A stretch of DNA of 64,000 nucleotides from Halobacteriovorax marinus SJ (GCF_000210915.2 NC_016620.1:2976001-3040000); one strand, 5' to 3'; positions 1 to 64,000 are shown, counted from the stretch's first letter. The notes: generated by a model not told the origin, from the letters alone. Translations and numbers: made by a program.

Positions 1-872
1 TCTAAATTTCTTTTTAATAATCTAATTTTTTTGGAAATATCTTCTTCATTCGTATCATTCGTGTCTATAAAAGTTAAAAACTCTCCAGTTTGAACCTTTT
101 TTTCTTCATCATATTCTGAAAATTCACAAATAAAATGACCCCATTCGTGCGTATAGCTTAGCGGAACTAGTAAAGTCTCTCTCTGATCAGTAACTTCCTT
201 CTCTAATTCCAATTTTACGTGGAGGGCACAAGGTGTTTTCGTGCTTTCTACAAACTCAATGAACTCATTAGAAAGCTTTTCCTTACCTTTAAACTCCTCA
301 TAAAACTTCCAAGGAGAATCGGCCCAAACAAGCTTCTTAGTATATATTTGAGTACCATTAGTGCATTCAATAACCCAATTATCTCCGTCTTTAAAAACTT
401 TGGAATAAAGAAGTTCGAGTCTAGACTCTGTTAGCTTATTGTAGAATTCATCACTCTTTATAAAAGGAAAGAGCTTCTCTAAATTGTAGTTTGCACCTGG
501 ACCTGTATAGAACTCCTCACCCCATTGAAGCTTCTCTGACTTACTTCTTCCACCAAAAGGTTTGAACTTCATATCCTTATAGAACTTTGGAGTCTCTGTC
601 GTTTCTTCTATTTCAGCGTATTCAAAAGCTGACTTAAGAAAGGCAATATTGGCTTCACCTCTTAAGATATTTGGACCAAGAAACTGACTTGTTTCTTTAG
701 AGAGAATGTCTTTAGTAAGAATCTTTGTAACTTGCTCAGGATATTTTCCACTTAAAAACTCAAAAGCAGACTGAGCAAATAGGTCTCCACCTACAACTAA
801 GTTATCTACTTCTACTTTTGTAATATCTTTTATTTCTTCTTTCTTTAATTTTTTTAAATCTGAGTATGCCAT
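1..872 (-). CDS. Partial protein with degenerate FAD/NAD(P)-binding (Rossmann-like) look
   Basis: An open frame with no stop runs from an ATG at 872 off the left edge, giving at least 290 residues, so the C-terminus is missing. A strong GAGGAAAG ribosome site sits just before the ATG. The N-terminal stretch VDNLVVGGDLFAQSAFEFL (residues about 20-38) resembles the first beta strand and glycine turn of a Rossmann fold, but a canonical GxGxxG is not complete. A later LVWADSP resembles the strand before the second dinucleotide contact in flavin amine oxidases. The resemblance is weak, and the product could equally be an unrelated alpha/beta protein. It has no signal peptide and is probably cytoplasmic. 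It is transcribed away from mltD's terminator region. Confidence 0.75.
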   Translation of the reverse strand, partial: MAYSDLKKLKKEEIKDITKVEVDNLVVGGDLFAQSAFEFLSGKYPEQVTKILTKDILSKETSQFLGPNILRGEANIAFLKSAFEYAEIEETTETPKFYKDMKFKPFGGRSKSEKLQWGEEFYTGPGANYNLEKLFPFIKSDEFYNKLTESRLELLYSKVFKDGDNWVIECTNGTQIYTKKLVWADSPWKFYEEFKGKEKLSNEFIEFVESTKTPCALHVKLELEKEVTDQRETLLVPLSYTHEWGHFICEFSEYDEEKKVQTGEFLTFIDTNDTNEEDISKKIRLLKRNL

Positions 873-893
873 CTTTCCTCGGGGGCTATTTTT

Positions 894-913
894 ATCAATA
901 TATCAATATTGAT
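894..913. promoter_or_regulatory. Palindrome plus repeated half-site upstream of the left-edge gene
   Basis: ATCAATATTGAT at 902-913 is a perfect 12-base palindrome. A second copy of ATCAATA at 894-900 gives two direct copies of TATTGATA reading on the minus strand. The pair lies about 25-40 bases before the start codon at 872, where an operator or AT-rich promoter element would be expected. No known regulator site was recognised. Confidence 0.3.
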
Positions 914-957
914 CGAATATTACCCCGACGAATTCTCTATTGTCATCCCTTAACGAA

Positions 958-981
958 AGAAACCTGCTAATGCAGGTTTCT
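958..981 (-). terminator. Hairpin downstream of mltD
   Basis: A perfect 10-bp stem (AGAAACCTGC / GCAGGTTTCT) with a TAAT loop lies 28 bases after the mltD stop. On the minus strand it is followed only by a short TTTC stretch, so the U-tract is weak. Confidence 0.55.
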
Positions 982-1008
982 AAAATAAAATTCAATTTAG
1001 TTTTAAAA

Positions 1009-2514
1009 TTATCTTATGGCCAAACGGTCACCAGCTCTAATTTGTCTTCGATTAAGAATTGATAAGTTTGAAACGATAAGTGTATCTAAGTTAGTTTTAG
1101 TTTTTCTAGCAACAGACCAAAGAGAATCTCCACGTCTTACCACATACCACTTCGATGGGTTAACAATTCTCTTTCCTCTTGCTTTAGCAATTCTGAGTCT
1201 CTTTCTATAATTCTTTCTTCTAACAACAACTTTACGCGGTTTTTCATATAAGTCAGCGTACATTGCATTCTTTCTAGACTGTCCCTCTCTAAAAGGAAGT
1301 AAGATCGTAGAGCCCTTCTTCAATCTCTTCGTTGCGCTTAGGCCATTTAATGAGCTTAGAACATAAGGTGCTTTTTTAATTTTAAATTTTCTAGCGACAT
1401 CATTTAGATTCGTTCTCTTTCCTCTAATTTGATATTCTTGGAAAGCAACCGCTTTGTATTCTTTAGAAGAACAACATGCCACGTACGTATCTCTTAAGCC
1501 CGCAGGGATTCTTAGTGTATACTCTTCAGCATTTGGTGGTGTAAACCAGCGTAGAATCTCAGGGTTTAAATATTGAATGTCTTCAAAGTCGAGTCCCATA
1601 TCCTTTGAGAATTCGACTAGGTCAGTTCCACCTGGAATTTTAATTTCTTCAAAATCAATTGGATCGTGGAAATCAATTTCATTAAAACCAAAAACTTTTA
1701 AGTTCTTTCCAATGATAGCTAGGGCCATAATATTTGGAACATAATTCTTTGTTTCAGGTTTTAGGTATCTACCCTTTCTTAAATTCCAAAAATTCTCAGT
1801 CTTATATCTTCTTATCGCTCTACCAACTTTTCCTTCACCTGCGTTATAGGCAGCAGCTGCTAGCTCCCATGATCCAAAGTCTCCGTAAAGTTTCTTTAAA
1901 TATTTTGCTGCGGCAACAGTGGCATTAAAAGGGTCTCTTCTCTCATCAACATACCAGTCAATTTTAAGTCCATACCTTTTTCCTGTATACGGCATGAACT
2001 GCCAAGGTCCAACAGCTCTGGCCCATGACTTAGCTTTATTCTGAAATCCAGACTCGGCCATGGCCAAGAAGATAAGATCTCTTGGTAGTCCTTTATCTTC
2101 TAAGATCTTTCCTAAAAGAGGAGCATATCTTCCACCTCTAGCAGAATATCTTTCAAAGAAACCTCTACCACGAGTTAGAAAATACTTAATCCACTTCTTT
2201 GTTGCCTCATTATAAACAACAGGAATATCGAAGTAGTAATTATCTAACTTCAAATGTTCTGCACCATAGAGAAAGTATGTTTTACCATCGTAGTTAGAAG
2301 GATTAATTTCTGCACTACCGGCTATAAGAGTTTCAGTATCAACACTTCCTACAGACTTTCTTGCGTCATTGGCCCAAGTCTTATGTTTAGAAAGTTTCTT
2401 TTTTACAACTGGTTTCTCATCTTGAACAACTTCATTTTTAGGCTTTATATTTGAACAAGATACAAAGAGAGAGGCGCAAAAAAGTGACGTGTAAAGGGAT
2501 TTACTTATCTTCAT
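1009..2514 (-). CDS. mltD: Membrane-bound lytic murein transglycosylase D
   Basis: This cleaves the glycan backbone of peptidoglycan to give anhydro-muropeptides, acting as a lipoprotein in the periplasm. The N-terminus is a lipoprotein signal ending at Cys20 (FVSC). The SLT catalytic domain spans about residues 120-260, with AMAESGFQNKA holding the catalytic glutamate (Glu154) and AVGPWQFMPYTGKRYGL after it. A LysM glycan-binding module ends the protein (KWYVVRRGDSLWSVA at about 455-470), with a possible weaker LysM-like segment before it. The length of 501 is normal for MltD. The gene stands alone with its own terminator. In a predator such an enzyme could serve self wall turnover or prey wall attack; the sequence does not decide. 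Confidence 0.95.
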   Translation of the reverse strand: MKISKSLYTSLFCASLFVSCSNIKPKNEVVQDEKPVVKKKLSKHKTWANDARKSVGSVDTETLIAGSAEINPSNYDGKTYFLYGAEHLKLDNYYFDIPVVYNEATKKWIKYFLTRGRGFFERYSARGGRYAPLLGKILEDKGLPRDLIFLAMAESGFQNKAKSWARAVGPWQFMPYTGKRYGLKIDWYVDERRDPFNATVAAAKYLKKLYGDFGSWELAAAAYNAGEGKVGRAIRRYKTENFWNLRKGRYLKPETKNYVPNIMALAIIGKNLKVFGFNEIDFHDPIDFEEIKIPGGTDLVEFSKDMGLDFEDIQYLNPEILRWFTPPNAEEYTLRIPAGLRDTYVACCSSKEYKAVAFQEYQIRGKRTNLNDVARKFKIKKAPYVLSSLNGLSATKRLKKGSTILLPFREGQSRKNAMYADLYEKPRKVVVRRKNYRKRLRIAKARGKRIVNPSKWYVVRRGDSLWSVARKTKTNLDTLIVSNLSILNRRQIRAGDRLAIR

Positions 2515-2586
2515 AATTCTCTTATTTCCTTAGTTGATAAATGGGCAAAAAGGCCCAAGTCTCGAGTTCATATATTGTCTAATGAA

Positions 2587-2615
2587 CGGGTCTCTGAGTC
2601 AATCCAGAAGACCCG
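2587..2615. other. Imperfect hairpin between symporter pseudogene and mltD
   Basis: CGGGTCT (2587-2593) pairs with AGACCCG (2609-2615). An inner CTG/CAG pairing with a bulged A extends the stem. There is no T-tract on either side, so it is not a clear intrinsic terminator; it may be a 3-prime end structure of the upstream gene. Confidence 0.35.
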
Positions 2616-2637
2616 AACGTATTTCAATACATTTTGC

Positions 2638-3821
2638 TTAGTTGGCAGTACCTTCTATTAATGGGTTATCCTCGCTATTGGAGAACTCCTTATTATCCAT
2701 CATTGAATCGACAACTATAGTACCCACACAGTCTCCAAAGACATTTACTGTAGTTCTGAACATATCGAGAATTCTATCTACAGCTAAGATTAGTCCGATC
2801 CCTTCAATTGGAAGCCCTACTGCTCCTAGAACAATACTCATCGTAATTAGACCAGCTCCTGGAATTGCGGCTGCACCAATTGCTGCTAAAGACGCTGTCA
2901 TAAAGATAACAATCTGCTGTCCAATTCCTAGCTCAATTCCATAAACCTGAGCAATAAAGATTGCGGCCACTGATTCATAGAGTGCCGTACCGTCCATATT
3001 TATAGTGGCACCAAGTGGAAGAACAAATTTTGCTGTATCCTTTCTCACTCCAAGATTCTCTTCTACACATGTCATAGTGATTGGAAGAGTTGCCGCTGAT
3101 GATGATGTTGAAAATGCTGTCAGTAATGGTGAACTTAAATTTTTCAAAATAAATAATGGAGACTTCTTCATTCTCCAAGATGCAATAAACATAAGAACGC
3201 AAGCATGAAGAAGCAATCCAATAATATAAGTCTTAGTGTCATTGCCTCAAGACTTTCCATGAAACTAACAATTGGTTGAGCTTTCTTAGGCATGTAGAGA
3301 GCAACAATTCCAAACATAATTGCGAATACAATAACCTGTAAAACAGTCGAAGTTGCCATCGCTTCAAATGGGTTTGTTGGAATCGCATTTATGATTACAT
3401 CTAAAATCGTCTGATAGAGTCCTTTCGATTGCGTTACCTTCTGGTGCATGGCTTCGGAAAGTCCATGAAGTCCTGCTGTGTCTTGAATACCTTCAACACC
3501 TACACCTGGATTAATTAAATTCACCATGATTAAACCGAAGAAAACGGCCATTGCTGTAGTTAGAAAATAATAACCAACGGCCTTTCTTCCCATTGAGCCC
3601 AAACTCTCAGGAGTTCCCAAGTGATACATGGCCATAAAAATGGAAGAGAGTACTAGAGGAACAATAACCATTTTAAGTAGTCTTATAAAAACTGTTCCTA
3701 TTGGTTTAATATAGGCGGCCAACTCACCGTGACCACTGAAGTAGAGCGCGAGCCCTGCAATTAAACCTGCGATCATTGCTATACCAATGAGTTTCGCTTC
3801 TTTCTTAGATGCTTCCTGCAT
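2638..3821 (-). pseudogene. Dicarboxylate/glutamate:cation symporter (DAACS family), broken by internal deletion
   Basis: Two minus-strand frames together read as one DAACS (GltP/DctA type) carrier. The upstream frame (3821 to about 3230) carries TM1-4 with PLVLSSIFMAM and IPTNPFEAMA. The downstream frame (about 3230 to 2638) carries the hallmark [14 protein letters not shown] loop, [16 protein letters not shown] and the TM8 motif [13 protein letters not shown]. They change frame near 3218-3240. At the join, the roughly 35-40 residues expected between the end of TM4 and TM6 (most of TM5, the APIGVFAL region) are absent. So this is a net deletion not divisible by three rather than a single slipped base. 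The product cannot be a functional carrier unless the assembly is wrong. The upstream start has a good GAAAGGGGAA ribosome site. Confidence 0.8.
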
Positions 3822-3871
3822 TTATTTCCCCTTTCTGCTTATGTCTTTTAAAAGTTTGTTAAAATATAAAA

Positions 3872-3973
3872 ATGTTAAATCATCCTATAACTTTCATAAT
3901 GATTTCTCTAAGCATAGTCTTAATCATGTCGACTTTAATTCTTAGTCTCGGAAATCCTATGATCTTTCACTAA
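3872..3973 (+). CDS. Possible 33-residue hydrophobic leader peptide
   Basis: A short open frame encodes a peptide with one strongly hydrophobic stretch (ITFIMISLSIVLIMSTLIL). Its stop overlaps the AAGG ribosome site of the next gene and lies 7 bases before that gene's ATG, the arrangement expected for translational coupling. Its own ribosome site is poor. Support is positional only. Confidence 0.3.
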   Translation: MLNHPITFIMISLSIVLIMSTLILSLGNPMIFH

Positions 3974-3980
3974 GGCAGTT

Positions 3981-4547
3981 ATGCAACTTATTCAAATTAT
4001 AGGTAGATTATTTGTACTAACTATTCTCGTTGCAAGTGGCCTTCTTGTAAACAGGGCATTTTCTAAAGTGGAAGCTCCTAATTATGACTTTACTCTCCAA
4101 AAGCTTGAGCCTTTTACTCCGGGAAAGGAAGCTTCAACTATTCCAAACACACTTGGAAAAGCTGATACTGTTGAAGATAACGGTGACACAAAAATTTTGA
4201 GATACTCGATCAGTCATGTCAGGTACAAATTCCCTGTCTATGTTCAAATAAAAAAAGGAATCATCTTAGACTTCTTTGCAAAGCTACCTACTTACTTTCT
4301 TCATGATACATTTCATCAATCTCTTATCAATAAATATGGAAAGCAGAGTAAGTATCATCGACAAGAGAACGATGCGCTCTATGTTTGGAATGATATCGAA
4401 AATATTAAAATCATCTACAGTGGCTCTTGCACCGTAACTTGTTTTCCTAATTATGTAAGCTTTATACAAAAGACAAATAAAAAGGGAGACTATGTCCCCC
4501 TTGTTCAAAAATTTAGTAATAATTTTCTAGGTAAGAAAACTAAATAG
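3981..4547 (+). CDS. Membrane-anchored or secreted protein of unknown function
   Basis: The 188-residue product begins with a hydrophobic segment (about residues 5-25, QIIGRLFVLTILVASGLLV) that could be a signal anchor, followed by a soluble domain presumably outside the cytoplasm. Two cysteines sit close together (SGSCTVTCFP, about 148-155) and could form a disulfide. The tail is basic (LGKKTK). No family was recognised. The gene converges on lgt and their 3-prime ends overlap by 8 bases, with no terminator between them. Confidence 0.75.
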   Translation: MQLIQIIGRLFVLTILVASGLLVNRAFSKVEAPNYDFTLQKLEPFTPGKEASTIPNTLGKADTVEDNGDTKILRYSISHVRYKFPVYVQIKKGIILDFFAKLPTYFLHDTFHQSLINKYGKQSKYHRQENDALYVWNDIENIKIIYSGSCTVTCFPNYVSFIQKTNKKGDYVPLVQKFSNNFLGKKTK

Positions 4548-5325
4548 GATCTTCACGTTTAGAGTTTAGGTAGAGAGCTGCAAAGCCTCCAATTATCATA
4601 ATCAGACATAGAATTTGTCCCATCGTAGTCGTTCCACCGAAGTAGTAACCTAATTGTTGATCGGCCTCTCTGAAAAACTCGATAAAGTATCTAAAGAATC
4701 CATAACCAATTACAAAAGAACATGCAATCACGCCGTGTCTTTTTACTTTTGTCATAATTAGCCAAAGGATCAATGTAAGAAGTATTCCCTCAGCGAAACC
4801 TTCATAAAGCTGAGAGGGATGTCTCGGGTAAGGGCCACCTGTTTTAAAAACCATTCCAAAAGGAGAATCAGTAACTCTTCCATAGAGTTCACCATTTATA
4901 AAATTCCCCATTCTCCCAAAGAAGAGTCCCGGTGTTCCAGCAAGGGCCGTAGCGTCCATAACCTGTGCCCAAGAAACTCCATTTTTTCTACCAAAATACC
5001 AACCTCCAAATAGTAGGCCGGCCAAAGCACCATGGAAACTTAATCCCCCCTGCCAAACATAGAATAATTCTCCGATGTGACCTGAGTAATAATCCCAGTT
5101 ATAAATGAAGACATAAGCAAATCGCGCACCCAAGAACATGCAAATAAGCATAGTGGTAATCATTGAGTCGATTTTATCTTTTTCGATTTTATAAAAACCT
5201 TTTTCTACAAGTTTCTTTAATAAGATATTTGCGATTACAAAACCGATGACATACATCATTCCATACCAACGTACACTTACAGGTCCTATGGAAAAAATAA
5301 TTGGATCGATATTGAGAGGGTTCAT
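4540..5325 (-). CDS. lgt: Prolipoprotein diacylglyceryl transferase
   Basis: This transfers diacylglycerol from phosphatidylglycerol to the lipobox cysteine of prolipoproteins, the first step of lipoprotein maturation in the inner membrane. The Lgt signature GRMGNFINGELYG is present at about residues 137-149, with the essential arginine. LSFHGALAG at about 95-103 holds the conserved histidine, and SVRWYGMMY is near the N-terminus. There are about seven membrane segments, and 261 residues is normal. The ATG has an AGGAG-like site. Many genes in this window carry lipoboxes and depend on this enzyme. Confidence 0.97.
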   Translation of the reverse strand: MNPLNIDPIIFSIGPVSVRWYGMMYVIGFVIANILLKKLVEKGFYKIEKDKIDSMITTMLICMFLGARFAYVFIYNWDYYSGHIGELFYVWQGGLSFHGALAGLLFGGWYFGRKNGVSWAQVMDATALAGTPGLFFGRMGNFINGELYGRVTDSPFGMVFKTGGPYPRHPSQLYEGFAEGILLTLILWLIMTKVKRHGVIACSFVIGYGFFRYFIEFFREADQQLGYYFGGTTTMGQILCLIMIIGGFAALYLNSKREDPI

Positions 5326-5418
5326 GAATACTCCTGCATAAATTTATATGCATTCATGCTACTCTCATTGACTTTGCATTACAATTTTTTAAATTTTAAT
5401 CAAGCATGACAACAAAAT

Positions 5419-6228
5419 TTAAAGATTCAAATTTGTTCTCGGTTGAAAACTTTCTGTTGGATAAATCAATCCTTCATAAGTTCTACAAAGTGATTGAATC
5501 ATCTGTCTCGTAGGCACTGTCATTGAGCCGTAGCTAAAGTATGAGCAGTGAGCAGATAAGAAAGAAAGAAATTGCTCTGGCCCCATCTTGATTGATCTAT
5601 CCTTTAAACTACTATCGAGTTTAAGAACTTTGAAAGAGCTCTTCATTTTCTTCTGACCATCTTGAGTATAGAGCCAACGCTTAAAGACATCGATGAAAAC
5701 GACTTCACCACTGGCCTCGATCGGCTTTTGCACAACGATCCCCTCTTCCACTGGAACACCCCAAAAACCAATAATGCCAAGAGGAGCAAGTGACCATGAA
5801 AGAAATCTCATTAAAATAATCTTAGAGGCCAACTCAAATCTTGAAGTTGCGAAGTCATCCGTGCAACCCATTTCCCACTCTTTAAAAGAATGGCCATAGA
5901 TCATAAGGCCAACGCCTCTGTAGCGATAAATATTATAGGTTTCTTTAGGATGGATACTCTCGCTACCAAATTTATCAGACTCACTATAAAGTCCTATTTG
6001 GCGCATAACACCAGGACTTGCTTCTTTAATGGTTAGTAACTTGCCAAACTTCTCTTGTGAGAAGTTTTCCATAGCAGTTTCTGACTCAGTGCTAGAGAGC
6101 TCATCAAATTTTAAAGACTTCAAAAGTTCTACAACTTCAGAATTAAAATGTGACGTTTGAAGACGGATATAAACTGGTAAATTCATACCCTTAAAATACT
6201 GAAAATACGTGTAGTTAGGCGTTTCCAT
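5419..6228 (-). CDS. Uncharacterised cytoplasmic protein
   Basis: I chose the ATG at 6228 (METPNYTYFQYFKG) because a GAGGGA site precedes it; an upstream TTG at 6309 would add 27 residues without a better site. The 269-residue product has no signal peptide. It has one mildly hydrophobic central segment (LMRFLSWSLAPLGIIGFWGVP) that may be core rather than membrane, followed by an alpha/beta C-terminus. No domain was recognised. It lies upstream of lgt with about 90 bases between, so it may be co-transcribed with it. Confidence 0.7.
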   Translation of the reverse strand: METPNYTYFQYFKGMNLPVYIRLQTSHFNSEVVELLKSLKFDELSSTESETAMENFSQEKFGKLLTIKEASPGVMRQIGLYSESDKFGSESIHPKETYNIYRYRGVGLMIYGHSFKEWEMGCTDDFATSRFELASKIILMRFLSWSLAPLGIIGFWGVPVEEGIVVQKPIEASGEVVFIDVFKRWLYTQDGQKKMKSSFKVLKLDSSLKDRSIKMGPEQFLSFLSAHCSYFSYGSMTVPTRQMIQSLCRTYEGLIYPTESFQPRTNLNL

Positions 6229-6379
6229 ATATCCCTCGCTCTTGCTATAAACTTTCTCGCAGGTAAGTACCTGTTTTTGTGAAAGTATCCCCACTAAACT
6301 TATCGTCAATCTTCGCTATTTAATTAATAAATTCCGCCTTTCTTAAAGAGGTTTTTCCCTCTAGAATTGCTATAAAATC

Positions 6380-6406
6380 TTGACATTAGGCCCCAAATTT
6401 TATACA
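6380..6406 (+). promoter_or_regulatory. Candidate promoter for rplU-rpmA
   Basis: A perfect TTGACA (6380-6385) is followed after 15 bases by TATACA (6401-6406). The spacer is shorter than the usual 17, so the exact -10 is uncertain. It would give a leader of about 90 bases before rplU. Confidence 0.4.
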
Positions 6407-6504
6407 TCTTCTAGATTCTGAATAATAGTGACCAAGTTTAGGGTAACAAGATTCTCCAAAAAACTGCGAGGACCCCTGAGTTTGTCAAATACTAGGAGTA
6501 TTAA

Positions 6505-6870
6505 ATGTACGGAGTTGTTGAGATTTCAGGACACCAGTATAAAGTTCAAGCTGGAGATGTTCTTGATGTTGAAAAACTAAGCAACGAAGCAGGTTCAACT
6601 GTTGAGTTAGAAAAAGTTTTATTCATTGGTGGGGAAAAGCCATTAGTTGGTCTTCCTACAGTTAGTGGTGCAAAGGTTACTGCAAAAGTTATCAAGCACG
6701 ACAGATCTAGAAAGATTATTGCTTTCAAAAGAAAGCCTGGTATGTACCAGAAGAAGATGGGTCACCGTCAAAACTATACTGCTCTTTTAATCACAGAGAT
6801 TAACGATGGTAACGGTAACGTTACAAAGATCGATGCTGATTCAAAAGCTGCAAAGAAATTTTTAAAATAA
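6505..6870 (+). CDS. rplU: 50S ribosomal protein L21
   Basis: A structural protein of the large ribosomal subunit. The start MYGVVEISGHQYKVQAGD and the C-terminal half (KVIKHDRSRKIIAFKRK, GHRQNYTALLI) are typical of the family. The 121-residue length includes a short C-terminal extension after the conserved core. It has an AGGAG site before the ATG. It is followed after 22 bases by rpmA, the usual pair, and the two share a terminator after rpmA. Confidence 0.98.
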   Translation: MYGVVEISGHQYKVQAGDVLDVEKLSNEAGSTVELEKVLFIGGEKPLVGLPTVSGAKVTAKVIKHDRSRKIIAFKRKPGMYQKKMGHRQNYTALLITEINDGNGNVTKIDADSKAAKKFLK

Positions 6871-6892
6871 GTTTTAATTAGGAGAATAAGTC

Positions 6893-7147
6893 ATGGCACA
6901 CAAGAAAGCCGGTGGTTCAACAAGTAACGGACGTGATTCAAACCCAAATATGTACGGGGTTAAGAAATTTGGTGGTGAGAAAGTCATCCCAGGAAATATT
7001 ATCATCAGACAAGCTGGAAACAAGTTCCACGCAGGTCCAGGTGTTAAGCAAGGTAAAGACTGTACTCTTTTCGCGGTAACAGAAGGTTCTGTTAAGTTTT
7101 CATACTATAACAAAACTAAGAAAATCGTATCAGTTGTACAAGGTTAA
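6893..7147 (+). CDS. rpmA: 50S ribosomal protein L27
   Basis: A large-subunit protein whose N-terminus reaches toward the peptidyl transferase centre. The protein starts directly with [17 protein letters not shown], the form without the cleaved N-terminal extension seen in Firmicutes. The rest ([29 protein letters not shown]) is canonical, and 84 residues is the standard length. It is second in the operon with rplU and has an AGGAG site. Confidence 0.98.
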
Positions 7148-7171
7148 TTGATATTTTCAAAACATCATAAT

Positions 7172-7202
7172 AAAAGGGAATCCAAACGGGTTCCCTTTTT
7201 TT
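7172..7202 (+). terminator. Intrinsic terminator after rplU-rpmA
   Basis: AAAAGGGAATCC pairs with GGGTTCCCTTTT (one G-T wobble) around an AAAC loop and runs into seven Ts. It starts 25 bases after the rpmA stop. Confidence 0.9.
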
Positions 7203-7238
7203 ATATGGGGCTAAATATTAAAGTTAGTGAGATAGTTA

Positions 7239-8249
7239 ATGCGGTTTATAGATGAAGTTGTAATCACAATTATAAGCGGAAACGGTGGTAATGGTTGTGC
7301 CAGTTTTCGAAGAGAAAAGTTCTACCCATTGGGAGGACCAGACGGTGGCGACGGCGGAGATGGTGGAAGCGTCTTTATTCAGGCCGATAGAGGAATAAAT
7401 ACTCTCGTTAACTTTCGAAGCAAGAGAATATTCAAAGCTGAGCATGGACAAGATGGGATGAACTCCCAGTGCCATGGCAGATACGGAGAAGATCTCACTC
7501 TCAATGTCCCAGTCGGTACTATTATTCGCTCAGCAGAAACGGGTGAAATCATCGGCGACTTAACAGAGCATGGTGAAAAAATACTCATGGCAGAAGGTGG
7601 TCGTGGTGGAATGGGAAATATACACTTCAAGTCCTCAATCAACCAGGCCCCTAAGCACGCTACTTTCGGTAAGGAAGGTAGAACTCTTGAAATAGAGCTA
7701 GAACTTAAACTAATTGCAGATATAGCATTAATTGGACTTCCAAACGCTGGTAAGTCTACTTTAATTTCAACAATTTCAGCGGCCAAGCCAAAGATAGCCG
7801 ACTACCCTTTTACAACACTAGAGCCAAATCTAGGTGTTGTGACAATGGGTCCAGAGCAATCATTTGTAGTAGCAGATATTCCAGGACTCATTGAAGACGC
7901 TTCAGAGGGAAAAGGACTTGGTATAAAGTTCTTAAAACATATTGAAAGAACTAAGGCCTTTGTTCACTTAGTCGATGTTTCTTGGTGCCTTGATGAATTT
8001 GAGGCCTTTGAGCAATACGTAACGATTAGAGAAGAATTAAGAAAATATAATGAAGACTTACTCACTAAAAAAGAGCTTGTCTGCCTAACAAAAATTGATG
8101 CAATGACCGAAGAAGAGATTCAAAAGTTTATCGACTTCTTTGAAGAGCAAATCGATAGAAAGGTTCTTCCACTCTCAGCAGTCTCAGGAAGAAATATTGG
8201 TCTTTTAAAGTCTTTAATGCTAAAAACTTTTGAAGATTACGAGGAATAA
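7239..8249 (+). CDS. obgE: Obg-family GTPase
   Basis: An essential GTPase linked to 50S ribosome assembly and stress control. The glycine-rich Obg domain occupies residues 1-158 (FYPLGGPDGGDGGDGGSVF). The G domain follows with GLPNAGKS (166-173), the switch region PFTTLEP, DIPGLIEDASEGKGLG, a LTKID G4 motif and LSAVSG as G5. At 336 residues it lacks the variable C-terminal OCT domain of longer homologues, which is common. It lies downstream of L21-L27 in the widely conserved order and upstream of rsfS. Confidence 0.97.
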   Translation: MRFIDEVVITIISGNGGNGCASFRREKFYPLGGPDGGDGGDGGSVFIQADRGINTLVNFRSKRIFKAEHGQDGMNSQCHGRYGEDLTLNVPVGTIIRSAETGEIIGDLTEHGEKILMAEGGRGGMGNIHFKSSINQAPKHATFGKEGRTLEIELELKLIADIALIGLPNAGKSTLISTISAAKPKIADYPFTTLEPNLGVVTMGPEQSFVVADIPGLIEDASEGKGLGIKFLKHIERTKAFVHLVDVSWCLDEFEAFEQYVTIREELRKYNEDLLTKKELVCLTKIDAMTEEEIQKFIDFFEEQIDRKVLPLSAVSGRNIGLLKSLMLKTFEDYEE

Positions 8250-8258
8250 GAGAAGAGT

Positions 8259-8726
8259 ATGAGCGCAGAATTTATCACTAAAGAAGTTGAAAAAATTGTT
8301 AAGAATACAGAGTTTGAATATCCTTTAAATATCGCCATGGCCACGGCTTGGATTTTAGGTAACTTCAAAGGTATCAATCTTAAAGTCTTAGATGTGAAAG
8401 AAAGTAGCTCACTAACAGACTTCTTTGTTCTCGGATCAGCAACAAACCCTACAATGGCCCAATCAATGGCCGATGAAATAACAAAGCAACTTAAAGTTCA
8501 TGGTTATGAAGTTATCTCGAGAGAAGGCTCTAGAAAGGGAGACGATTGGATTCTCTTAGACTTTGGAGATATCATCGTTCATGTATTCCTAGATGTTTCA
8601 AGAAGCGTTTATGACCTTGATAATCTTTGGGAAAATGCTAAAGAAGTAGAGATTCCAAATTCATACTACTTCTCTTCAGATGATGAAGAAAAATCAGAAG
8701 ACGCTACAGGGAAGAGTTACTTCTAG
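8259..8726 (+). CDS. rsfS: Ribosomal silencing factor RsfS
   Basis: It binds L14 on the 50S subunit and blocks subunit joining when nutrients are scarce. Family motifs are present: SSLTDFFVLGSATN, QSMADEI, and the closing DDWILLDFGDIIVHVF (about 100-115). An N-terminal extension of about 20 residues and an acidic C-terminal tail (SSDDEEKSEDATG) make it longer than the usual 105-120. It lies 9 bases after obgE and its stop overlaps the GTG start of rlmH by one base, so the three are likely one transcript. Confidence 0.95.
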   Translation: MSAEFITKEVEKIVKNTEFEYPLNIAMATAWILGNFKGINLKVLDVKESSSLTDFFVLGSATNPTMAQSMADEITKQLKVHGYEVISREGSRKGDDWILLDFGDIIVHVFLDVSRSVYDLDNLWENAKEVEIPNSYYFSSDDEEKSEDATGKSYF

Positions 8727-9178
8727 TGAAAGAAGTTCACTTAATAGTCGTTGGAAAGTTAAAAGATAAGAATATCGAATCACTTGAAAACGACTACCTA
8801 AAAAGAATTAAGTCACCTAAATTCATAATTCACGAAGTAAAATCACACAAAGAAAACTTAGACCTTGAGGCCGGAGAAGTTGAAAAAAAACTTAATGATC
8901 TTGGCCCATGCTACCCAATTCTTCTGGCCGAAAATGGTCAGCTTTTTGATAGCCCCAAAATGTCCAAATGGCTATTTAACCTCATTGAAAACCGAAGTGA
9001 GAAGATTGTCTTCATCATCGGAGGAGCCAGTGGGCATGGAGTTAAAATTATTGAAAGGGCCAAAGAGAAGCTTTCGCTATCTCCACTAACCTATCCTCAT
9101 AAGTTAGCTAGACTCCTTTTTGTAGAGCAAATCTACAGAGCTATTACAATTCAATCTGGGCACCCATATCATAAGTAG
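8726..9178 (+). CDS. rlmH: 23S rRNA pseudouridine-1915 N3-methyltransferase
   Basis: A SPOUT-class methyltransferase that modifies pseudouridine 1915 in helix 69 of 23S rRNA, using SAM. IIGGASGHG (about 97-105) is the knotted SAM site, and the C-terminus SPLTYPHKLARLLFVEQIYR ending in GHPYHK is diagnostic. The 150 residues are close to the usual 155. The start is GTG, overlapping the rsfS stop by one base. Confidence 0.96.
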   Translation: MKEVHLIVVGKLKDKNIESLENDYLKRIKSPKFIIHEVKSHKENLDLEAGEVEKKLNDLGPCYPILLAENGQLFDSPKMSKWLFNLIENRSEKIVFIIGGASGHGVKIIERAKEKLSLSPLTYPHKLARLLFVEQIYRAITIQSGHPYHK

Positions 9179-9224
9179 TTCTAAAACTAGAACACTTAAC
9201 TCCTAGAAAATTCATTAAATAACT

Positions 9225-9240
9225 TGGCACTCTTATTGCT
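9225..9240 (+). promoter_or_regulatory. Sigma-54 promoter
   Basis: TGGCACTCTTATTGCT matches the RpoN consensus TGGCAC-N5-TTGCW at every fixed position, with GG at 9226-9227 and GC at 9238-9239 in exact -24/-12 spacing. Transcription would start near 9251, just before the AAAGGAGT ribosome site of the next small gene. No enhancer-binding protein is encoded nearby. Confidence 0.75.
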
Positions 9241-9267
9241 TTAAAGTGAGTAAAAGGAGTATTAAAA

Positions 9268-9435
9268 ATGGGAAAACTTGATCGACTAGATATAGTCATC
9301 CTAACTTCAGCACTGCTGCCATTTCTATTCTTATTAAGTTCAGAAAAGAGTTCTGAATACAGCATTTTTATAACCTTAAATTTCATATTAATGATGATTA
9401 TTTTTATTAATTTCAAAAGGAGTGATTTGAAATGA
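9268..9435 (+). CDS. Small two-helix membrane protein (55 aa)
   Basis: The ATG at 9268 has a strong AAAGGAG site and lies right after a sigma-54 promoter. The 55-residue product has two hydrophobic segments (about 9-23 and 33-49) flanked by charged residues, so it should be a small inner-membrane hairpin. Its TGA overlaps the next gene's ATG as ATGA, and the second gene's ribosome site AAAGGAG lies inside this frame, so the two are translationally coupled. No family was recognised. Confidence 0.7.
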   Translation: MGKLDRLDIVILTSALLPFLFLLSSEKSSEYSIFITLNFILMMIIFINFKRSDLK

Positions 9436-9854
9436 AAAGTATATTTCTATTTTTTCTAATATTACTAACTTCTAACTTTGCCAGCGCAAATGAAGATTTC
9501 TGCTTTGTAGGCTTAGAGAACAATAAGTCACTCTCGATAGATAAGATAAATAAGAGAATGAGCTGCCAAACAAGAGACTCACTCGTTGTTGCTCTCCAGG
9601 CCGGCACACTAACAATCGGTACAGTCACTGCTCTTTGTACCTGGGCGCCTGAGCCTGGTTTAACTAAAATCAGTGCAGCTGTTCTCGCGACGACGGGACT
9701 AATTGTAAATTATGCAACATTCATAATGAGAAATATTCCATGTAACTCTACAAGTGAAAGAGAATTAAATGATTATGAGAAGAGAGAATTTATGGAAAAA
9801 ATGTGTAGGGCCATAGATAAAACTTTTAATCCCTACACTGAGAAATGTGAATAG
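9432..9854 (+). CDS. Secreted cysteine-containing protein with hydrophobic hairpin
   Basis: The 140-residue product has a clear signal peptide (FLFFLILLTSNFASA, cleavage near residue 19). The mature part has six cysteines plus a hydrophobic central region (about 55-92) that looks like two membrane-crossing helices or a buried hairpin. It is translated from an ATG overlapping the stop of the 55-residue protein and shares its sigma-54 promoter. Envelope location is inferred. No relative was recognised. Confidence 0.7.
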   Translation: MKSIFLFFLILLTSNFASANEDFCFVGLENNKSLSIDKINKRMSCQTRDSLVVALQAGTLTIGTVTALCTWAPEPGLTKISAAVLATTGLIVNYATFIMRNIPCNSTSERELNDYEKREFMEKMCRAIDKTFNPYTEKCE

Positions 9855-9856
9855 AA

Positions 9857-11251
9857 CTATTTTACATAAACTTCATACCAATAATCTTGGCTTTCATTTA
9901 GAACAAATCTATTTGAAAGCTTCAAATCTAACTCTTTAACTCTCTCACGGAGCTTTTCTTGAATTCCATTATTTTGAAGGTTATTTAAAACTACAACTTC
10001 TGTCTTATTACTGCATTCTAGATCTAATTTCTTTTTAAAGTAACCATGAACTTTCTGAGTTCCAGCATCAATTGGCCACATGAAACATATTTTTCTTGCT
10101 TGATAATTTTTCTCAATATGCTCAACTGAAGAAATAATCACTTCCTGCTTTGACTTTAAATAATTGTTTCTCCACCCATTCTCACTATTGTAAACCCCAA
10201 GAGAAAAAAGGATTAGTAACAATAAAAAGCAGTACTTATTTTTAAAGTAGCCAACTAGAGTGAAAATGGTAAAACACATTGAAAAATAAACTGGTAAAAA
10301 GTCTCTCTCTATAGAGTCTTCAAAAAAGATAAAGAATAGGAGAAAGAATAACGAATACAGCCCTTGTATGAGAAGAGAATCTCTTAAACGAGTATCCAAC
10401 CTCTTAAAGACCTTTACTAGAATACAAGAAGAGATAAAGAATATAATTATAAAATAAAATCCTAGTGCATTTTCAAAAATATTAATCACTTTAAATAATG
10501 ACTCTATTTTAGCTGTCCCTATAGAAAAGAAAGAAATATTCTCCTCTAGATGACTCAACTCCCCCAAGGCAAATGGATGGCTTGAAAGCTTTCCTCTAAA
10601 GAAGTAATTCAAAGAAAAGAAGACAATTAAGCCTAAGAACGACGGCAAAGTGATTAAAGCGTTTTTGATAAGGTTCTCTCTTCCTTTAAAGAAAGAAATT
10701 ATGACCAAAGAAATACTTAGAGCAATGGCTGACTCTCGAGTTAAAACAAGGATCAACATTGTGAGAGAAGCGGCCCTATTCTTGACCTTGTAGAGAAAAT
10801 AGAGAGTCAGGAAAAAGAGAAAGACTGCCGGCATATCAGCCTGACATTCTACTAAGTAATTAGAAATCCCTGGTAAGAAAAAGGTCAAGAGAATTGCTAA
10901 TGATGCAATAATTTTTGGAATAAATTGCGATAGATAATATAAGAAAATTGCAAGAGTAGAAATTGAAAGAGAAATAGAGAAGAGATGTGCATTTGAATGA
11001 GAGAGATCAAAAATTGAAAACCACCCTACCGCCATAATTCTATAAAAAGGAGGATGGCCAAGAAAATCATAACTTTCGTGAAATGGATTTATGGAGGAGA
11101 TCTTATTTGTCACTATTGAGTCTACGATGTGATAGAGCTCATCTTCCATTAAGATTAGAGGTACTCTCTCACCAAACATATAGTAAGAGAGAATAAATAA
11201 GAGTGCTAAAAATATGTAATTAGCTGATTTTGTATTAATTCTTTCCATCAC
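9857..11251 (-). CDS. GT-C family membrane glycosyltransferase (PMT/ArnT-like)
   Basis: The product of about 464 residues has 10-12 membrane helices. The first outer loop carries an acidic EDELYH motif (about 36-41) and then GHPPFYR, the arrangement of the GT39/GT83 family, which moves sugars from polyprenyl-phosphate donors to acceptors outside the membrane. The C-terminal 90 residues form a soluble periplasmic tail. The start is GTG at 11251 or the adjacent ATG at 11248, with a weak ribosome site. It is divergent from the glycan operon, so a shared role in a surface polymer is plausible but inferred. It could also modify a lipid or protein. Confidence 0.75.
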   Translation of the reverse strand: MMERINTKSANYIFLALLFILSYYMFGERVPLILMEDELYHIVDSIVTNKISSINPFHESYDFLGHPPFYRIMAVGWFSIFDLSHSNAHLFSISLSISTLAIFLYYLSQFIPKIIASLAILLTFFLPGISNYLVECQADMPAVFLFFLTLYFLYKVKNRAASLTMLILVLTRESAIALSISLVIISFFKGRENLIKNALITLPSFLGLIVFFSLNYFFRGKLSSHPFALGELSHLEENISFFSIGTAKIESLFKVINIFENALGFYFIIIFFISSCILVKVFKRLDTRLRDSLLIQGLYSLFFLLFFIFFEDSIERDFLPVYFSMCFTIFTLVGYFKNKYCFLLLLILFSLGVYNSENGWRNNYLKSKQEVIISSVEHIEKNYQARKICFMWPIDAGTQKVHGYFKKKLDLECSNKTEVVVLNNLQNNGIQEKLRERVKELDLKLSNRFVLNESQDYWYEVYVK

Positions 11252-11290
11252 ATTAAGTTTTCACTAAAAAATATCTATAACTAGAGTTCG

Positions 11291-11319
11291 TTGACTCTGA
11301 ATCATCCAATCTATATACT
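11291..11319 (+). promoter_or_regulatory. Strong sigma-70 promoter of glycan operon, apparently leaderless
   Basis: TTGACT (11291-11296), a 17-base spacer and TATACT (11314-11319) match the housekeeping consensus at 5 of 6 positions each. The predicted start of transcription, 6-7 bases on, falls at or next to the A of the ATG at 11326. Confidence 0.65.
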
Positions 11320-11325
11320 TTTAAA

Positions 11326-13179
11326 ATGCTAGGTATCATTGGTAAAAATGTCAAAACTGAAGATCATTCAGAAAGCTCTCTATTGGGCAAAGACTACTTC
11401 TTTGTGGCCAATAAGAAGCTTTACGAAAATGAGCAATTCTCACTACTGCTTTGCGGAACTATTACAAACTTTCTCACTGAAGTTAGAAGCGAAGACAATT
11501 TTTCAAACCTTTTAGAATTATATCAGAGGTATGGCAATTTCTTCTACAAGTATATAGATGGGCCATTCTTTATCATGCTCTGGGACAAGAGTACCCAGAA
11601 GTTAATTCTTGCTAATAATAGACATCAGACATCTAATCTCTACTATTCATTTGAAGATAGCACGCTTTACTTTAGTGACTCGCTTGAGAAGATTAACTCC
11701 GCTCTAAAATCAGATAATCCTTTCATGCCTAGTATAAGAAGTTTTCTCTCAAATGGTTTTACTTATTCTGATAAAACTCAAATTCAAAATATATCAAAGC
11801 TACTCCCTACATTTTCACTCATCTTCGAGAAAGGTAAGTTAGAAGTGATCAATCATTGGGACGAAGAGATCAACTTTACAAAGAGAGAAATTACAAACTT
11901 AGATGATAGATTAAATGAGTATGAAAATACTTATCAGAATGTGCTAAAGAGTTATCTCACTAAGAATGTTGGAAAGAATATTGGATGTCTTTTAAGCGGT
12001 GGGCACGATACAAGTTTTGCGGCCATTCAGCTTAGTAAATTGAATCTAAGTAAAGTAAGTGCTTACACTGTTACCTTTCCCAACTGGGCCTTTAATGAAG
12101 AAGAGCATGCAAGAAATATTGCAGAGAAATTTGGAATCGATTTTTGTCCTGTTCCCTTCTTACCTAAACACCTAGATGATATTGTTGAATTAATTCACGC
12201 TGTCGAAGAACCTGTTGTAGGTGTTGCTCTTCCGCTCTTTATACTTTCAATGAAAGCTAAGGAAGACGGGATTGATATTATTGTTGGTGGCGATGGTGGA
12301 GATACGATGTGGGGGGAATATTACCCCGTTGGAGAAATTCATCGCTATATAAAGTTCCTTCCCCTTCCTTGCAGAAAGCTACTACACCTATGTAGTAAAG
12401 CCCTAGCAAAAATAACAGACTGGGAGAGGTTCTGGGAACTCGAGCACGTATTAAGTATTTTTGCGCAAAGAGATTATTACGATCAATTCATGAGAAAACT
12501 CTGCACCTATAGGCATTTTAATGACCCTGTACTTCGAGATCTTTTTTCACCAGAGTCTTACGGTGGAGGAGAGATTTCAAGAAGTATACTAGAGGTGCCA
12601 TTTAGAAGAGATAATTTTAATGAAGCTCTGATAGAAGGAAAATTATTCAATGCCTTCTATACATATATGGGATTCTCTCAAACAAAACTAATGAAGTTCT
12701 TAAAGATTGATTTCTTTATGCCGACTGTTCAAAAACCTATAATTGATTTTATTACAGCTCTTCCTAGTCTCTGGATTAATGGTGGAAATACATTTCAACG
12801 TCTCACAAATAATAAGAAAATAAATAGAAAATTTCATAAGAAGGCCTTATCAAGATATTTATCTAAAGATGAGATATATAATCGAAGCTTTGATATTCCC
12901 TGGCATCTTATTTTAAGGCCGAGGGAAGATATCCTAACAGAATTAGAGCACGCTCTCATAAGACGAGGATGGTACAACAAGACCTATCTCAAATCCCTTT
13001 TTAAAGAGTTTAAAGAGCAAAAAGTTAAAGAAGATGAGCTTCTTGAACTTAAAACCCATGGTTATAGGATATTCACCCTATTAAGCTTAGAGATATGGTG
13101 CCAATTATTTTTAGATAAGAAAAGTTATTCAAGTTTTGACGGTAACGTATCTAACTTCCTAAGAGGTCACAATGAATGA
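11326..13179 (+). CDS. Asparagine-synthase-like protein lacking the glutaminase cysteine
   Basis: Two AsnB-type domains are seen. The N-terminus starts MLGIIGKN where glutamine-dependent enzymes have MCGI, so the Cys nucleophile is replaced by Leu. The synthetase half has the ATP pyrophosphatase loop as SGGHDT (224-229) and GGDGGDTMWGEY (about 321-332). It therefore may adenylate a carboxylate but cannot take ammonia from glutamine by the usual route. It could use free ammonia, borrow it from the intact paralogue four genes on, or do other chemistry. There is no ribosome site before the ATG, matching a leaderless message. Of 617 residues, the last 150 are poorly conserved. It is first in a five-gene overlapping operon. 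Confidence 0.85.
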   Translation: MLGIIGKNVKTEDHSESSLLGKDYFFVANKKLYENEQFSLLLCGTITNFLTEVRSEDNFSNLLELYQRYGNFFYKYIDGPFFIMLWDKSTQKLILANNRHQTSNLYYSFEDSTLYFSDSLEKINSALKSDNPFMPSIRSFLSNGFTYSDKTQIQNISKLLPTFSLIFEKGKLEVINHWDEEINFTKREITNLDDRLNEYENTYQNVLKSYLTKNVGKNIGCLLSGGHDTSFAAIQLSKLNLSKVSAYTVTFPNWAFNEEEHARNIAEKFGIDFCPVPFLPKHLDDIVELIHAVEEPVVGVALPLFILSMKAKEDGIDIIVGGDGGDTMWGEYYPVGEIHRYIKFLPLPCRKLLHLCSKALAKITDWERFWELEHVLSIFAQRDYYDQFMRKLCTYRHFNDPVLRDLFSPESYGGGEISRSILEVPFRRDNFNEALIEGKLFNAFYTYMGFSQTKLMKFLKIDFFMPTVQKPIIDFITALPSLWINGGNTFQRLTNNKKINRKFHKKALSRYLSKDEIYNRSFDIPWHLILRPREDILTELEHALIRRGWYNKTYLKSLFKEFKEQKVKEDELLELKTHGYRIFTLLSLEIWCQLFLDKKSYSSFDGNVSNFLRGHNE

Positions 13180-14383
13180 AATTTGTATTCACGGCCTAGG
13201 AATTGTTGGATTGGTTCAGGCCCTTAAACTTTGTGAAGATGGGCATAAGGTCGCCTTATACGATATAAACTCTGAAACAAAGGAATCGATCAGTAGAGCA
13301 AAGATTCCTTTTTATGAAAGAGATATTGAAGGGCTTCTTGAAAAATACCTAAATCAAAGTTTAAGGCTCATCGACGAGAGTGAGATTGCTAATTACAATA
13401 TTCATTTCATATGTGTAGGAACACCTTCTAACTCAAACAATACAGTTAACTTAGACCACCTAATAAGTTCTATAGAAGGCATTGAAGAAAAAGGAATTAA
13501 AAACGCTACACTCGTGATACGCTCAACTGTTCCACCCAATACAATCACTGAATTAACTCATAGTAAAAATAGCTTTGATAATATTATCTACTTTCCTGAA
13601 TTTCTTAGGCAAGGAAGTGCATGGAAAGATCAGAAAGATGAGAAAACAATCATCTACTCCGTGAATAGAGGGTGCGATAGTACTTTCAAAGGTCTATTCA
13701 AAGAAGGGGTAAATTTCAAATCAATAGATACCAAATCAGCAGAGTTTTTAAAGTACGCTAATAATACATTTCATGCACTGAAAGTTACATTTATTAATGA
13801 GCTATCATCACTAGCTGATGCAATGGATGTAGATTTCAAAGAAGTCTTAGATCTTTTCACGAGTGATACAAAGCTCAATATCTCTAAGGCCTATTTGAGT
13901 CCAGGGTTACCCTACGGAGGTCAATGCCTAACCAAAGAGGTAAAAGCTTTAAGTAAAATTTCAAAGCTACAAAGTATACAGACACCATTAATTTCATCTA
14001 TAGAAGAGAGCAATGATGAACATTTACAAAGATGTATCGAATCATTGAAGAAATATGAATCTGCTGGATTTATAGGGATTGGTTTTAAATCCAACTCTGG
14101 CGATATAAGAAATAGCCCCGTCCTCAGTATATTAAATGCTCTTACTAACACTCACTACTTCCATCCGGTAGATCATTCAACAATGATTCAGGCTAAAAAG
14201 CATTTGAGTATAGAAAGTTTAATTGAATTTTCAAAAGTCATTATTATTTCCACTAATGATCTCTCACTAGAAGATTGGGAGAAATTATTTAAAAGCTCTA
14301 GAGATATCTTAATTTCCTCAACTAAGATTAAGTGCCCTTTACCTAATTACAAACCGAGGGTTATTGGAGAGACAAAGAGATGA
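13172..14383 (+). CDS. UDP-glucose/GDP-mannose dehydrogenase family enzyme
   Basis: An NAD-dependent four-electron oxidation of a nucleotide sugar to its uronic acid. The Rossmann motif HGLGIVGL is at residues 7-14, CVGTPSN at 81-87, PEFLRQGSA (142-150) holds the conserved glutamate, and PYGGQCLTKE places the catalytic cysteine at 252. The 403 residues are within family range. The exact donor (UDP-Glc, UDP-GlcNAc or other) cannot be read off. It overlaps the upstream gene by 8 bases and the next by 4. A uronate product next to two amidotransferase-like genes suggests uronamide formation. Confidence 0.9.
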   Translation: MNEICIHGLGIVGLVQALKLCEDGHKVALYDINSETKESISRAKIPFYERDIEGLLEKYLNQSLRLIDESEIANYNIHFICVGTPSNSNNTVNLDHLISSIEGIEEKGIKNATLVIRSTVPPNTITELTHSKNSFDNIIYFPEFLRQGSAWKDQKDEKTIIYSVNRGCDSTFKGLFKEGVNFKSIDTKSAEFLKYANNTFHALKVTFINELSSLADAMDVDFKEVLDLFTSDTKLNISKAYLSPGLPYGGQCLTKEVKALSKISKLQSIQTPLISSIEESNDEHLQRCIESLKKYESAGFIGIGFKSNSGDIRNSPVLSILNALTNTHYFHPVDHSTMIQAKKHLSIESLIEFSKVIIISTNDLSLEDWEKLFKSSRDILISSTKIKCPLPNYKPRVIGETKR

Positions 14384-15255
14384 GTCCAAAAATTACTTTT
14401 GTCCTCCCTACAAAAGATGAAGAAAAAACAATAGGAAATATCATAAAGGAGATTAACTCACTTTCAAGTGAACTTAATTTTCAGATCTCAGAGATTCTTG
14501 TCTCTGATGATTCAAGAGACAATACGAAAGAAATTGCTCTATCGTTAGGAGCGAAAGTTCTCTTTGGAGGAGGCAAAGGTTTAGGCGAAGCCATGTACCG
14601 TGGGCTAAAAGCAGCCTCAAATACTGACTGCGACTTTATCATTTCTCTAGATACAGATGGACAGACAAATCTTGCAGAAATTTCTGATATGACTCAGGCC
14701 ATAAATGAGCAAAAGGCGGACCTCGTTCTATCCTCACGCTTTAAGCGCAAAGATCTCGTTTCTTATAACTATCCATTAATAAATAGAATTGGAGTTCTCA
14801 TTCTAGTTAAATTCTTAAGGTATGGGAGTAAGTCTCCTCTCACCGACTCCCACGGAGGAATTAGAATTATGAAAAAGGATGTTGCCTCTAGACTTGAAAT
14901 GCTTGGTACACATACATATGTACAAGAAACAATTTTTGATGCAGCAAAGAAAGGATTTAAAATTGCTGAGATTGAAGGTAGATGGTTACCTCGAAATGGT
15001 GAATCAAGAGTACTTGCCTCCATTCCAAAGTATGTGGCGTACACTCTGCCTGTCATCATTTTAAGACTTGGACTTCATATGAAGTTATTACTACCAATTT
15101 TCTGCACACTATTACTCTTATCGATAGGTTATTTAATCATTAGTTTAAGTACTACAGCTGTTGTTTCTATATTGATTTCAATCTTACTTATTTTCCAGGT
15201 ATATCTATTTGAATACCTACAAAGTGTACTTATCCAAAACAGAAGATATGAATAA
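14380..15255 (+). CDS. GT2 glycosyltransferase with C-terminal membrane helices
   Basis: A GT-A fold family 2 enzyme: FVLPTKDEEKTIGNIIKEI at the N-terminus, SLDTDGQTN with the metal-binding DxD (about residues 88-96), and SRFKRKD after it. Two hydrophobic segments at about 235-285 would anchor it in the membrane, as in polyprenyl-phosphate sugar transferases. It probably adds a sugar to an undecaprenyl-phosphate carrier or a growing glycan; donor and acceptor are not visible. It overlaps the genes on both sides. Confidence 0.88.
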   Translation: MSPKITFVLPTKDEEKTIGNIIKEINSLSSELNFQISEILVSDDSRDNTKEIALSLGAKVLFGGGKGLGEAMYRGLKAASNTDCDFIISLDTDGQTNLAEISDMTQAINEQKADLVLSSRFKRKDLVSYNYPLINRIGVLILVKFLRYGSKSPLTDSHGGIRIMKKDVASRLEMLGTHTYVQETIFDAAKKGFKIAEIEGRWLPRNGESRVLASIPKYVAYTLPVIILRLGLHMKLLLPIFCTLLLLSIGYLIISLSTTAVVSILISILLIFQVYLFEYLQSVLIQNRRYE

Positions 15256-16864
15256 ATACTATCTCAACGAAGTCTTATCTTTAATGCCTCGTCTTCTTTC
15301 CCTACTTGATAGAAGACCCTTCAGTTCAACTCGAGGCTCCTTTGATAAATCCTACTGGCACTTTAAAACATCTGATTTTTCCAATGCAGCAGCTCAAATG
15401 GGTATGGAAACGTTGGCCAGAGTTTGGAATATAGATGATAGTTCAAACCCTTATTACAAGAATGAAAATATACTAAACCTAACAAAATGCTCTCTCTTAT
15501 ATACTGTTAGCATTCAACACAACGACGGGTCTTATGATGAATGGTATTATAACGAAAGAGGATGGGCTGGCCCTACCGGCTATGTTCTTCAAAGTGTTTG
15601 TAAAACCTATCAAATAATCAAAGATCACCTTAGTGAGAAAGAGAAGTCTATCGTAATAGATTCAATTAAGAGATCTTGTCTCCATCTTGATAGAAGAGAT
15701 GAGAAGAATATCTTAGCAAATCATATTGCTGTAACGATTATGTCTCTCACTAGCTCCTATGAAATTTTGCAGTCACCGCAGCTAAAAGATTCAATAATAA
15801 AGTGGTGGAAGTTCTTTCAAGATTACAGTTTTGATGAGGGATGGAGTCTAGAATACGATGGGATAGACTTTGGCTACAACTTTGCTTCAATTAGCTTCCT
15901 ATCAAGAACTTTAGATTCTATTCACTTAGAAGGTCTTGAAGATTATATTTATAAGAGCTTTAATTTCTTACAATATTTCTTCTATCCAGATGGTACATTC
16001 GGAGGATCTCTTGGATCTAGAAATACTGAACATCTCTACCCATTTGCCATTGAGTTTTGGAAAGAGAAATTAGATATTGCTTCAAGAATAGATTCACTTC
16101 TAAAGAATAAGAAAATTAAATTAATCCCTCCAAGTACCCAAGATGATCACTATATTATGTATAGAACTAATGATTATCTTGAAGCTTACGAGTTGCACGC
16201 TTCTAAAAAACAAGAGACGTCATACCTACTCCCTTTTGAAAAAGAAGGACATTGGACTAAAGAATTTAAAGAAAGTGGAATTATTATAAACAAGGGAGTT
16301 AGTAGTTATTTTTTGAGTAATCTAAAAAAAGGTGGCGCGTTCTATTACTTCAACTTAAATAATTCTGAGCTAAATAGAAAAGACTCCGGACTAATTGGCA
16401 ACTTAAACGGAAAACTCCTTACGAGTAGTTATAGCAGTAATGATTGGAAGGCGACTTATCATGAAAAGAGTTTTTCAACAGAGAATAGACTGGAGAAGGT
16501 AGATAACAAGCTCTTTAACCCTCTTACATCAAGTATATTTAAAATTGTAGTAATGTTTTTGGGCAGTAGTACTTTTCTAAGTTATAAATTAAAATCTATC
16601 ATTAGAAGTCTACTCATTGTAGGTAGAAACCCTGAAAAGAATATTCATTATCGTAGAGAAATTACCATTCAAAAAGATAATATAAAAGTAGTTGATTCTC
16701 TTAAGGGAAAAGCTTCTGGAAATATCATGATTGAAGATGACTTCACATTGCGCTATGTCCCTCAGTCACAATACTTCACAGAGCAAAAGCTTTCAAGCTC
16801 GCCTAAATTTCACTATAAGAATAAGAATAATGACTTCTATCTAGAGAGAGAGTTTGAGTTATAA
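15248..16864 (+). CDS. Heparinase II/III-like (alpha/alpha toroid plus beta-sandwich) protein
   Basis: I place the start at the ATG at 15248 (MNKYYLNEVL), giving 538 residues; an upstream TTG at 15209 lies within the previous gene. The first 330 residues are helical with pattern DRRPFSSTRGSFDKSYW, NDGSYDEWYYNERGW and PDGTFGGSLGSRNTEH, which I associate with toroid proteins in polysaccharide clusters. The C-terminus is beta-rich, as in heparinase II/III lyases. No signal peptide is seen, so if it is a lyase it works in the cytoplasm or is exported another way. An alternative is a glycan epimerase or a non-catalytic partner. The neighbouring AsnB gene overlaps its stop by one base. Confidence 0.6.
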   Translation: MNKYYLNEVLSLMPRLLSLLDRRPFSSTRGSFDKSYWHFKTSDFSNAAAQMGMETLARVWNIDDSSNPYYKNENILNLTKCSLLYTVSIQHNDGSYDEWYYNERGWAGPTGYVLQSVCKTYQIIKDHLSEKEKSIVIDSIKRSCLHLDRRDEKNILANHIAVTIMSLTSSYEILQSPQLKDSIIKWWKFFQDYSFDEGWSLEYDGIDFGYNFASISFLSRTLDSIHLEGLEDYIYKSFNFLQYFFYPDGTFGGSLGSRNTEHLYPFAIEFWKEKLDIASRIDSLLKNKKIKLIPPSTQDDHYIMYRTNDYLEAYELHASKKQETSYLLPFEKEGHWTKEFKESGIIINKGVSSYFLSNLKKGGAFYYFNLNNSELNRKDSGLIGNLNGKLLTSSYSSNDWKATYHEKSFSTENRLEKVDNKLFNPLTSSIFKIVVMFLGSSTFLSYKLKSIIRSLLIVGRNPEKNIHYRREITIQKDNIKVVDSLKGKASGNIMIEDDFTLRYVPQSQYFTEQKLSSSPKFHYKNKNNDFYLEREFEL

Positions 16865-18747
16865 TGTGTGGTTTAGCTGGCATCTACAATTACTCTAACG
16901 AACAAGATATTAAAGAAACTATTGAGAGCTTTGATTCTCTTCTTAAGCATAGAGGTCCCGATGGTAAGGGGAGCTACTTCGATGATAAGTACTTAGTTGC
17001 TCACAGAAGATTAGCCATTGTAAACTCAGACTCCAACTCTGATCAGCCCTTCTACTCTAAATGTAGAAGATATAATCTCTCGTTCAACGGGGAAATATAT
17101 AATTACCTAGAGCTTGCACAAGAACTGAAAGAAGAGGGTATTGTTCTAAGTACCACTTCAGATACAGAAGTCTTACTTGAATCATATCTTTTTTGGGGCA
17201 CTTCATTTCTAGATAAAGTAAATGGAATGTTTGCCATCGCTATTTGGGACAGTGTGGACAAGAAGATCTTCATTGCTCGCGATAGACTTGGAATAAAACC
17301 TCTTTACTATGCTCACGATGGGAAGAGCTTTGTTTTCTCATCGGAAATAAGGCCTATACTTAAAGTCATAAAGAAGTGTTCTCTAAATTATGAATCACTG
17401 TCGGACTACTTTCGCTTTCGCTACATACAAGGAGATGCAACTGCATTTAAAGAGGTGAAGTGCCTAAGTCCAGGTAGCTATATGATCGCTTCAGGCACTG
17501 AATTTACTCATAAAAAATATTGGTCACTACAAGAGGCAGTTAAGGGCCCTCAGTCTCTCAATCTCGAGAAACTAGAAGAAATATATAAATCTTCAATTCA
17601 TCTTAGGATGAGATCCCACTCTAAGATTGGGAGTTATTTAAGCTCGGGAATAGATTCCTCTTCTCTACTCTTTGCAAATTCAGAGACTCAAAGAATCCAC
17701 TCCACATATACCTTTGACACAGAGGATTCTAAAAGTGAAGTCAAAGAAGCCAAGCAAATCTCTACTCAACTTAATATAAGACATACAGAAGTAAAGAAGA
17801 AATCCAATTATAAAAACCTCTCTACTATCTTAAAAAACTTAGAAGAGCCTATTGGAGACAATATTATTTTAGCGAGTAACGACCTCGCACATATGGCATC
17901 TAAAGATGTTAAAGTCATACTCTCAGGAGAGGGGGCTGATGAGATACTCAATGGCTATGCTCATCACTATGTACTCTACATACTCTCTAAATTTAAGTTT
18001 TTAACTAAAGCCATTGGACATATTATTAATTTCTTACCACTAAAGTTTATAAACTATATTCACCCCTACCCGAGAGAATTTGATAGACGAACGATTCAAA
18101 GTATTTCTTCCAAACTCACTCGATTTGAGAATTCTAAAGAGTATATACAAAGTTTCACTGAATTATTTTCAAACGAAGATCTATCAATCTTCTTAAAGAG
18201 TAGCTTCTACAATAAATTATCAAATAGAAAGATCTCCACTAGCAATGAGTACAAAGAGAGCAATTTTCTTAACAAGCTCACTCTCCACGATCTTGAGAAT
18301 TGGAATGTTAAATATACCTTATTAAGAAGTGATAAAATTAACATGTCTCACTCTCTAGAAGCCAGAGTACCATTTATGGATCATCGCTTAGTTGAGTATA
18401 TCTATTCTTTAAAGATAGAAGATCGTATTGGCCTAAGGGAGCAAAAAATCCCATTAAAAAGACTAATGAAAAGATTAGGGGCCCCTAAAGCAATTTGGAA
18501 TAAGAAGAAAGCCCCCTTCTTAGTATCTCTATCAAATGAACGGGAATACATTGAATTCCAAACATACTGTGAAGAAGAGCTTACATCTACAATGCTTAAA
18601 GACTCCCCCTTTTGGAATTGCGAAGAAGTCCTAGAGCTAATTAATAAAAAGAGATCGAGAAGTTTCGTTGAAGATAAGCAATTATTTTCAATTCTTGCAT
18701 TTCAGTCTTGGTTCAATGAATTTGAAGAGTTTGGCCTTAGTATTTAA
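16864..18747 (+). CDS. asnB: Asparagine synthase (glutamine-hydrolysing), complete
   Basis: It transfers glutamine-derived ammonia to an adenylated carboxylate. MCGLAGIYN supplies the Cys2 nucleophile, KHRGPDGKG, SFNGEIYN and SDTEVLLESY are class-II glutaminase motifs, and the synthetase half has SSGIDSS (260-266) and SGEGADEILNGY. The length of 627 is normal. Within a sugar operon, such proteins commonly amidate uronic acids rather than make free asparagine, so the substrate could be either. It is last in the operon and converges on trpS with a 4-base overlap. Confidence 0.9.
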   Translation: MCGLAGIYNYSNEQDIKETIESFDSLLKHRGPDGKGSYFDDKYLVAHRRLAIVNSDSNSDQPFYSKCRRYNLSFNGEIYNYLELAQELKEEGIVLSTTSDTEVLLESYLFWGTSFLDKVNGMFAIAIWDSVDKKIFIARDRLGIKPLYYAHDGKSFVFSSEIRPILKVIKKCSLNYESLSDYFRFRYIQGDATAFKEVKCLSPGSYMIASGTEFTHKKYWSLQEAVKGPQSLNLEKLEEIYKSSIHLRMRSHSKIGSYLSSGIDSSSLLFANSETQRIHSTYTFDTEDSKSEVKEAKQISTQLNIRHTEVKKKSNYKNLSTILKNLEEPIGDNIILASNDLAHMASKDVKVILSGEGADEILNGYAHHYVLYILSKFKFLTKAIGHIINFLPLKFINYIHPYPREFDRRTIQSISSKLTRFENSKEYIQSFTELFSNEDLSIFLKSSFYNKLSNRKISTSNEYKESNFLNKLTLHDLENWNVKYTLLRSDKINMSHSLEARVPFMDHRLVEYIYSLKIEDRIGLREQKIPLKRLMKRLGAPKAIWNKKKAPFLVSLSNEREYIEFQTYCEEELTSTMLKDSPFWNCEEVLELINKKRSRSFVEDKQLFSILAFQSWFNEFEEFGLSI

Positions 18748-19745
18748 CTAAGTACACCCACTGCTTTTTTAACCTCTTTCAAAAAGGCCGCTGCTTTTGG
18801 ACGAACTCTTTCAGCACCTTCAACAAGTACTTTATCAATTTGAGATTTATCGGCCATCAATTCATTATACTTCTCTCGAGGGCCTTTTAAATGATCATTG
18901 ATAACGTTGAATAGCTCAAGCTTGGCCTCTCCCCAACCAATTCCTCGTCTATACCAAGCATCAAGCTCAGTGACTTGTTCTTCAGTTGCAAAGAATTTAT
19001 AGAGGTCAAAGACTAGTGAGTCATCTGGATTTTTTGGATCTTCAGGTGCAGATGTATCCGTAGTAATCTTATTAATTGTTTTCCTAAGCTTCTTTTCTGG
19101 TAAAAAGAGTGGAATATGATTCCCATAACTCTTACTCATTTTTCTACCATCTAAACCAGGAACAAGAGCACCTTCCTGCGCCTTAGCTTCAGGAAGTGTA
19201 AAGACATCACCGTAGACATAGTTAAAGGCACTTGCAATATCTCTTGCAATTTCAATATGCTGAAGCTGGTCAGCGCCAACAGGAACAATATTTGACTTTA
19301 AAAATAAAATATCACATGCCATTAGAATGGGGTAAGTATAAATCCCCATATTAACACCGTGGTCAATATCCTTTCCGGCCTCTTCATTATTTTGAACAAG
19401 GGCCTTATAAGCGTGAGCTCTATTCATTAGACCTTTAGCTGTGAAGCAAGAAGTTATCCAATTTAATTCTAAAATTTCAGGGATATGACTTTGTTGATAC
19501 AGTGTCACTTTAGAAGGATCAAGTCCTAGGGCCAACCAAGTTGCTGCAACTTCGTAAATATACTCTCGTAAAACTTCCGGCTTATGGATTGTTGTAAGAG
19601 AGTGATAATCTGCAATAAAGTAATATCCTTCATACTCAGATGATTGCGCCATCTCAAGTGCAGGCTTTATTGCTCCTAGATAATTTCCTAGGTGTGGTAC
19701 GCCAGTTGGCTTTATTCCAGTTAAACTTATTTTCTTGTCGCTCAT
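18744..19745 (-). CDS. trpS: Tryptophanyl-tRNA synthetase
   Basis: It charges tRNA-Trp. The class I signatures are GVPHLGNYLG (HIGH-like, 15-24) and KMSKS (202-206), with QQSHIPE and PVGADQLQH also typical. The 333 residues match bacterial TrpRS. It is monocistronic, sharing its 3-prime end with the glycan operon. Confidence 0.98.
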   Translation of the reverse strand: MSDKKISLTGIKPTGVPHLGNYLGAIKPALEMAQSSEYEGYYFIADYHSLTTIHKPEVLREYIYEVAATWLALGLDPSKVTLYQQSHIPEILELNWITSCFTAKGLMNRAHAYKALVQNNEEAGKDIDHGVNMGIYTYPILMACDILFLKSNIVPVGADQLQHIEIARDIASAFNYVYGDVFTLPEAKAQEGALVPGLDGRKMSKSYGNHIPLFLPEKKLRKTINKITTDTSAPEDPKNPDDSLVFDLYKFFATEEQVTELDAWYRRGIGWGEAKLELFNVINDHLKGPREKYNELMADKSQIDKVLVEGAERVRPKAAAFLKEVKKAVGVLS

Positions 19746-19809
19746 GATGATATGCCCAAAATTGGATAAATAATCTAAAAGTTACAATAAGAGAGCTTTG
19801 ATAACAAGA

Positions 19810-20511
19810 CTAATCTTTGAACATCTCTTCCATCTTCTTATTCATATCATTCATAGTCTTAATATTCTTATTCATTTCCTTAAGCGCAGCATTTTTCTCT
19901 AGGAATGACTTCACTTTTTCCGACTCAGCACTCTTTTTACCTGAGTGTAAATCCTTTAACCCTTCCTGAATATTATTGGCAGCAGGAGTTCCATCAAATG
20001 CAGCACCTGAGCTAGCACCAAAAGTCGTACAATCTTTTATAGCGCCATCTTTATCTAGGGTTAAATTTAATTTTAAAATTCTTGTATAACCTTTCGCTCC
20101 GTAAGAATTTCCAATCTTATCTAGCTTAAAGCGAAGATCCATTAAAGCTGAAAACTCAGTATCTTTCTCATAATTTGCTGTTGAAATTGAGGTTAGTCTC
20201 AGCGATTGGTTCAGAATTTGTCCCTTTTTATAAAGGGTCTTTCCATTAGATTTTAATATATCCTCTAAAACGAACTCATCACCTTCACCCACCTTAAGTC
20301 CATTGAAGTTTTTCTTACAGTAGCCCGGTCTTGCCATATAGGCCTTAGCTTCTAAGTAAAAACTATGGGCCTGAGCGGAGGATTTAATTGCATTAGCTGA
20401 TTTTCTTTGGTTTTCCATGATCTTCATTACCCCCAAAGAGAGTAATCCCATCATTCCAGCGGCCATCATAATTTGAACCATGGAAAAACCAGAATTATTT
20501 AATTTTTTCAT
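19810..20511 (-). CDS. Type IV prepilin-like protein with Gln at position +5
   Basis: The N-terminus MKKLNNSGFSMVQIMMAAG is a class III signal, with cleavage expected between Gly8 and Phe9 followed by a hydrophobic helix. The residue at mature position 5, normally Glu, is Gln here. The remainder is a soluble domain (about 190 residues) ending in a charged helical tail (KSFLEKNAALKEMNKNIK). It is likely a minor pilin or pseudopilin. No other pilus genes are in the window. Confidence 0.75.
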   Translation of the reverse strand: MKKLNNSGFSMVQIMMAAGMMGLLSLGVMKIMENQRKSANAIKSSAQAHSFYLEAKAYMARPGYCKKNFNGLKVGEGDEFVLEDILKSNGKTLYKKGQILNQSLRLTSISTANYEKDTEFSALMDLRFKLDKIGNSYGAKGYTRILKLNLTLDKDGAIKDCTTFGASSGAAFDGTPAANNIQEGLKDLHSGKKSAESEKVKSFLEKNAALKEMNKNIKTMNDMNKKMEEMFKD

Positions 20512-20603
20512 AAATCAATTATATGAATCTCTAGGCAGTAGCGGAATCGGAAAAGAATTCCGTAACCGAGTAAATTAATCAGCATTTTAAGGAAATTTGA
20601 AGT

Positions 20604-20629
20604 TGGCCCTACTAAGGACAGAAGGGCCA
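20604..20629 (-). terminator. Possible weak terminator hairpin
   Basis: TGGCCCT (20604-20610) pairs with AGGGCCA (20623-20629) just after the stop of the small secreted protein. There is no clear T-tract. Confidence 0.4.
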
Positions 20630-20637
20630 TAGGAACT

Positions 20638-21120
20638 TTATTTGATGCTACAATTTAACTTAATTGTCCCACCATAGTGATCATCCATATATGTCATGAT
20701 TAAATATGAAGTAAACGATGAAGGTTCACTAGACTTAAGATTTTTAGCAGGAACAATTAAATCTAAATATCCAAAGCCATAATATGGGCTTCCAGCAATT
20801 TCATTAACCCACACTGGGAACTTCATATGACCAAAGTACTTTCTTGGTCTGTAATCAAGCTTATTAGAAAAATTCTCAAGCTCTTTTAGTCCTGCAGACC
20901 AAATATATTCTTCATTATTATCTTCGTAGATAGAATACTTAAAAGTAACTTTTGAGAACTTCACTTCTTTCTCAGATACAACTGAGAAATCTCCATTGAT
21001 TTGAGCACTCACAAACATTCCATTATGCTCGTAGAAAGATTGCTCACAATTTAAAGTCGCCCCTAAAATTGATGAAGAAAATAGTATACCAATAATTAAT
21101 CCAATTAAAGCTGACTTCAT
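20638..21120 (-). CDS. Small secreted protein of unknown function
   Basis: I prefer the ATG at 21120 (MKSALIGLIIGILF), which has a GGAG site 7 bases upstream; a start at 21147 would add nine residues before the signal peptide. The signal peptide cleaves near ILGA-TLNC. The mature part of about 137 residues looks beta-rich and has two cysteines, one at each end (LNCEQ and KLNCS), that could pair. No family was recognised. Confidence 0.7.
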   Translation of the reverse strand: MKSALIGLIIGILFSSSILGATLNCEQSFYEHNGMFVSAQINGDFSVVSEKEVKFSKVTFKYSIYEDNNEEYIWSAGLKELENFSNKLDYRPRKYFGHMKFPVWVNEIAGSPYYGFGYLDLIVPAKNLKSSEPSSFTSYLIMTYMDDHYGGTIKLNCSIK

Positions 21121-21235
21121 ATGCTTCTCCAAACTTTTTAAATTCATCTAATTTTTTGGATATTGCCATAAACGATATGTATTTTAATGTAAGTTGAATT
21201 TTTTATATGGAAAAAGGATGGTTTTCTTTAAATAA

Positions 21236-21284
21236 GTACGTGATATCCCAAATGAAACTTTCTGCCCAAATGGGAATCACGTAC
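21236..21284 (-). terminator. Long hairpin downstream of the VWA gene
   Basis: GTACGTGAT (21236-21244) pairs perfectly with ATCACGTAC (21276-21284). An inner TCCCA/TGGGA pair extends it to 14 bp around a 20-base loop, with one bulged A. It starts 13 bases after the VWA stop. The minus-strand continuation is AT-rich without a solid T run. Confidence 0.5.
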
Positions 21285-21296
21285 ATAGAGTAATTC

Positions 21297-23114
21297 TTAC
21301 TTTTTCAATAGATCAATTAACTCGATAAACTCTTCACGATAATGGTGCTTGTCCTCACCTTTAGATCTATCTGCCATAGATCTAATTTCTTCATAACTCA
21401 TATTCTTCGTCAGCTCATCATCTCTAAGCTTCAGTCCAAAACTTGCAACCGCAAGGGCAAAGGTAAAGTCATTATCAACAAACTCAGAACCACCCTTAAG
21501 AGATTTCTCAAACTTATCACTCATAAAAGCATTTGGTTTCTTGTATCTAACCTTTACGGTTAATAACTCATCAGAGTTAACTTCAGTCTTTGTTGAAGAT
21601 GAATATTTCAATTTATCTATCTTAGGTAAATCAATCCCTCCACCCTTTGGAACAATCTCATAGATAGCAGTTACAGTGTGTCCAGCACCAATATCACCAG
21701 CATCTTTTGTATCATCATTAAAGTCTTCGTTTGCAAGCTGTCTATTTTCATACCCAATAAGACGATAGGCCTCTACTTTAGAAGGATTGAACTCAATTTG
21801 AATTTTCACATCTTTCGCAACTGTTACGAAATTCTTTTCTAAATCAACATTTAAGATCTTATTGGCTTCGCTCAATGAATCGATATAGGCATAATTTCCG
21901 TTCCCTTTATTAGAGATCTCTTCAAGCAATGAATCTGAATAATTACCCATTCCTAACCCGAGTACCGTTAGATATATATTCTTCTTTGCTTTCTCTTGTA
22001 TGAGGTCTACTAATTCATAACGACTTGTTGTCCCGACATTAAAATCCCCATCTGTTGCTAAAATGACTCTATTCACTCCATTTTTTATAAATTCTTCCTC
22101 AGCTAACTTATAGGCTGCAACAATACCGGCTCCTCCATTAGTTGAGCCCCCAGATTGGAGTTGATTGAGCGCTTTATGGATTTTAACTTTATCTGAAACA
22201 CTAGTCGGTTCTAAAACAACACCTGAAGAACCAGCATAGACTACAATTGATACCTTATCATCGCCCTTTAAGTTTCTAAGAAGAAGCTTAATTGACTCCT
22301 TAAGAAGAGGTAATTTATTTGGGCTACTCATTGAGCCAGATACATCTAAAAGAAACACTAGATTCTTTGAAGAGTTAATAGCTGTTTTTGGAGTATCGGC
22401 TTTAAGTGCGACCCTAACAACTTTTCTGTCTTTATTCCAAGGACTATTTGTTAAATCTAACTTTAAATCAATTGGATGTTCAGGATTTGAAAAAGTGTAA
22501 TCATAAGAAAAGTAATTGATTAATTCCTCAACTCTAACCGCTCCTTTATTTGGCCTTACTCCGTTATTAATAAACCTTCTAACGTTTGCGTAGCTTGCTG
22601 TATCGACATCTATAGAGAATGTTGTAAGAGGGTTATCGCTTACTCGAGAATAGCTACTCGCTTCAATATGATCATATTTTTCACGAGAGAGAAGATTAGT
22701 TGAGTGAACTTGACTATCACTAAAATTATCAGCAAATCCCTCATACTTTCCAAAAAAATTATCATGAAAACGATCTTTCAAGTTTGAATTGCTAAAATTA
22801 TACCAAATAGCGACAGTAGCAATGAAGAGTGTAAATACACTCGTTGTTAAGGAGAGACCTAGAGCTATCTTCTTAAAAATTTTCCATTTCTTTTTCTTTA
22901 AAAGCTCTTCTTTACTGGCCTTAGATAAGTTTAAAACTTGATCCCTTTGGTATTCACTTTTTATAGCTGCTGAAGTTGCTCTAATGGCCTCTACTTCAGC
23001 ATTAATTTCTTCTTCAGAAATATCTTTGCTTAAAAGATCATTTCTATAATTACTTCCTTCTTCAATAGTCATTTCATCAAGGGCAAATTTTGTAAATAAT
23101 GGATCATGATTCAT
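21297..23114 (-). CDS. Membrane VWA-domain protein of YfbK type with anti-sigma-like N-terminus
   Basis: The order of parts is: a charged N-terminal cytoplasmic region (1-80), one membrane helix (about 82-105), a YfbK-type VWA N-terminal region (about 148-215, NPLTTFSIDVDTASYANVRR), and a VWA domain with the metal-site motif LDVSGSMS (256-263). A YfbK C-terminal domain (DUF3520-like) follows. The VWA part should be periplasmic and bind a ligand through a divalent metal. It overlaps the ECF sigma gene by 11 bases. The cytoplasmic N-terminus is in the position of an anti-sigma domain; that role is inferred. The length of 605 is somewhat longer than YfbK. Confidence 0.85.
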   Translation of the reverse strand: MNHDPLFTKFALDEMTIEEGSNYRNDLLSKDISEEEINAEVEAIRATSAAIKSEYQRDQVLNLSKASKEELLKKKKWKIFKKIALGLSLTTSVFTLFIATVAIWYNFSNSNLKDRFHDNFFGKYEGFADNFSDSQVHSTNLLSREKYDHIEASSYSRVSDNPLTTFSIDVDTASYANVRRFINNGVRPNKGAVRVEELINYFSYDYTFSNPEHPIDLKLDLTNSPWNKDRKVVRVALKADTPKTAINSSKNLVFLLDVSGSMSSPNKLPLLKESIKLLLRNLKGDDKVSIVVYAGSSGVVLEPTSVSDKVKIHKALNQLQSGGSTNGGAGIVAAYKLAEEEFIKNGVNRVILATDGDFNVGTTSRYELVDLIQEKAKKNIYLTVLGLGMGNYSDSLLEEISNKGNGNYAYIDSLSEANKILNVDLEKNFVTVAKDVKIQIEFNPSKVEAYRLIGYENRQLANEDFNDDTKDAGDIGAGHTVTAIYEIVPKGGGIDLPKIDKLKYSSSTKTEVNSDELLTVKVRYKKPNAFMSDKFEKSLKGGSEFVDNDFTFALAVASFGLKLRDDELTKNMSYEEIRSMADRSKGEDKHHYREEFIELIDLLKK

Positions 23115-23628
23115 TTAAAACCTCCTGTGAGTAAATAACTTGTTCTTTTAAAACAATAGCGCGAACTTTCTTTACACAGTCATGGATAATAAAACCAACA
23201 TTTGAAACACTTAGGTTTGTAATAGAGCTAATCTCTTTGTAGCTTAAGTCATTTGCAAACTTTAAAGTCATAACTTCGACCTCAATAGGCTTTAACTTTC
23301 CAATCTCTTGCAAAATAATACTGCTATCAAATACAGACTCACTAATTGATGGGCAGCTTATCAACTCTTCAACTTCTCCATCAAAAACAAGCCTCGTATC
23401 CTTTCTAAGAATATCTATGGCCATATTTCTACAGACTCTATAGAGCCAGGCCTTTGGATAATTCTCATACTCTTTATTAGGGAAAACTTCTCTCCATAGT
23501 TTTAGAAAGCTTTCCTGAGTCACCTCTTCACTAGTCGCTCTTTTACGTAGAATTTTAAAGACATAACCAATGAGAGGAGCTTCATGTTTAAGAACAACTT
23601 CCGTAAACCACTTCATTTTTTTAGACAT
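23104..23628 (-). CDS. ECF-type RNA polymerase sigma factor
   Basis: I chose the ATG at 23628 (MSKKMKWFTEVV), which has a TTGGGGAT site; the longer frame from 23676 has none. Region 2 is seen in TQESFLKLWREVF and YRVCRNMAIDILRKD. Region 4 has the helix-turn-helix SYKEISSITNLSVSNVGFI. The 174 residues are typical of group IV sigma factors. It directs RNA polymerase to a small regulon, probably including itself. The 11-base overlap with the membrane VWA gene suggests that protein controls it. Confidence 0.92.
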   Translation of the reverse strand: MSKKMKWFTEVVLKHEAPLIGYVFKILRKRATSEEVTQESFLKLWREVFPNKEYENYPKAWLYRVCRNMAIDILRKDTRLVFDGEVEELISCPSISESVFDSSIILQEIGKLKPIEVEVMTLKFANDLSYKEISSITNLSVSNVGFIIHDCVKKVRAIVLKEQVIYSQEVLNES

Positions 23629-23822
23629 AATAAATCCCCAACAAATAGTTTCTAAGTTAGATACGTTTGAACTCACATTTTCTTAGAAAGAAATTTCTAT
23701 AAACTAAAGATTTTTCTTTAATTACGGACACTTAGGAGTACAAAAGGATAATAAAAGTTATTTAACTATTCGATATATCTAGGGATAATTTGATAAAAGA
23801 TTTCTTGAACTTAGGTGTAGGC

Positions 23823-23856
23823 AAAAAAAAAAGCTCTTCCGTAGAAGAGCTTTTTT
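23823..23856 (-). terminator. Terminator after tRNA-Leu
   Basis: On the minus strand, immediately after the CCA end of the tRNA, AAAAAAGCTCTTC pairs with GAAGAGCTTTTTT around a short loop and runs into ten Ts. Confidence 0.9.
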
Positions 23857-23857
23857 A

Positions 23858-23941
23858 TGGTGCCCAGAAGAGGACTTGAACCTCCACGCCAAAGGCACTA
23901 GATCCTAAGTCTAGCGTGTCTACCAATTTCACCATCTGGGC
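23858..23941 (-). tRNA. tRNA-Leu (anticodon UAG)
   Basis: A complete 84-base gene with encoded CCA. The acceptor stem GCCCAGA pairs with TCTGGGC. The D arm carries AATTGGTAGACAC. The anticodon stem CTAGA/TCTAG encloses the loop CTTAGGA, giving anticodon TAG. There is a class II variable arm (TGCCTTTGGCGT), and the T arm is GGAGG-TTCAAGT-CCTCT. It reads CUA and other CUN codons. It is a single gene with a terminator directly after. Confidence 0.98.
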
Positions 23942-24045
23942 ATATATTCGTGATCTGACGTTCTGTATTTTTAATAGTTCTAGATGGAAATGACAAGGAA
24001 AATCTTCTCTTTTTTGAAATTTCAACAGGATTTTAGATGATTATC

Positions 24046-26658
24046 TTAAGCGGCTTTCTTCTTGGTTACTGCTAATTTACGCTCAGACTCAGCTAATTTT
24101 GTTTTTAGCAGGTTAGCCTCTTGCTTGTACTTTAAGATTTCTTTCTTCTTTTCAGCAAGCTCACTCTTAGCATTCTGAGCTTCTGTTTTAAAGTTCTCGT
24201 TTAGCTTCTCGAGGTGCTTAATCTTGTGCTGTGACTTAGCATCAGCACCTGAGCGAGAACTACCTCTACCAGTGCTGCTCTTTCTCGCACTTTCTTCAAC
24301 TTGGGCCATAAGAAATTTATTCTTTTGCTCCAATTGCTTTATCTTTAAGCCTAGGGCCTTGCTTTGATCAACACCTTTCTTGACTTCGAGGTTAAGCATT
24401 TCTATTTCTTTCTCTTTTTCAATTAACTCACTAGCATCATTTGATGTGCTTTGCTCAGGAACAATTGTATCCAACTCTCTTTGTAAGGATTGTAGCCTTT
24501 CAACTTCTTCAGAAAGTTCTTTATTTTCTTTTTGAAAAGAGTTGATGACTTGCTGGCTCTTCATCATCTTTGTTCTAAAGTGAGCAGTATCTTCATCAGA
24601 TTTTGTAAGAGCATCTTTGCGCTCTTGCTCAAGCTTAGTATTTAGTATTTCGCTTCTCTCTCTAGCATCTTCTAGCTGTGCCTCTAAAGTTTTTACTTTT
24701 GCTTCAAAGGACTTAATTTCTGCATTATTTGGAATCTGTTTAACTATATCTTGAACAAGATCATCTTTATGTCTCTGGGCCTCGAGAGCCTCAGACATAT
24801 TCTCTCTATTGGACTTTAATATCTCAATCTCTTTTTCTTTCTTACTAAGCTCATCTTTAACTTTAGCTAGCTCTACTTCTGCAACAGTGTCCCTTTCAGG
24901 GTCAGCATTTCTCTTTTGTATAATAAGCTCTTTTTTCATAGCGTCGATCAACTTCATCATTCGACTTATTTGAGCATCTTTCTTAGCTGCTGAGTCTCTT
25001 AGATGAGTCACCTCTTTATCAATAGAGCTCGTACTTTCTTCTTTAGTAACTTCAAGAGAGTTAATCAAGGTATCATCAAGTAACCCCTTAACTAGTGCAT
25101 TAGATTCACTCCCTTCAATATTTAAATTCTCTTGAAATAGACTTGAGATCTCATCTTTTATATCCAGATCTTTAAGTTCATTATCAGACTTAACTCTTTC
25201 TCTAAGCTTAGCAATAAGTCCGTCTTTAGCCGCTCTCCACTTGGGTAAGTGTGCTTGTACATTATCGTAATTAACTTCTCTTCTAGAATTGCTTTCACTT
25301 TCAGAAGAATTTGAGTCTCCACTGATAACAAAAGTTTCCTCAGTTAAATCTTCCCTAGACCCCTTAATGAGCTGAGTCTTCTCTCCAATATCTTCACGAC
25401 TACCAGAAACAATCGTTTTAGAATTGTCAGGTTTATCAACCCATCCAGACACTCGCGTTACGGCTTCACTATAGTCTTGAAGCCCAAGACTTACGATTTC
25501 GTTGGCCTCATCTATATCCAGATTTTCAATTTTATTAATTAGTTTTTCTAGAACTTCTTCATTACTAAGAGAGGTTTCCTTTTTAGAAACTGAATTTTCT
25601 ATCTCTTCTATTTTTTGACTACTTTGCAGTACTTTAAGAATCTCTTCCTTATCATGCTGAGTAATACCTTTTATGATTTTTTTATTCGGATAATTCTCTA
25701 AGAACTCAGATAGATTGGAGATTGTAATATCATCAGAGGATTGCATTTTTACAAAGTCTACTATCCTCTTAATATTGCCTAATTCTAATGTTCTACTTGA
25801 AGAACTCTTTAGAGAAAAACTCTCATCGAGAGTATCTTTAAGTTCAAAGTTTTCTATATCTTCTTTCTTTGAAATTCCATTGAAGTTAAACTTCTCTATA
25901 TCATGAATGTAGATTGCTTTATTCTCAGAACCTTTAGACCAAGCACATGTTAGAACCAACTTATCCGTACGTGAGAGTTTATAAATATCTAAAGAATTCA
26001 CATTTTCTATAATTTGACCAATAGACTCTTTATCACTTAAGAAGTTATCTACTAGGTACTCAAGATAGAAATTTTCAACAGGAAAGTGAGCTTGAATAAA
26101 GAAGTCATCTCCACAGACCCCAAAGTCTATATCTAATGGAAAGGATCCTCTATCTGAAAGAATAATTTGAGAACTCAATTCAAAGAGATGAAATAGAGTT
26201 TTCTTAACCTTAAAGAAATCAAACTCTCTCTTAGCCGCCTTAATTGCAATTGAATCGCTATAGAAACCTGAATTTAGATGATCAGATACTTTAAAGCTAC
26301 CAATCCCCTCAAGGCCATTACTCATTGACTCAGAGGTTCTTAGTGTTGAATCTTCTCCCAAAAGTCTTTTAAAAAATGTTCTATCAACTTCACTCTCTCC
26401 AAGTTCTGAAGGAACAATGGAAACCACTCCCTCTTTAAAGAGAGATGCATGCTCTTTGGACTCACCTATATAAATTATTTGAGCTTCCACTAGGTCAGTA
26501 AAACTCTCTCCTGGACCCACGAGTGTAAACTTATATTCTCTGCCTTCTTTTCTCTCTGTATCAAGAGAAAAACCAAGCTCCTGAAGAACCTCAACATAAG
26601 ACTCGTTAAGAGAGTCTCCTAGTAGATTAAGAATGTACTTTTCTTGCACATCACTCAC
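24046..26658 (-). CDS. Large coiled-coil protein of unknown function
   Basis: The 870-residue product has no signal peptide or membrane helix. Residues 1-100 look like a compact alpha/beta domain, possibly a degenerate receiver (AQIIYIGESKEHASLFKEG). Residues 100-260 form a second folded region. Three short repeats with the core SGSRED or KGSRED occur at about 414-447. From about 550 to 866 it is almost continuous coiled coil rich in Glu and Lys, broken by a Ser/Gly linker at 792-806, and it ends in basic KKKAA. This layout recalls polarity or motility scaffolds of myxobacteria (AglZ, FrzS), but no homology was established. Its start overlaps the stop of the pseudo-HD-GYP gene by one base. 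Confidence 0.85.
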   Translation of the reverse strand: MSDVQEKYILNLLGDSLNESYVEVLQELGFSLDTERKEGREYKFTLVGPGESFTDLVEAQIIYIGESKEHASLFKEGVVSIVPSELGESEVDRTFFKRLLGEDSTLRTSESMSNGLEGIGSFKVSDHLNSGFYSDSIAIKAAKREFDFFKVKKTLFHLFELSSQIILSDRGSFPLDIDFGVCGDDFFIQAHFPVENFYLEYLVDNFLSDKESIGQIIENVNSLDIYKLSRTDKLVLTCAWSKGSENKAIYIHDIEKFNFNGISKKEDIENFELKDTLDESFSLKSSSSRTLELGNIKRIVDFVKMQSSDDITISNLSEFLENYPNKKIIKGITQHDKEEILKVLQSSQKIEEIENSVSKKETSLSNEEVLEKLINKIENLDIDEANEIVSLGLQDYSEAVTRVSGWVDKPDNSKTIVSGSREDIGEKTQLIKGSREDLTEETFVISGDSNSSESESNSRREVNYDNVQAHLPKWRAAKDGLIAKLRERVKSDNELKDLDIKDEISSLFQENLNIEGSESNALVKGLLDDTLINSLEVTKEESTSSIDKEVTHLRDSAAKKDAQISRMMKLIDAMKKELIIQKRNADPERDTVAEVELAKVKDELSKKEKEIEILKSNRENMSEALEAQRHKDDLVQDIVKQIPNNAEIKSFEAKVKTLEAQLEDARERSEILNTKLEQERKDALTKSDEDTAHFRTKMMKSQQVINSFQKENKELSEEVERLQSLQRELDTIVPEQSTSNDASELIEKEKEIEMLNLEVKKGVDQSKALGLKIKQLEQKNKFLMAQVEESARKSSTGRGSSRSGADAKSQHKIKHLEKLNENFKTEAQNAKSELAEKKKEILKYKQEANLLKTKLAESERKLAVTKKKAA

Positions 26659-27614
26659 TAGGCGGCCTCTTCTTTTGTAGAATTATCATTGAATTTTTGA
26701 AAGAGATATTCTCGAAATGAAGCCATCACTTCATTTTCATTCTCTTGAGCAGTAAGTAAGTTCCAAAGAAACTTATCTCCATCCCCACGAGTGTATTCAT
26801 ACTCACCTCTAGAGAGAGTAGACTCAAGGAATATAGAGATCTTTTCAAGCTCACTCAGCTCATTGATATTTAATTGATAGCTTCTCCCTTCGCCCGAAAA
26901 AGACTCATGGTGAAACTTTATTAATTTTGAGAGTTGCTTATTTGTTAGATTGTAATAGCCAGATTTTTGGAAATCCTCAAATGAGTTTTCGCTGTGATCA
27001 ATTTCTATATGCTCTTCTGATTTATATTCTCTTTTAGAAAATGAGAAATCATTAAAGAAGCTAATATTGTAAATATCTTTTAAGAGGCTAAAGTGAGTAT
27101 AGCCGCACATATATGAAGTTAAGGCCATTAGACTTGCATAGAGTGAAGCCCTACGGTGTAGCGAGAATGCTTTCTCATCCATATCTTCTGAAAAAGATGG
27201 AGCGATTTCATAGAATGCACTATTAAATAGAATGACTAAATTTAATAGCGAGGCAGATGACTCTCCCCTCCAGAATATAGGTAGAATTAGCTCTTTTAAC
27301 TCTTCCCTTAAATTTAAGCGAGCCAATTCACTTTCTTCTACTTTAAGTTGATTTAGAATTTCAAGTCCACGCTCAATGAATTCGCTTTCAGTATATTCAT
27401 TAATGAATAAGTGATCTGTTACTTTTTGAAAGCGCTTAAGCTTGGAGAATTCTACAATATCTCCACTATGTAATAACTTGATGAGCTTCCCATCTCCTTT
27501 TTTCCAATACAAATCCCCAGAAGAAGTTTTCATCTTCTCTAAGTTTTCAAAAGTAATAGGCTTCAGTTCACCGTCGTTTTGTGAACCTTGATCATCTAAC
27601 ATGCATTTCTCCAC
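26658..27614 (-). CDS. Degenerate HD-GYP-like protein
   Basis: The 318 residues divide into an N-terminal part of about 110 residues and a helical domain laid out like HD-GYP. His153 in LHRRASLYASLM matches the first conserved histidine. DIYNISFFNDF stands where LHDIGKIGV should be, so the HD metal pair is lost. KFHHESFSGEGRSYQLN (234-250) matches HHExxDGSGYPxGL but lacks GYP. It is therefore probably a non-catalytic binding or scaffold protein, perhaps c-di-GMP responsive. The identification is mine by eye. It is first of a two-gene operon with the coiled-coil protein. Confidence 0.7.
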   Translation of the reverse strand: MEKCMLDDQGSQNDGELKPITFENLEKMKTSSGDLYWKKGDGKLIKLLHSGDIVEFSKLKRFQKVTDHLFINEYTESEFIERGLEILNQLKVEESELARLNLREELKELILPIFWRGESSASLLNLVILFNSAFYEIAPSFSEDMDEKAFSLHRRASLYASLMALTSYMCGYTHFSLLKDIYNISFFNDFSFSKREYKSEEHIEIDHSENSFEDFQKSGYYNLTNKQLSKLIKFHHESFSGEGRSYQLNINELSELEKISIFLESTLSRGEYEYTRGDGDKFLWNLLTAQENENEVMASFREYLFQKFNDNSTKEEAA

Positions 27615-27658
27615 AAAACTTATCGGAATATGGCCTTAAATTCTTAGTATTTAGAGAT

Positions 27659-27686
27659 AAAAAAAAGCCTCCCAGAAAGGGAGGCT
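27659..27686 (-). terminator. Terminator of the oligopeptide transporter operon
   Basis: On the minus strand GCCTCCC pairs with GGGAGGC around TTTCT and runs into eight Ts. It lies about 35 bases after the last permease stop and before the pseudo-HD-GYP gene. Confidence 0.92.
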
Positions 27687-27719
27687 AAGTTACTGAAATT
27701 TAATAATTTATGATAAAGA

Positions 27720-28628
27720 TCACTTTCCTTTAAGCTTTGGATCTAGAGCATCTCTAAGAGCATCCCCTAAGATATTCAAAGAAAGAACAACAATCATCAT
27801 TGCTAGAGTTGCGGCCCCTAATTGCCACCAAACACCTCTGGCAAGCTCAAGTTTAGCGTCATCAATCATTGTTCCCCAACTTGGTCTTCCCTGAACACCA
27901 AGACCTAAATAAGAAAGAATAACTTCAGTCTTAATTGCTGTTTGAAACATTAAAGAGAAGTTAATAATTACTAAGTGAGATACATTTGGAAAAATATGCT
28001 TAATTAATTTTCTTGAATGACCTCCACCTAGTGCAGATGCCGCTTGAACATAGTCTCTATTCTTATGTCTCATAACTTCGCCACGAATTAGACGACAAAG
28101 GTTTACCCAAGAAGTTAACCCAAGAGCAACGTACATTGAAATTAAACCTCTTCCAAGAACAAAAGAAAGTGCAACTAGAAGCATGATTGTAGGAATTGAT
28201 TGAAAACAAGTGTAGAACCACACGATTAATTCATCAACCTTTCCACCGAAGTATCCAGCAATACTTCCTAATACAACACCAATACATACAGAGATAAGGG
28301 CCGCGACAAGTCCTACTGACATTGCAACTTCCGTCCCTTTAATCATTTTAGTAAAAACACTTCTACCAAAAATATCTGTTCCGAAAATAAAGTCTGTACT
28401 CGGAGAAGCATACGAAGGTCCGACTTCAACTGCCCAGTCTGAAGCTATGATACCAGTAGCAGACAGGACTGATACTAATGCGTAAATCCCAACAATAAAG
28501 AGAGACGTTACGGCCATTTTGTCTTTGAAGATATTTTCTAAAGCATGATCCCAAAGAGACTTTGATTTATTCATTTTCTTTTCTGTTAATTCTACACCCT
28601 CAACGGATTGTATATTTGATTGAGACAC
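27720..28628 (-). CDS. Oligopeptide/dipeptide ABC transporter permease, OppC/DppC type
   Basis: An inner-membrane permease subunit. The 302 residues have six helices: a first helix near residue 40 with a long cytoplasmic N-terminus, then a periplasmic segment (GPSYASPSTDFIFGTDIFGRS), which is characteristic of OppC. The coupling (EAA) loop is VQAASALGGGHSRKLIKHI. The end, LGDALRDALDPKLKGK, is the family consensus. It is third in the operon, 10 bases after the OppB-type gene. No ATPase subunit genes follow. Confidence 0.93.
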   Translation of the reverse strand: MSQSNIQSVEGVELTEKKMNKSKSLWDHALENIFKDKMAVTSLFIVGIYALVSVLSATGIIASDWAVEVGPSYASPSTDFIFGTDIFGRSVFTKMIKGTEVAMSVGLVAALISVCIGVVLGSIAGYFGGKVDELIVWFYTCFQSIPTIMLLVALSFVLGRGLISMYVALGLTSWVNLCRLIRGEVMRHKNRDYVQAASALGGGHSRKLIKHIFPNVSHLVIINFSLMFQTAIKTEVILSYLGLGVQGRPSWGTMIDDAKLELARGVWWQLGAATLAMMIVVLSLNILGDALRDALDPKLKGK

Positions 28629-28638
28629 TGGTCTTCTC

Positions 28639-29580
28639 CTACTTTAAACGTACTCTTGGATCTACAACGGTATATAAAACATCTGTGATAACACTAAAGA
28701 TGATATAGGCCATTGCTGTTAAAATCGTCATGGCCTTAATCACTGGAAAATCAGAGTTATAAACACCATTTAATGTAATCCCACCTAGACCTGGAATACT
28801 AAAGAAACTCTCTAGTAGTAGAGCACCTAGAATCAGGAAAGGAATTTGGATAACAACAAAAGTAATAATTGGAATCATTGCATTTTTAAGAACGTGCTTA
28901 AAGAGAATAACTTTCTCTGACAACCCTTTGGCCTTAGCTGTTCTCACATAGTCTTGGTAAATTTCATCTAACATTACTGTTCTATAGAACCTTACGTCTG
29001 GACCGATTGAGAGAATAATCCAAATGATAACTGGAAGTACAATATAAGGGATAAAGTCTGGGAAACCTGATTCGTAACCCGAAATCTCAAACCAACCTAA
29101 CTTATAAGCAAAGAACCATTGTCCAAATAAGATATAAGCTAGAGAAGTAATACTCATAAGTAGAACACAGAAAAATACTGCACACTTATCAATCCACTGA
29201 CCTCTAAAGAAAGAGACGATAAGAGAAATTGAAATCGAAATAATTGTCGATAAAATAAATGCTGGCAGAGTTAAAGTAAGAGATGGTATCGCACCATTCT
29301 TAATCATCTGAAGAATCTCTTGCTTAGTTGTCCAAGACCTTCCGAAATCAAAAGTAAACGCAGACTTTACAATATCAAGGTACTGGGCCCATAAAGGCTT
29401 ATTAAGTCCAAGTTCATTTCTAAGTTCTTCAATCTGAGAAACTGTTGCGTGTTTTCCTAGCATAATTAATGCAGGATCCGGTGCTACAACATTAAAAATA
29501 ACGAATATAATTAATGCCACACCTAAGATCGTAGGAATGATGTAAAATAATCTTCTAAGGATGTACTGCCACAAATTCAA
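28639..29580 (-). CDS. Oligopeptide/dipeptide ABC transporter permease, OppB/DppB type
   Basis: I place the start at TTG 29580 (MNLWQYILRRLFYIIPTILG), which has an AGGTGG site and matches the family N-terminus. The longer frame from 29628 would translate a terminator-like hairpin. The 313 residues carry six helices, the long second periplasmic loop, the coupling loop TAKAKGLSEKVILFKHV and the ending LYTVVDPRVRLK. It pairs with the OppC-type subunit to form the channel. Confidence 0.92.
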   Translation of the reverse strand: MNLWQYILRRLFYIIPTILGVALIIFVIFNVVAPDPALIMLGKHATVSQIEELRNELGLNKPLWAQYLDIVKSAFTFDFGRSWTTKQEILQMIKNGAIPSLTLTLPAFILSTIISISISLIVSFFRGQWIDKCAVFFCVLLMSITSLAYILFGQWFFAYKLGWFEISGYESGFPDFIPYIVLPVIIWIILSIGPDVRFYRTVMLDEIYQDYVRTAKAKGLSEKVILFKHVLKNAMIPIITFVVIQIPFLILGALLLESFFSIPGLGGITLNGVYNSDFPVIKAMTILTAMAYIIFSVITDVLYTVVDPRVRLK

Positions 29581-29601
29581 AATTAACCACCTGATTAATG
29601 T

Positions 29602-29625
29602 AAAAAGCCCTCTACAAGAGAGGGC
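29602..29625 (-). terminator. Intra-operon attenuating hairpin between binding protein and permeases
   Basis: On the minus strand GCCCTCT pairs with AGAGGGC around a 5-base loop, followed by TTTTTA. A short T-tract suggests partial termination, which would keep binding protein in excess over permeases. Confidence 0.65.
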
Positions 29626-29644
29626 CATAGTATTTTAGATAATC

Positions 29645-31408
29645 TTAAAGCTTTTTAGTCACTTTAGCTTTTAGCTCTGTATCAATATTTAAATATTGAG
29701 CCTGACCTGTTTCGAAGTCAGTAGACATGTAATTCTTTAAGAAAGAATGTCTAAGAGTAAAGTTTTGTCTGTGTACTCCATAAATCCATGGAGCTTGCTC
29801 AGCTGCAATTCTATTCATTTTCTCATAAAGAGCTGTTCTCTCTGGAGAATCTTGCATTACAGAAGCAGTCTTAAATAGCTTGTTAAACTCTGGGTTATCA
29901 TATCCAGAACCATTTGCTCCTGGAGCTTTATTTGGTCCGTATAATAACTGTAGGAAGTTCTCAGCATCTGGGTAATCTGCTCCCCAAGCAATACCGTAAA
30001 GCATAACTTGTCTCTTAGTGATCTTCTTCTGAAGCTCTGGCCAAGGATTTGTTACAACTTTAATTCTTACTCCAATTTGAGCCATTTGTTGTTTCATGTA
30101 GTCACCAATCTGACGAGAAACTGTTCCAGATGGACAATCGTAAGTAATTTCAGGAAGCCCTTTTCCTTCTGGGTAACCTGCTTTCGCTAATAATTTCTTA
30201 GCTTCTTCGATATTTGGTCCTCTATATGGAGAAACATAATTTGGAATATTACCTGCAATCCCTGGAGGAACTACAGATTGAGCTGGAAGAGAAGTGTTAT
30301 TGTAGAATAACTCATTTGACTTCTTAACGTCATACGCTAAAGACATCGCTCTTCTAAGGTCTGGGTTTTGAAATAATTTTAGGTCGTGATTAAACGCCGT
30401 GTAAGTTACATCTAAAGAAGGAGTGATCATTAAAGAGATACCCTTATCTTTATATTCTTTAGAAAGCTCTCTCTCTGGTGTTACAGCAGAGTCAAAGTTA
30501 TCTTTTGGAATACCGATATAATCAACGTTTCCTTTTAGGAAGTTTAACCATCTTGGTTGAGACTCGATGATAACGCTAACAACAACTTTATCTACGAGTG
30601 GTAATTGCTTACCAGCGTCTTCTAAGAAACCTGCTGCTTTAAATTCGTCACTCGCCTCAGTTGGGTAAAGCTTCTTTCTAAAGTTAGGGTTCTTTGTATA
30701 TACAACTTTCTTAGTTTGCTTAAATACTGGAAGAACAAATGGTCCTGTTCCTACAGGGTGATTTAAGAATTCTTTTCCATACTTTTCAACAACTTCTCTA
30801 GCTGTTGCAAAAGTAAATGGCATTGCTAGTGAGTAAAGGAACTGTGGAAATGGCTTCGTCAGTTTAAACTCTAGAGTGTATTTACCAGTAGCTTTTAAAC
30901 CTTCAACAACTTCGTCGTAATCAACTTTGTCGAGGTCAGCATACTTCTCTCTCCACTCATTTAAACCTTTAATCTTTCCGTCAAGTAACCACCAACCAAG
31001 GCCCTGAAGCTTAGGGTCAGCAAGTCTCTTAATAGAGTAAACAAAGTCTTCAGCTACTAACTCTCTTCCCTTACCGTTAGGAAAAGCTTCACTGTCATGG
31101 AAGAGAACTCCCTGGCGAATTTTAAAAGTATAAGTAAGCCCATCTTCAGATACAGATGGCATAGACTCAGCTAAATTTGGAACTAGTGTGTATGGTCTCT
31201 TTAAGTAGTGATACTCGAGTAAACCTTCGTACACGCGCCCAACTTCATTACTTGAATAACGATCGTTTGCGTAGATTGGGTCCATACCTTTAATTTCAGC
31301 CGAAACTGCAATATTAAGAGTCTTTCCCGTTTCCTTTTCTTTCTTAGTACAACTTGCGAATCCAACTAGGACTGCTGCAGTTGCCAAAAGCGTTGTAAAC
31401 TTCTTCAT
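29645..31408 (-). CDS. Peptide-type ABC transporter substrate-binding lipoprotein (OppA/DppA family)
   Basis: A periplasmic family 5 solute-binding protein tethered by lipid. The lipobox is GFASC with Cys20. The SBP_bac_5 fold starts with LNIAVSAEIKGMDPIYAND, with VPNLAESMPSVSEDGLTYTF, KYTLEFKLTKPFPQF and VGTGPFVL typical of the family. The 587 residues are slightly larger than OppA. It is the first gene, upstream of both permeases. Ligands are probably oligopeptides, but the family also binds other compounds. Confidence 0.93.
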   Translation of the reverse strand: MKKFTTLLATAAVLVGFASCTKKEKETGKTLNIAVSAEIKGMDPIYANDRYSSNEVGRVYEGLLEYHYLKRPYTLVPNLAESMPSVSEDGLTYTFKIRQGVLFHDSEAFPNGKGRELVAEDFVYSIKRLADPKLQGLGWWLLDGKIKGLNEWREKYADLDKVDYDEVVEGLKATGKYTLEFKLTKPFPQFLYSLAMPFTFATAREVVEKYGKEFLNHPVGTGPFVLPVFKQTKKVVYTKNPNFRKKLYPTEASDEFKAAGFLEDAGKQLPLVDKVVVSVIIESQPRWLNFLKGNVDYIGIPKDNFDSAVTPERELSKEYKDKGISLMITPSLDVTYTAFNHDLKLFQNPDLRRAMSLAYDVKKSNELFYNNTSLPAQSVVPPGIAGNIPNYVSPYRGPNIEEAKKLLAKAGYPEGKGLPEITYDCPSGTVSRQIGDYMKQQMAQIGVRIKVVTNPWPELQKKITKRQVMLYGIAWGADYPDAENFLQLLYGPNKAPGANGSGYDNPEFNKLFKTASVMQDSPERTALYEKMNRIAAEQAPWIYGVHRQNFTLRHSFLKNYMSTDFETGQAQYLNIDTELKAKVTKKL

Positions 31409-31522
31409 AGTAAACTTCCTCTGTTTAGTTTTATTCCAAAACCTAGCAATTTAACTTAAAATCTATACAAAATTATTTAGAGAATATCTAGAAATTAAAG
31501 GAAAAGACTTATTAGCTTCGCG

Positions 31523-32236
31523 TTATTCGCATTGATTAAAAAATAATTCTACTCTAAATGAGTTAGAGGAGGACTTGTTTTCAATAGGATAGATAGAGAG
31601 CCTCTTGGCCCCTTCCTCAGAGAGGTTTGAAAAATCGAATCGAAGTATCTCTGAAGAATTCCCGTCCGAGGAGTAATCAAAGAAGAGATGCCCCTCGCTA
31701 GTCTTCCAAGAAAGCACCGAGTCACCAACCTTACAATACTCGCTTTGGCAGAGGTTCTTACCTTCTTTATTCAATTTTTCACTCAAGAAGATCAGCTGAC
31801 TAAAGCCATGAGCAAAACCTTTGAGATAAGAGATATTTTCCTTTGAGTTATTTTGATTGCGAATAGTTGTATAGATTCTTCTGGCAAAGTTTCCTTTGAA
31901 TCTCGCAACAGAGTTTTCAATTTCTCCCCAATAAAGACTTAAAAGCTCTGAACCATGTAAGGGAATATCGACACCCATCTTCCAAATCTTTCTTGAAGCA
32001 TCGTTGGCCGATTCATAGGAGAAGAGAGTTGTGCTCTTTAATAGCTTAATTCTCCCTCTGCCCTGTGAGCTTAGACAAAGGTTCCCCAGCTGATTTGTCA
32101 TCAACTCAAAATCATTCTTACTATTTAAACTGGTGTGGGTACACGAAAGAAGTGCTACTGAGACGCAGGCAAGCGAAGCTTTTCTAAGCCACTTAGCTCT
32201 TTGAGTACATCTCTTCTTTCTGATTCGACTTTGCAA
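31523..32236 (-). CDS. Lipoprotein of unknown function, weakly LolB-like
   Basis: It starts at TTG 32236 with GGAGG ten bases upstream, inside the previous gene, so the two share 82 bases in different frames. There is no later start codon before the signal sequence. The long basic N-terminus leads to a lipobox ALLSC (Cys32). The mature part has RGRIKLL and IPLHGSELLSLYWG, an order reminiscent of LolB or DUF4292 lipoproteins with an open beta-barrel. That match is by eye and weak. It probably acts with the TPR lipoprotein encoded upstream. Confidence 0.75.
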   Translation of the reverse strand: MQSRIRKKRCTQRAKWLRKASLACVSVALLSCTHTSLNSKNDFELMTNQLGNLCLSSQGRGRIKLLKSTTLFSYESANDASRKIWKMGVDIPLHGSELLSLYWGEIENSVARFKGNFARRIYTTIRNQNNSKENISYLKGFAHGFSQLIFLSEKLNKEGKNLCQSEYCKVGDSVLSWKTSEGHLFFDYSSDGNSSEILRFDFSNLSEEGAKRLSIYPIENKSSSNSFRVELFFNQCE

Positions 32237-33975
32237 TTTTTAAGCGCCTCCACATAGAATTCCTTAGCTTTCGTAAACTTCTTTAATTTTGCATACGTCA
32301 TTGCTAAGTGCTTAGTAATGACAACATCTGTGTTTACTAATGTCCACGCTTTTTTGATTTCGACTAATGCTTTTTCGTATTCTCCAATCTTGTAATAGTA
32401 CCATCCAAGGCTATCTCTGATATAGCCATCATCAGGTCTTAACTCTACAGCTTTTGAAATCAAGTAGAATGCTCTCTCTAAGTCCTCTCCTCTTTCTAGT
32501 AGAGAATAACCCAGAAAATTTAGAGCATGAGGATTTTCAGGGTTTTTAACCAGTATGCCCTCAATGACTTCTTTTGCTCTATCGAAGCGATTGATCTTCT
32601 CCAGTAAAGCTGCAAAGTAGTACTCATGACCTTCATTGAAAGTCTTTTCATTCTTTATTTTTTCCATTTCATCCACAGCACTTTGTAGCGCTCCTTCATT
32701 CTCATAGAAACCAGCAAGTAACACTCTCAGCTCCACTCTTAAATTAGTGTGCTTGTCCGCTCTCTCGTTAACAAAACTAACGAGCTTATCTTTTGCTTCC
32801 TTTTGCTCAATCGCACTTGCCTGCAGTAACTGAGCAATTTGGATATTGCTTTCGTGAAATAGAGAACTCTCTTCAGGAACTCTAGAATAGTATCCAATAG
32901 CAGAGTCTAACTCTCCCGTTTGTTGGTAGAGTGTTCCAAGGTAATAAAGAACTTTGTCAGACTTTGGTACTGCCACTAGGATTTCTTTGAAAATTCCCTT
33001 GGCGTCTTCATATCGCTTTGAGTCCGCATAGAGAATTCCAAGCCTAACTTTTAAGTTTAAGTCACTAGAGTCAATATTAGATAATCTCTCTGCATATGGA
33101 ATGACTTTGTCATACTTCCCTAGTGCAAAATAGATCTGAATAACATTCTTTAAGATTGCATATGCATGAGGAGATTTCTTAAGAAACTTCTCATAAACCT
33201 CTAGCGCATTTGCAAACTTCTTCTCTTCTTCATAAATAGCACCTAGACCAATAGCGGCCTGCTGGTACGTTGGATCGACTCGCAGTGATTTTTTAAAATT
33301 CTTCTGCGCCGATTTAATATTCCCACGAGCAATTTCAATCTTCCCTCTATAAAAAGAGTAAATTGCTTTTCCCTTGGAAGATCTTTCACATTTATTTAGA
33401 AGCGAAAACGCCTTTTTAAATTTTGATTCTAACGAATAAGACTTCGCTAGGAAGACACAAGCCTCCTCAGAAGAAGGAAAGTTTTTTAAGATTGAGAGAT
33501 AAACCAATTGGGCCTCCCTCTTTTCTTTTAACGCCGTATGAACACCGGCCAAAATCAGTCCAACCTTTTCAGAGTTTTCGCTCTTATATAGCGAGGCCAG
33601 AATCTCTTTGGCCTCACTCAATTTATTTAATCGAATTAACTCAACTGCATATCTCTTTTGAACATAATTATCTTCTTTCTTAACCTTCAAGACATATTCA
33701 AAAAATAGTGCAGCCTCTTCACTATCTCCACGAAGAGAGGCATCTGAGCCTTTCATATAGAGCTCATCAGCAAAGAAAGCGAGCTTGGTAGTATCACTAG
33801 GATCAATTGAGGCATACTCCCTCTCCAACCTCTCCTGTATAGAGAGTTTATCCAATCCCTTTTGCTTTATAGATACTGCCTTTAGAGGATCGATCGTTTT
33901 GACCTTTGTTTTCACAATACTCGAACATGAGCAAAGGCCCGCAATTAAAATTGAATAGGAAAGTTTTTTAAGCAT
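32155..33975 (-). CDS. TPR-repeat lipoprotein
   Basis: A 606-residue lipoprotein. The signal peptide ends GLCSC, with Cys17 the likely anchor. At least ten tetratricopeptide-type repeats run from about residue 65 to 590, for example AAIGLGAIYEEEKKFANALEVYEKFL, PDDGYIRDSLGWYYYKIGEYEKAL and VLYYLGTLYQQTGELDSAIGYY. TPR superhelices scaffold protein complexes. Location is the periplasmic side of a membrane. Its 3-prime end overlaps the next lipoprotein gene by 82 bases. Upstream is a 506-base intergenic region. Confidence 0.9.
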   Translation of the reverse strand: MLKKLSYSILIAGLCSCSSIVKTKVKTIDPLKAVSIKQKGLDKLSIQERLEREYASIDPSDTTKLAFFADELYMKGSDASLRGDSEEAALFFEYVLKVKKEDNYVQKRYAVELIRLNKLSEAKEILASLYKSENSEKVGLILAGVHTALKEKREAQLVYLSILKNFPSSEEACVFLAKSYSLESKFKKAFSLLNKCERSSKGKAIYSFYRGKIEIARGNIKSAQKNFKKSLRVDPTYQQAAIGLGAIYEEEKKFANALEVYEKFLKKSPHAYAILKNVIQIYFALGKYDKVIPYAERLSNIDSSDLNLKVRLGILYADSKRYEDAKGIFKEILVAVPKSDKVLYYLGTLYQQTGELDSAIGYYSRVPEESSLFHESNIQIAQLLQASAIEQKEAKDKLVSFVNERADKHTNLRVELRVLLAGFYENEGALQSAVDEMEKIKNEKTFNEGHEYYFAALLEKINRFDRAKEVIEGILVKNPENPHALNFLGYSLLERGEDLERAFYLISKAVELRPDDGYIRDSLGWYYYKIGEYEKALVEIKKAWTLVNTDVVITKHLAMTYAKLKKFTKAKEFYVEALKNCKVESERRDVLKELSGLEKLRLPASQ

Positions 33976-34245
33976 GATATTCCTTTAAGTCGTGGGGCCC
34001 TAAAAATGGAAAGACCCTTCCTACTTGTCGTAAATGCTGAGAAAATATTTAAAACTTTGTCCCATTTTGCTTATCAGGTATATTTTACCGAAGCTTGCGC
34101 CACGCACCATTTATTATACCATTTCAAACCTCAAGATATCTTGACTTTACTCCCCTCTAAACGACTGATTATTCGATTTTCATAGTAAAAATAATGCAGT
34201 GTAAGAATTTTGTCATGATTTTCAGTTGACACCCTTTTGAGGTTC

Positions 34246-34422
34246 TTGCTAATTCATTGAGTCGTTAATCGAAGCAAGGCATTAAACAAAATGCAAACAG
34301 AGCAGCAATATAGACTAAAGTGCTGATATTGCGTACTTCTTTGCTTTTCTTAACTTAACGACGCTAAGCACTGAAAAATATACAAAAAGGCTTTCTTTTC
34401 GATATTTTGATGCTAGAAGCAA
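34246..34422. promoter_or_regulatory. Cluster of TTGC/GCAA motifs upstream of phaR-like gene
   Basis: TTGC or GCAA occurs at 34246, 34274, 34293, 34305, 34329, 34341 and 34419. At this base composition about one would be expected in 177 bases. PhaR proteins are reported to bind TTGC-rich DNA, so autoregulation is a reasonable hypothesis. Confidence 0.4.
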
Positions 34423-34441
34423 AAAATAAATTTATTTTTTA

Positions 34442-34459
34442 ATGAGACTAATATCTCAT
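34442..34459 (+). promoter_or_regulatory. Inverted repeat before phaR-like ribosome site
   Basis: ATGAGA (34442-34447) and TCTCAT (34454-34459) are separated by six bases and lie about 10 bases before the AGGGGAAA ribosome site. It could be an operator or a small mRNA hairpin affecting translation. Confidence 0.4.
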
Positions 34460-34481
34460 ATTCAAATAGGGGAAATAAAAG

Positions 34482-34877
34482 ATGAACGACGTAAGAATTA
34501 TCAAGAGATACCAAAACCGTAAGCTTTATGACACACACCAAAGCTGTTACGTGACTCTAGAGGAAATCGCTCAGATCATCAGAGAAGGTCACGAGATTCA
34601 AGTAATTGATAATAAAACAAAAAATGACATCACTTACATGACTCAAATTCAACTTCTTTTTGATCAAGAAAAGAAATCTACAAGAGCTGGAGACGTTGAG
34701 CTTCTTAAGAGAGTAATTAGATCAGAAGAAGGTACTTTCACAGGGCACATCAGAGCTCTAGAAGGAACTTCAACTACTGAAACAACTGTTGAGCCATCTT
34801 TAAGTGAAAACTTAAACAACTTCGTACAAAACACAGAAGTTAACTCAACTGTTGAAACACCAAATACTTTAAACTAA
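34482..34877 (+). CDS. phaR: PhaR-type polyhydroxyalkanoate accumulation regulator
   Basis: The first 65 residues match the PHB_acc_N DNA-binding domain: IIKRYQNRKLYDTHQSCYVT, LEEIAQIIREGHEIQVIDNKT and DITYMTQIQLLF. The C-terminal half is short, acidic and Thr/Ser-rich, lacking the usual second PHB-accumulation repeat. In other bacteria PhaR senses polyhydroxybutyrate and represses phasin genes; here no PHA synthase or phasin is in the window, so the true target may differ. It has an AGGGGAAA site and lies upstream of the outer-membrane barrel gene. Confidence 0.85.
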   Translation: MNDVRIIKRYQNRKLYDTHQSCYVTLEEIAQIIREGHEIQVIDNKTKNDITYMTQIQLLFDQEKKSTRAGDVELLKRVIRSEEGTFTGHIRALEGTSTTETTVEPSLSENLNNFVQNTEVNSTVETPNTLN

Positions 34878-34881
34878 TATA

Positions 34882-34903
34882 AGGGGGAGTTTAATATCCC
34901 CCT
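34882..34903 (+). other. Intercistronic GC-rich hairpin
   Basis: AGGGGGA (34882-34888) pairs with TCCCCCT (34897-34903) around an 8-base loop, directly after the phaR-like stop. No T-tract follows, so it may be a processing or mRNA stability element rather than a terminator. Confidence 0.5.
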
Positions 34904-34919
34904 AAGTTTAGAGAAAGAA

Positions 34920-35573
34920 ATGAAAAAATATCTATTTAGTTTTTCAAAATACGTTCTTCCTGCTGCTTTTTTAGTAGCAGGTCTAACGGCCAACGCAAAA
35001 CCATCAATCAAGAAATTAACATCAGATGAAAAGTCCAAGAACGTAGACTCAGAGATTCCTACGTCTAGAAATATGAGTACACTGAATAAGCACAGTGTAG
35101 GAATAGGAATTGGTCAAACTTTTCTAATGAGTGAATTTGCGGATAAGGGAGAGGACAAGATTACTTGGGACCTTTTCTATAATTATTCAGCAAGCCACTC
35201 TTTTGATTTTATTGCTAACTTTCACACATCAAAGCATAAGCATTTAAATCAATATACTCAGTTAACAGGACTGGCCCTAGGGATTAAGGCCAAGGTGTTT
35301 CACTTCGATAACTTTGCACCATTTGTTACTGGTGGTTTTGGATTCTATCAACCAAAGATGAGAAGAATGATTAACAACGAGTTAGTTACTTCTAAGACAA
35401 AACTTACTTTTGGATATCATGCAGGAGCTGGAGCGGACTTAAGACTTAATGATAAGTTTACAGTTGGTGTTCTTGGAGCTCTTCACAACCCATTTGATGT
35501 AAAGCAAGAACTTCAACCAGAAGTTGAAGGCTCATACGTCAAATTAATGATGACTGTTTTCTACACCTTCTAA
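34920..35573 (+). CDS. Outer-membrane beta-barrel protein
   Basis: The 217-residue product has a signal peptide cleaved after LTANA. The mature chain starts with a charged linker (about 27-58), then alternating beta strands such as SVGIGIGQTFLM, FAPFVTGGFGFYQP, LTFGYHAGAGADLRL and FTVGVLGALHNPF. It ends in Phe (MMTVFYTF), the C-terminal signature of barrel insertion. The size fits an eight-stranded OmpA/OmpW-like barrel. It lies 3 bases upstream of the first ArsA-like ATPase and is probably co-transcribed with it. Confidence 0.8.
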   Translation: MKKYLFSFSKYVLPAAFLVAGLTANAKPSIKKLTSDEKSKNVDSEIPTSRNMSTLNKHSVGIGIGQTFLMSEFADKGEDKITWDLFYNYSASHSFDFIANFHTSKHKHLNQYTQLTGLALGIKAKVFHFDNFAPFVTGGFGFYQPKMRRMINNELVTSKTKLTFGYHAGAGADLRLNDKFTVGVLGALHNPFDVKQELQPEVEGSYVKLMMTVFYTF

Positions 35574-35575
35574 TC

Positions 35576-36367
35576 ATGTCACACCGTCTTTATATAGTTA
35601 CAGGAAAAGGCGGTGTTGGAAAAACGTCCCTCGCCATTGCCCTAGCAAAGAAATTAAAAGCGCAAGGAAAGAAAGTTCTCTACAATAGTTTTGACCAAGA
35701 AGATCAGACAAAGATTTGCTCTGAACTCGAGACACCATCTCTACATTTAGAATTAGAAAAATCAGCTGAAATTTATATGGGCAAGAAGCTAGGTTCAGAA
35801 ATGGTAGCCTCATGGATAATGAAGACACCATTTTTTAAATCATTATTCAATATGATTCCTGGTCTCGGTCACATGATTCTACTTGGGCATATTATAGATT
35901 TACTTGAAGATGACCCAGAGCTCGTTATAGTCTTAGACTCACCTTCTAGCGGTCATGCTATGACTATGTTTGAATCATCCCACAACTTCAAAGAAATTTT
36001 TGGCTCGGGTCTTCTCGTTGAAGATATCAATAGAATGCATCGTTTTATCTATGCACAAAATGTACTAAAGAATTACATCGTTTCACTACCTACAAAGATG
36101 GCCCTTAATGAGGCAAAGGAAGTGAGAGAACATTTACAAAACTTAAATTTTACAAGTACAGAAATTATCATCAATGATTGTCTCTCCCCAGTTCTCGCAG
36201 CTAAAGAGGACTTACCTGAGTTTTTAAAAATTAAAAATGATCTAGAGAATGAAGTCATTTCTGAATATCAAGATATTACATCACATAAGATTGCTCATTC
36301 GCTAGGTGAAGACTTTCAAAGTGTTATAGATGATCTATCAGCAGAAAAGATAGGAGTGCTAATATGA
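35576..36367 (+). CDS. ArsA-like P-loop ATPase, short paralogue
   Basis: A 263-residue SIMIBI ATPase with a deviant Walker A GKGGVGKTS (10-18). VIVLDSPSSGHAM (about 118-130) corresponds to the switch II region. It lacks the IDPAxRL motif typical of ArsA/Get3 after the P-loop, having YNSFDQEDQ instead. The C-terminus has the adenine-contact segment EIIINDCLSPV. It overlaps the next, longer ATPase by 4 bases. Arsenic transport is unlikely because no ArsB or ArsR is present. Confidence 0.85.
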   Translation: MSHRLYIVTGKGGVGKTSLAIALAKKLKAQGKKVLYNSFDQEDQTKICSELETPSLHLELEKSAEIYMGKKLGSEMVASWIMKTPFFKSLFNMIPGLGHMILLGHIIDLLEDDPELVIVLDSPSSGHAMTMFESSHNFKEIFGSGLLVEDINRMHRFIYAQNVLKNYIVSLPTKMALNEAKEVREHLQNLNFTSTEIIINDCLSPVLAAKEDLPEFLKIKNDLENEVISEYQDITSHKIAHSLGEDFQSVIDDLSAEKIGVLI

Positions 36368-37419
36368 GTATTCCAAATAAGAAAGTTGAAATCTTCTGTG
36401 GTACAGGTGGAGTTGGAAAAACGACTCTTGCAACATCCAGAGCAGTGAACCTTGCACAAAATGGTAAGAAAGTTCTTCTTATTACAATTGACCCAGCCAA
36501 AAGACTTAAGCAACTTCTTGGACTTGAAGATAACGACACAGGAGAGATCACACCTGTTTCGACTAAGAACTTCTATCCTGAAGAGGAAGTATCAAAAGAG
36601 CTCTTTGCCCTTCTTCTCTCCCCTTCAAAGACATTGGAAAGAATTGCAAAAGCAAAGGGTTTAACAAATGACCTGAATAATAGGATTCTAAAAGTCCTTA
36701 CCAAGCCCTATGGTGGCATGAATGAAATCATGGCCGTCATTGAAGTTCAATTTCATTTAGAACATGGTGACTATGACACTATCATTCTCGACACTCCTCC
36801 AGGTAAGCACTTCATTGACTTTCTACAGGCAACAAGAAAGATAGAGCAATTCTTCGATAAGAGCTTTGTTGAAATTTTCAAATACCTAGGTAAAAAGGTT
36901 GGAACAAAGAGTTCTCCAAAGAAAATTTTTACGAAACTAGTTTCAACTGGAATAAAGAAACTTCTTACCTACTTAGAGAAAGTTACTGGCTCTGATTTTG
37001 TTGATCTATTTGTAGATGCTATTAGCTTTCTTTATCAAACAAAAGATCACTTCACATCGGCCATCGAGTTCCAAAAAGAGTTAGGACACAAAGAGTTCTC
37101 TAATTGGTTCCTCGTGACATCCGCAGAGCATCATAAAGTTGGTGAAGCCCTTCATATTATGCAAGGGGCGGGTAAGTTCATGCACGATGATAATTTCCTA
37201 TGTGTCAATAAATGCCACAAGCCCTTCTTAGACAATTGGCATCCTGTTGACACAGAACTTAAATTACTGAAATCCACTATGCTCACGAAGGAAAATGAGT
37301 TAAAAACATTTGCAGGAAAGAATTTTCAAAGAGTACTCGAGTTTTCAGAGATTCTATCAGCAAAGCCTTGTGATCACGTCACAAGTCTAGCGCGAGGTTG
37401 GAATCTACTTCAGTCCTAG
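36364..37419 (+). CDS. ArsA-like P-loop ATPase, long paralogue
   Basis: The 351 residues have the deviant Walker A CGTGGVGKTTLA (11-22), the ArsA/Get3 motif LLITIDPAKRL and switch II DTPPGKHFIDFL. An inserted helical region (about 150-225) resembles the client- or metal-binding region of ArsA family proteins. Together with its neighbour it looks like the two halves of ArsA (A1-A2) encoded separately, which suggests a heterodimer. Function could be targeting or assembly of envelope proteins, which is inference from family only. Confidence 0.88.
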   Translation: MSIPNKKVEIFCGTGGVGKTTLATSRAVNLAQNGKKVLLITIDPAKRLKQLLGLEDNDTGEITPVSTKNFYPEEEVSKELFALLLSPSKTLERIAKAKGLTNDLNNRILKVLTKPYGGMNEIMAVIEVQFHLEHGDYDTIILDTPPGKHFIDFLQATRKIEQFFDKSFVEIFKYLGKKVGTKSSPKKIFTKLVSTGIKKLLTYLEKVTGSDFVDLFVDAISFLYQTKDHFTSAIEFQKELGHKEFSNWFLVTSAEHHKVGEALHIMQGAGKFMHDDNFLCVNKCHKPFLDNWHPVDTELKLLKSTMLTKENELKTFAGKNFQRVLEFSEILSAKPCDHVTSLARGWNLLQS

Positions 37420-37428
37420 GAGCAAGTA

Positions 37429-38646
37429 ATGTCATTTAAAGTAAATACTAAAGACGAATTTGAAAAATTTGTATCAGAACATTGGAACGATATAAATACA
37501 TATTTTGATACTAAGTTTGAAAAGAGAACGACACCAATTTACTCAAGCGTAGACATCAGAGAGAGTAAAGATAAAATCGCTCCCGTTGACCACAACATGT
37601 ATCCAGCAGGTTTTAATAATCTCTGCCAACTTGATTTAAGTTATGCGACAGAGGTTTTCGAAGAATCTTTAAAAAGCATTAATAGCGAAATTCAGCATAT
37701 TGGAATTATTCCAGAGTCACACACAAAGAATTTATTTTACCTTGATCATTTAGCAATGCTTGGAAAGGCCATTAGAGACGCGGGCTTTGAAGTCACCTTC
37801 TTAAGCTTTGATAATAATCTCTTTCAAGATGAAAATACACTTAACCTTATCTCTCATTCTCAATTTGATTTACAAATATCTAAAGCAGAGCTTAAAGATG
37901 GAGAGATATATGCAGCAGATCAAAAAATGGATCTCGTTGTTTTAAATAACGACCAATCTGACCCTATTGAACTCGATTGGAAGGCCGTTAAGACTCCTAT
38001 CAATCCAACTCCACTAATTGGGTGGTTTGCTAGACAGAAGAATAAACACTTCACTTATTATAAGAATTGCGTTGAAGAGTTTTCAAAAAACTTCGACATC
38101 AATCCAGATATACTACAAGCGAAATTTAGAACAGTAGAAAATGTCGATTTCTCCTCAAAGGAAGGACTCGATAAACTAGGTAGCGCTGTTGATGATCTAA
38201 AAGCAGAACTTCCAGAAGATAAGAAGATTTTTGTAAAGGCATCACAGGGTACATACGGAATGGGAATTTCAGTAGTCTCTTCAGGAGAAGAGATTATTTC
38301 AATGAATAGAAAGGCCCGTAACAAAATGGACATAGGAAAGAATAAAATTAAATTCACTTCACTACTTGTTCAAGAAGGTGTTGATACAATTATCCAGTAT
38401 GATGACATGCCTGCCGAGATTGCAATCTACCTCGTTTCAGGAAAAAGTGTTGGCGGATTTATGAGAGCAAATAGTGAAAAGAAAGCTGATGGAAATTTAA
38501 ATAGTAGAGGAATGGTTTTTAGAAAATTTTGCATTAGTGAAATTAGACAAAACCAAGACCACAAGGCCAAAGAGGCCGTGTATACAGTTATTGCAAGGCT
38601 CGCAACTCTTGCAAGTACAGAAGAGATTAAAGAAGTTTTAAATTAA
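37429..38646 (+). CDS. gshA: Glutamate-cysteine ligase, Acidithiobacillus/proteobacterial type
   Basis: It makes gamma-glutamylcysteine with ATP, the first step to glutathione. The family (TIGR02049-like) is recognised by TTPIYSSVDIRESKDKIAPVD, followed by NMYPAGFNNLCQLDL (about 60-74), and by KASQGTYGMGISVV (about 267-280). It differs from the E. coli GshA fold. The 405 residues are normal. It lies 9 bases after the ArsA pair and 10 before cbs, so cysteine made by the next two genes can feed it. No glutathione synthetase gene is in the window. Confidence 0.85.
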   Translation: MSFKVNTKDEFEKFVSEHWNDINTYFDTKFEKRTTPIYSSVDIRESKDKIAPVDHNMYPAGFNNLCQLDLSYATEVFEESLKSINSEIQHIGIIPESHTKNLFYLDHLAMLGKAIRDAGFEVTFLSFDNNLFQDENTLNLISHSQFDLQISKAELKDGEIYAADQKMDLVVLNNDQSDPIELDWKAVKTPINPTPLIGWFARQKNKHFTYYKNCVEEFSKNFDINPDILQAKFRTVENVDFSSKEGLDKLGSAVDDLKAELPEDKKIFVKASQGTYGMGISVVSSGEEIISMNRKARNKMDIGKNKIKFTSLLVQEGVDTIIQYDDMPAEIAIYLVSGKSVGGFMRANSEKKADGNLNSRGMVFRKFCISEIRQNQDHKAKEAVYTVIARLATLASTEEIKEVLN

Positions 38647-38656
38647 GGAGAGAGAT

Positions 38657-40039
38657 ATGATGAAGGGATCTAAGGCCAATGTAGTAGAGGCCATTGGGAA
38701 CACGCCAATTGTAAAATTAAATAGCTTAGCTAAAGATAGTATTTGCGACATCTATGTAAAGTTAGAGTTTATGAATCCAGGTGGATCAACTAAAGATAGA
38801 ATTGGTGCCTATATGTTGGATCAAGCCGTCATTGATGGAGACCTTAAACCTGGCGGAACTATTATCGAAGGAACTTCGGGTAATACTGGAGTAGGTCTTG
38901 CGATGTGGGCAGCCGTTCACAAGTACAAATGTATTTTTGTTCTAGCTGATAAGCAATCACAAGAGAAGATCGATAACCTTAGAGCATTTGGGGCAAAGGT
39001 TGTTGTTTGTCCAACAAATGTTGAGCCTGATGATCCAAGATCGTACTACAGCGTTTCTAAGAGACTTGCTCAGACTATCCCAAATTCATTCTACGTGAAT
39101 CAATATGATAATTTACACAATAGAAATACTCACTACACTTGGACAGCGCCAGAGATGTTTGAGCAAACTCAAGGTGACTTTGATGTCTTCATGGCCGGTG
39201 TTGGAACAGGTGGAACGATTACAGGTTGTGGTAAGTACTTCAAAGAGAAAATGCCAAATGTTGAAATCGTAGGAATTGATTGTGAAGGTTCAATTATTGC
39301 ACACTACAAGAAAACGGGAGAAATTTGCGAAGCAAAGTCTTACGTTCTTGAAGGTGTTGGAGAGGACTTTATTCCTGAGAACTATGACTTTGACGTCATT
39401 GATGATTTTGAAGTTGTTGGTGATAAAGAAAGTTTTCTTATGACAAGAAGGCTTCTAAAAGAAGAAGGTATCTACGCTGGTGGATCGGCAGGTGCTGCGA
39501 TTTGTGGTGCTTTAAAGTATGCGGCAAAACAAACTAAGAAAAAGAAAATCCTTATCCTATTACACGACTCTGGAAATAGATACGCTTCAAAGATTTATAA
39601 TGATGATTGGATGAGTGACAATGGTTACTTAGACTCATCATTTAATGTTCAGATTAAAGATGTTCTAAATGATATTGGGAAAAAGAGTGATCTCCATACA
39701 ATTACTGATAGTGCAACGATCGGTGAGGCTATTAATATTATGGACTCGAAGGGAATTTCACAGCTTCCAGTTCTTAACTCTCAAGAGGAGATCGTTGGTC
39801 TTGTAACAGAGAAGAACTTAGTTAAGCCAGTACTTATGGGAGAATTCCAAAAAGATGACAATATCTCTCTCGCCTTCTCAAATAAGTATAGAGTTGTAGA
39901 TAAGAACCTTCTACTTGAAAGCGTTGGGGAAGCCCTTCTGCAAAAAGAAGTTGCTCTAATTACAGATAATGGAAAATTAACAGACATTCTTACAGAGATT
40001 GATGTTCTTCAATACTTCTCTAAGAAGGGTCACGTTTAA
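38657..40039 (+). CDS. cbs: Cystathionine beta-synthase with C-terminal CBS domains
   Basis: A PLP enzyme joining homocysteine and serine to cystathionine. The PLP lysine is in NPGGSTKDRIG (about 38-48), the phosphate loop is SGNTGVGLAM, and the glycine loop is GTGGTITGCG. Residues about 335-460 form a pair of CBS motifs (ISQLPVLNSQEEIVGLVTEK). These bind adenosyl ligands such as SAM in other enzymes. A Met-Met start leaves one residue uncertain. Its stop overlaps the ATG of the lyase gene by one base. Confidence 0.92.
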   Translation: MMKGSKANVVEAIGNTPIVKLNSLAKDSICDIYVKLEFMNPGGSTKDRIGAYMLDQAVIDGDLKPGGTIIEGTSGNTGVGLAMWAAVHKYKCIFVLADKQSQEKIDNLRAFGAKVVVCPTNVEPDDPRSYYSVSKRLAQTIPNSFYVNQYDNLHNRNTHYTWTAPEMFEQTQGDFDVFMAGVGTGGTITGCGKYFKEKMPNVEIVGIDCEGSIIAHYKKTGEICEAKSYVLEGVGEDFIPENYDFDVIDDFEVVGDKESFLMTRRLLKEEGIYAGGSAGAAICGALKYAAKQTKKKKILILLHDSGNRYASKIYNDDWMSDNGYLDSSFNVQIKDVLNDIGKKSDLHTITDSATIGEAINIMDSKGISQLPVLNSQEEIVGLVTEKNLVKPVLMGEFQKDDNISLAFSNKYRVVDKNLLLESVGEALLQKEVALITDNGKLTDILTEIDVLQYFSKKGHV

Positions 40040-41208
40040 TGAATAAAAAGAAGCTTAAGGGGCTAAAACTAGCCTCTAAAGTTATTCATGTCGGGGGACA
40101 TCCCGATCCAGAAACGGGGGCCGTTATGCCCCCTATCTATCAAACATCTACCTATGCTCAATCAAGTCCAGGAAAACATAAAGGGTACGAATATACTCGC
40201 TCTCATAACCCTACAAGAAGCAGATTAGAAGAATGTCTGGCTTCCCTTGAAGATGCTAACTACTGTGTTGTTACAGCTAGTGGAATTTCGGCGGCGACAC
40301 TCGTTCTTCACTCTCTGCCCGCAGGATCAACAATTCTATGCGGAGATGATGTTTACGGTGGTACCTACAGACTTCTAACTACTGTCTTTAATGAAATACA
40401 TAATATCGTTTTTATAAATACGACAGATATTAAAGAGGTTGAAGGAAAGATCTCTGAACATAGACCGAGCTTGATTTGGTTAGAAACTCCCACTAACCCA
40501 CTTTTAAAAATCACTGATATTGAAAAAGTCTCAGCTATAGCGAAGAAGTATAAAGTAAAAACCCTCGTAGATAATACATTTATGAGCCCTTACTTTCAAA
40601 ATCCGCTTAAACTTGGAGCAGATATAGTACTTCATTCAATGACAAAATATATCAATGGCCACAGCGATGTAGTCGGTGGCGCATTAATGCTCAATAACAA
40701 ATCTCTTTATACTAAGTTGTGGAAGCTTCAAAACTCTACAGGACCAAGTCAGTCTCCCTTTGATTCTTGGCTAGTTTTAAGAGGAATTAAAACACTTGCC
40801 ATTAGAATGGAAGCACACCAAAGAAATGCATTGGCCATTGCTAAATTTCTTGAGTCCCATCCTAAGGTGGAGAAAGTTCTCTACCCAGGGCTAAAGAGCC
40901 ATCCACATCACAAAGTGGCAAAGAAACAAATGAGTGGTTTCGGTGGAATGATAACATTCTTTTTAAAGGGTGATATTAAGACATCTAAGAAGTTTCTACA
41001 AAGAGTTCAACTCTTTTCTCTAGCAGAGAGCTTAGGTGGTGTTGAGAGTTTAATCGAGCATCCAGCAATTATGACTCATCACTCGATTCCAAAAAATGTA
41101 AGAGAAGAAATTGGTATTACGGATAACCTTATAAGATTATCCGTTGGAATTGAAAGTATAGATGATCTAATTGAAGACTTAGATAATACTTTAAATACGC
41201 TGAACTAG
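40039..41208 (+). CDS. Cystathionine gamma-lyase / gamma-synthase family PLP enzyme
   Basis: A Cys/Met-metabolism PLP enzyme of 389 residues. GGHPDPETGAVMPPIYQTST near the N-terminus, YEYTRSHNPTR for phosphate binding and SMTKYINGHSDVVGGALM with the PLP lysine are diagnostic. The family mixes lyases and synthases that cannot be told apart by motif. Coupling to cbs and gshA makes gamma-lyase, giving cysteine from cystathionine, the better call. It converges on a secreted protein gene with a 4-base overlap. Confidence 0.88.
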   Translation: MNKKKLKGLKLASKVIHVGGHPDPETGAVMPPIYQTSTYAQSSPGKHKGYEYTRSHNPTRSRLEECLASLEDANYCVVTASGISAATLVLHSLPAGSTILCGDDVYGGTYRLLTTVFNEIHNIVFINTTDIKEVEGKISEHRPSLIWLETPTNPLLKITDIEKVSAIAKKYKVKTLVDNTFMSPYFQNPLKLGADIVLHSMTKYINGHSDVVGGALMLNNKSLYTKLWKLQNSTGPSQSPFDSWLVLRGIKTLAIRMEAHQRNALAIAKFLESHPKVEKVLYPGLKSHPHHKVAKKQMSGFGGMITFFLKGDIKTSKKFLQRVQLFSLAESLGGVESLIEHPAIMTHHSIPKNVREEIGITDNLIRLSVGIESIDDLIEDLDNTLNTLN

Positions 41209-41819
41209 AAGTCAGCTGGCCCATCTTCAAGAGGCTTACTTACCTCACTTGGTTCGTTTGCCTCTTTAACATCACTCATGACATTTGAAGTATTCATTTT
41301 TACTTTTACAGGAGAGAGAACACCTTCGTATTGTCTTCCTCTATTAAAGACAATTCCCTCTCTTAGATATTTCTTAGTTAAGAGATAAGCGCAGTAAATT
41401 TTTCCGTGATCACTTGAAATATTCTCTTTTTCACCAGTGGCAAAGATTAGCCCATCGTCTTGTAGAATCTTTTCAATCATAGAGAGTTCTTTACAAAAGT
41501 CACTAGAACCTTCTTTGCAACCATTTCCTCTTTTTATGACATTTACTCCACCCTCATCCTTTTTAATATGAACAGGTGCTCTACAGACATCAATATTCCA
41601 ATTATTCTTCATAAACTTTAGCTTTGAATGACTAATTGAAATTGAACAATCATTTTTTGAAACAGTTAAAATATTCTTTGATAATCCAAATGGTGCTGCC
41701 TTATGTTCAACGACAGCATCAAAGCTTCCCTGAATACAATCCATATCGGAGAACATATTCATGGCATTGATATTTACATTTAATAGAAGAAATAAAATAC
41801 TAAATTTGAATAATTGCAT
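41205..41819 (-). CDS. Secreted protein of unknown function
   Basis: I chose the ATG at 41819 (MQLFKFSILF), preceded by GAGG; the frame extends to a TTG at 41834. The signal peptide ends near LNVNINA. The mature part has seven cysteines between residues about 28 and 145 (MDCIQ, NDCSIS, DVCRAP, GNGCKE, DFCKE, IYCAYL), likely disulfide-bonded in the periplasm, and an acidic C-terminal tail. No family was recognised. It overlaps the 3-prime end of the degenerate phosphatase gene by 20 bases. Confidence 0.7.
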   Translation of the reverse strand: MQLFKFSILFLLLNVNINAMNMFSDMDCIQGSFDAVVEHKAAPFGLSKNILTVSKNDCSISISHSKLKFMKNNWNIDVCRAPVHIKKDEGGVNVIKRGNGCKEGSSDFCKELSMIEKILQDDGLIFATGEKENISSDHGKIYCAYLLTKKYLREGIVFNRGRQYEGVLSPVKVKMNTSNVMSDVKEANEPSEVSKPLEDGPADF

Positions 41820-42900
41820 TCTTATTAACCTCAAAGATAATCATAGTTGCGTCATGTGAAAGGAACATAGACGATTTTTCTTTTTTTAGATTATAGAAGA
41901 CTTCATCTAATATTTCACGTCTTGATTTAGAAACATTTTCCTTAACAGTACTAAGTAGAGAAACTTTCCCTGGAGCATTTTCTAAGAGTCCACTCGAGAG
42001 TACAAAGAGCTTTTGCCCTCTCTCAATAGAGAATTCACTCTCCTCCATTTTTTTTCCATCGATTAGAAGTTCACAATTACCCGACTTCCACACTCTAGAA
42101 ATCATCTTCTTCAAATCTACTCTTACAAAGAGTATGTCTAACTTTCTCTTGTCTTCTTTAACCTTTGAGTTTTCAACTTCTAGATTTAAGCTCTTAATAA
42201 ATTGGTCGATTTTTTCATCTGAAAAAGTAGAGTTAGATCTTAATTCATCAAATTGATTCATTACTATACTTGAGACAAGATAAGATCTCGACCTTGCAAG
42301 CAAGAGTAACATTTCAGTATCTGAGGATATAATGTCAAAGAACTCTCCCCCAGCACTTTCTCCAGCTGCAAACTTGCTCGTTGCACTCATTCCTTTAAAG
42401 GACTCTTCACGTATAGGAACTAGCTTTTCATGGATTTCTTTTACTCTTTGTAATTCATTAATTGCGGCACTCATAACCTTTTCAATACTCTGACCAACTT
42501 CATCTAAGTCTGTCGTATCAATACTTTCAATTTGAGGGTTCACCAGTAAATTAAACCAAGGTCTTTGAAGATAGCTGGGCTGATCTATATTAATTGTTCC
42601 TTTAATAAAGCGGTCCAATGTACAAAGAGTTGAGATCTTCTCTTCTCTAAAGCTCTCAGTATTTCCCACCAAGACAATAGTGCCGTTAATATCCATTTTA
42701 TATTTAGTGTAGAATTCATCAAATGAGCTCCAGTCACTAATGGAAATAAGCAAAAGGGCCTGATCATCTCTAAGGAGGTTTTCAAAGACACTAGATTGAT
42801 CAAAGTTAAAAGTAATCACTTCACATAAGTAATGATTTTCTAGTTCGTTGAAAGAACTCTTGAGTTCACCTTCTTTTGATAGAACAACTATTTTCTTCAT
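41800..42900 (-). CDS. Degenerate receiver plus SpoIIE-like (PP2C) protein
   Basis: Residues 1-110 have the alternating strand/helix pattern of a response-regulator receiver (KKIVVLSKEG, ALLLISISD, GTIVLVGNTE) without a clear phospho-acceptor aspartate. Residues 150-358 follow SpoIIE-type phosphatases, but key acids are changed. GGEFFD (184-189) replaces GGDFYD, the D-x-S/G-H-G motif is gone (LARSRSYLVSSIVM), and the end is SHDATMIIFEV where DDxTL is expected. It is probably a non-catalytic regulator. Alignment was by eye. Confidence 0.65.
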   Translation of the reverse strand: MKKIVVLSKEGELKSSFNELENHYLCEVITFNFDQSSVFENLLRDDQALLLISISDWSSFDEFYTKYKMDINGTIVLVGNTESFREEKISTLCTLDRFIKGTINIDQPSYLQRPWFNLLVNPQIESIDTTDLDEVGQSIEKVMSAAINELQRVKEIHEKLVPIREESFKGMSATSKFAAGESAGGEFFDIISSDTEMLLLLARSRSYLVSSIVMNQFDELRSNSTFSDEKIDQFIKSLNLEVENSKVKEDKRKLDILFVRVDLKKMISRVWKSGNCELLIDGKKMEESEFSIERGQKLFVLSSGLLENAPGKVSLLSTVKENVSKSRREILDEVFYNLKKEKSSMFLSHDATMIIFEVNKNAIIQI

Positions 42901-43162
42901 GGGCCTTCACTTGTTTAGAACTTCGTATTTGTATCCAAATAGAGTAACAAAAAACAATAATTCAGAGTAGTTAGGGCAAAATTCTCTGTCAAAGTTCAAA
43001 GGGTGGCCGACATCAATTATGGGCACTAGAGATCATTTATTTAAGGCCATAACTCTCTGAAAACATTATCAAAAAAGTTAATTCTAAAGGTTTTTGGTCA
43101 AAATAACGATAAATGCTTTGCACGCTATTACAATAAATAAATAGCTAAGCATTGGGCTAATT

Positions 43163-43891
43163 ATGGATAAGAAAAAAGATAATGTTATTTCACTTCAAAC
43201 GGTTATTGCTAATGTAGCAATGCTTGACCTTGTAAAACAAGTTCGAGAGCTGCGTGAGCAACAACGAGAAATGTGTGAAATGGCAGTAAAAAGTATGTTA
43301 AGAGCACTAGATGCTAAAGACCACTATACATATGGTCACAGTACTCGTGTTGCTTATTATAGTGTTACTCTTGGTAAAGAGCTTGGTCTTAATGATGAAG
43401 AAATGTATGAGCTAGAAATGTCTGCTCTATTTCATGATATTGGTAAAATTGGTGTTCCCGATGCTGTTTTACTTAAGCCTGCGAGACTAACAGAAGATGA
43501 ATTTCTAAAGATGAAAGAGCATCCAAGTATGACAGCAGAAATCCTTCAAGATTTTGATTGCTTCACTGACATTGCTACTTATGCCAAACATCACCATGAG
43601 AGATATGATGGTCGCGGATACCCAGACGGGCTTAAAGGCGAAGAAATACCTCTATTTTCAAGAATCATTTTAATTGCTGATACTTTTGATGCAATGACTT
43701 CTACAAGACCATATAGAAAGGGCCTACCTTATGAAGTTGCCTTTAGTGAGCTAGAAGAATTTTCAGGTTCTCAATTTGATGCTGAACTTGTTAAGCACTT
43801 CATCAAGGCAATGACTAGAGAAGATTCAAAAGGTGAAGATACTTTTGAACTTACAATTATCGAAGGGAACTTCGCTAAAGACGCTGCTTAA
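43163..43891 (+). CDS. HD-GYP domain phosphodiesterase
   Basis: A c-di-GMP hydrolase candidate with all motifs intact: HSTRVAYYS (59-67), ALFHDIGKIGVPD (88-100), KMKEHPSMTAEIL, HHERYDGRGYPDGL (144-157) and ADTFDAMTSTRPYRKGL. The 242-residue protein has only a 40-residue helical leader (VKQVRELREQQREMCEM) before the domain, with no receiver or PAS input. It is a stand-alone gene with a bidirectional terminator, opposite the degenerate receiver/phosphatase gene across 262 bases. Confidence 0.95.
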   Translation: MDKKKDNVISLQTVIANVAMLDLVKQVRELREQQREMCEMAVKSMLRALDAKDHYTYGHSTRVAYYSVTLGKELGLNDEEMYELEMSALFHDIGKIGVPDAVLLKPARLTEDEFLKMKEHPSMTAEILQDFDCFTDIATYAKHHHERYDGRGYPDGLKGEEIPLFSRIILIADTFDAMTSTRPYRKGLPYEVAFSELEEFSGSQFDAELVKHFIKAMTREDSKGEDTFELTIIEGNFAKDAA

Positions 43892-43913
43892 TCTACAAAG
43901 AAATTTAATATAT

Positions 43914-43946
43914 AAAAAAAGAGAAACACTATGTTTCTCTTTTTTA
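43914..43946. terminator. Bidirectional terminator
   Basis: GAGAAAC (43921-43927) pairs with GTTTCTC (43933-43939), flanked by seven As and seven Ts, so it can end both the HD-GYP transcript and the convergent gene. Confidence 0.92.
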
Positions 43947-43967
43947 TTTTCATTTTAGAGTTCTGCT

Positions 43968-45014
43968 TTATTTCTTACAGAACTCTGTCTCAGTGATTGT
44001 ATTGATATTATGAATCTGAATTGTTCTACAGTCTGTAAAACTACTGTAGACATTGGATGGAAAACACTCTGGGTTCTTCTCGTTCTCTTTACTCCAATCA
44101 TTATTCTTCTTACAGTTAATGTAACTTGTCTGATCTACGCAGGCCCAATGTTTCCCCGTACAGTTGTATACCAGTCCTCTTCCTGTCTCTAAGTAATTAG
44201 GAGGTTCTTGATACTCTAGTTTTTCCTTTACGACTTTTTCGATCATCTCGGGCGTATCAGCTTGTGTTAAATTATCAAGAGCATTCGACATATCGTCGTT
44301 AGAGTTTGCACTATCTGATGAACCTTCTCCAAGAGTTGGAGTTTGCGCATCTTGATTAGATTCAAATCCATCTTGCCCTAGAGGCTCTACTGCTGCTGCC
44401 TTCTGTTCTTCATTAGAGTCATCATTTAATTTTAGTTCATTTTCAACTACAACTTCCTCTGTGCTGGTCTCACTCGGTGAAGTGCTTTCAGCCTCAACAT
44501 TTTCACTAGGTTGCTCATTTACTGTATTCTCACTTGGGACCTGTGCCACAGGAGTCTCTTCAGCGGGAGACTCATTAGTAGGAGCAGCTTCTTTCTTTGC
44601 CACTTGTGCCTCTTTCTCCGCGTTTTTTTCAACATTTTTCTTAACGGGCTTCTTCTTTCGCTTAGGTCTCTTTCTAGCAATTGGAGCAGGAGCCGGTAGC
44701 TCATCTTCCTCTGCCCCGTCATCCATTAATATACTGGCACCGAGAACTAAGACTATCGCCACTAGCCCAAGGCGCATCATCTTTTGCTTCTTCGCCTTAG
44801 CTTCATCCTCATCGTCTTCTTCGTCTTCGTCCTCGTCTTCATCGTACTCGTCATCAGACTCATCTAACTTTTCAGAGACATCTATTTCTTCAGTCTTTTC
44901 ATCAAACTCTTCGTCTTCATACTCTTCATCATCGTCATCAGACTTTGATCCAGGTAGTTTAGATTTGACAGAACTTACCAATCCATCGATTTTCTCTTTT
45001 AGGTCGTCGAACAT
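43968..45014 (-). CDS. Single-pass membrane protein with acidic cytoplasmic head and cysteine-rich periplasmic end
   Basis: I chose the ATG at 45014 (MFDDLKEKIDGLV), which has AAGGAAAG before it. Residues about 28-75 are nearly all Asp and Glu. A membrane helix follows (MRLGLVAIVLVLGASILM). Then come a basic Pro/Lys linker (ARKRPKRKKKPVKK) and a long Ser/Glu/Asn low-complexity spacer. The compact C-terminal domain of about 75 residues has six cysteines (YNCTGKHWACVDQ, YINCKK, PECFPS, TDCRTI, EFCKK). The plan resembles TonB or AgmX-like envelope-spanning proteins. No homologue was recognised. Confidence 0.8.
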   Translation of the reverse strand: MFDDLKEKIDGLVSSVKSKLPGSKSDDDDEEYEDEEFDEKTEEIDVSEKLDESDDEYDEDEDEDEEDDEDEAKAKKQKMMRLGLVAIVLVLGASILMDDGAEEDELPAPAPIARKRPKRKKKPVKKNVEKNAEKEAQVAKKEAAPTNESPAEETPVAQVPSENTVNEQPSENVEAESTSPSETSTEEVVVENELKLNDDSNEEQKAAAVEPLGQDGFESNQDAQTPTLGEGSSDSANSNDDMSNALDNLTQADTPEMIEKVVKEKLEYQEPPNYLETGRGLVYNCTGKHWACVDQTSYINCKKNNDWSKENEKNPECFPSNVYSSFTDCRTIQIHNINTITETEFCKK

Positions 45015-45099
45015 TCTTCTTTCCTTTGAAGGTTTCAATAACTTATAATATGGGTAATCTTATAACTTATCGAAAATTAACAAAAAAGGTTGAGAAAAA

Positions 45100-45711
45100 G
45101 TGATCGATGACGGTGTAATCAAATATGATAGGTCAAACTTTACCCATACAGGGCCACTGGATAAAAGTTTATGGGGCGATTTAGAGCTATGGAGAGAGAA
45201 ATTATTCGAACTCAACCTCATTGGCGAATACCCTATTGAAAAAGTTGGTTTTGGAAATATTTCAAAGATCGTTGAGTGGCAAGATCAAGCACACTTCATA
45301 ATCACTGGAACTCAGACTGGAAAGTATTCAAACTTAACTGGTGAGCATTACACGCTCGTCGAGGGTTATGACCTAGCACAGATGAAGCTAAAACAAAGAG
45401 GTCCCTTAGAAGCATCTAGTGAGGCCCTTACTCATGCTGCAGTCTATGAAGGAAATAGAAACTTAAATGCTGTCTTTCATATTCACAATACAATAATTTG
45501 GGAAGAGATGATTAAGCATCAATACGACTCTACTCCCAAGGATGTACCCTACGGAACTATCCAAATGGCAAATTGCGTAGGTGAAATTATCAAATCAAAG
45601 AACGCAGGCTTAATTGTAATGAAAGGACATCAAGATGGTGTTATCGCTTATGCTAGAGAGATGGATGAGTGCGGTCAATTGATTTTAGATTTGGCCAATA
45701 AATTCCTCTAA
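45100..45711 (+). CDS. Class II aldolase/adducin-family protein
   Basis: The 203-residue product has the family's zinc-site patterns FHIHNTIIWEEM and VMKGHQDGVIAYA, as in fuculose-phosphate aldolase or methylthioribulose-phosphate dehydratase (MtnB). The start is GTG. Substrate cannot be assigned; no other sugar-phosphate or methionine-salvage genes adjoin it. It converges on the ATP-grasp gene with a 27-base overlap. Confidence 0.75.
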   Translation: MIDDGVIKYDRSNFTHTGPLDKSLWGDLELWREKLFELNLIGEYPIEKVGFGNISKIVEWQDQAHFIITGTQTGKYSNLTGEHYTLVEGYDLAQMKLKQRGPLEASSEALTHAAVYEGNRNLNAVFHIHNTIIWEEMIKHQYDSTPKDVPYGTIQMANCVGEIIKSKNAGLIVMKGHQDGVIAYAREMDECGQLILDLANKFL

Positions 45712-46671
45712 CTTGGAAATTTCATTAGAAATATTTAACTCCTTCTCTGATAAAAGAGCAATGGAGAGGAAGTGATCTGCAGGAGAAAGTAGTACCGTCT
45801 TAAATGGATACTTTTTAAGTCCTTCTTGAATATCTTTAAAAGACTTTTTCTTTTTATTAGTCATTAATAGCCAGTAAATATTTCTTTCATCAAAGTATCG
45901 CTTTAAAGAGTAAACCATCTGTCCCATTGTTCTTCTATAATTAACTTCTACGAATGGATGAAAACCTTTATCAAAAGTAAATGTATCAATCTGAACGGAG
46001 TCAGTGGCCCCTAAGTCTTTTAATTTATTTCTTATAAGAATTAATTTTTCTAGATTCTTCTCTCCGATACTCTCATCCACCGAGCGAAGCGTTCCACCTT
46101 TAAATTGCCCTCTTGAGTCAATAAAGTTTTCAACAATAAAGAAATCGTCATGGATTAAATCAAAGGTAATTCCATAGTCTCTAATTTTTTTCACATAACT
46201 AGAGAAGACACTACGATTCTTAACACTATCAAAGTCGCGTTCATCTCTAATAATCTTTACACCACGTCCCGAAAACCCCCACTCGTCTCTAGCAATAAGA
46301 GGAAGCTCAAACTCAGATCTCGCTTGTTCTATATCAATGGTACTTTGAACCGGAATCCACCCTTCACGGAGACCTAATTCAGTCATTGTTATCTTAGAGT
46401 TAAAATATTTTTCAACAGGAAGGTCTATTTTCTTCCCCCACCAATTCGTTGGGTTGTCAGCTCTTCTAATTTTAGTTGAAACAACTCCAAGCTCTTTTAA
46501 GTAGTTTAAATAGTCTTCGTCAAATGGATAGGTAGAGTTAAGAGAAGCATTAGCTTCTTGGTTAATAAAGAAGAAAATATGATCAAACCAATTAGAGCCC
46601 TTAAGTTTAAAACTCTTTCCTGCTAAGGATGATTCATAGTCAAAGTTCAATATATAATTTACTTCTTCCAT
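45685..46671 (-). CDS. ATP-grasp superfamily protein
   Basis: The 328 residues suggest an ATP-grasp ligase. FELPLIARDEWGFSGRGVKII (about 120-140) resembles the nucleotide-binding strand and glycine loop, FFIVENFID the hinge, and DTFTFDKGFHPFVEVNYRRTMG the acidic metal-binding end with Glu and Asn. Such enzymes join a carboxylate to an amine or thiol through an acyl-phosphate. The gene overlaps the DUF455 ferritin-like gene by 13 bases, so the two proteins probably work in one pathway. The product is unknown. Confidence 0.72.
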   Translation of the reverse strand: MEEVNYILNFDYESSLAGKSFKLKGSNWFDHIFFFINQEANASLNSTYPFDEDYLNYLKELGVVSTKIRRADNPTNWWGKKIDLPVEKYFNSKITMTELGLREGWIPVQSTIDIEQARSEFELPLIARDEWGFSGRGVKIIRDERDFDSVKNRSVFSSYVKKIRDYGITFDLIHDDFFIVENFIDSRGQFKGGTLRSVDESIGEKNLEKLILIRNKLKDLGATDSVQIDTFTFDKGFHPFVEVNYRRTMGQMVYSLKRYFDERNIYWLLMTNKKKKSFKDIQEGLKKYPFKTVLLSPADHFLSIALLSEKELNISNEISKLEEFIGQI

Positions 46672-47480
46672 TCTTTTCTATTTGTTACGACAAAATCATC
46701 TTCATAATTTCTAACTTTATCAATGAAGTCTTGATCTAATCCAGCTCTTAGGCGAGCATCTTGATCAAACATCATCGCCTTCGCTCTGGCGGGTGTCACA
46801 TTCTCAGGAAGAAGTTCATTATAATAGGTCCACAAAGACTTATCTTCTCTCCACTTATTGAGCCAATTTCTTCCATAGGCAACGTGGCTGATTTCATCTT
46901 CATAGACAATATTCATTATCTTCTCTGTTTCGAAATCCTCTACTTCATTAAAGATATTCTCGTAGAATTTCGCAAAATCTAAATTCGCGGCTTCAAAGGT
47001 AAGTGAGACAAGCGCAAAGAATCCATCTAAGTTATCTACCTCTAAAAACTTTTTCCAAAAATAGTCATTTAAAGAGACCCCTCCAAACTCAAGCCCTAAA
47101 TTCTCCATTCTCTTTTTATAAAGGAGAAAGTGCTTTTGTTCATCAGCGATAGTCGCAAGGAGCCCTTTCTTCGCTTTTAGGTCTAGTTCATTTCTCGTTG
47201 GTAAGCAAAGTATTGCCGCGGCCATCATCTCTATTGCAAGCAATTCATGATTAGCGAAGAAGTGTAGCGCAGTAGCTCTTCTCTCTGGAATATGAAGCGT
47301 TTTAGGCTTTGGAAACTTTGTCTGCTTTGTAGAAAAAGAAATTAACTTATCTCTTCCAGGAGAAAGCGGACGGTCTACAATTTCAAAACTATTGAAGCTA
47401 GAAATAACTTTAGGACTTAAAAGCTTATCCTCTAAGTTCGTAGAAAAGAGAAGAGTTCTAGCGTACTCGTCAATATTCAT
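46659..47480 (-). CDS. Ferritin-like DUF455 protein
   Basis: A four-helix ferritin-like protein with carboxylate and histidine motifs for a di-metal site: FANHELLAIEMMA (about 84-96), IADEQKHFLLY (about 121-131), TFEAANLDFAKFYE and VYEDEISHVAYGRNWL (about 200-215). The DUF455 family has no established reaction; relatives include di-iron oxygenases such as MiaE. The 273 residues are normal. It lies 3 bases after the helicase gene and overlaps the ATP-grasp gene. Confidence 0.85.
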   Translation of the reverse strand: MNIDEYARTLLFSTNLEDKLLSPKVISSFNSFEIVDRPLSPGRDKLISFSTKQTKFPKPKTLHIPERRATALHFFANHELLAIEMMAAAILCLPTRNELDLKAKKGLLATIADEQKHFLLYKKRMENLGLEFGGVSLNDYFWKKFLEVDNLDGFFALVSLTFEAANLDFAKFYENIFNEVEDFETEKIMNIVYEDEISHVAYGRNWLNKWREDKSLWTYYNELLPENVTPARAKAMMFDQDARLRAGLDQDFIDKVRNYEDDFVVTNRKEWKK

Positions 47481-47483
47481 TAG

Positions 47484-50120
47484 CTAGTTCTTCTTCCCAC
47501 TAAACTTTCTCTTCTTCTTAAAGCCAGTCTTCTTACCACCTTTTCTTGGCGGTAATCCTTTCTTAAAGGCTTGAGCTTTAGAGTTCCCTCTACCTTTTCT
47601 AGGTCCACCACCTCTTCGACTAAAACGTCTTTGCTGAAAACAATCTTCACAGATGGCGAATTTATGCTTCTCTCCTAGTTTCACTCCACAACTTGAGCAA
47701 GTTGGAACAATTTTTTCAGAGAGTAAGGTATTAAGTCTATCAACGGCCAGCCCTTTATTTTCAAGAAGGTCTGATTCATTGAAGAGAAAATTCTTATTGC
47801 TAAAATGTCTAGCAAGCCACTGATATAGCTCCACACACTTAATTGATGTTTCAAGATAATCAATGTCACTAGATTTAGAGTCTATTGGCTCATTTAAAAT
47901 GTCTTGAGACTTAACATAATGTGAAAGTATCCACATATAGTATTGAACATGTTCCAACAGCCCTTGATTAACTGGAGCACAGGCGAAACCAAAGATTTCA
48001 GAAGATGAAAGAGCACCCTCTGTATCCGTATCCTCAACCATCTCAGCGAGTTCAATCATCTCTTTTAATTGCACACAGTAGAATGGCTTTTTAAAGTCCA
48101 TTGTGTGGAAGAGTCGTAGGAATTCAGAAAGTTTAAGGTCTGGAAGATTATTATCAGCTAGCGCATTGTTAACTTTATTATAAATATCTAAATCTGGTCC
48201 AACCATACATTGAGTTGATTGAGATAACTCTGCACTTAGAGCATCATTAATTTCTTTTATTCCGTTTTCTACTTTTGAAAGTGTCGTCACAAAACCAGTT
48301 GGGAATCTACCGAATCGGCCAGCTCGCCCAGCAATTTGCTTAATTTCACTTTGAGAAATTATAAACTCATGACCATCAATGAACTTTGAGAGTGTTGAAA
48401 AGACAATACGTCTAACAGGTAAATTCATACCCATAGAGATTGCATCAGTAGAGACGATAATATCAGTCTCACCCTCGTCAAATTTTCTAGCCTGCTCCCT
48501 TCTTACCTCAGGACTTAATCTTCCATAGACAATGGAAACTTTAAATCCAACTTTTTCAAGATCTCTTTTAAAGCGAAGAGCATTTCTTCTAGAGAAAACA
48601 ATAAGAGCGTCATTTTTTTCAAGTTGTCCAACAACTATTGGCTTAGGCTGAACATTGAGTTCAGTCATTCTAGTATATTCTTTGACGACTAACTCATCTC
48701 CACATAGGTCAGCAATTTGCTTTACCAACTCATATGCAGAAGGGTCACCACAAACATGAATCTCGGGAGAGAATATATTTACAAGAGCACGAGTCCAGGC
48801 CCATCCTCTTTGCTTGTCGGTGATCATTTGAATTTCATCAATGACACAACAATCGAATACTTCACCAAAGCGGGCCATCTCAATTGTAGATGAGAAATGA
48901 GTTGCTCCCTCATTCTCTATTACCTCTTCACCTGTTAGTAGAGTTGTCTTCGCACCCTTAGAGTTTAGCGTATCGTAGAGCTCTCCAGCCAAGAGTCTTA
49001 GTGGCGCAAGGTAACAACCAGTCTTTGCCTTACTAAGAGCTTCAATTGCATGATAAGTCTTTCCTGAATTTGTTGGCCCCATGTGATAAATAATTGTTCT
49101 CTTGATATCTCTCGCATTAGAGTGAAGCCAGAACTCTCCAAGATAATCATTTAAGATTTTGGAAGAGACATCTTTCTTCTTCAAAACAACAATGGCCCTT
49201 ACAAATTTTCTAAACTCTCTTTGTAAGTACTTCTTTCCCTTCCAAAGGTTTGAACCTAGTTGAGAGAAAAATTTCTCGTATTCCTTATCTTCAATAAGGT
49301 CTTCTGAGAGATCATTATTATTAAGCCAATCTCTTAGATAAGGAATGATATTTCTAGAATGATCTTTAGCAAGATCACTTGGATAATCAAATCTATCACT
49401 TAGATTATTTTTAATTTGAGACTCTAATCTATTAAGAGATGATCTCTTAAGTTTATTTCGGGCCTTAAAGACAGTCTTATCCAATTCTTTTTGAAGTGAA
49501 TTATATATATCCCCGATCTCTTCTATAGGTCTGTTTAAAGCACCTTCAATTTTCTCGTAAGACTTTTCAATATTTTCGATACAAGATTCAAAAATAAATT
49601 CTCTTAGTCTCGTTCTATAGTTAGCGTTACAAGATAAACATTGGCAGTCTAGATCAGACATCTTTAAAGAGAGTGAGAATTTCTCCAGTATCTTTGCCTG
49701 AGAGTTTAAGTGGTTATCTTTAACCTTTTGCATCCACTCAAAGAAAGCTTTTTGGTGAAGAGAGAGAATATTTAAACTAATCCCTCCATCTTGACCAAAG
49801 TAATATCTCTCCTGCTCAGGAAACATACAATCATCTAGAAATATTAAATCGAGAACATTTTCTCTTTGAACAAAGTCATAGAATGTTGTGTACTCTTTTC
49901 CAAAAAGAGGTACGAGTGAAGGAAACTCTAAAAAGAAAGTGTGAAGGGATTGTTGAACTTCTTTTATAAAGTCCAAAATTAGAGCGGCGTCCTCAGTTGA
50001 GCGAACATACTCTTCATCATCACTAAAGCTATTAATTTTAATTATTGTTTTTCTTTCTGACTCGAGTAGATTTTTTACTTCTTCAAAATCTACCAGTGAA
50101 GGAACCTCAGATTGGGCCAC
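47484..50120 (-). CDS. Suv3-like DExH RNA helicase
   Basis: An 878-residue helicase of the SUPV3L1/Suv3 family. The first 340 residues are a helical region with a CQCLSC cluster (159-164). The RecA core starts IIYHMGPTNSGKTYHAIEAL (Walker A about 348-355). It continues with YLAPLRLLAGELYD, VIDEIQM (DEIQ box 428-431), DAISMGMNLPV and IKQIAGRAGR. A small zinc-finger-like motif (CSSCGVKLGE and CEDCF) precedes a basic Gly/Lys/Arg tail likely to bind RNA. Suv3 is best known as mitochondrial. It is first of a three-gene unit with DUF455 and ATP-grasp. Confidence 0.92.
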   Translation of the reverse strand: MAQSEVPSLVDFEEVKNLLESERKTIIKINSFSDDEEYVRSTEDAALILDFIKEVQQSLHTFFLEFPSLVPLFGKEYTTFYDFVQRENVLDLIFLDDCMFPEQERYYFGQDGGISLNILSLHQKAFFEWMQKVKDNHLNSQAKILEKFSLSLKMSDLDCQCLSCNANYRTRLREFIFESCIENIEKSYEKIEGALNRPIEEIGDIYNSLQKELDKTVFKARNKLKRSSLNRLESQIKNNLSDRFDYPSDLAKDHSRNIIPYLRDWLNNNDLSEDLIEDKEYEKFFSQLGSNLWKGKKYLQREFRKFVRAIVVLKKKDVSSKILNDYLGEFWLHSNARDIKRTIIYHMGPTNSGKTYHAIEALSKAKTGCYLAPLRLLAGELYDTLNSKGAKTTLLTGEEVIENEGATHFSSTIEMARFGEVFDCCVIDEIQMITDKQRGWAWTRALVNIFSPEIHVCGDPSAYELVKQIADLCGDELVVKEYTRMTELNVQPKPIVVGQLEKNDALIVFSRRNALRFKRDLEKVGFKVSIVYGRLSPEVRREQARKFDEGETDIIVSTDAISMGMNLPVRRIVFSTLSKFIDGHEFIISQSEIKQIAGRAGRFGRFPTGFVTTLSKVENGIKEINDALSAELSQSTQCMVGPDLDIYNKVNNALADNNLPDLKLSEFLRLFHTMDFKKPFYCVQLKEMIELAEMVEDTDTEGALSSSEIFGFACAPVNQGLLEHVQYYMWILSHYVKSQDILNEPIDSKSSDIDYLETSIKCVELYQWLARHFSNKNFLFNESDLLENKGLAVDRLNTLLSEKIVPTCSSCGVKLGEKHKFAICEDCFQQRRFSRRGGGPRKGRGNSKAQAFKKGLPPRKGGKKTGFKKKRKFSGKKN

Positions 50121-50175
50121 GTTTACTCCATTAAAAAGTTTAGTGGCCCATCATAACTTACAGTCTTAAATCAGT

Positions 50176-51363
50176 CTAACGATCCAGCTCTACTGCATAT
50201 GCTAGAGCAAGCTTCGCAAACTTTACTGCGTGAAGAGAACCACCTCTAGATTGTTCTATTGTATCACGAGCAGTATGAATATTGTGATTCATATCTCTTT
50301 TCTTTGACTCAAAAGGCATTGAAGCTGGGAAGCCTTGTCCATGCCATGATGCGTGATCAGAACAACCATATCCACATCTATCATATCCCCAACTCACAGT
50401 TGGTAAATACTTATCTAAGAGAGTTCCAATAAATTCATTTTGTTGCTGATTAGTGTAATCAGTCATCATAACGATATCTAAGTCAGAACCTTTGAAGTTC
50501 GTCATATCTAATTGTAGAACTCCTACAATATTTGCATTCTTTTGCTTCATTTCTTTCGCAATGGCCTTTGAACCTAGAAGTCCTACTTCTTCAGCTGCAT
50601 AGCCCATAAACTTAATTGTCTTTGTTGGCTTATATCCAGAGTTCGCAAATACTCTAATAACCTCAGTCATTGTAGCAATACCAGAAGCGTTGTCATCTGC
50701 TCCAGGAGCGTGAGCATTCGCTCTTCCCCAGAAACCTGCTATTGAGTCAGCGTGACCACCAATAACAATCGTCTCATCAGTTGTTCCCTCAATTGTTAGA
50801 ATAACTGAAGGCTGATCCCAGCTAGAGTGCTCGTAGAGCTCAACCTTGGCATCACTTCTATGGGCAACTAGACTTGTCCAACGATCGCGAATCCAGTGAA
50901 CAGCATCAACTCCACTTTGTGACTTATAGTATCTATTTTTGTAGCTAGATAATTTCTTGATCACTTCAGTAATATTCTTTTCACTTACTTGAGTGATTAG
51001 CTCTTTTACTGTGTCTTCTTCTGTAATTGAATAGTCTGCAAATGGAGCTGACTTGGCAAAATTTCTTAGCTCACTAGAGTTTAAAGTTTCTAGAGCATCT
51101 TCAATTGAGTCGTGAACCATGAAGCCACCACATCTATGAAACTTCTCATGCATCTCATGACTAAGTTCTTCAATTGAGTTCTCATCAATCTCTAGTAAAG
51201 AGATTCCCTCAACACTTTTAATTTTCATCATTTTTTGCGCGAACATTTTATTAGTGAAGTTCACCGCGTCGCTATCAATTGTGATTAATTTCTTACTTGG
51301 GGCAGCATTTACTGATGCGCTTAAGAGTAAAGAAAGTGAAATCCATCTCAACGAATTCTTCAT
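50176..51363 (-). CDS. Secreted M28-family zinc aminopeptidase
   Basis: I chose the ATG at 51363 (MKNSLRWISLSLLLSAS), with AGGAG before it and a clear signal peptide ending VNAA. The 395-residue protein has IVIGGHADS (first zinc His and Asp), PGADDNASG (bridging Asp), YAAEEVGLLGS (catalytic and ligand Glu), LQLDMTN and HNIHTARDT (last zinc His). This is the Vibrio leucyl aminopeptidase type. A pro-region of about 130 residues precedes the catalytic domain. It probably trims peptides outside the cytoplasm, useful for a predator or scavenger. Confidence 0.92.
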   Translation of the reverse strand: MKNSLRWISLSLLLSASVNAAPSKKLITIDSDAVNFTNKMFAQKMMKIKSVEGISLLEIDENSIEELSHEMHEKFHRCGGFMVHDSIEDALETLNSSELRNFAKSAPFADYSITEEDTVKELITQVSEKNITEVIKKLSSYKNRYYKSQSGVDAVHWIRDRWTSLVAHRSDAKVELYEHSSWDQPSVILTIEGTTDETIVIGGHADSIAGFWGRANAHAPGADDNASGIATMTEVIRVFANSGYKPTKTIKFMGYAAEEVGLLGSKAIAKEMKQKNANIVGVLQLDMTNFKGSDLDIVMMTDYTNQQQNEFIGTLLDKYLPTVSWGYDRCGYGCSDHASWHGQGFPASMPFESKKRDMNHNIHTARDTIEQSRGGSLHAVKFAKLALAYAVELDR

Positions 51364-51527
51364 TGTATTTCTCCTAATTAAAAAATCTTCCTGATCTTTT
51401 TTAACTATTGTAGAGCAGACTCTTCTCAAATACTGCAAATAAGTTCTTACAAAATAAAACTTTATGCCAAACGGCATATATGTAAGAATAAATACAACTA
51501 CTTAAGATGACAATATGGAGAAAAACC

Positions 51528-52514
51528 ATGATAAAAACGTGGCTTACAGAGACCTTTAAAATTAAATATCCCATCATTATGGCACCTATGTTTCTCGTTT
51601 CTAATAATGAAATGTTAATTGAAGCATCTAAATGTGGAATTATGGGCTGTATTCCCGCTCTCAACTGGAGAACTCCAGAGCTTTTCGAAGAAGGGATTAA
51701 GGAGTTAAAAGAAAAATGCGAGGGACCTTTTGGTATAAATCTCATCGTGAATAAATCAAATGTTCATCTAAAGAAGCAAATAGAAATTTGTGAGAAATAT
51801 GTCCCTGACTTCATCATAACTTCCCTAGGAAGTCCCGAAGAAGTTATTAAGAAATGCGGTGCTAAGGGCACTAAGGTCATTTGCGATATTGTCGATTTAG
51901 AATACGCAAAGAAAGTTGAGTCTCTTGGGGCAGATGCACTTATTGCAGTAAACTCTGGAGCAGGTGGGCACGCAGGCCCAACTCCAACTTCTATTCTCGT
52001 TCCACTCTTAAGAGAGCATTGTAAAATTCCTGTGATAAGTGCAGGTGGAGTTGGTACAGGTTCAGCTCTCTTTTCAACTCTAGCTCTAGGAGCAGAGGGT
52101 GCCTCAATTGGTTCTCCATTTATTGCGACTGTTGAGAGTGGAGTGTCTCAAGAATATAAGCAAGCTGCTGTAGACTTTGGTGCTAAAGATATTGTTATGA
52201 CTTCAAGAGTTTCTGGTACTCCATGTACTGTGATCAATACACCATATGTTCAAAAAATAGGAACTGAGCAAAATTTTGTTGAATCTTATTTGAATAAGAA
52301 TAAGCAGTTAAAGAAGTATGCCAAGATGCTTACTTACTACAAGGGAATGAAGGCCATTGAGAAAGCCGCCTTCTCTGCTACTTTTAAAACAGTTTGGTGT
52401 GCGGGACCATCAATAGAGTTCTCTCACAATATCGAACCTATTAAAGTTATAGTCGATAGACTTATTAGTGAATATGAAACTTCAGTAAAAGAATTTCAAG
52501 ATCGAATGATTTAA
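51528..52514 (+). CDS. NAD(P)H-dependent flavin oxidoreductase / nitronate monooxygenase family
   Basis: I chose the ATG at 51528 (MIKTWLTETFKIKYPIIMAPM), which has GGAG 8 bases upstream; seven extra residues in the longer frame have no support. FMN-binding TIM-barrel motifs include GPFGINLIVN, VNSGAGGHAGP, VISAGGVGTGSALFSTLALGAEGASIG and SPFIAT. The 328 residues are typical. It lies 9 bases before the saccharopine dehydrogenase gene; whether they share a pathway is unknown. Enoyl reductase FabK-like activity is an alternative. Confidence 0.88.
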   Translation: MIKTWLTETFKIKYPIIMAPMFLVSNNEMLIEASKCGIMGCIPALNWRTPELFEEGIKELKEKCEGPFGINLIVNKSNVHLKKQIEICEKYVPDFIITSLGSPEEVIKKCGAKGTKVICDIVDLEYAKKVESLGADALIAVNSGAGGHAGPTPTSILVPLLREHCKIPVISAGGVGTGSALFSTLALGAEGASIGSPFIATVESGVSQEYKQAAVDFGAKDIVMTSRVSGTPCTVINTPYVQKIGTEQNFVESYLNKNKQLKKYAKMLTYYKGMKAIEKAAFSATFKTVWCAGPSIEFSHNIEPIKVIVDRLISEYETSVKEFQDRMI

Positions 52515-52523
52515 GGAAGAAAA

Positions 52524-53570
52524 ATGAGTGCTACATTTATCTTAAGAAAAGAATTTAAAAATTCAGAGAGAAGAACACCTCTTACACCAAGTGATGCAAA
52601 GAAACTCCTAGACCTAGGTCATAAAGTTAAAGTTGAGGCCTGTAGCGACAGAATATTTAAAAATAAAGAGTATATTGATATTGGCTGTGAGCTCATTGAA
52701 GAGAAATCGTGGATAAATGAAGACAAGGAATCCTTTATCTTAGGACTTAAGGAGCTACCTGTAGATGACTTCTCTCTAGAGCATAGACATATTTACTTTG
52801 CCCATATCTACAAGGGACAAAGTGGAGCAAAGGAAGTAATTAAGCGCTATACAAGTGGTGGCGGTAAGCACTTTGACCTAGAGTATCTTGTAGGAAAAGA
52901 CGGGCGAAGAGTTGCAGCATTTGGAAAGTGGGCAGGCTTCATTGGTGCGGCCATTAGTCTAGATCGTTTTTATCAAAAGCAGTCTGGGCAAAACTACTTA
53001 GAGTTAAAATCTTTTGAAAATATAGAAGAGCTTTATTCACAAATTACAAAGCATAGAAAGGATGCAGGCCAAGAACCTAAGGCGATAGTCATCGGTGCTC
53101 TCGGTCGATGTGGTTCAGGAGCAAAGGAAGTTTTTGATCACTTTGGGGTAGAGACTACTTCTTGGGACTACGAAGAAACTAAGAGAGGCGGTCCATTTCC
53201 AGAAATAAAAATGCATGACATCTTTATTAACTGTGTCTTGATGACCACAAAGATTCCTCCCTTTGTTTCAAGAGAAATGTTACAAACCAATAAAAAGCTC
53301 TCTATCATCGGTGACGTGAGTTGCGACCCAACCAGTGACCTAAATCCTATTCCAATTTATGATCATATTACTTCTTGGAAAGAGCCATTCTTAAAGACTT
53401 GTGACTTAGAGCTATTAGCTGTGGATAATCTTCCCTCTCTACTACCTAGAGAGAGTTCTATTGATTTTTCATCTCAACTTATTGAGCATCTAATTAATTT
53501 AGCAAATGAAGGTGAAGAGAATCACGTTTGGAAGGCAAGTTTAGATATCTTTAAAAAGCACTCGCTATAA
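52524..53570 (+). CDS. Saccharopine dehydrogenase (L-lysine-forming, LYS1-like)
   Basis: The 348 residues match the AlaDH/PNT-like N-terminal fold of saccharopine dehydrogenase: LRKEFKNSERRTPLTPSDA, YFAHIYKGQSG, AAFGKWAGFIGAA and VIGALGRCGSGAKEVF, the NAD-binding turn. GDVSCDPTSDLNPI and DNLPSLLPRESS are also conserved. The enzyme interconverts saccharopine and lysine plus 2-oxoglutarate. In bacteria it occurs sporadically, in lysine breakdown or alternative synthesis. No partner saccharopine reductase is nearby. Its stop lies in the loop of a terminator. Confidence 0.88.
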   Translation: MSATFILRKEFKNSERRTPLTPSDAKKLLDLGHKVKVEACSDRIFKNKEYIDIGCELIEEKSWINEDKESFILGLKELPVDDFSLEHRHIYFAHIYKGQSGAKEVIKRYTSGGGKHFDLEYLVGKDGRRVAAFGKWAGFIGAAISLDRFYQKQSGQNYLELKSFENIEELYSQITKHRKDAGQEPKAIVIGALGRCGSGAKEVFDHFGVETTSWDYEETKRGGPFPEIKMHDIFINCVLMTTKIPPFVSREMLQTNKKLSIIGDVSCDPTSDLNPIPIYDHITSWKEPFLKTCDLELLAVDNLPSLLPRESSIDFSSQLIEHLINLANEGEENHVWKASLDIFKKHSL

Positions 53571-53590
53571 AGCGAGTGCATTCTTTTATT
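53556..53590. terminator. Convergent terminator between saccharopine dehydrogenase and dcp
   Basis: GCACTCGCT (53558-53566) pairs perfectly with AGCGAGTGC (53571-53579) around ATAA, followed by ATTCTTTT. The reverse side carries CTTTTTAAA, so it can work in both directions. Confidence 0.85.
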
Positions 53591-53592
53591 CG

Positions 53593-55623
53593 TTAAATTA
53601 ATCCGCCTCTTCTAAGGAGAGCATCAGGTGTTGGCTCAGCTCCTCTAAACTTCTTATAAAGTTCCATCGGATGCTCAGTTCCACCTTTAGATAAAATATT
53701 ATCTTTGAACTTAGTGGCAATTTCTCTATTGAAGATACCATTTTCTTTAAAGTGTTCAAATGCATCAGCGTCAAGAACCTCGGCCCACTTATATGAGTAA
53801 TACCCTGATGAATATCCACCGGCAAAGATATGGCCAAAAGATGTAGACATCATTGTTCCATCTACATCTGGTAATAAGCTAGCTGGCTTCATCGCTTCTT
53901 TCTCAAAAGTTTCAGGATTAGAAATTGCAGTCGTATCACCACTATGCCATGCCATATCTAATAAACAGAAACTTATCTGTCTAAGAGTAGCTCTTCCCTC
54001 ATGGAAAGTGGCACTATCTTTGATCTTCTGAATTAATTCACTAGGAATAACTTCTCCCGTCTCATAGTGTTTCGCAAATAAGTCGAGACACTCTTTTTCA
54101 TAGGCCCAGTTCTCAAGAATCTGTGAAGGTAACTCTACAAAGTCCCAAAATACATTTGTCCCAGAAAGACTTTCATACTTCGTATCCGCTAGCATTCCAT
54201 GAAGAGCGTGTCCAAATTCGTGGAAGAGAGTTGTCACTTCATTAAATGTTAGAAGCGAAGGCTTCGTCTCAGTTGGTTTAGTAAAGTTACAAACAATTGA
54301 GATATGTGGTCTCTTCTCTACTCCATCAACATTTGACTGACCTCTATAAGCAGTCATCCATGCACCATTTCTCTTTCCAGCTCTTGGGAAAAAGTCTGCA
54401 TAGAATACAGCAATATGTCTTCCAGACTCATCAGTTACTTCATAAGTCATCACATCTTTGTGATACTTTTGCATCTCATCGTTCTTTTTAAAATTAAGAC
54501 CGTAAAGTTTATTTGCAACTTGAAAAACACCATCAATAACATTCTCTAATTTGAAGTATGGCTTTAGCATTTCATCATCAATACTAAACTTATCTTTCTT
54601 CAACTTCTCTGCCCAAAAAGCATAGTCCCAGTTTTGTAAATCACTCGGCCCACCATTTTCAACTGCATATTTTTGAAGGTCTTCAATTTCTTTCTTGGCC
54701 TGATCTTTTGCTTTTGATAAGAAATCATCTAAGAAATCTGTTACTGTTTTTGGATTAGCGGCCATTCTCTCTTCAAGAGTAAAGTGAGCGTGTGACTCAT
54801 AACCAAGAAGTTTTGCTCTTTGATGTCTTAGCTCCGCCATTCTCTTTATAACTTCTTTATTATCTAATTCGTCACCCTTACAAGACTTAGTCCCGTTGGC
54901 CATATAAAGTCTTTTTCTAAGCTCTCTATTCTCAGCATAAGTCATGAAAGGAATTAAGCTTGGATAATCTAGAGTTACTGCCCACTTTCCTTCGTGGCCT
55001 TTCTCTTTAGCAAGCATTGCAGCCGCTTCAACTTCACCGGCCGGTAGCCCCTTCAGATCGTCCTCAGAATCAAGAACCATAATAAATTTATTTGTCTCTT
55101 TTAGATTATTGTCTCCAAACTTAAGACCTAAAGTTGAAAGTTCTTCATCGATCTTTCTTAACTTCTCTTTTCCTTCTTCATTTAAAAGAGCTCCATTTCT
55201 AACAAAAGATTTATAATTCTTTTCTAAAAGCTTTAGATCTTCAGCATCTAAATTTAAAGAATCTTTTTTGTCCCAAACCGCCTTAATCTTTACAAATAAA
55301 TCAGCATCAAGACCTACGTCATTTCCATAAGCAGTTAGCTTTGGAGAAAATTCTTTTGCAATCTCTTGTAGCTCATCATTTGTTTCTGCAGAAAGAAGAT
55401 TGAAAAATACTTCTGCTGTCTTATCTAAGATTTCGCTTGAGTTCTCAAGTGCAAGAATTGTATTTTCAAAAGTCGCCTCTTCAGTATTACTTTTGATTTT
55501 TTCGATATTCTCTTTACCTAAACGAATCCCCTCTTCAAGCGCAGGAAGAAAGTGTTCATTTTTAATTTCTTCAAATGGTACAGTTGCGAAAACTGTCTTA
55601 TATTCATTAAGTATTGGATTCAT
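53593..55623 (-). CDS. dcp: M3-family metallopeptidase, peptidyl-dipeptidase Dcp type
   Basis: A 676-residue zinc peptidase with TLFHEFGHALHGML (HExxH at 468-472) and the third ligand in the following helix (DFVELPSQILENW). The segment YESLSGTNVFWDFVELPSQ favours Dcp over oligopeptidase A. There is no signal peptide, so it is cytoplasmic or periplasm-released by other means. It removes C-terminal dipeptides from peptides. Its start codon region overlaps the transporter stop by 4 bases. Confidence 0.9.
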   Translation of the reverse strand: MNPILNEYKTVFATVPFEEIKNEHFLPALEEGIRLGKENIEKIKSNTEEATFENTILALENSSEILDKTAEVFFNLLSAETNDELQEIAKEFSPKLTAYGNDVGLDADLFVKIKAVWDKKDSLNLDAEDLKLLEKNYKSFVRNGALLNEEGKEKLRKIDEELSTLGLKFGDNNLKETNKFIMVLDSEDDLKGLPAGEVEAAAMLAKEKGHEGKWAVTLDYPSLIPFMTYAENRELRKRLYMANGTKSCKGDELDNKEVIKRMAELRHQRAKLLGYESHAHFTLEERMAANPKTVTDFLDDFLSKAKDQAKKEIEDLQKYAVENGGPSDLQNWDYAFWAEKLKKDKFSIDDEMLKPYFKLENVIDGVFQVANKLYGLNFKKNDEMQKYHKDVMTYEVTDESGRHIAVFYADFFPRAGKRNGAWMTAYRGQSNVDGVEKRPHISIVCNFTKPTETKPSLLTFNEVTTLFHEFGHALHGMLADTKYESLSGTNVFWDFVELPSQILENWAYEKECLDLFAKHYETGEVIPSELIQKIKDSATFHEGRATLRQISFCLLDMAWHSGDTTAISNPETFEKEAMKPASLLPDVDGTMMSTSFGHIFAGGYSSGYYSYKWAEVLDADAFEHFKENGIFNREIATKFKDNILSKGGTEHPMELYKKFRGAEPTPDALLRRGGLI

Positions 55624-56885
55624 AAATACTCCTTATTTTGATTTAATACTTTCTCTTGTTGTCTAAACAATGGAATTAATACAAAAATCCATGCAATTAG
55701 ACAAATGGCCAAGCAATATTCTACGAAGGTTTCGCTTTGATAGAACACTAAAACAAGAGAAATGACCCCTTTTGCCATCCTATAGATCAGCATATCAACA
55801 ACATACTTCGCCCCAAACTTTTGTCTAGCGATAAGTGGAAAATATAGCATCTCTTTTGCCGCTGCGAACAATGAGTAGTCAGTCCCTTTGAAGAGCACGA
55901 AAGTGAGCATCACAGGAAAGAGAGTTGCCCCTCCAAATGAAAAACTTAACCCCGAGACCAGAAAGAAGAAAATAGGAATAAAGAAGTGGATTGTCCTATT
56001 TTTTACAATATTGAAGAGAAGCGGAATAATGAGAACTTGCATAAAGAGAGAGATTCCATTTATAGCGGAGTATAGATTTCCTAAATAAGAAACTTTCTCA
56101 CTCTTAGTGTGTACGAACCTCTCCAGTAGAATATTGAATTTAAAATTCGTAAGGTTAATACAGAACTGAGTCAAAATGATAACTAAGGCAATGAGAAAGA
56201 CATAATTCTTAACTTCTAAAATAGAGTGCAATGGAGACTCATTCTTTCTATTATCAATTTTATCTAATTGATCAAACTTTGTTCCCGTCATTTGAAAGAA
56301 TGAGCATGAAATTAAAATAAAGAATGTACCTATTAGCGCAATTCCCTCCGCTCCACCTAGAACAGAGGAAGAGCTTGAAGTAATCACCCCTCCAAGAATT
56401 CCCCCAATTGAACCCAGCGCACCCATAGGGCCATAAATTGTCTTTGCAACTTTATAGCTAAGAATCGAATTTATGAATGCCAGAACTGAGTGAACCATTA
56501 AGACAATGTAGACTTCTTTCCAAATATAGAAGATGTAAGCAAAGATATTCTGCCCGCTGTGCAGAAAGTAGAGTGCAATACAGAAAATAACTGCGGTGAT
56601 TGAACCAATTCCCCAATAGACTTTGTGAACAGAGTTATTGGTTTGAAATTTATTAAAGAGAGTAACTGTAAAGCTAAGAGCTATGATTGAATAGAACCAA
56701 ACATGTGGAGATTTCTTAGCTCCATACGTATCTAGAAATATGGCCTCGGCAGCACTTCTAATCATTGGGTAAGAGAAGAAAAGAAAGAAGAGACTTATAC
56801 TTCCTAGAATTAATCCTCGTTTTTTTTCTGAGCTTAACTCAAGTAACATTTTCTTCAAATCATCAAAGTAATTTTTATTCGCCAT
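55620..56885 (-). CDS. ATP/ADP-translocase-like (NTT/Tlc family) MFS transporter
   Basis: The 421 residues have about 11-12 helices. FYIWKEVYIVLMVHSVLAF and IYGPMGALGSIGGILGG in the first half, and LFAAAKEMLYFPLIARQKFGAKYVVDM in the second half (about 345-370), resemble nucleotide transporters of obligate intracellular bacteria and plastids and their free-living relatives. Substrate is not provable; relatives include nucleotide exchangers and uncharacterised carriers. It is coupled to dcp by a 4-base overlap. Confidence 0.75.
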   Translation of the reverse strand: MANKNYFDDLKKMLLELSSEKKRGLILGSISLFFLFFSYPMIRSAAEAIFLDTYGAKKSPHVWFYSIIALSFTVTLFNKFQTNNSVHKVYWGIGSITAVIFCIALYFLHSGQNIFAYIFYIWKEVYIVLMVHSVLAFINSILSYKVAKTIYGPMGALGSIGGILGGVITSSSSSVLGGAEGIALIGTFFILISCSFFQMTGTKFDQLDKIDNRKNESPLHSILEVKNYVFLIALVIILTQFCINLTNFKFNILLERFVHTKSEKVSYLGNLYSAINGISLFMQVLIIPLLFNIVKNRTIHFFIPIFFFLVSGLSFSFGGATLFPVMLTFVLFKGTDYSLFAAAKEMLYFPLIARQKFGAKYVVDMLIYRMAKGVISLVLVFYQSETFVEYCLAICLIAWIFVLIPLFRQQEKVLNQNKEYL

Positions 56886-56958
56886 TTACCACGCCATTGT
56901 AAATTAAAGTACATTTAATCATATACGATAGAGGTATTTGATGAAACAAAACATTGAA

Positions 56959-57648
56959 TTATTTTAAGATAAGATAAACCTGATCTCTTTTCTCTCCAGT
57001 AGTTTTTGAGTACTGAATACCTTTTGAAAGAGAAACTTCTGAATTTTTATTGGATAGATCTTGAACAACACTTCCAAGGTCAACTCTTTGCCCTTTTCTA
57101 ATTTGAATTGTCGTTACAAGATTCGTTTTCTTTGTACCAAGATTAATACTTACCTCAGTCACTCGTCCTCGAACGCTACAAGAGATTGCGATTAGGGTAT
57201 CATTTACGAAGAGTTGAGCGAGTTTCCCCTCAACAACTCTAATACTACTGGTCGACTTGCCACTATAGCTAGAGTCTCTATCTCTAACGTCATTTCTAGA
57301 GCCTACCTTCAAGCCTCGAGTTTTCTTATCTCCACTCCTAAGAGTTTCAACTTCAAATTGACATTCATTCTTAGAAATCGTGTTGTCTCCTCTGGTAGTA
57401 AACTTATAGTTCATACTCAGAAACTTTTGAAACAATCCGACTCGTTTCTCCTCAACCCCTACGGTTAAGCAATGAAGGGAGTTATTGATATTAATAATAT
57501 CTCCATCAAGTTTAATTTGATTTAAATATCTCTTAACTTCAGTGAGGGAGGTACTTCTTGGGAAACAATACTGCCTTAGCTCAACGGCAAAGAGTTTGCT
57601 TTGAGCTAAGAACAAAATAGAGATGAATAATAAATTACTCTTTTTCAC
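56959..57648 (-). CDS. Secreted protein of unknown function, beta-rich C-terminus
   Basis: The 229-residue product has a signal peptide ending QSKLFA. The mature part has an alpha/beta N-terminal domain (VELRQYCFPRSTSLTEVKRYLNQI) with paired cysteines, a Ser/Arg linker, and a beta-rich C-terminal domain (KLAQLFVNDTLIAISCSV, VTTIQIRKGQRVDLGSVV) that could resemble a secretin-like or usher-like fold. No family was firmly recognised. It overlaps the DtxR-type regulator by 14 bases and shares its promoter. Confidence 0.7.
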   Translation of the reverse strand: MKKSNLLFISILFLAQSKLFAVELRQYCFPRSTSLTEVKRYLNQIKLDGDIININNSLHCLTVGVEEKRVGLFQKFLSMNYKFTTRGDNTISKNECQFEVETLRSGDKKTRGLKVGSRNDVRDRDSSYSGKSTSSIRVVEGKLAQLFVNDTLIAISCSVRGRVTEVSINLGTKKTNLVTTIQIRKGQRVDLGSVVQDLSNKNSEVSLSKGIQYSKTTGEKRDQVYLILK

Positions 57649-58174
57649 TTAGATGAGAATCACCAGTTTGGCTTTCAAAGAACTTCTCAGCGGAATCAAA
57701 TTCGCAGAAGTCTAGCGACGACTGGAAGTTAAACCCAGTAGGAACTTTGCCACCTTCTTTTTCAATTCTCTCACAAGTACAAGCAAGGTTCTTCATGAAA
57801 TCAAAGAACTTTGTACTAGTCTCAGAACTCATGAGGTGCTCCATAAGGCACGAGTCGCGCTCAGCAGTATCTTCACTTACTCCAACAAAGTCTTTTAAGA
57901 AGTAGTATAGAAGAGTTCTTGAAGAAAGAATTCTATGAACTTCATCGTGACCCTTGTCTGTTAGGATTAAAAACTTACAGTCTTCTTCCTCTTCGACAAA
58001 GCCTTTCTTCTTCAAGTTATTAAGGGCCGTAGATACACTTCCCTTTGTTAGACCGAGATCTTTTGCAATATCAGTAACTCTAGCAAAACCTCTACTCTCC
58101 TTTAACTTATGGATCGTTAAAAGGTAGTGGGCCATTGAGTGTGATAATTCTATTTCATGTGTTTTTGCTGTCAT
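57635..58174 (-). CDS. DtxR/MntR-family metal-dependent repressor
   Basis: I chose the ATG at 58174 (MTAKTHEIELSHSMAHYL) with AAGG before it. The winged helix is ARVTDIAKDLGLTKGSVSTAL, with recognition helix at about 42-55, followed by KKKGFVEEEEDCKFLILTDKG. A dimerisation domain with EHL and ERDSCLMEHLMSS holds candidate metal ligands (Cys and His). The 179 residues are longer than MntR and lack the SH3 domain of DtxR. Promoter and operator-like palindrome lie just upstream, suggesting autoregulation. Whether it senses Mn or Fe is not decidable by sight. Confidence 0.9.
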   Translation of the reverse strand: MTAKTHEIELSHSMAHYLLTIHKLKESRGFARVTDIAKDLGLTKGSVSTALNNLKKKGFVEEEEDCKFLILTDKGHDEVHRILSSRTLLYYFLKDFVGVSEDTAERDSCLMEHLMSSETSTKFFDFMKNLACTCERIEKEGGKVPTGFNFQSSLDFCEFDSAEKFFESQTGDSHLSEKE

Positions 58175-58223
58175 ACTATACCTTGTACCAAATTCTCTCG
58201 ATGGGATCAAACGTCAACTTTTC

Positions 58224-58239
58224 TTTGCACCTAGGCAAA
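58224..58239 (-). promoter_or_regulatory. Operator-like palindrome over the DtxR/MntR gene start of transcription
   Basis: TTTGC-ACCTAG-GCAAA forms a perfect 5-bp inverted repeat around a 6-base centre. It begins immediately after the -10 box, so it covers about -6 to +10 of the promoter, a classic place for repression. Confidence 0.6.
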
Positions 58240-58268
58240 ACTATAACACCCCTATACCCCATTGTTAA
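58240..58268 (-). promoter_or_regulatory. Sigma-70 promoter of the DtxR/MntR operon
   Basis: On the minus strand TTAACA (58268-58263), a 17-base spacer and TATAGT (58245-58240) match the consensus at 5 of 6 positions each. Confidence 0.65.
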
Positions 58269-58369
58269 GTTCCCGATATTAAACATTTTACATAAGGGGT
58301 GAGATTTTCCCATAGGCCCAATTTCCCACCCATGATAAAATGATAAGGTATTGAAATAAGGATATTCAG

Positions 58370-60013
58370 ATGAAGCGTAAGCTCTTAATAACATTACTCA
58401 CAATGACACTATCTCTCCAAATTGGGGCCCAAGCTGTCATGGATACGAAGTATGGACCTGACCATGATCCGTCTAACTTAACTGATCAAGATAAGGATCT
58501 TTCTGAGAATTTTGTTCACGATCAAAGAGTCCAGAGAATTTATGAAGAAGAGTGTACTGCCGACTCTGATACTGAAGATGCTTGTCTAGGAAATAAGGCC
58601 GACCCAAAGTTTATGGGAATGAAGTCTTCAATGGTAAGCGCTCTCTCGAAAGCTTACGTCATGATCATGGGGACAGCCGGCGGTGAATTGAGTACCACCA
58701 AGAGTGAGTGGGCCAAGTCATCAGCAGAAAAAGCCAAAGAAGCCGAAGCTGCAAGTAGTGGAGATGCGAATAACTCTGGAAACAATAATGCTAACGGGGA
58801 AAAGGACGAGCAAAAGGATTACTGTAAGTATATCCCAATGGCCACAGAGGCAATTGGGATGTTTAATACGACTTCTGATCAACAAACCCTAAGCAGTTTA
58901 CCTAGTAAAGAAGATACTCAACAAAGGGATTCTCTTCTAAAGGCCGCTGCCAATCATGATAGCCGCGCCAAAACAGCAAAAATTCAAACAACGGGATGGG
59001 GAGCCGGAACAGCCTGCTATGTGGGAATGCTCTCTCTATCAAGTGCATCTTGGGGAAGTACAAGTAACTTAATGAAACTTGGTGCCTCAACACTTTTAAC
59101 AAAGTTCTATTATGATCAAATTGGTGCTCATGAAGACTATGCTGAAAAAACAAGGGCCATTGCCAATAAACTACCAGGCAAGGGCGACTGTAATCCAATT
59201 ACAGAGAGAGAGTGTTTCTGTGAAGAGGAAACCTCAAAGAAGAGACCTGACTACGCTCAGTATTGTGTTCCACAAATAAATGGTAAACCTATTGCCTATA
59301 CTTCTGAGATCGTCACTTGTGTAGATAATCAATTAAAAGAAGACCCTGATTGTAAATGTGCTCAAACCAATACATGTATTGATGAGAAAGTTATGACGAC
59401 TATTACAGGGTTTAATGGTCAGAGTTTTCTTTCTTCACCTGCACTAAGTGACTTTAGCTCTCTTTCAAAAGGAGAGCTCACAGGGAAGAACTTAAGCTCA
59501 ACACAGACTAATCTTAATAATGCTCTCGCAAAGCTTAGAGAGCTTGATAGTAAAGTTGAACTAGAGCCCAATACAATTCTATCTCCTGCTCAAAAATCAG
59601 AGGCTAAGTTTCTTCAAGAGATGGGACTGCCTGCAAATTTAGCAACCAAGGTAGCAACAACTTCAGTTTCACCTGAAGCAAAAAAGAATATGGCAAAGTT
59701 TAATGGAAACTTTAACAACAGCAGAAGAAATTATTCCAACTCTAATAGAAAGAAGAAGAGCAACGTTCTAACTTTTTCCGGCGGCGATGGAATTAACTCT
59801 AACCAAAGAAAGGCAACGACAAAGAAGCCTGACTTTCTCTCTCGCTTTGGTCTAAAAAAGAAAAAGAAGAAAAATAATCAAGCCGTTTTAAAATTTGCAG
59901 AGCAAGCAGAGAAACAGGCACAGATATCTAAGAATAGTGATAGAAAGATTTTTGATATTATCTCTAGAAGATACCAAGTCTCAGGATGGAGACGCTTAGA
60001 ATATATTAAATAG
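58370..60013 (+). CDS. Large secreted cysteine-rich orphan protein
   Basis: The 547-residue product has a signal peptide (LLITLLTMTLSLQIGAQA). Parts are a charged N-terminal region, a Ser/Asn/Gly low-complexity linker (SSGDANNSGNNNANGEKDEQ), then a domain with two mildly hydrophobic helices (GAGTACYVGMLSLSSASWGS and NLMKLGASTLLTKFYYDQ). A cysteine cluster follows (CNPITERECFCEEE, DCKCAQTNTC). The C-terminus is very basic (GLKKKKKKNNQ). It is probably periplasmic or exported. No family was recognised. It is followed 12 bases on by a DCC thiol protein. Confidence 0.75.
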   Translation: MKRKLLITLLTMTLSLQIGAQAVMDTKYGPDHDPSNLTDQDKDLSENFVHDQRVQRIYEEECTADSDTEDACLGNKADPKFMGMKSSMVSALSKAYVMIMGTAGGELSTTKSEWAKSSAEKAKEAEAASSGDANNSGNNNANGEKDEQKDYCKYIPMATEAIGMFNTTSDQQTLSSLPSKEDTQQRDSLLKAAANHDSRAKTAKIQTTGWGAGTACYVGMLSLSSASWGSTSNLMKLGASTLLTKFYYDQIGAHEDYAEKTRAIANKLPGKGDCNPITERECFCEEETSKKRPDYAQYCVPQINGKPIAYTSEIVTCVDNQLKEDPDCKCAQTNTCIDEKVMTTITGFNGQSFLSSPALSDFSSLSKGELTGKNLSSTQTNLNNALAKLRELDSKVELEPNTILSPAQKSEAKFLQEMGLPANLATKVATTSVSPEAKKNMAKFNGNFNNSRRNYSNSNRKKKSNVLTFSGGDGINSNQRKATTKKPDFLSRFGLKKKKKKNNQAVLKFAEQAEKQAQISKNSDRKIFDIISRRYQVSGWRRLEYIK

Positions 60014-60025
60014 GACACTGTTTTC

Positions 60026-60421
60026 ATGGAAGAAGTTTACGAGAGAAAAGAATTCTCCCCCATTCTCCTCTTCGATAGTGAATGCCCACTATGCGAGAGA
60101 TTTGCGAACTCAATTGCAAGAATGGAGTCTACGGAACATATAAAGCTCGAGCCTCTCTCCAATTCGAATCTCTATCAAGACTTCCCTATTTTAAATTATG
60201 AACAATGCAAGAAAGAAGTTCACTTACTTCTTAGTAAGGACCAGGTTCTAAAGGGTGCTAAGGTTATCGAGTACTTGATCACTCTAAATCCTAAAGTCAA
60301 AAAAATCTCTTGGCTTATTCAGTCTAACGCGGGTCAAAAAGCACTTGATATTTTCTATAAATCCTCAAATCTCTACCGCGAGTCATTGCTAAATAGATGC
60401 CCAAAATGTAAGAATAATTAA
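60026..60421 (+). CDS. DCC-family (DUF393) thiol-disulfide oxidoreductase-like protein
   Basis: The 131 residues begin with LLFDSECPLCERFAN (14-28), the DxxCxxC motif that names the family, in a thioredoxin-like fold. The end has a second CPKC pair (RCPKCKNN). The chemistry of the family is largely unproven. It directly follows a secreted cysteine-rich protein gene, but has no signal peptide, so a role in its disulfides would need another location. Confidence 0.85.
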   Translation: MEEVYERKEFSPILLFDSECPLCERFANSIARMESTEHIKLEPLSNSNLYQDFPILNYEQCKKEVHLLLSKDQVLKGAKVIEYLITLNPKVKKISWLIQSNAGQKALDIFYKSSNLYRESLLNRCPKCKNN

Positions 60422-60448
60422 AAGATTTTTAATTAGCTGGAGTTCATT

Positions 60449-61177
60449 TTGCTGCCATTTGAGAAAACACTCATCATTATTCCTACATATAACGAAATTG
60501 ATAATATCGAGAGAATGATTACAACTCTCTTTTCGCTTCACCAAGGTGTGCACCTACTCATTATTGAAGACGGTTCACCAGACGGAACAGCAGATGTAGT
60601 GAAAAAGTATCAAGAGCAGTACCCAGAGCAGTTACACATGATCCAAAGAACAGGGAAGCTTGGACTTGGAACGGCCTATGTCACAGGGTTTAAATGGGCC
60701 CTTGAAAGAAAGTATGAATTTGTTTTCGAAATGGATTGTGACTTCTCTCATGACCCTGCTCAGGTACCAGATCTTCTAGAGGCCGCTCAGTCAAATGACT
60801 TAGTTATCGGTTCAAGATATATCGACGGAATCAGAATTATCAACTGGCCATTTAGAAGACTACTCCTCTCTTACTTAGCTTCTATCTACACTCGCTTTGT
60901 TACAAATATTCCAGTCTACGATACGACTGGCGGATTTAAGTGCTTTACAAGAAAGGCCCTTGAGTCATTGAACTTAGATAAGATCATTTCTAAGGGTTAC
61001 ATTTTCCAATTGGAATTGAATTATAAAGTTTGGTCAAAGGGATTAAGAGTTAAAGAAGTTCCGATTATTTTTTATGAGAGAAGAGATGGTCAATCTAAGA
61101 TGGCCGGTGGAATAATCTTTGAAGCTCTCTTCTCAGTTCTACGCCTCAGAGTTCACAAGATCTTAGGTAAATTATAA
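60449..61177 (+). CDS. Polyprenol-phosphate mannosyltransferase (DPM1-like GT2)
   Basis: It starts at TTG 60449 with GGAG 8 bases upstream. The 242 residues include IIPTYNEIDNIERMI, IEDGSPDGTADVV, FEMDCDFSHDPAQVPDLLE (metal-binding DxD and SHDP) and SRYIDGIRIINWPFRR, all typical of soluble dolichol/polyprenol-phosphate mannose synthases without the membrane tail. It makes a lipid-linked sugar used by GT-C enzymes, such as the one at 9857-11251. That link is inference. Confidence 0.92.
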   Translation: MLPFEKTLIIIPTYNEIDNIERMITTLFSLHQGVHLLIIEDGSPDGTADVVKKYQEQYPEQLHMIQRTGKLGLGTAYVTGFKWALERKYEFVFEMDCDFSHDPAQVPDLLEAAQSNDLVIGSRYIDGIRIINWPFRRLLLSYLASIYTRFVTNIPVYDTTGGFKCFTRKALESLNLDKIISKGYIFQLELNYKVWSKGLRVKEVPIIFYERRDGQSKMAGGIIFEALFSVLRLRVHKILGKL

Positions 61178-61183
61178 AAGTAG

Positions 61184-61204
61184 AAACTGGGACTTACCCA
61201 GTTT
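61184..61204. terminator. Convergent hairpin between mannosyltransferase and zinc protease genes
   Basis: AAACTGGG pairs with CCCAGTTT around ACTTA, and flanking GTAGA and ATCTAC extend the pairing imperfectly. It overlaps the minus-strand stop and has no good T-tract. Confidence 0.5.
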
Positions 61205-62210
61205 ATCTACCTTCAATATTTTGATCCCAGACTATATTAATTAGCACGGGATCAAATCCTTCTTTTAAGATTTCATCTTTAAAATCAGTTATTGAAGGAA
61301 AGTACTTCCTAAATGATAAATCCCAAAGATCTTTAAAACTTATTTCCACATTTTCATTATCATTATTTAAATCAATAAGATCCCAAAGAAATGAATACAC
61401 TCTCCACTCATTGGTTGGACCAGTACAAACATCACCTGGAACATGTTCAATCTCTAGAGGAGCTCTTCTAGGAACCATATACTCAAACTTGGCCATAGGA
61501 TCATTTAAATCGACAGAGACCCATGCAGAGAAGAAGCTGGCCCAGCCTTCACTCAGCGCTAACTCTTTAGAGTAGCACTCATCAATTCTATGACTTCCCC
61601 CTGCGCTTCGACCGATTCGGGCATGAGAATAGATAGCATGGCCTATTTCGTGACCTACAACGTCCCATTGGTAGCCCTTTGTCACATTTACAGTTCCGTT
61701 ATAATAATCTCCTCCACTAGGAAATTTTATTTTAATTTTACTCGTAAGAAATTCATCACGTTTAATATCTTTTAAGTTCTTAGAAATCCTATAAGCTATA
61801 TTTCTAATTTTAAAATATTCTCCGGCTGGCGAATCATAGTTAAAGATGAGCTTATAATCTTTAGAGCAGTCGGCTTCGAACTCAAGCTCGTACTCTCTAT
61901 TCCAATCGCCTACGATCTTAAATTTATCGAGATCAAGATCTATCTTTACTAAGTTTTTTGATTGAGAAAGGCACTCTTCCTTGCTTGGAACAGTATATTT
62001 AAAATTTAAAACATCTTCCCTAATATTATTCTTTAAAATAACAGCAGTTATCTGGGAGTCAGATCCTCTTGAGTTAGTAATCTCTATAGAGTCTGGCTTG
62101 AGTCTACGATCAATCTTATTTAAGTAATTAGGTGCAGAGGATAAATCGCTCTCGTGTGCATGGATATTAAATGTGAAAATAAGTGCAGTTAATAGAAATG
62201 CATATTTCAT
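61203..62210 (-). CDS. Secreted zinc metallopeptidase (gluzincin-like)
   Basis: The 335-residue product has a signal peptide (YAFLLTALIFTFNIHA). DVVGHEIGHAIYSH carries the zinc-binding HEIGH (187-191), and LSEGWASFFSAW about 30 residues on supplies the third glutamate (Glu221), as in gluzincins. The 180-residue N-terminus before it is beta-rich and may be a pro- or binding domain. Three cysteines lie around the active site (ECYSKE, DVCTGP). The exact peptidase family was not identified. An extracellular or periplasmic protease fits a predatory life style. Confidence 0.78.
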   Translation of the reverse strand: MKYAFLLTALIFTFNIHAHESDLSSAPNYLNKIDRRLKPDSIEITNSRGSDSQITAVILKNNIREDVLNFKYTVPSKEECLSQSKNLVKIDLDLDKFKIVGDWNREYELEFEADCSKDYKLIFNYDSPAGEYFKIRNIAYRISKNLKDIKRDEFLTSKIKIKFPSGGDYYNGTVNVTKGYQWDVVGHEIGHAIYSHARIGRSAGGSHRIDECYSKELALSEGWASFFSAWVSVDLNDPMAKFEYMVPRRAPLEIEHVPGDVCTGPTNEWRVYSFLWDLIDLNNDNENVEISFKDLWDLSFRKYFPSITDFKDEILKEGFDPVLINIVWDQNIEGR

Positions 62211-62301
62211 GTTCCGTCCTAAATTTAAAGTTCTAACCTAGATGGTATCTTTTAATTTAGAGACGTGTCATGACACAAAAAATCACGAGGATTTTAATCA
62301 A

Positions 62302-62973
62302 CTACCTATCGAAAGTCTTTCTTGAAAAGATCTCTCTATTGAAAGGAACAAATGTCATTAAGACAAATATCCATACTCCACCAAACTCAAGAACTTCTCC
62401 CTTCTTACCACCCTGAATAAATTCAGTAAGGGCAACAAGAACAAGATAAGCAATTATGTGAAAGTACTTTGGAAGCGGCATTGCCATAGAGTCGACAATG
62501 GCCTTAACCTTTTCAACTTTTCTATAGAGAAATGGAAGTATAAGAAAGTAGAATCCAATTAAGATTCCAAGAATAGTTCCAAAGATAAGTTTATTAATCT
62601 TTGTTCCGCCAACAATGAGATTATGTAAGTTAGTTTCCCCTTGAGAGTTATGAGTTAAAAAGAAATCCGAGGATTGAATATTAAAGATTCTTTGTCCCCA
62701 CGAAATCTCTTCTCCTGCTCCAAAAAAGAATAGGCAACCAAGTATAAAAGTACAAAAGAGAAAGAGCTTCCCTCTAAATGGCCTTAGGATTGATATTCTG
62801 TAAAAGCATAGAAAACTTCCTGTTAACAATCCGATAACTGTTAACCACTCTACAAAACCATCTTCTCTGGCAAATGTTCCCTCATACCAAGTTACATCAA
62901 TATGAGATCCGATAACGCCAACTAAAGCGACAATTAAAGCAAAAATATAAGCGACTCTCTCAGCAGTAAACAT
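62302..62973 (-). CDS. Polytopic membrane protein of unknown function
   Basis: A 223-residue protein with six or seven membrane helices and a conserved-looking loop AGEEISWGQRIFNIQSSDFF followed by NSQGETNLHNL. I recall this GEEISWGQR...NLHNL pattern from uncharacterised bacterial membrane proteins. Its ATG overlaps the rpiB stop by one base, so it is co-transcribed with rpiB. No function can be assigned. Confidence 0.8.
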   Translation of the reverse strand: MFTAERVAYIFALIVALVGVIGSHIDVTWYEGTFAREDGFVEWLTVIGLLTGSFLCFYRISILRPFRGKLFLFCTFILGCLFFFGAGEEISWGQRIFNIQSSDFFLTHNSQGETNLHNLIVGGTKINKLIFGTILGILIGFYFLILPFLYRKVEKVKAIVDSMAMPLPKYFHIIAYLVLVALTEFIQGGKKGEVLEFGGVWIFVLMTFVPFNREIFSRKTFDR

Positions 62974-63413
62974 TATACATCTTCTCCAATATCATTAAAC
63001 ATTGCGACTCTATCAGTGTGTCGCCCTTCTTGAAACTCAGCTCCAAGCCATGCCTTAGTGATACTTTTAATTTCATCCATTGTATTTATTCTAGCACCAA
63101 CACAAAGTATATTTGCATTATTGTGCTCGATTGAAAGTATTGCATCTTTCTCTGTTCTACAAAGAGCCGCTCTAGCTCCTTTGTAGCGATTCGCAACCAT
63201 TGAAACACCAATCCCTGAGCCACATAGAAGAATACCTTTTACGCCATCTCTCACTACACCTTTAGCCAGTGCACTAGCGTAATCAGGATAGTCACAACGT
63301 GAGTTCTCATGAGTTCCTACATCATCAATTTGATGACCTAAGTCTGTTAAGAATTTCTTTAAGATTTCTTTTTCTTCAAATGCTGCATGGTCGCAGCCAA
63401 TATAGATTTTCAT
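62973..63413 (-). CDS. rpiB: Ribose-5-phosphate isomerase B
   Basis: It interconverts ribose 5-phosphate and ribulose 5-phosphate in the pentose phosphate pathway. The RpiB/LacAB family is shown by IGCDHAAFEEKEILKKFL, SRCDYPDYA, GILLCGSGIGVSMVANR with the catalytic-base cysteine, and ARAALC. The region EHNNANILCVGARI carries the phosphate-contact residues. The 146 residues are normal. It is upstream of and coupled to a membrane protein gene. Confidence 0.96.
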   Translation of the reverse strand: MKIYIGCDHAAFEEKEILKKFLTDLGHQIDDVGTHENSRCDYPDYASALAKGVVRDGVKGILLCGSGIGVSMVANRYKGARAALCRTEKDAILSIEHNNANILCVGARINTMDEIKSITKAWLGAEFQEGRHTDRVAMFNDIGEDV

Positions 63414-63439
63414 GAATTCATTCCGAGGCTTGAATATGA

Positions 63440-63480
63440 TGTTCTAAAAAACATGACCTACTTTAAAGTAGGCCATGTCA
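63440..63480 (-). terminator. Terminator of ahcY
   Basis: On the minus strand ACATGGCCTACTTT pairs with AAAGTAGGTCATGT (one mismatch) and leads into TTTTTTAG. It begins 8 bases after the ahcY stop. Confidence 0.9.
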
Positions 63481-63487
63481 CTATCAA

Positions 63488-64000
63488 TTAGTATCTGTAG
63501 TGGTTTGGCTTATAAGGTCCTTCAACAGGAACTGATAAGTAAGCCGCTTGATCTTTAGAAAGAGTATCAAGTCTTACACCAATTCTTTCAAGGTGAAGTC
63601 TTGCAACTTTCTCATCAAGGTGCTTAGGAAGCATGTAAACTTTGTTTTCATACTTATCAGAGTTATCCCATAACTCCATTTGCGCCATAACTTGGTTTGT
63701 AAATGAGTTAGACATAACAAATGATGGGTGCCCAGTTGCACAACCTAAGTTCACAAGTCTACCTTCAGCAAGAAGAATTAATCTTCTTCCGTCTTTGCTA
63801 ATATACTGATCAACTTGTGGCTTAATATTTACTTTGTCGTAGTTTTTGTTCAGGTGAGCTACATCAATTTCGTTATCGAAGTGACCGATATTTGAAATAA
63901 TAGCATTGTCCTTCATCATATCCATGTGACGAGCAGCGATTACATCGTAACAACCAGTTGTTGTAACAAAGATGTCTCCGATTTTAGCAGCATCATCCAT
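63488..64000 (-). CDS. ahcY: S-adenosylhomocysteinase, C-terminal part
   Basis: It splits S-adenosylhomocysteine into adenosine and homocysteine, with bound NAD. The 170 residues seen are the C-terminal portion: [48 protein letters not shown] and the ending YKPNHYRY, all invariant family features. The N-terminal two thirds, about 250 or more residues, lie beyond the right edge. Homocysteine from this reaction is the substrate of the cbs product at 38657-40039. Confidence 0.97.

Follow-up and report, generated by a model that had tools for sequence, protein, structure and literature searches.

A co-inherited pair of degenerate HD-GYP and receiver–Bergerat genes in Halobacteriovorax marinus and its relatives: a candidate scaffold complex

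Bd1817 (PDB 3TM8) is an unconventional HD-GYP protein of Bdellovibrio in which an N-terminal domain precedes the HD-GYP domain. It keeps a di-iron centre, has a closed pocket and shows no phosphodiesterase activity (PMC4159591). The same paper found that PmGH was left with essentially no activity when H189 or H221 was replaced by alanine, and that the effect of K225A was similar. DvhD, a membrane protein, has SQ in place of HD, has lost the metal ligands and uses its HD-GYP domain without catalysis. In DvhD, c-di-GMP is bound without metal and is not hydrolysed (PMC13090378). Mutations at canonical-site R650 or Y652/R653 weakened the stabilisation of DvhD by c-di-GMP (PMC13090378), and the protein has a second, bridging site.

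Two further systems are relevant to the second protein described here. LvrC (PDB 9QIH) of Leptospira is a response regulator whose receiver leads into an RsbW-like Bergerat domain; it has a phosphorylated Asp, was crystallised with ADP and is a proposed anti-sigma factor (PMC13269768). In Myxococcus, FrzS and AglZ place a pseudo-receiver ahead of a long coiled coil, the pseudo-receiver of FrzS being Asp-less (PMC1974792).

Here we describe two adjacent genes, A and B, of Halobacteriovorax marinus SJ, found in a window of 64,000 nucleotides (GCF_000210915.2 NC_016620.1:2976001-3040000; positions below are counted from its first letter). Among bacterial predators, Halobacteriovorax and its family are a major lineage whose cell-organising proteins are little known. 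The chances seem to us evenly balanced that A and B form a stoichiometric two-protein scaffold complex of retired signalling domains. The features of the locus are as follows.

27720-31408, minus strand: oligopeptide permease-type genes (SBP_bac_5 and two BPD_transp_1), conserved 5' of A
27666-27686, minus strand: terminator-like hairpin setting A apart from the oppC-like gene
26658-27602, minus strand: gene A, a degenerate HD-GYP protein of 314 aa; GTG at 27614 is an alternative start
27393-27563, minus strand: A, small N-terminal beta/alpha domain (aa 14-70), common to A, Bd1817 and HD-GYP paralogues of the family
26688-27329, minus strand: A, helical HD-GYP domain (aa 92-305), to all appearance catalytically degenerate
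27042-27059, minus strand: A, HD motif lost, with FFNDFS (aa 182-187) where FHDIGK would stand
26898-26912, minus strand: A, HHE kept (aa 231-233), then GEGRSY in place of GxGYP
24046-26658, minus strand: gene B, 870 aa, pseudo-receiver, pseudo-Bergerat domain, helical region, repeats and coiled coil
26326-26658, minus strand: B, pseudo-receiver (aa 1-111) that lacks the DD pair and the Lys and whose Asp position is unconserved
25894-26325, minus strand: B, RsbW/SpoIIAB-like Bergerat (GHKL) domain (aa 112-255) without N-box or DxGxG
25465-25791, minus strand: B, helical region (aa 290-398)
25315-25416, minus strand: B, tandem 13-14-residue repeats TIVSGSREDIGEKTQLIKGSREDLTEETFVISGD (aa 415-448)
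24049-25041, minus strand: B, coiled-coil region (about aa 540-870) with a conserved basic C-terminal tail
23858-23941, minus strand: tRNA-Leu, conserved neighbour 3' of B, same strand as A and B

The gene order is thus opp - A - B - tRNA-Leu. An initial annotation, made from the sequence of the window, had the coordinates and strand of the pair right, as well as its one-base overlap (TAGTG, where the stop TAG of A at 26660-26658 shares its last base with the start GTG of B at 26658-26656). It had also placed a tRNA directly 3' of B and given the operon its own upstream insulation, and both are borne out by the tRNA-Leu and the terminator-like hairpin (27686-27666). For A we prefer the ATG at 27602 as the probable start because the GTG at 27614 sits inside a GGAG ribosome-binding stretch; this stretch, read as MEKCM, is kept in two relatives. 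Numbered from the ATG, the residues previously called His153 and HHE 235-237 become H149 and H231-E233.

Searching the single proteins against Pfam, NCBIfam and PADLOC gave no useful name for either A or B, and PADLOC matched neither to a known defence protein. The libraries searched leave B without a family name and A without a specific one. The HD domain of Pfam is barely visible in the single A sequence (E 0.12), and HD_5 is matched by 55/93 A relatives at E <= 0.1. Nor did open-licence papers, searched with general terms, yield any literature on the pair.

The fold of A is nonetheless clear. An AlphaFold2 model built on 93 sequences has a mean pLDDT of 91.6 and a pTM of 0.91 and predicts an HD fold, as the initial annotation had supposed when it called A a pseudo-HD-GYP protein. 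Both the profile and Foldseek searches led to Bd1817 and PmGH. In particular, the five best Foldseek matches in the PDB are all Bd1817 (best E 7.6e-5), and the A profile finds Bd1817 by sequence at E 3.1e-7, with the N-terminal domain giving a second, weak match. Whole-chain TM-scores against Bd1817 are low (about 0.35), plausibly due to the two domains being set differently. A and Bd1817 have the same layout, an N-terminal domain followed by the HD-GYP domain; they differ in that Bd1817 keeps its di-iron centre, whereas A has lost two His ligands throughout its family and is tied to gene B.

These losses become apparent when the A relatives are aligned with nine HD-GYP paralogues of related genomes and four of the own genome (three of them canonical). 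In the A of the window the HD pair is replaced by ND (N184-D185), the GYP position reads GRS, and R150, the neighbour of H149, aligns with the canonical metal His. Across the family, the first metal His (H189 position) is R/K in 86/92 relatives and His in none of the 92; His is likewise absent (0/92) from the H221 position of the HD pair, and Lys (0/92) from the K225 position. Other elements are kept: D222 in 70 of the 92, the Glu of HHE in 87 and the GxG glycines in 81-82, and most relatives read GxGFP at the position of GYP. Because the H189, H221 and K225 positions are gone, and given the alanine results in PmGH, the alignment argues strongly that A is catalytically dead family-wide, lacking the residues for metal-dependent phosphodiesterase activity. 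The genome does have intact proteins of this class. For example, among its eleven HD_5 matches is a canonical HD-GYP protein in the window, at about 43295-43789 (G000:C1:3019295-3019789), with HDIGK, HHE..GRGYP and RPYRK intact.

A dead HD-GYP domain could still read c-di-GMP, as the initial annotation proposed for A. In this reading A would be a non-catalytic receptor of c-di-GMP (or cGAMP), similar to DvhD, relaying the signal to the B scaffold. DvhD is a direct precedent for binding without metal or hydrolysis (PMC13090378), and like A it has lost the HD motif and metal ligands. Moreover, the nearly invariant Arg/Lys at the H189 position could contact phosphate, and many A relatives keep HHE/GxGFP. 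On the other hand, R650, Y652 and R653 of DvhD would, judging by their spacing, be residues of the RPYR/K loop. This loop is absent or unconserved in the A relatives (Y aligned in 0/92) and is already gone from the related HD-GYP paralogues. A also has neither the membrane nor the PAS part of DvhD, and the pocket of Bd1817, its closest solved fold, is closed (PMC4159591). With both the metal ligands and the contact loop missing family-wide, the proposal is weakened, and c-di-GMP reading by A appears the less likely course; we keep it as such since DvhD also has its bridging second site. Overall, we regard a DvhD-like receptor as unlikely.

Protein B required a search by fold. Pfam gave merely scattered weak matches on the B heads, and comparing the B profile with the PDB by sequence gave only weak Enkurin-like matches, which we set aside. 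Residues 1-470 were modelled from 91 sequences (mean pLDDT 81, with low confidence past 398); a receiver-like domain takes up about 1-111, and a beta-alpha-alpha-beta-beta-alpha-alpha-beta-beta-beta domain follows at about 112-255. For the first 255 residues the best Foldseek match is LvrC (9QIH, E 8.7e-8), then RsbW and SpoIIAB; the domain order, receiver first and RsbW-like Bergerat second, is therefore common to B and LvrC. The Bergerat domain is the main element missed by the initial annotation, which also overlooked the repeats discussed below and the opp - A - B - tRNA-Leu order.

Unlike LvrC, B has lost its receiver and ATP motifs and has gained repeats and a coiled coil. The DD columns of the receivers are acidic in only 2-6/91 sequences, the Lys is present in at most 6/91 and an Asp follows strand 3 in at most 33/91; in the Bergerat domain, DxGxG occurs in 0/91 and an N-box-like motif in 3/91. 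With the DD pair, the Lys, DxGxG and the N-box all lost, both are, going by their sequences, pseudo-domains, in keeping with the pseudo-receiver suspected earlier. A coiled coil had been anticipated too, and the heptad pattern supports it: heptads are clear yet discontinuous from about 540 to 870, with periodicity above the 99% shuffle level in parts of 600-740 and weaker at 541-582 and 821-862, so that the proposed length of over 300 residues is a fair upper estimate. 'Giant', as B had been called, is generous for this member of 870 aa, though relatives run to about 1,790 aa. The basic C-terminal tail is kept across the genus.

Between the head and the coiled coil, B carries tandem units of 13-14 residues (e.g. 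TQLIKGSREDLTEE). Receiver-repeat-ankyrin proteins encoded in the same genomes also carry these units, sometimes in more than 10 copies, an example being a 398-aa protein at L169:4803-5999 (G000:C1, about 1278802-1279998). A repeat matrix derived solely from the receiver-ankyrin proteins, and then scored on B, found 246 sites in 94 B proteins vs 19 in shuffled copies. The unit seems to be a hitherto undescribed linear repeat of the family, and its occurrence in both kinds of protein suggests that they use a common binding partner, which the repeats could serve to fish out. That B docks through its repeats is a guess, given that this region is modelled at pLDDT < 50. Proteins in which a receiver is followed by tandem units like QTIKGSKQDLAEES and C-terminal ankyrin repeats were seen in L169, L095 and L170-L176; the one in L170 additionally has a degenerate HD-like region.

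The case for A and B acting together comes from their distribution. In profile searches, A (at E <= 1e-25) was found in 99/129 family genomes and B in 102/129, at least one of the latter matches being to the repeats only, and neither was found in 240 other genomes of the phylum. About 80% of the genomes in the family thus carry the module. Among named genomes, the scan matched only two, another H. marinus isolate and a metagenome assembly of Bacteriovoracaceae. Linkage, which the initial annotation had left as a way to refute it, is universal where it could be tested. A lies directly upstream of B on the same strand for 95/98 B genes in the fetched loci; two of the remaining three abut a contig end and the third (L164) has 533 nt before B, less than a typical A. 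The gaps are mostly -4 to +19 nt, and the adjacency holds down to 15-20% identity. Since the genes overlap or abut, are present jointly and are absent jointly, we argue that their products act together.

Parsimony on a PilT tree, whose root is arbitrary, gives about seven changes in the presence of A-B, three of them forced by well-supported branches. Together with the fixed gene order, these changes fit an ancestral pair that was lost repeatedly. The tight order could in part reflect a generally conserved neighbourhood, as opp and tRNA-Leu are also kept. Distances in A and B covary when PilT is controlled for (partial correlation 0.49, permutation p 0.0004, 30 genomes), although shared rate effects can produce this without any contact, and PilT is an imperfect control for phylogeny because its own distances correlate only weakly with those of A (0.21) and B (0.13). 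In the controls over 12 genera, again given PilT, A-OppC reached 0.02 and B-OppC 0.14, vs 0.47 for A-B.

Being inherited and lost together points to a scaffold complex. In this complex, B, like RsbW and LvrC, would use its Bergerat domain to dimerise, together with its coiled coil, and A would dock onto the receiver-Bergerat head of B as a protein-binding partner, being neither an enzyme nor a canonical c-di-GMP receptor. The repeats of B would recruit the partner also used by receiver-repeat-ankyrin proteins in the same cell. Altogether, A-B would be a localisation hub, not a catalyst. If so, three dead enzyme folds would be united in a single scaffold, which is unusual. The wide occurrence and clear co-inheritance of A-B make it a defined gene pair to delete and tag. 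A wider reading, which we put forward tentatively and with more doubt than conviction, is that of a family-wide, vertically inherited complex of Bacteriovoracaceae-type predators. Its HD-GYP, receiver and Bergerat folds would all have lost their chemistry and been turned into a scaffold, one that shares docking repeats with receiver-ankyrin proteins and serves as a lineage-specific cell-pole or predation hub.

A pole or predation role is conjectural. The A-B complex would resemble FrzS/AglZ in build, a likeness of architecture only; B too joins a pseudo-receiver to a long coiled coil. In its specific form, this would have A-B organise the invasion pole as a FrzS/AglZ-like scaffold for polarity or type IV pili. 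At least two PilT-family ATPases occur in 25/33 genera with A-B vs 2/11 without (Fisher p 0.0012), but this association is post hoc and the genera share ancestry and are not independent. All five genomes without a flagellin match also lack A-B. There are exceptions in both directions: g25 and g61 have two PilT without A-B, and the reverse is found in g21, g62, g22 and g60. In addition, FrzS and AglZ have, to our knowledge, neither a Bergerat domain nor an HD-GYP partner gene such as A. We therefore treat the PilT/flagellin link as suggestive but phylogenetically confounded, a weak lead towards the pole or type IV pili, and think it unlikely that this specific form of the scaffold is the right one.

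The match to LvrC raises another option, which we find quite improbable. B could be a regulator of the LvrC kind, either an anti-sigma factor or one that works by partner switching, and be antagonised by A; a sigma-70-type factor gene indeed lies close by (23104-23676). The ATP motifs of B are lost, however, and neither the sigma gene nor its von Willebrand A neighbour is among the clustered downstream neighbours of relatives, so that the proximity looks local; the sigma factor was accordingly dropped as a partner of A-B. We also know of no member of the anti-sigma class with a long coiled coil. The sigma gene overlaps that of a YfbK-like von Willebrand A protein; the two (21297-23676) are flanked by the tRNA and a prepilin-like gene. 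In L062-L064 that prepilin-like gene takes the pair's place as first conserved neighbour, and for this reason the pair looks like a local insertion.

Least probable of all, and in our view very unlikely, is that A-B is an accessory regulator of the adjoining oligopeptide permease with no part in polarity: opp-type genes do lie within three genes 5' of A on the same strand in 19 loci of the longer-flank set, where the protein-coding genes beyond tRNA-Leu are unconserved, but a terminator separates opp from A in the window, a divergent transporter-like gene adjoins A in 8 loci, and tRNA-Leu is conserved as well, so a common neighbourhood need not mean a common function. In several other genera, ATPase genes are found 5' of A. 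On the other side, tRNA-Leu follows B on the same strand in 77/95 pairs, at a median gap of 60 nt. It may be an integration site, as a phage-type integrase-like gene lies beside it on the opposite strand in three loci (L061, L083 and L085).
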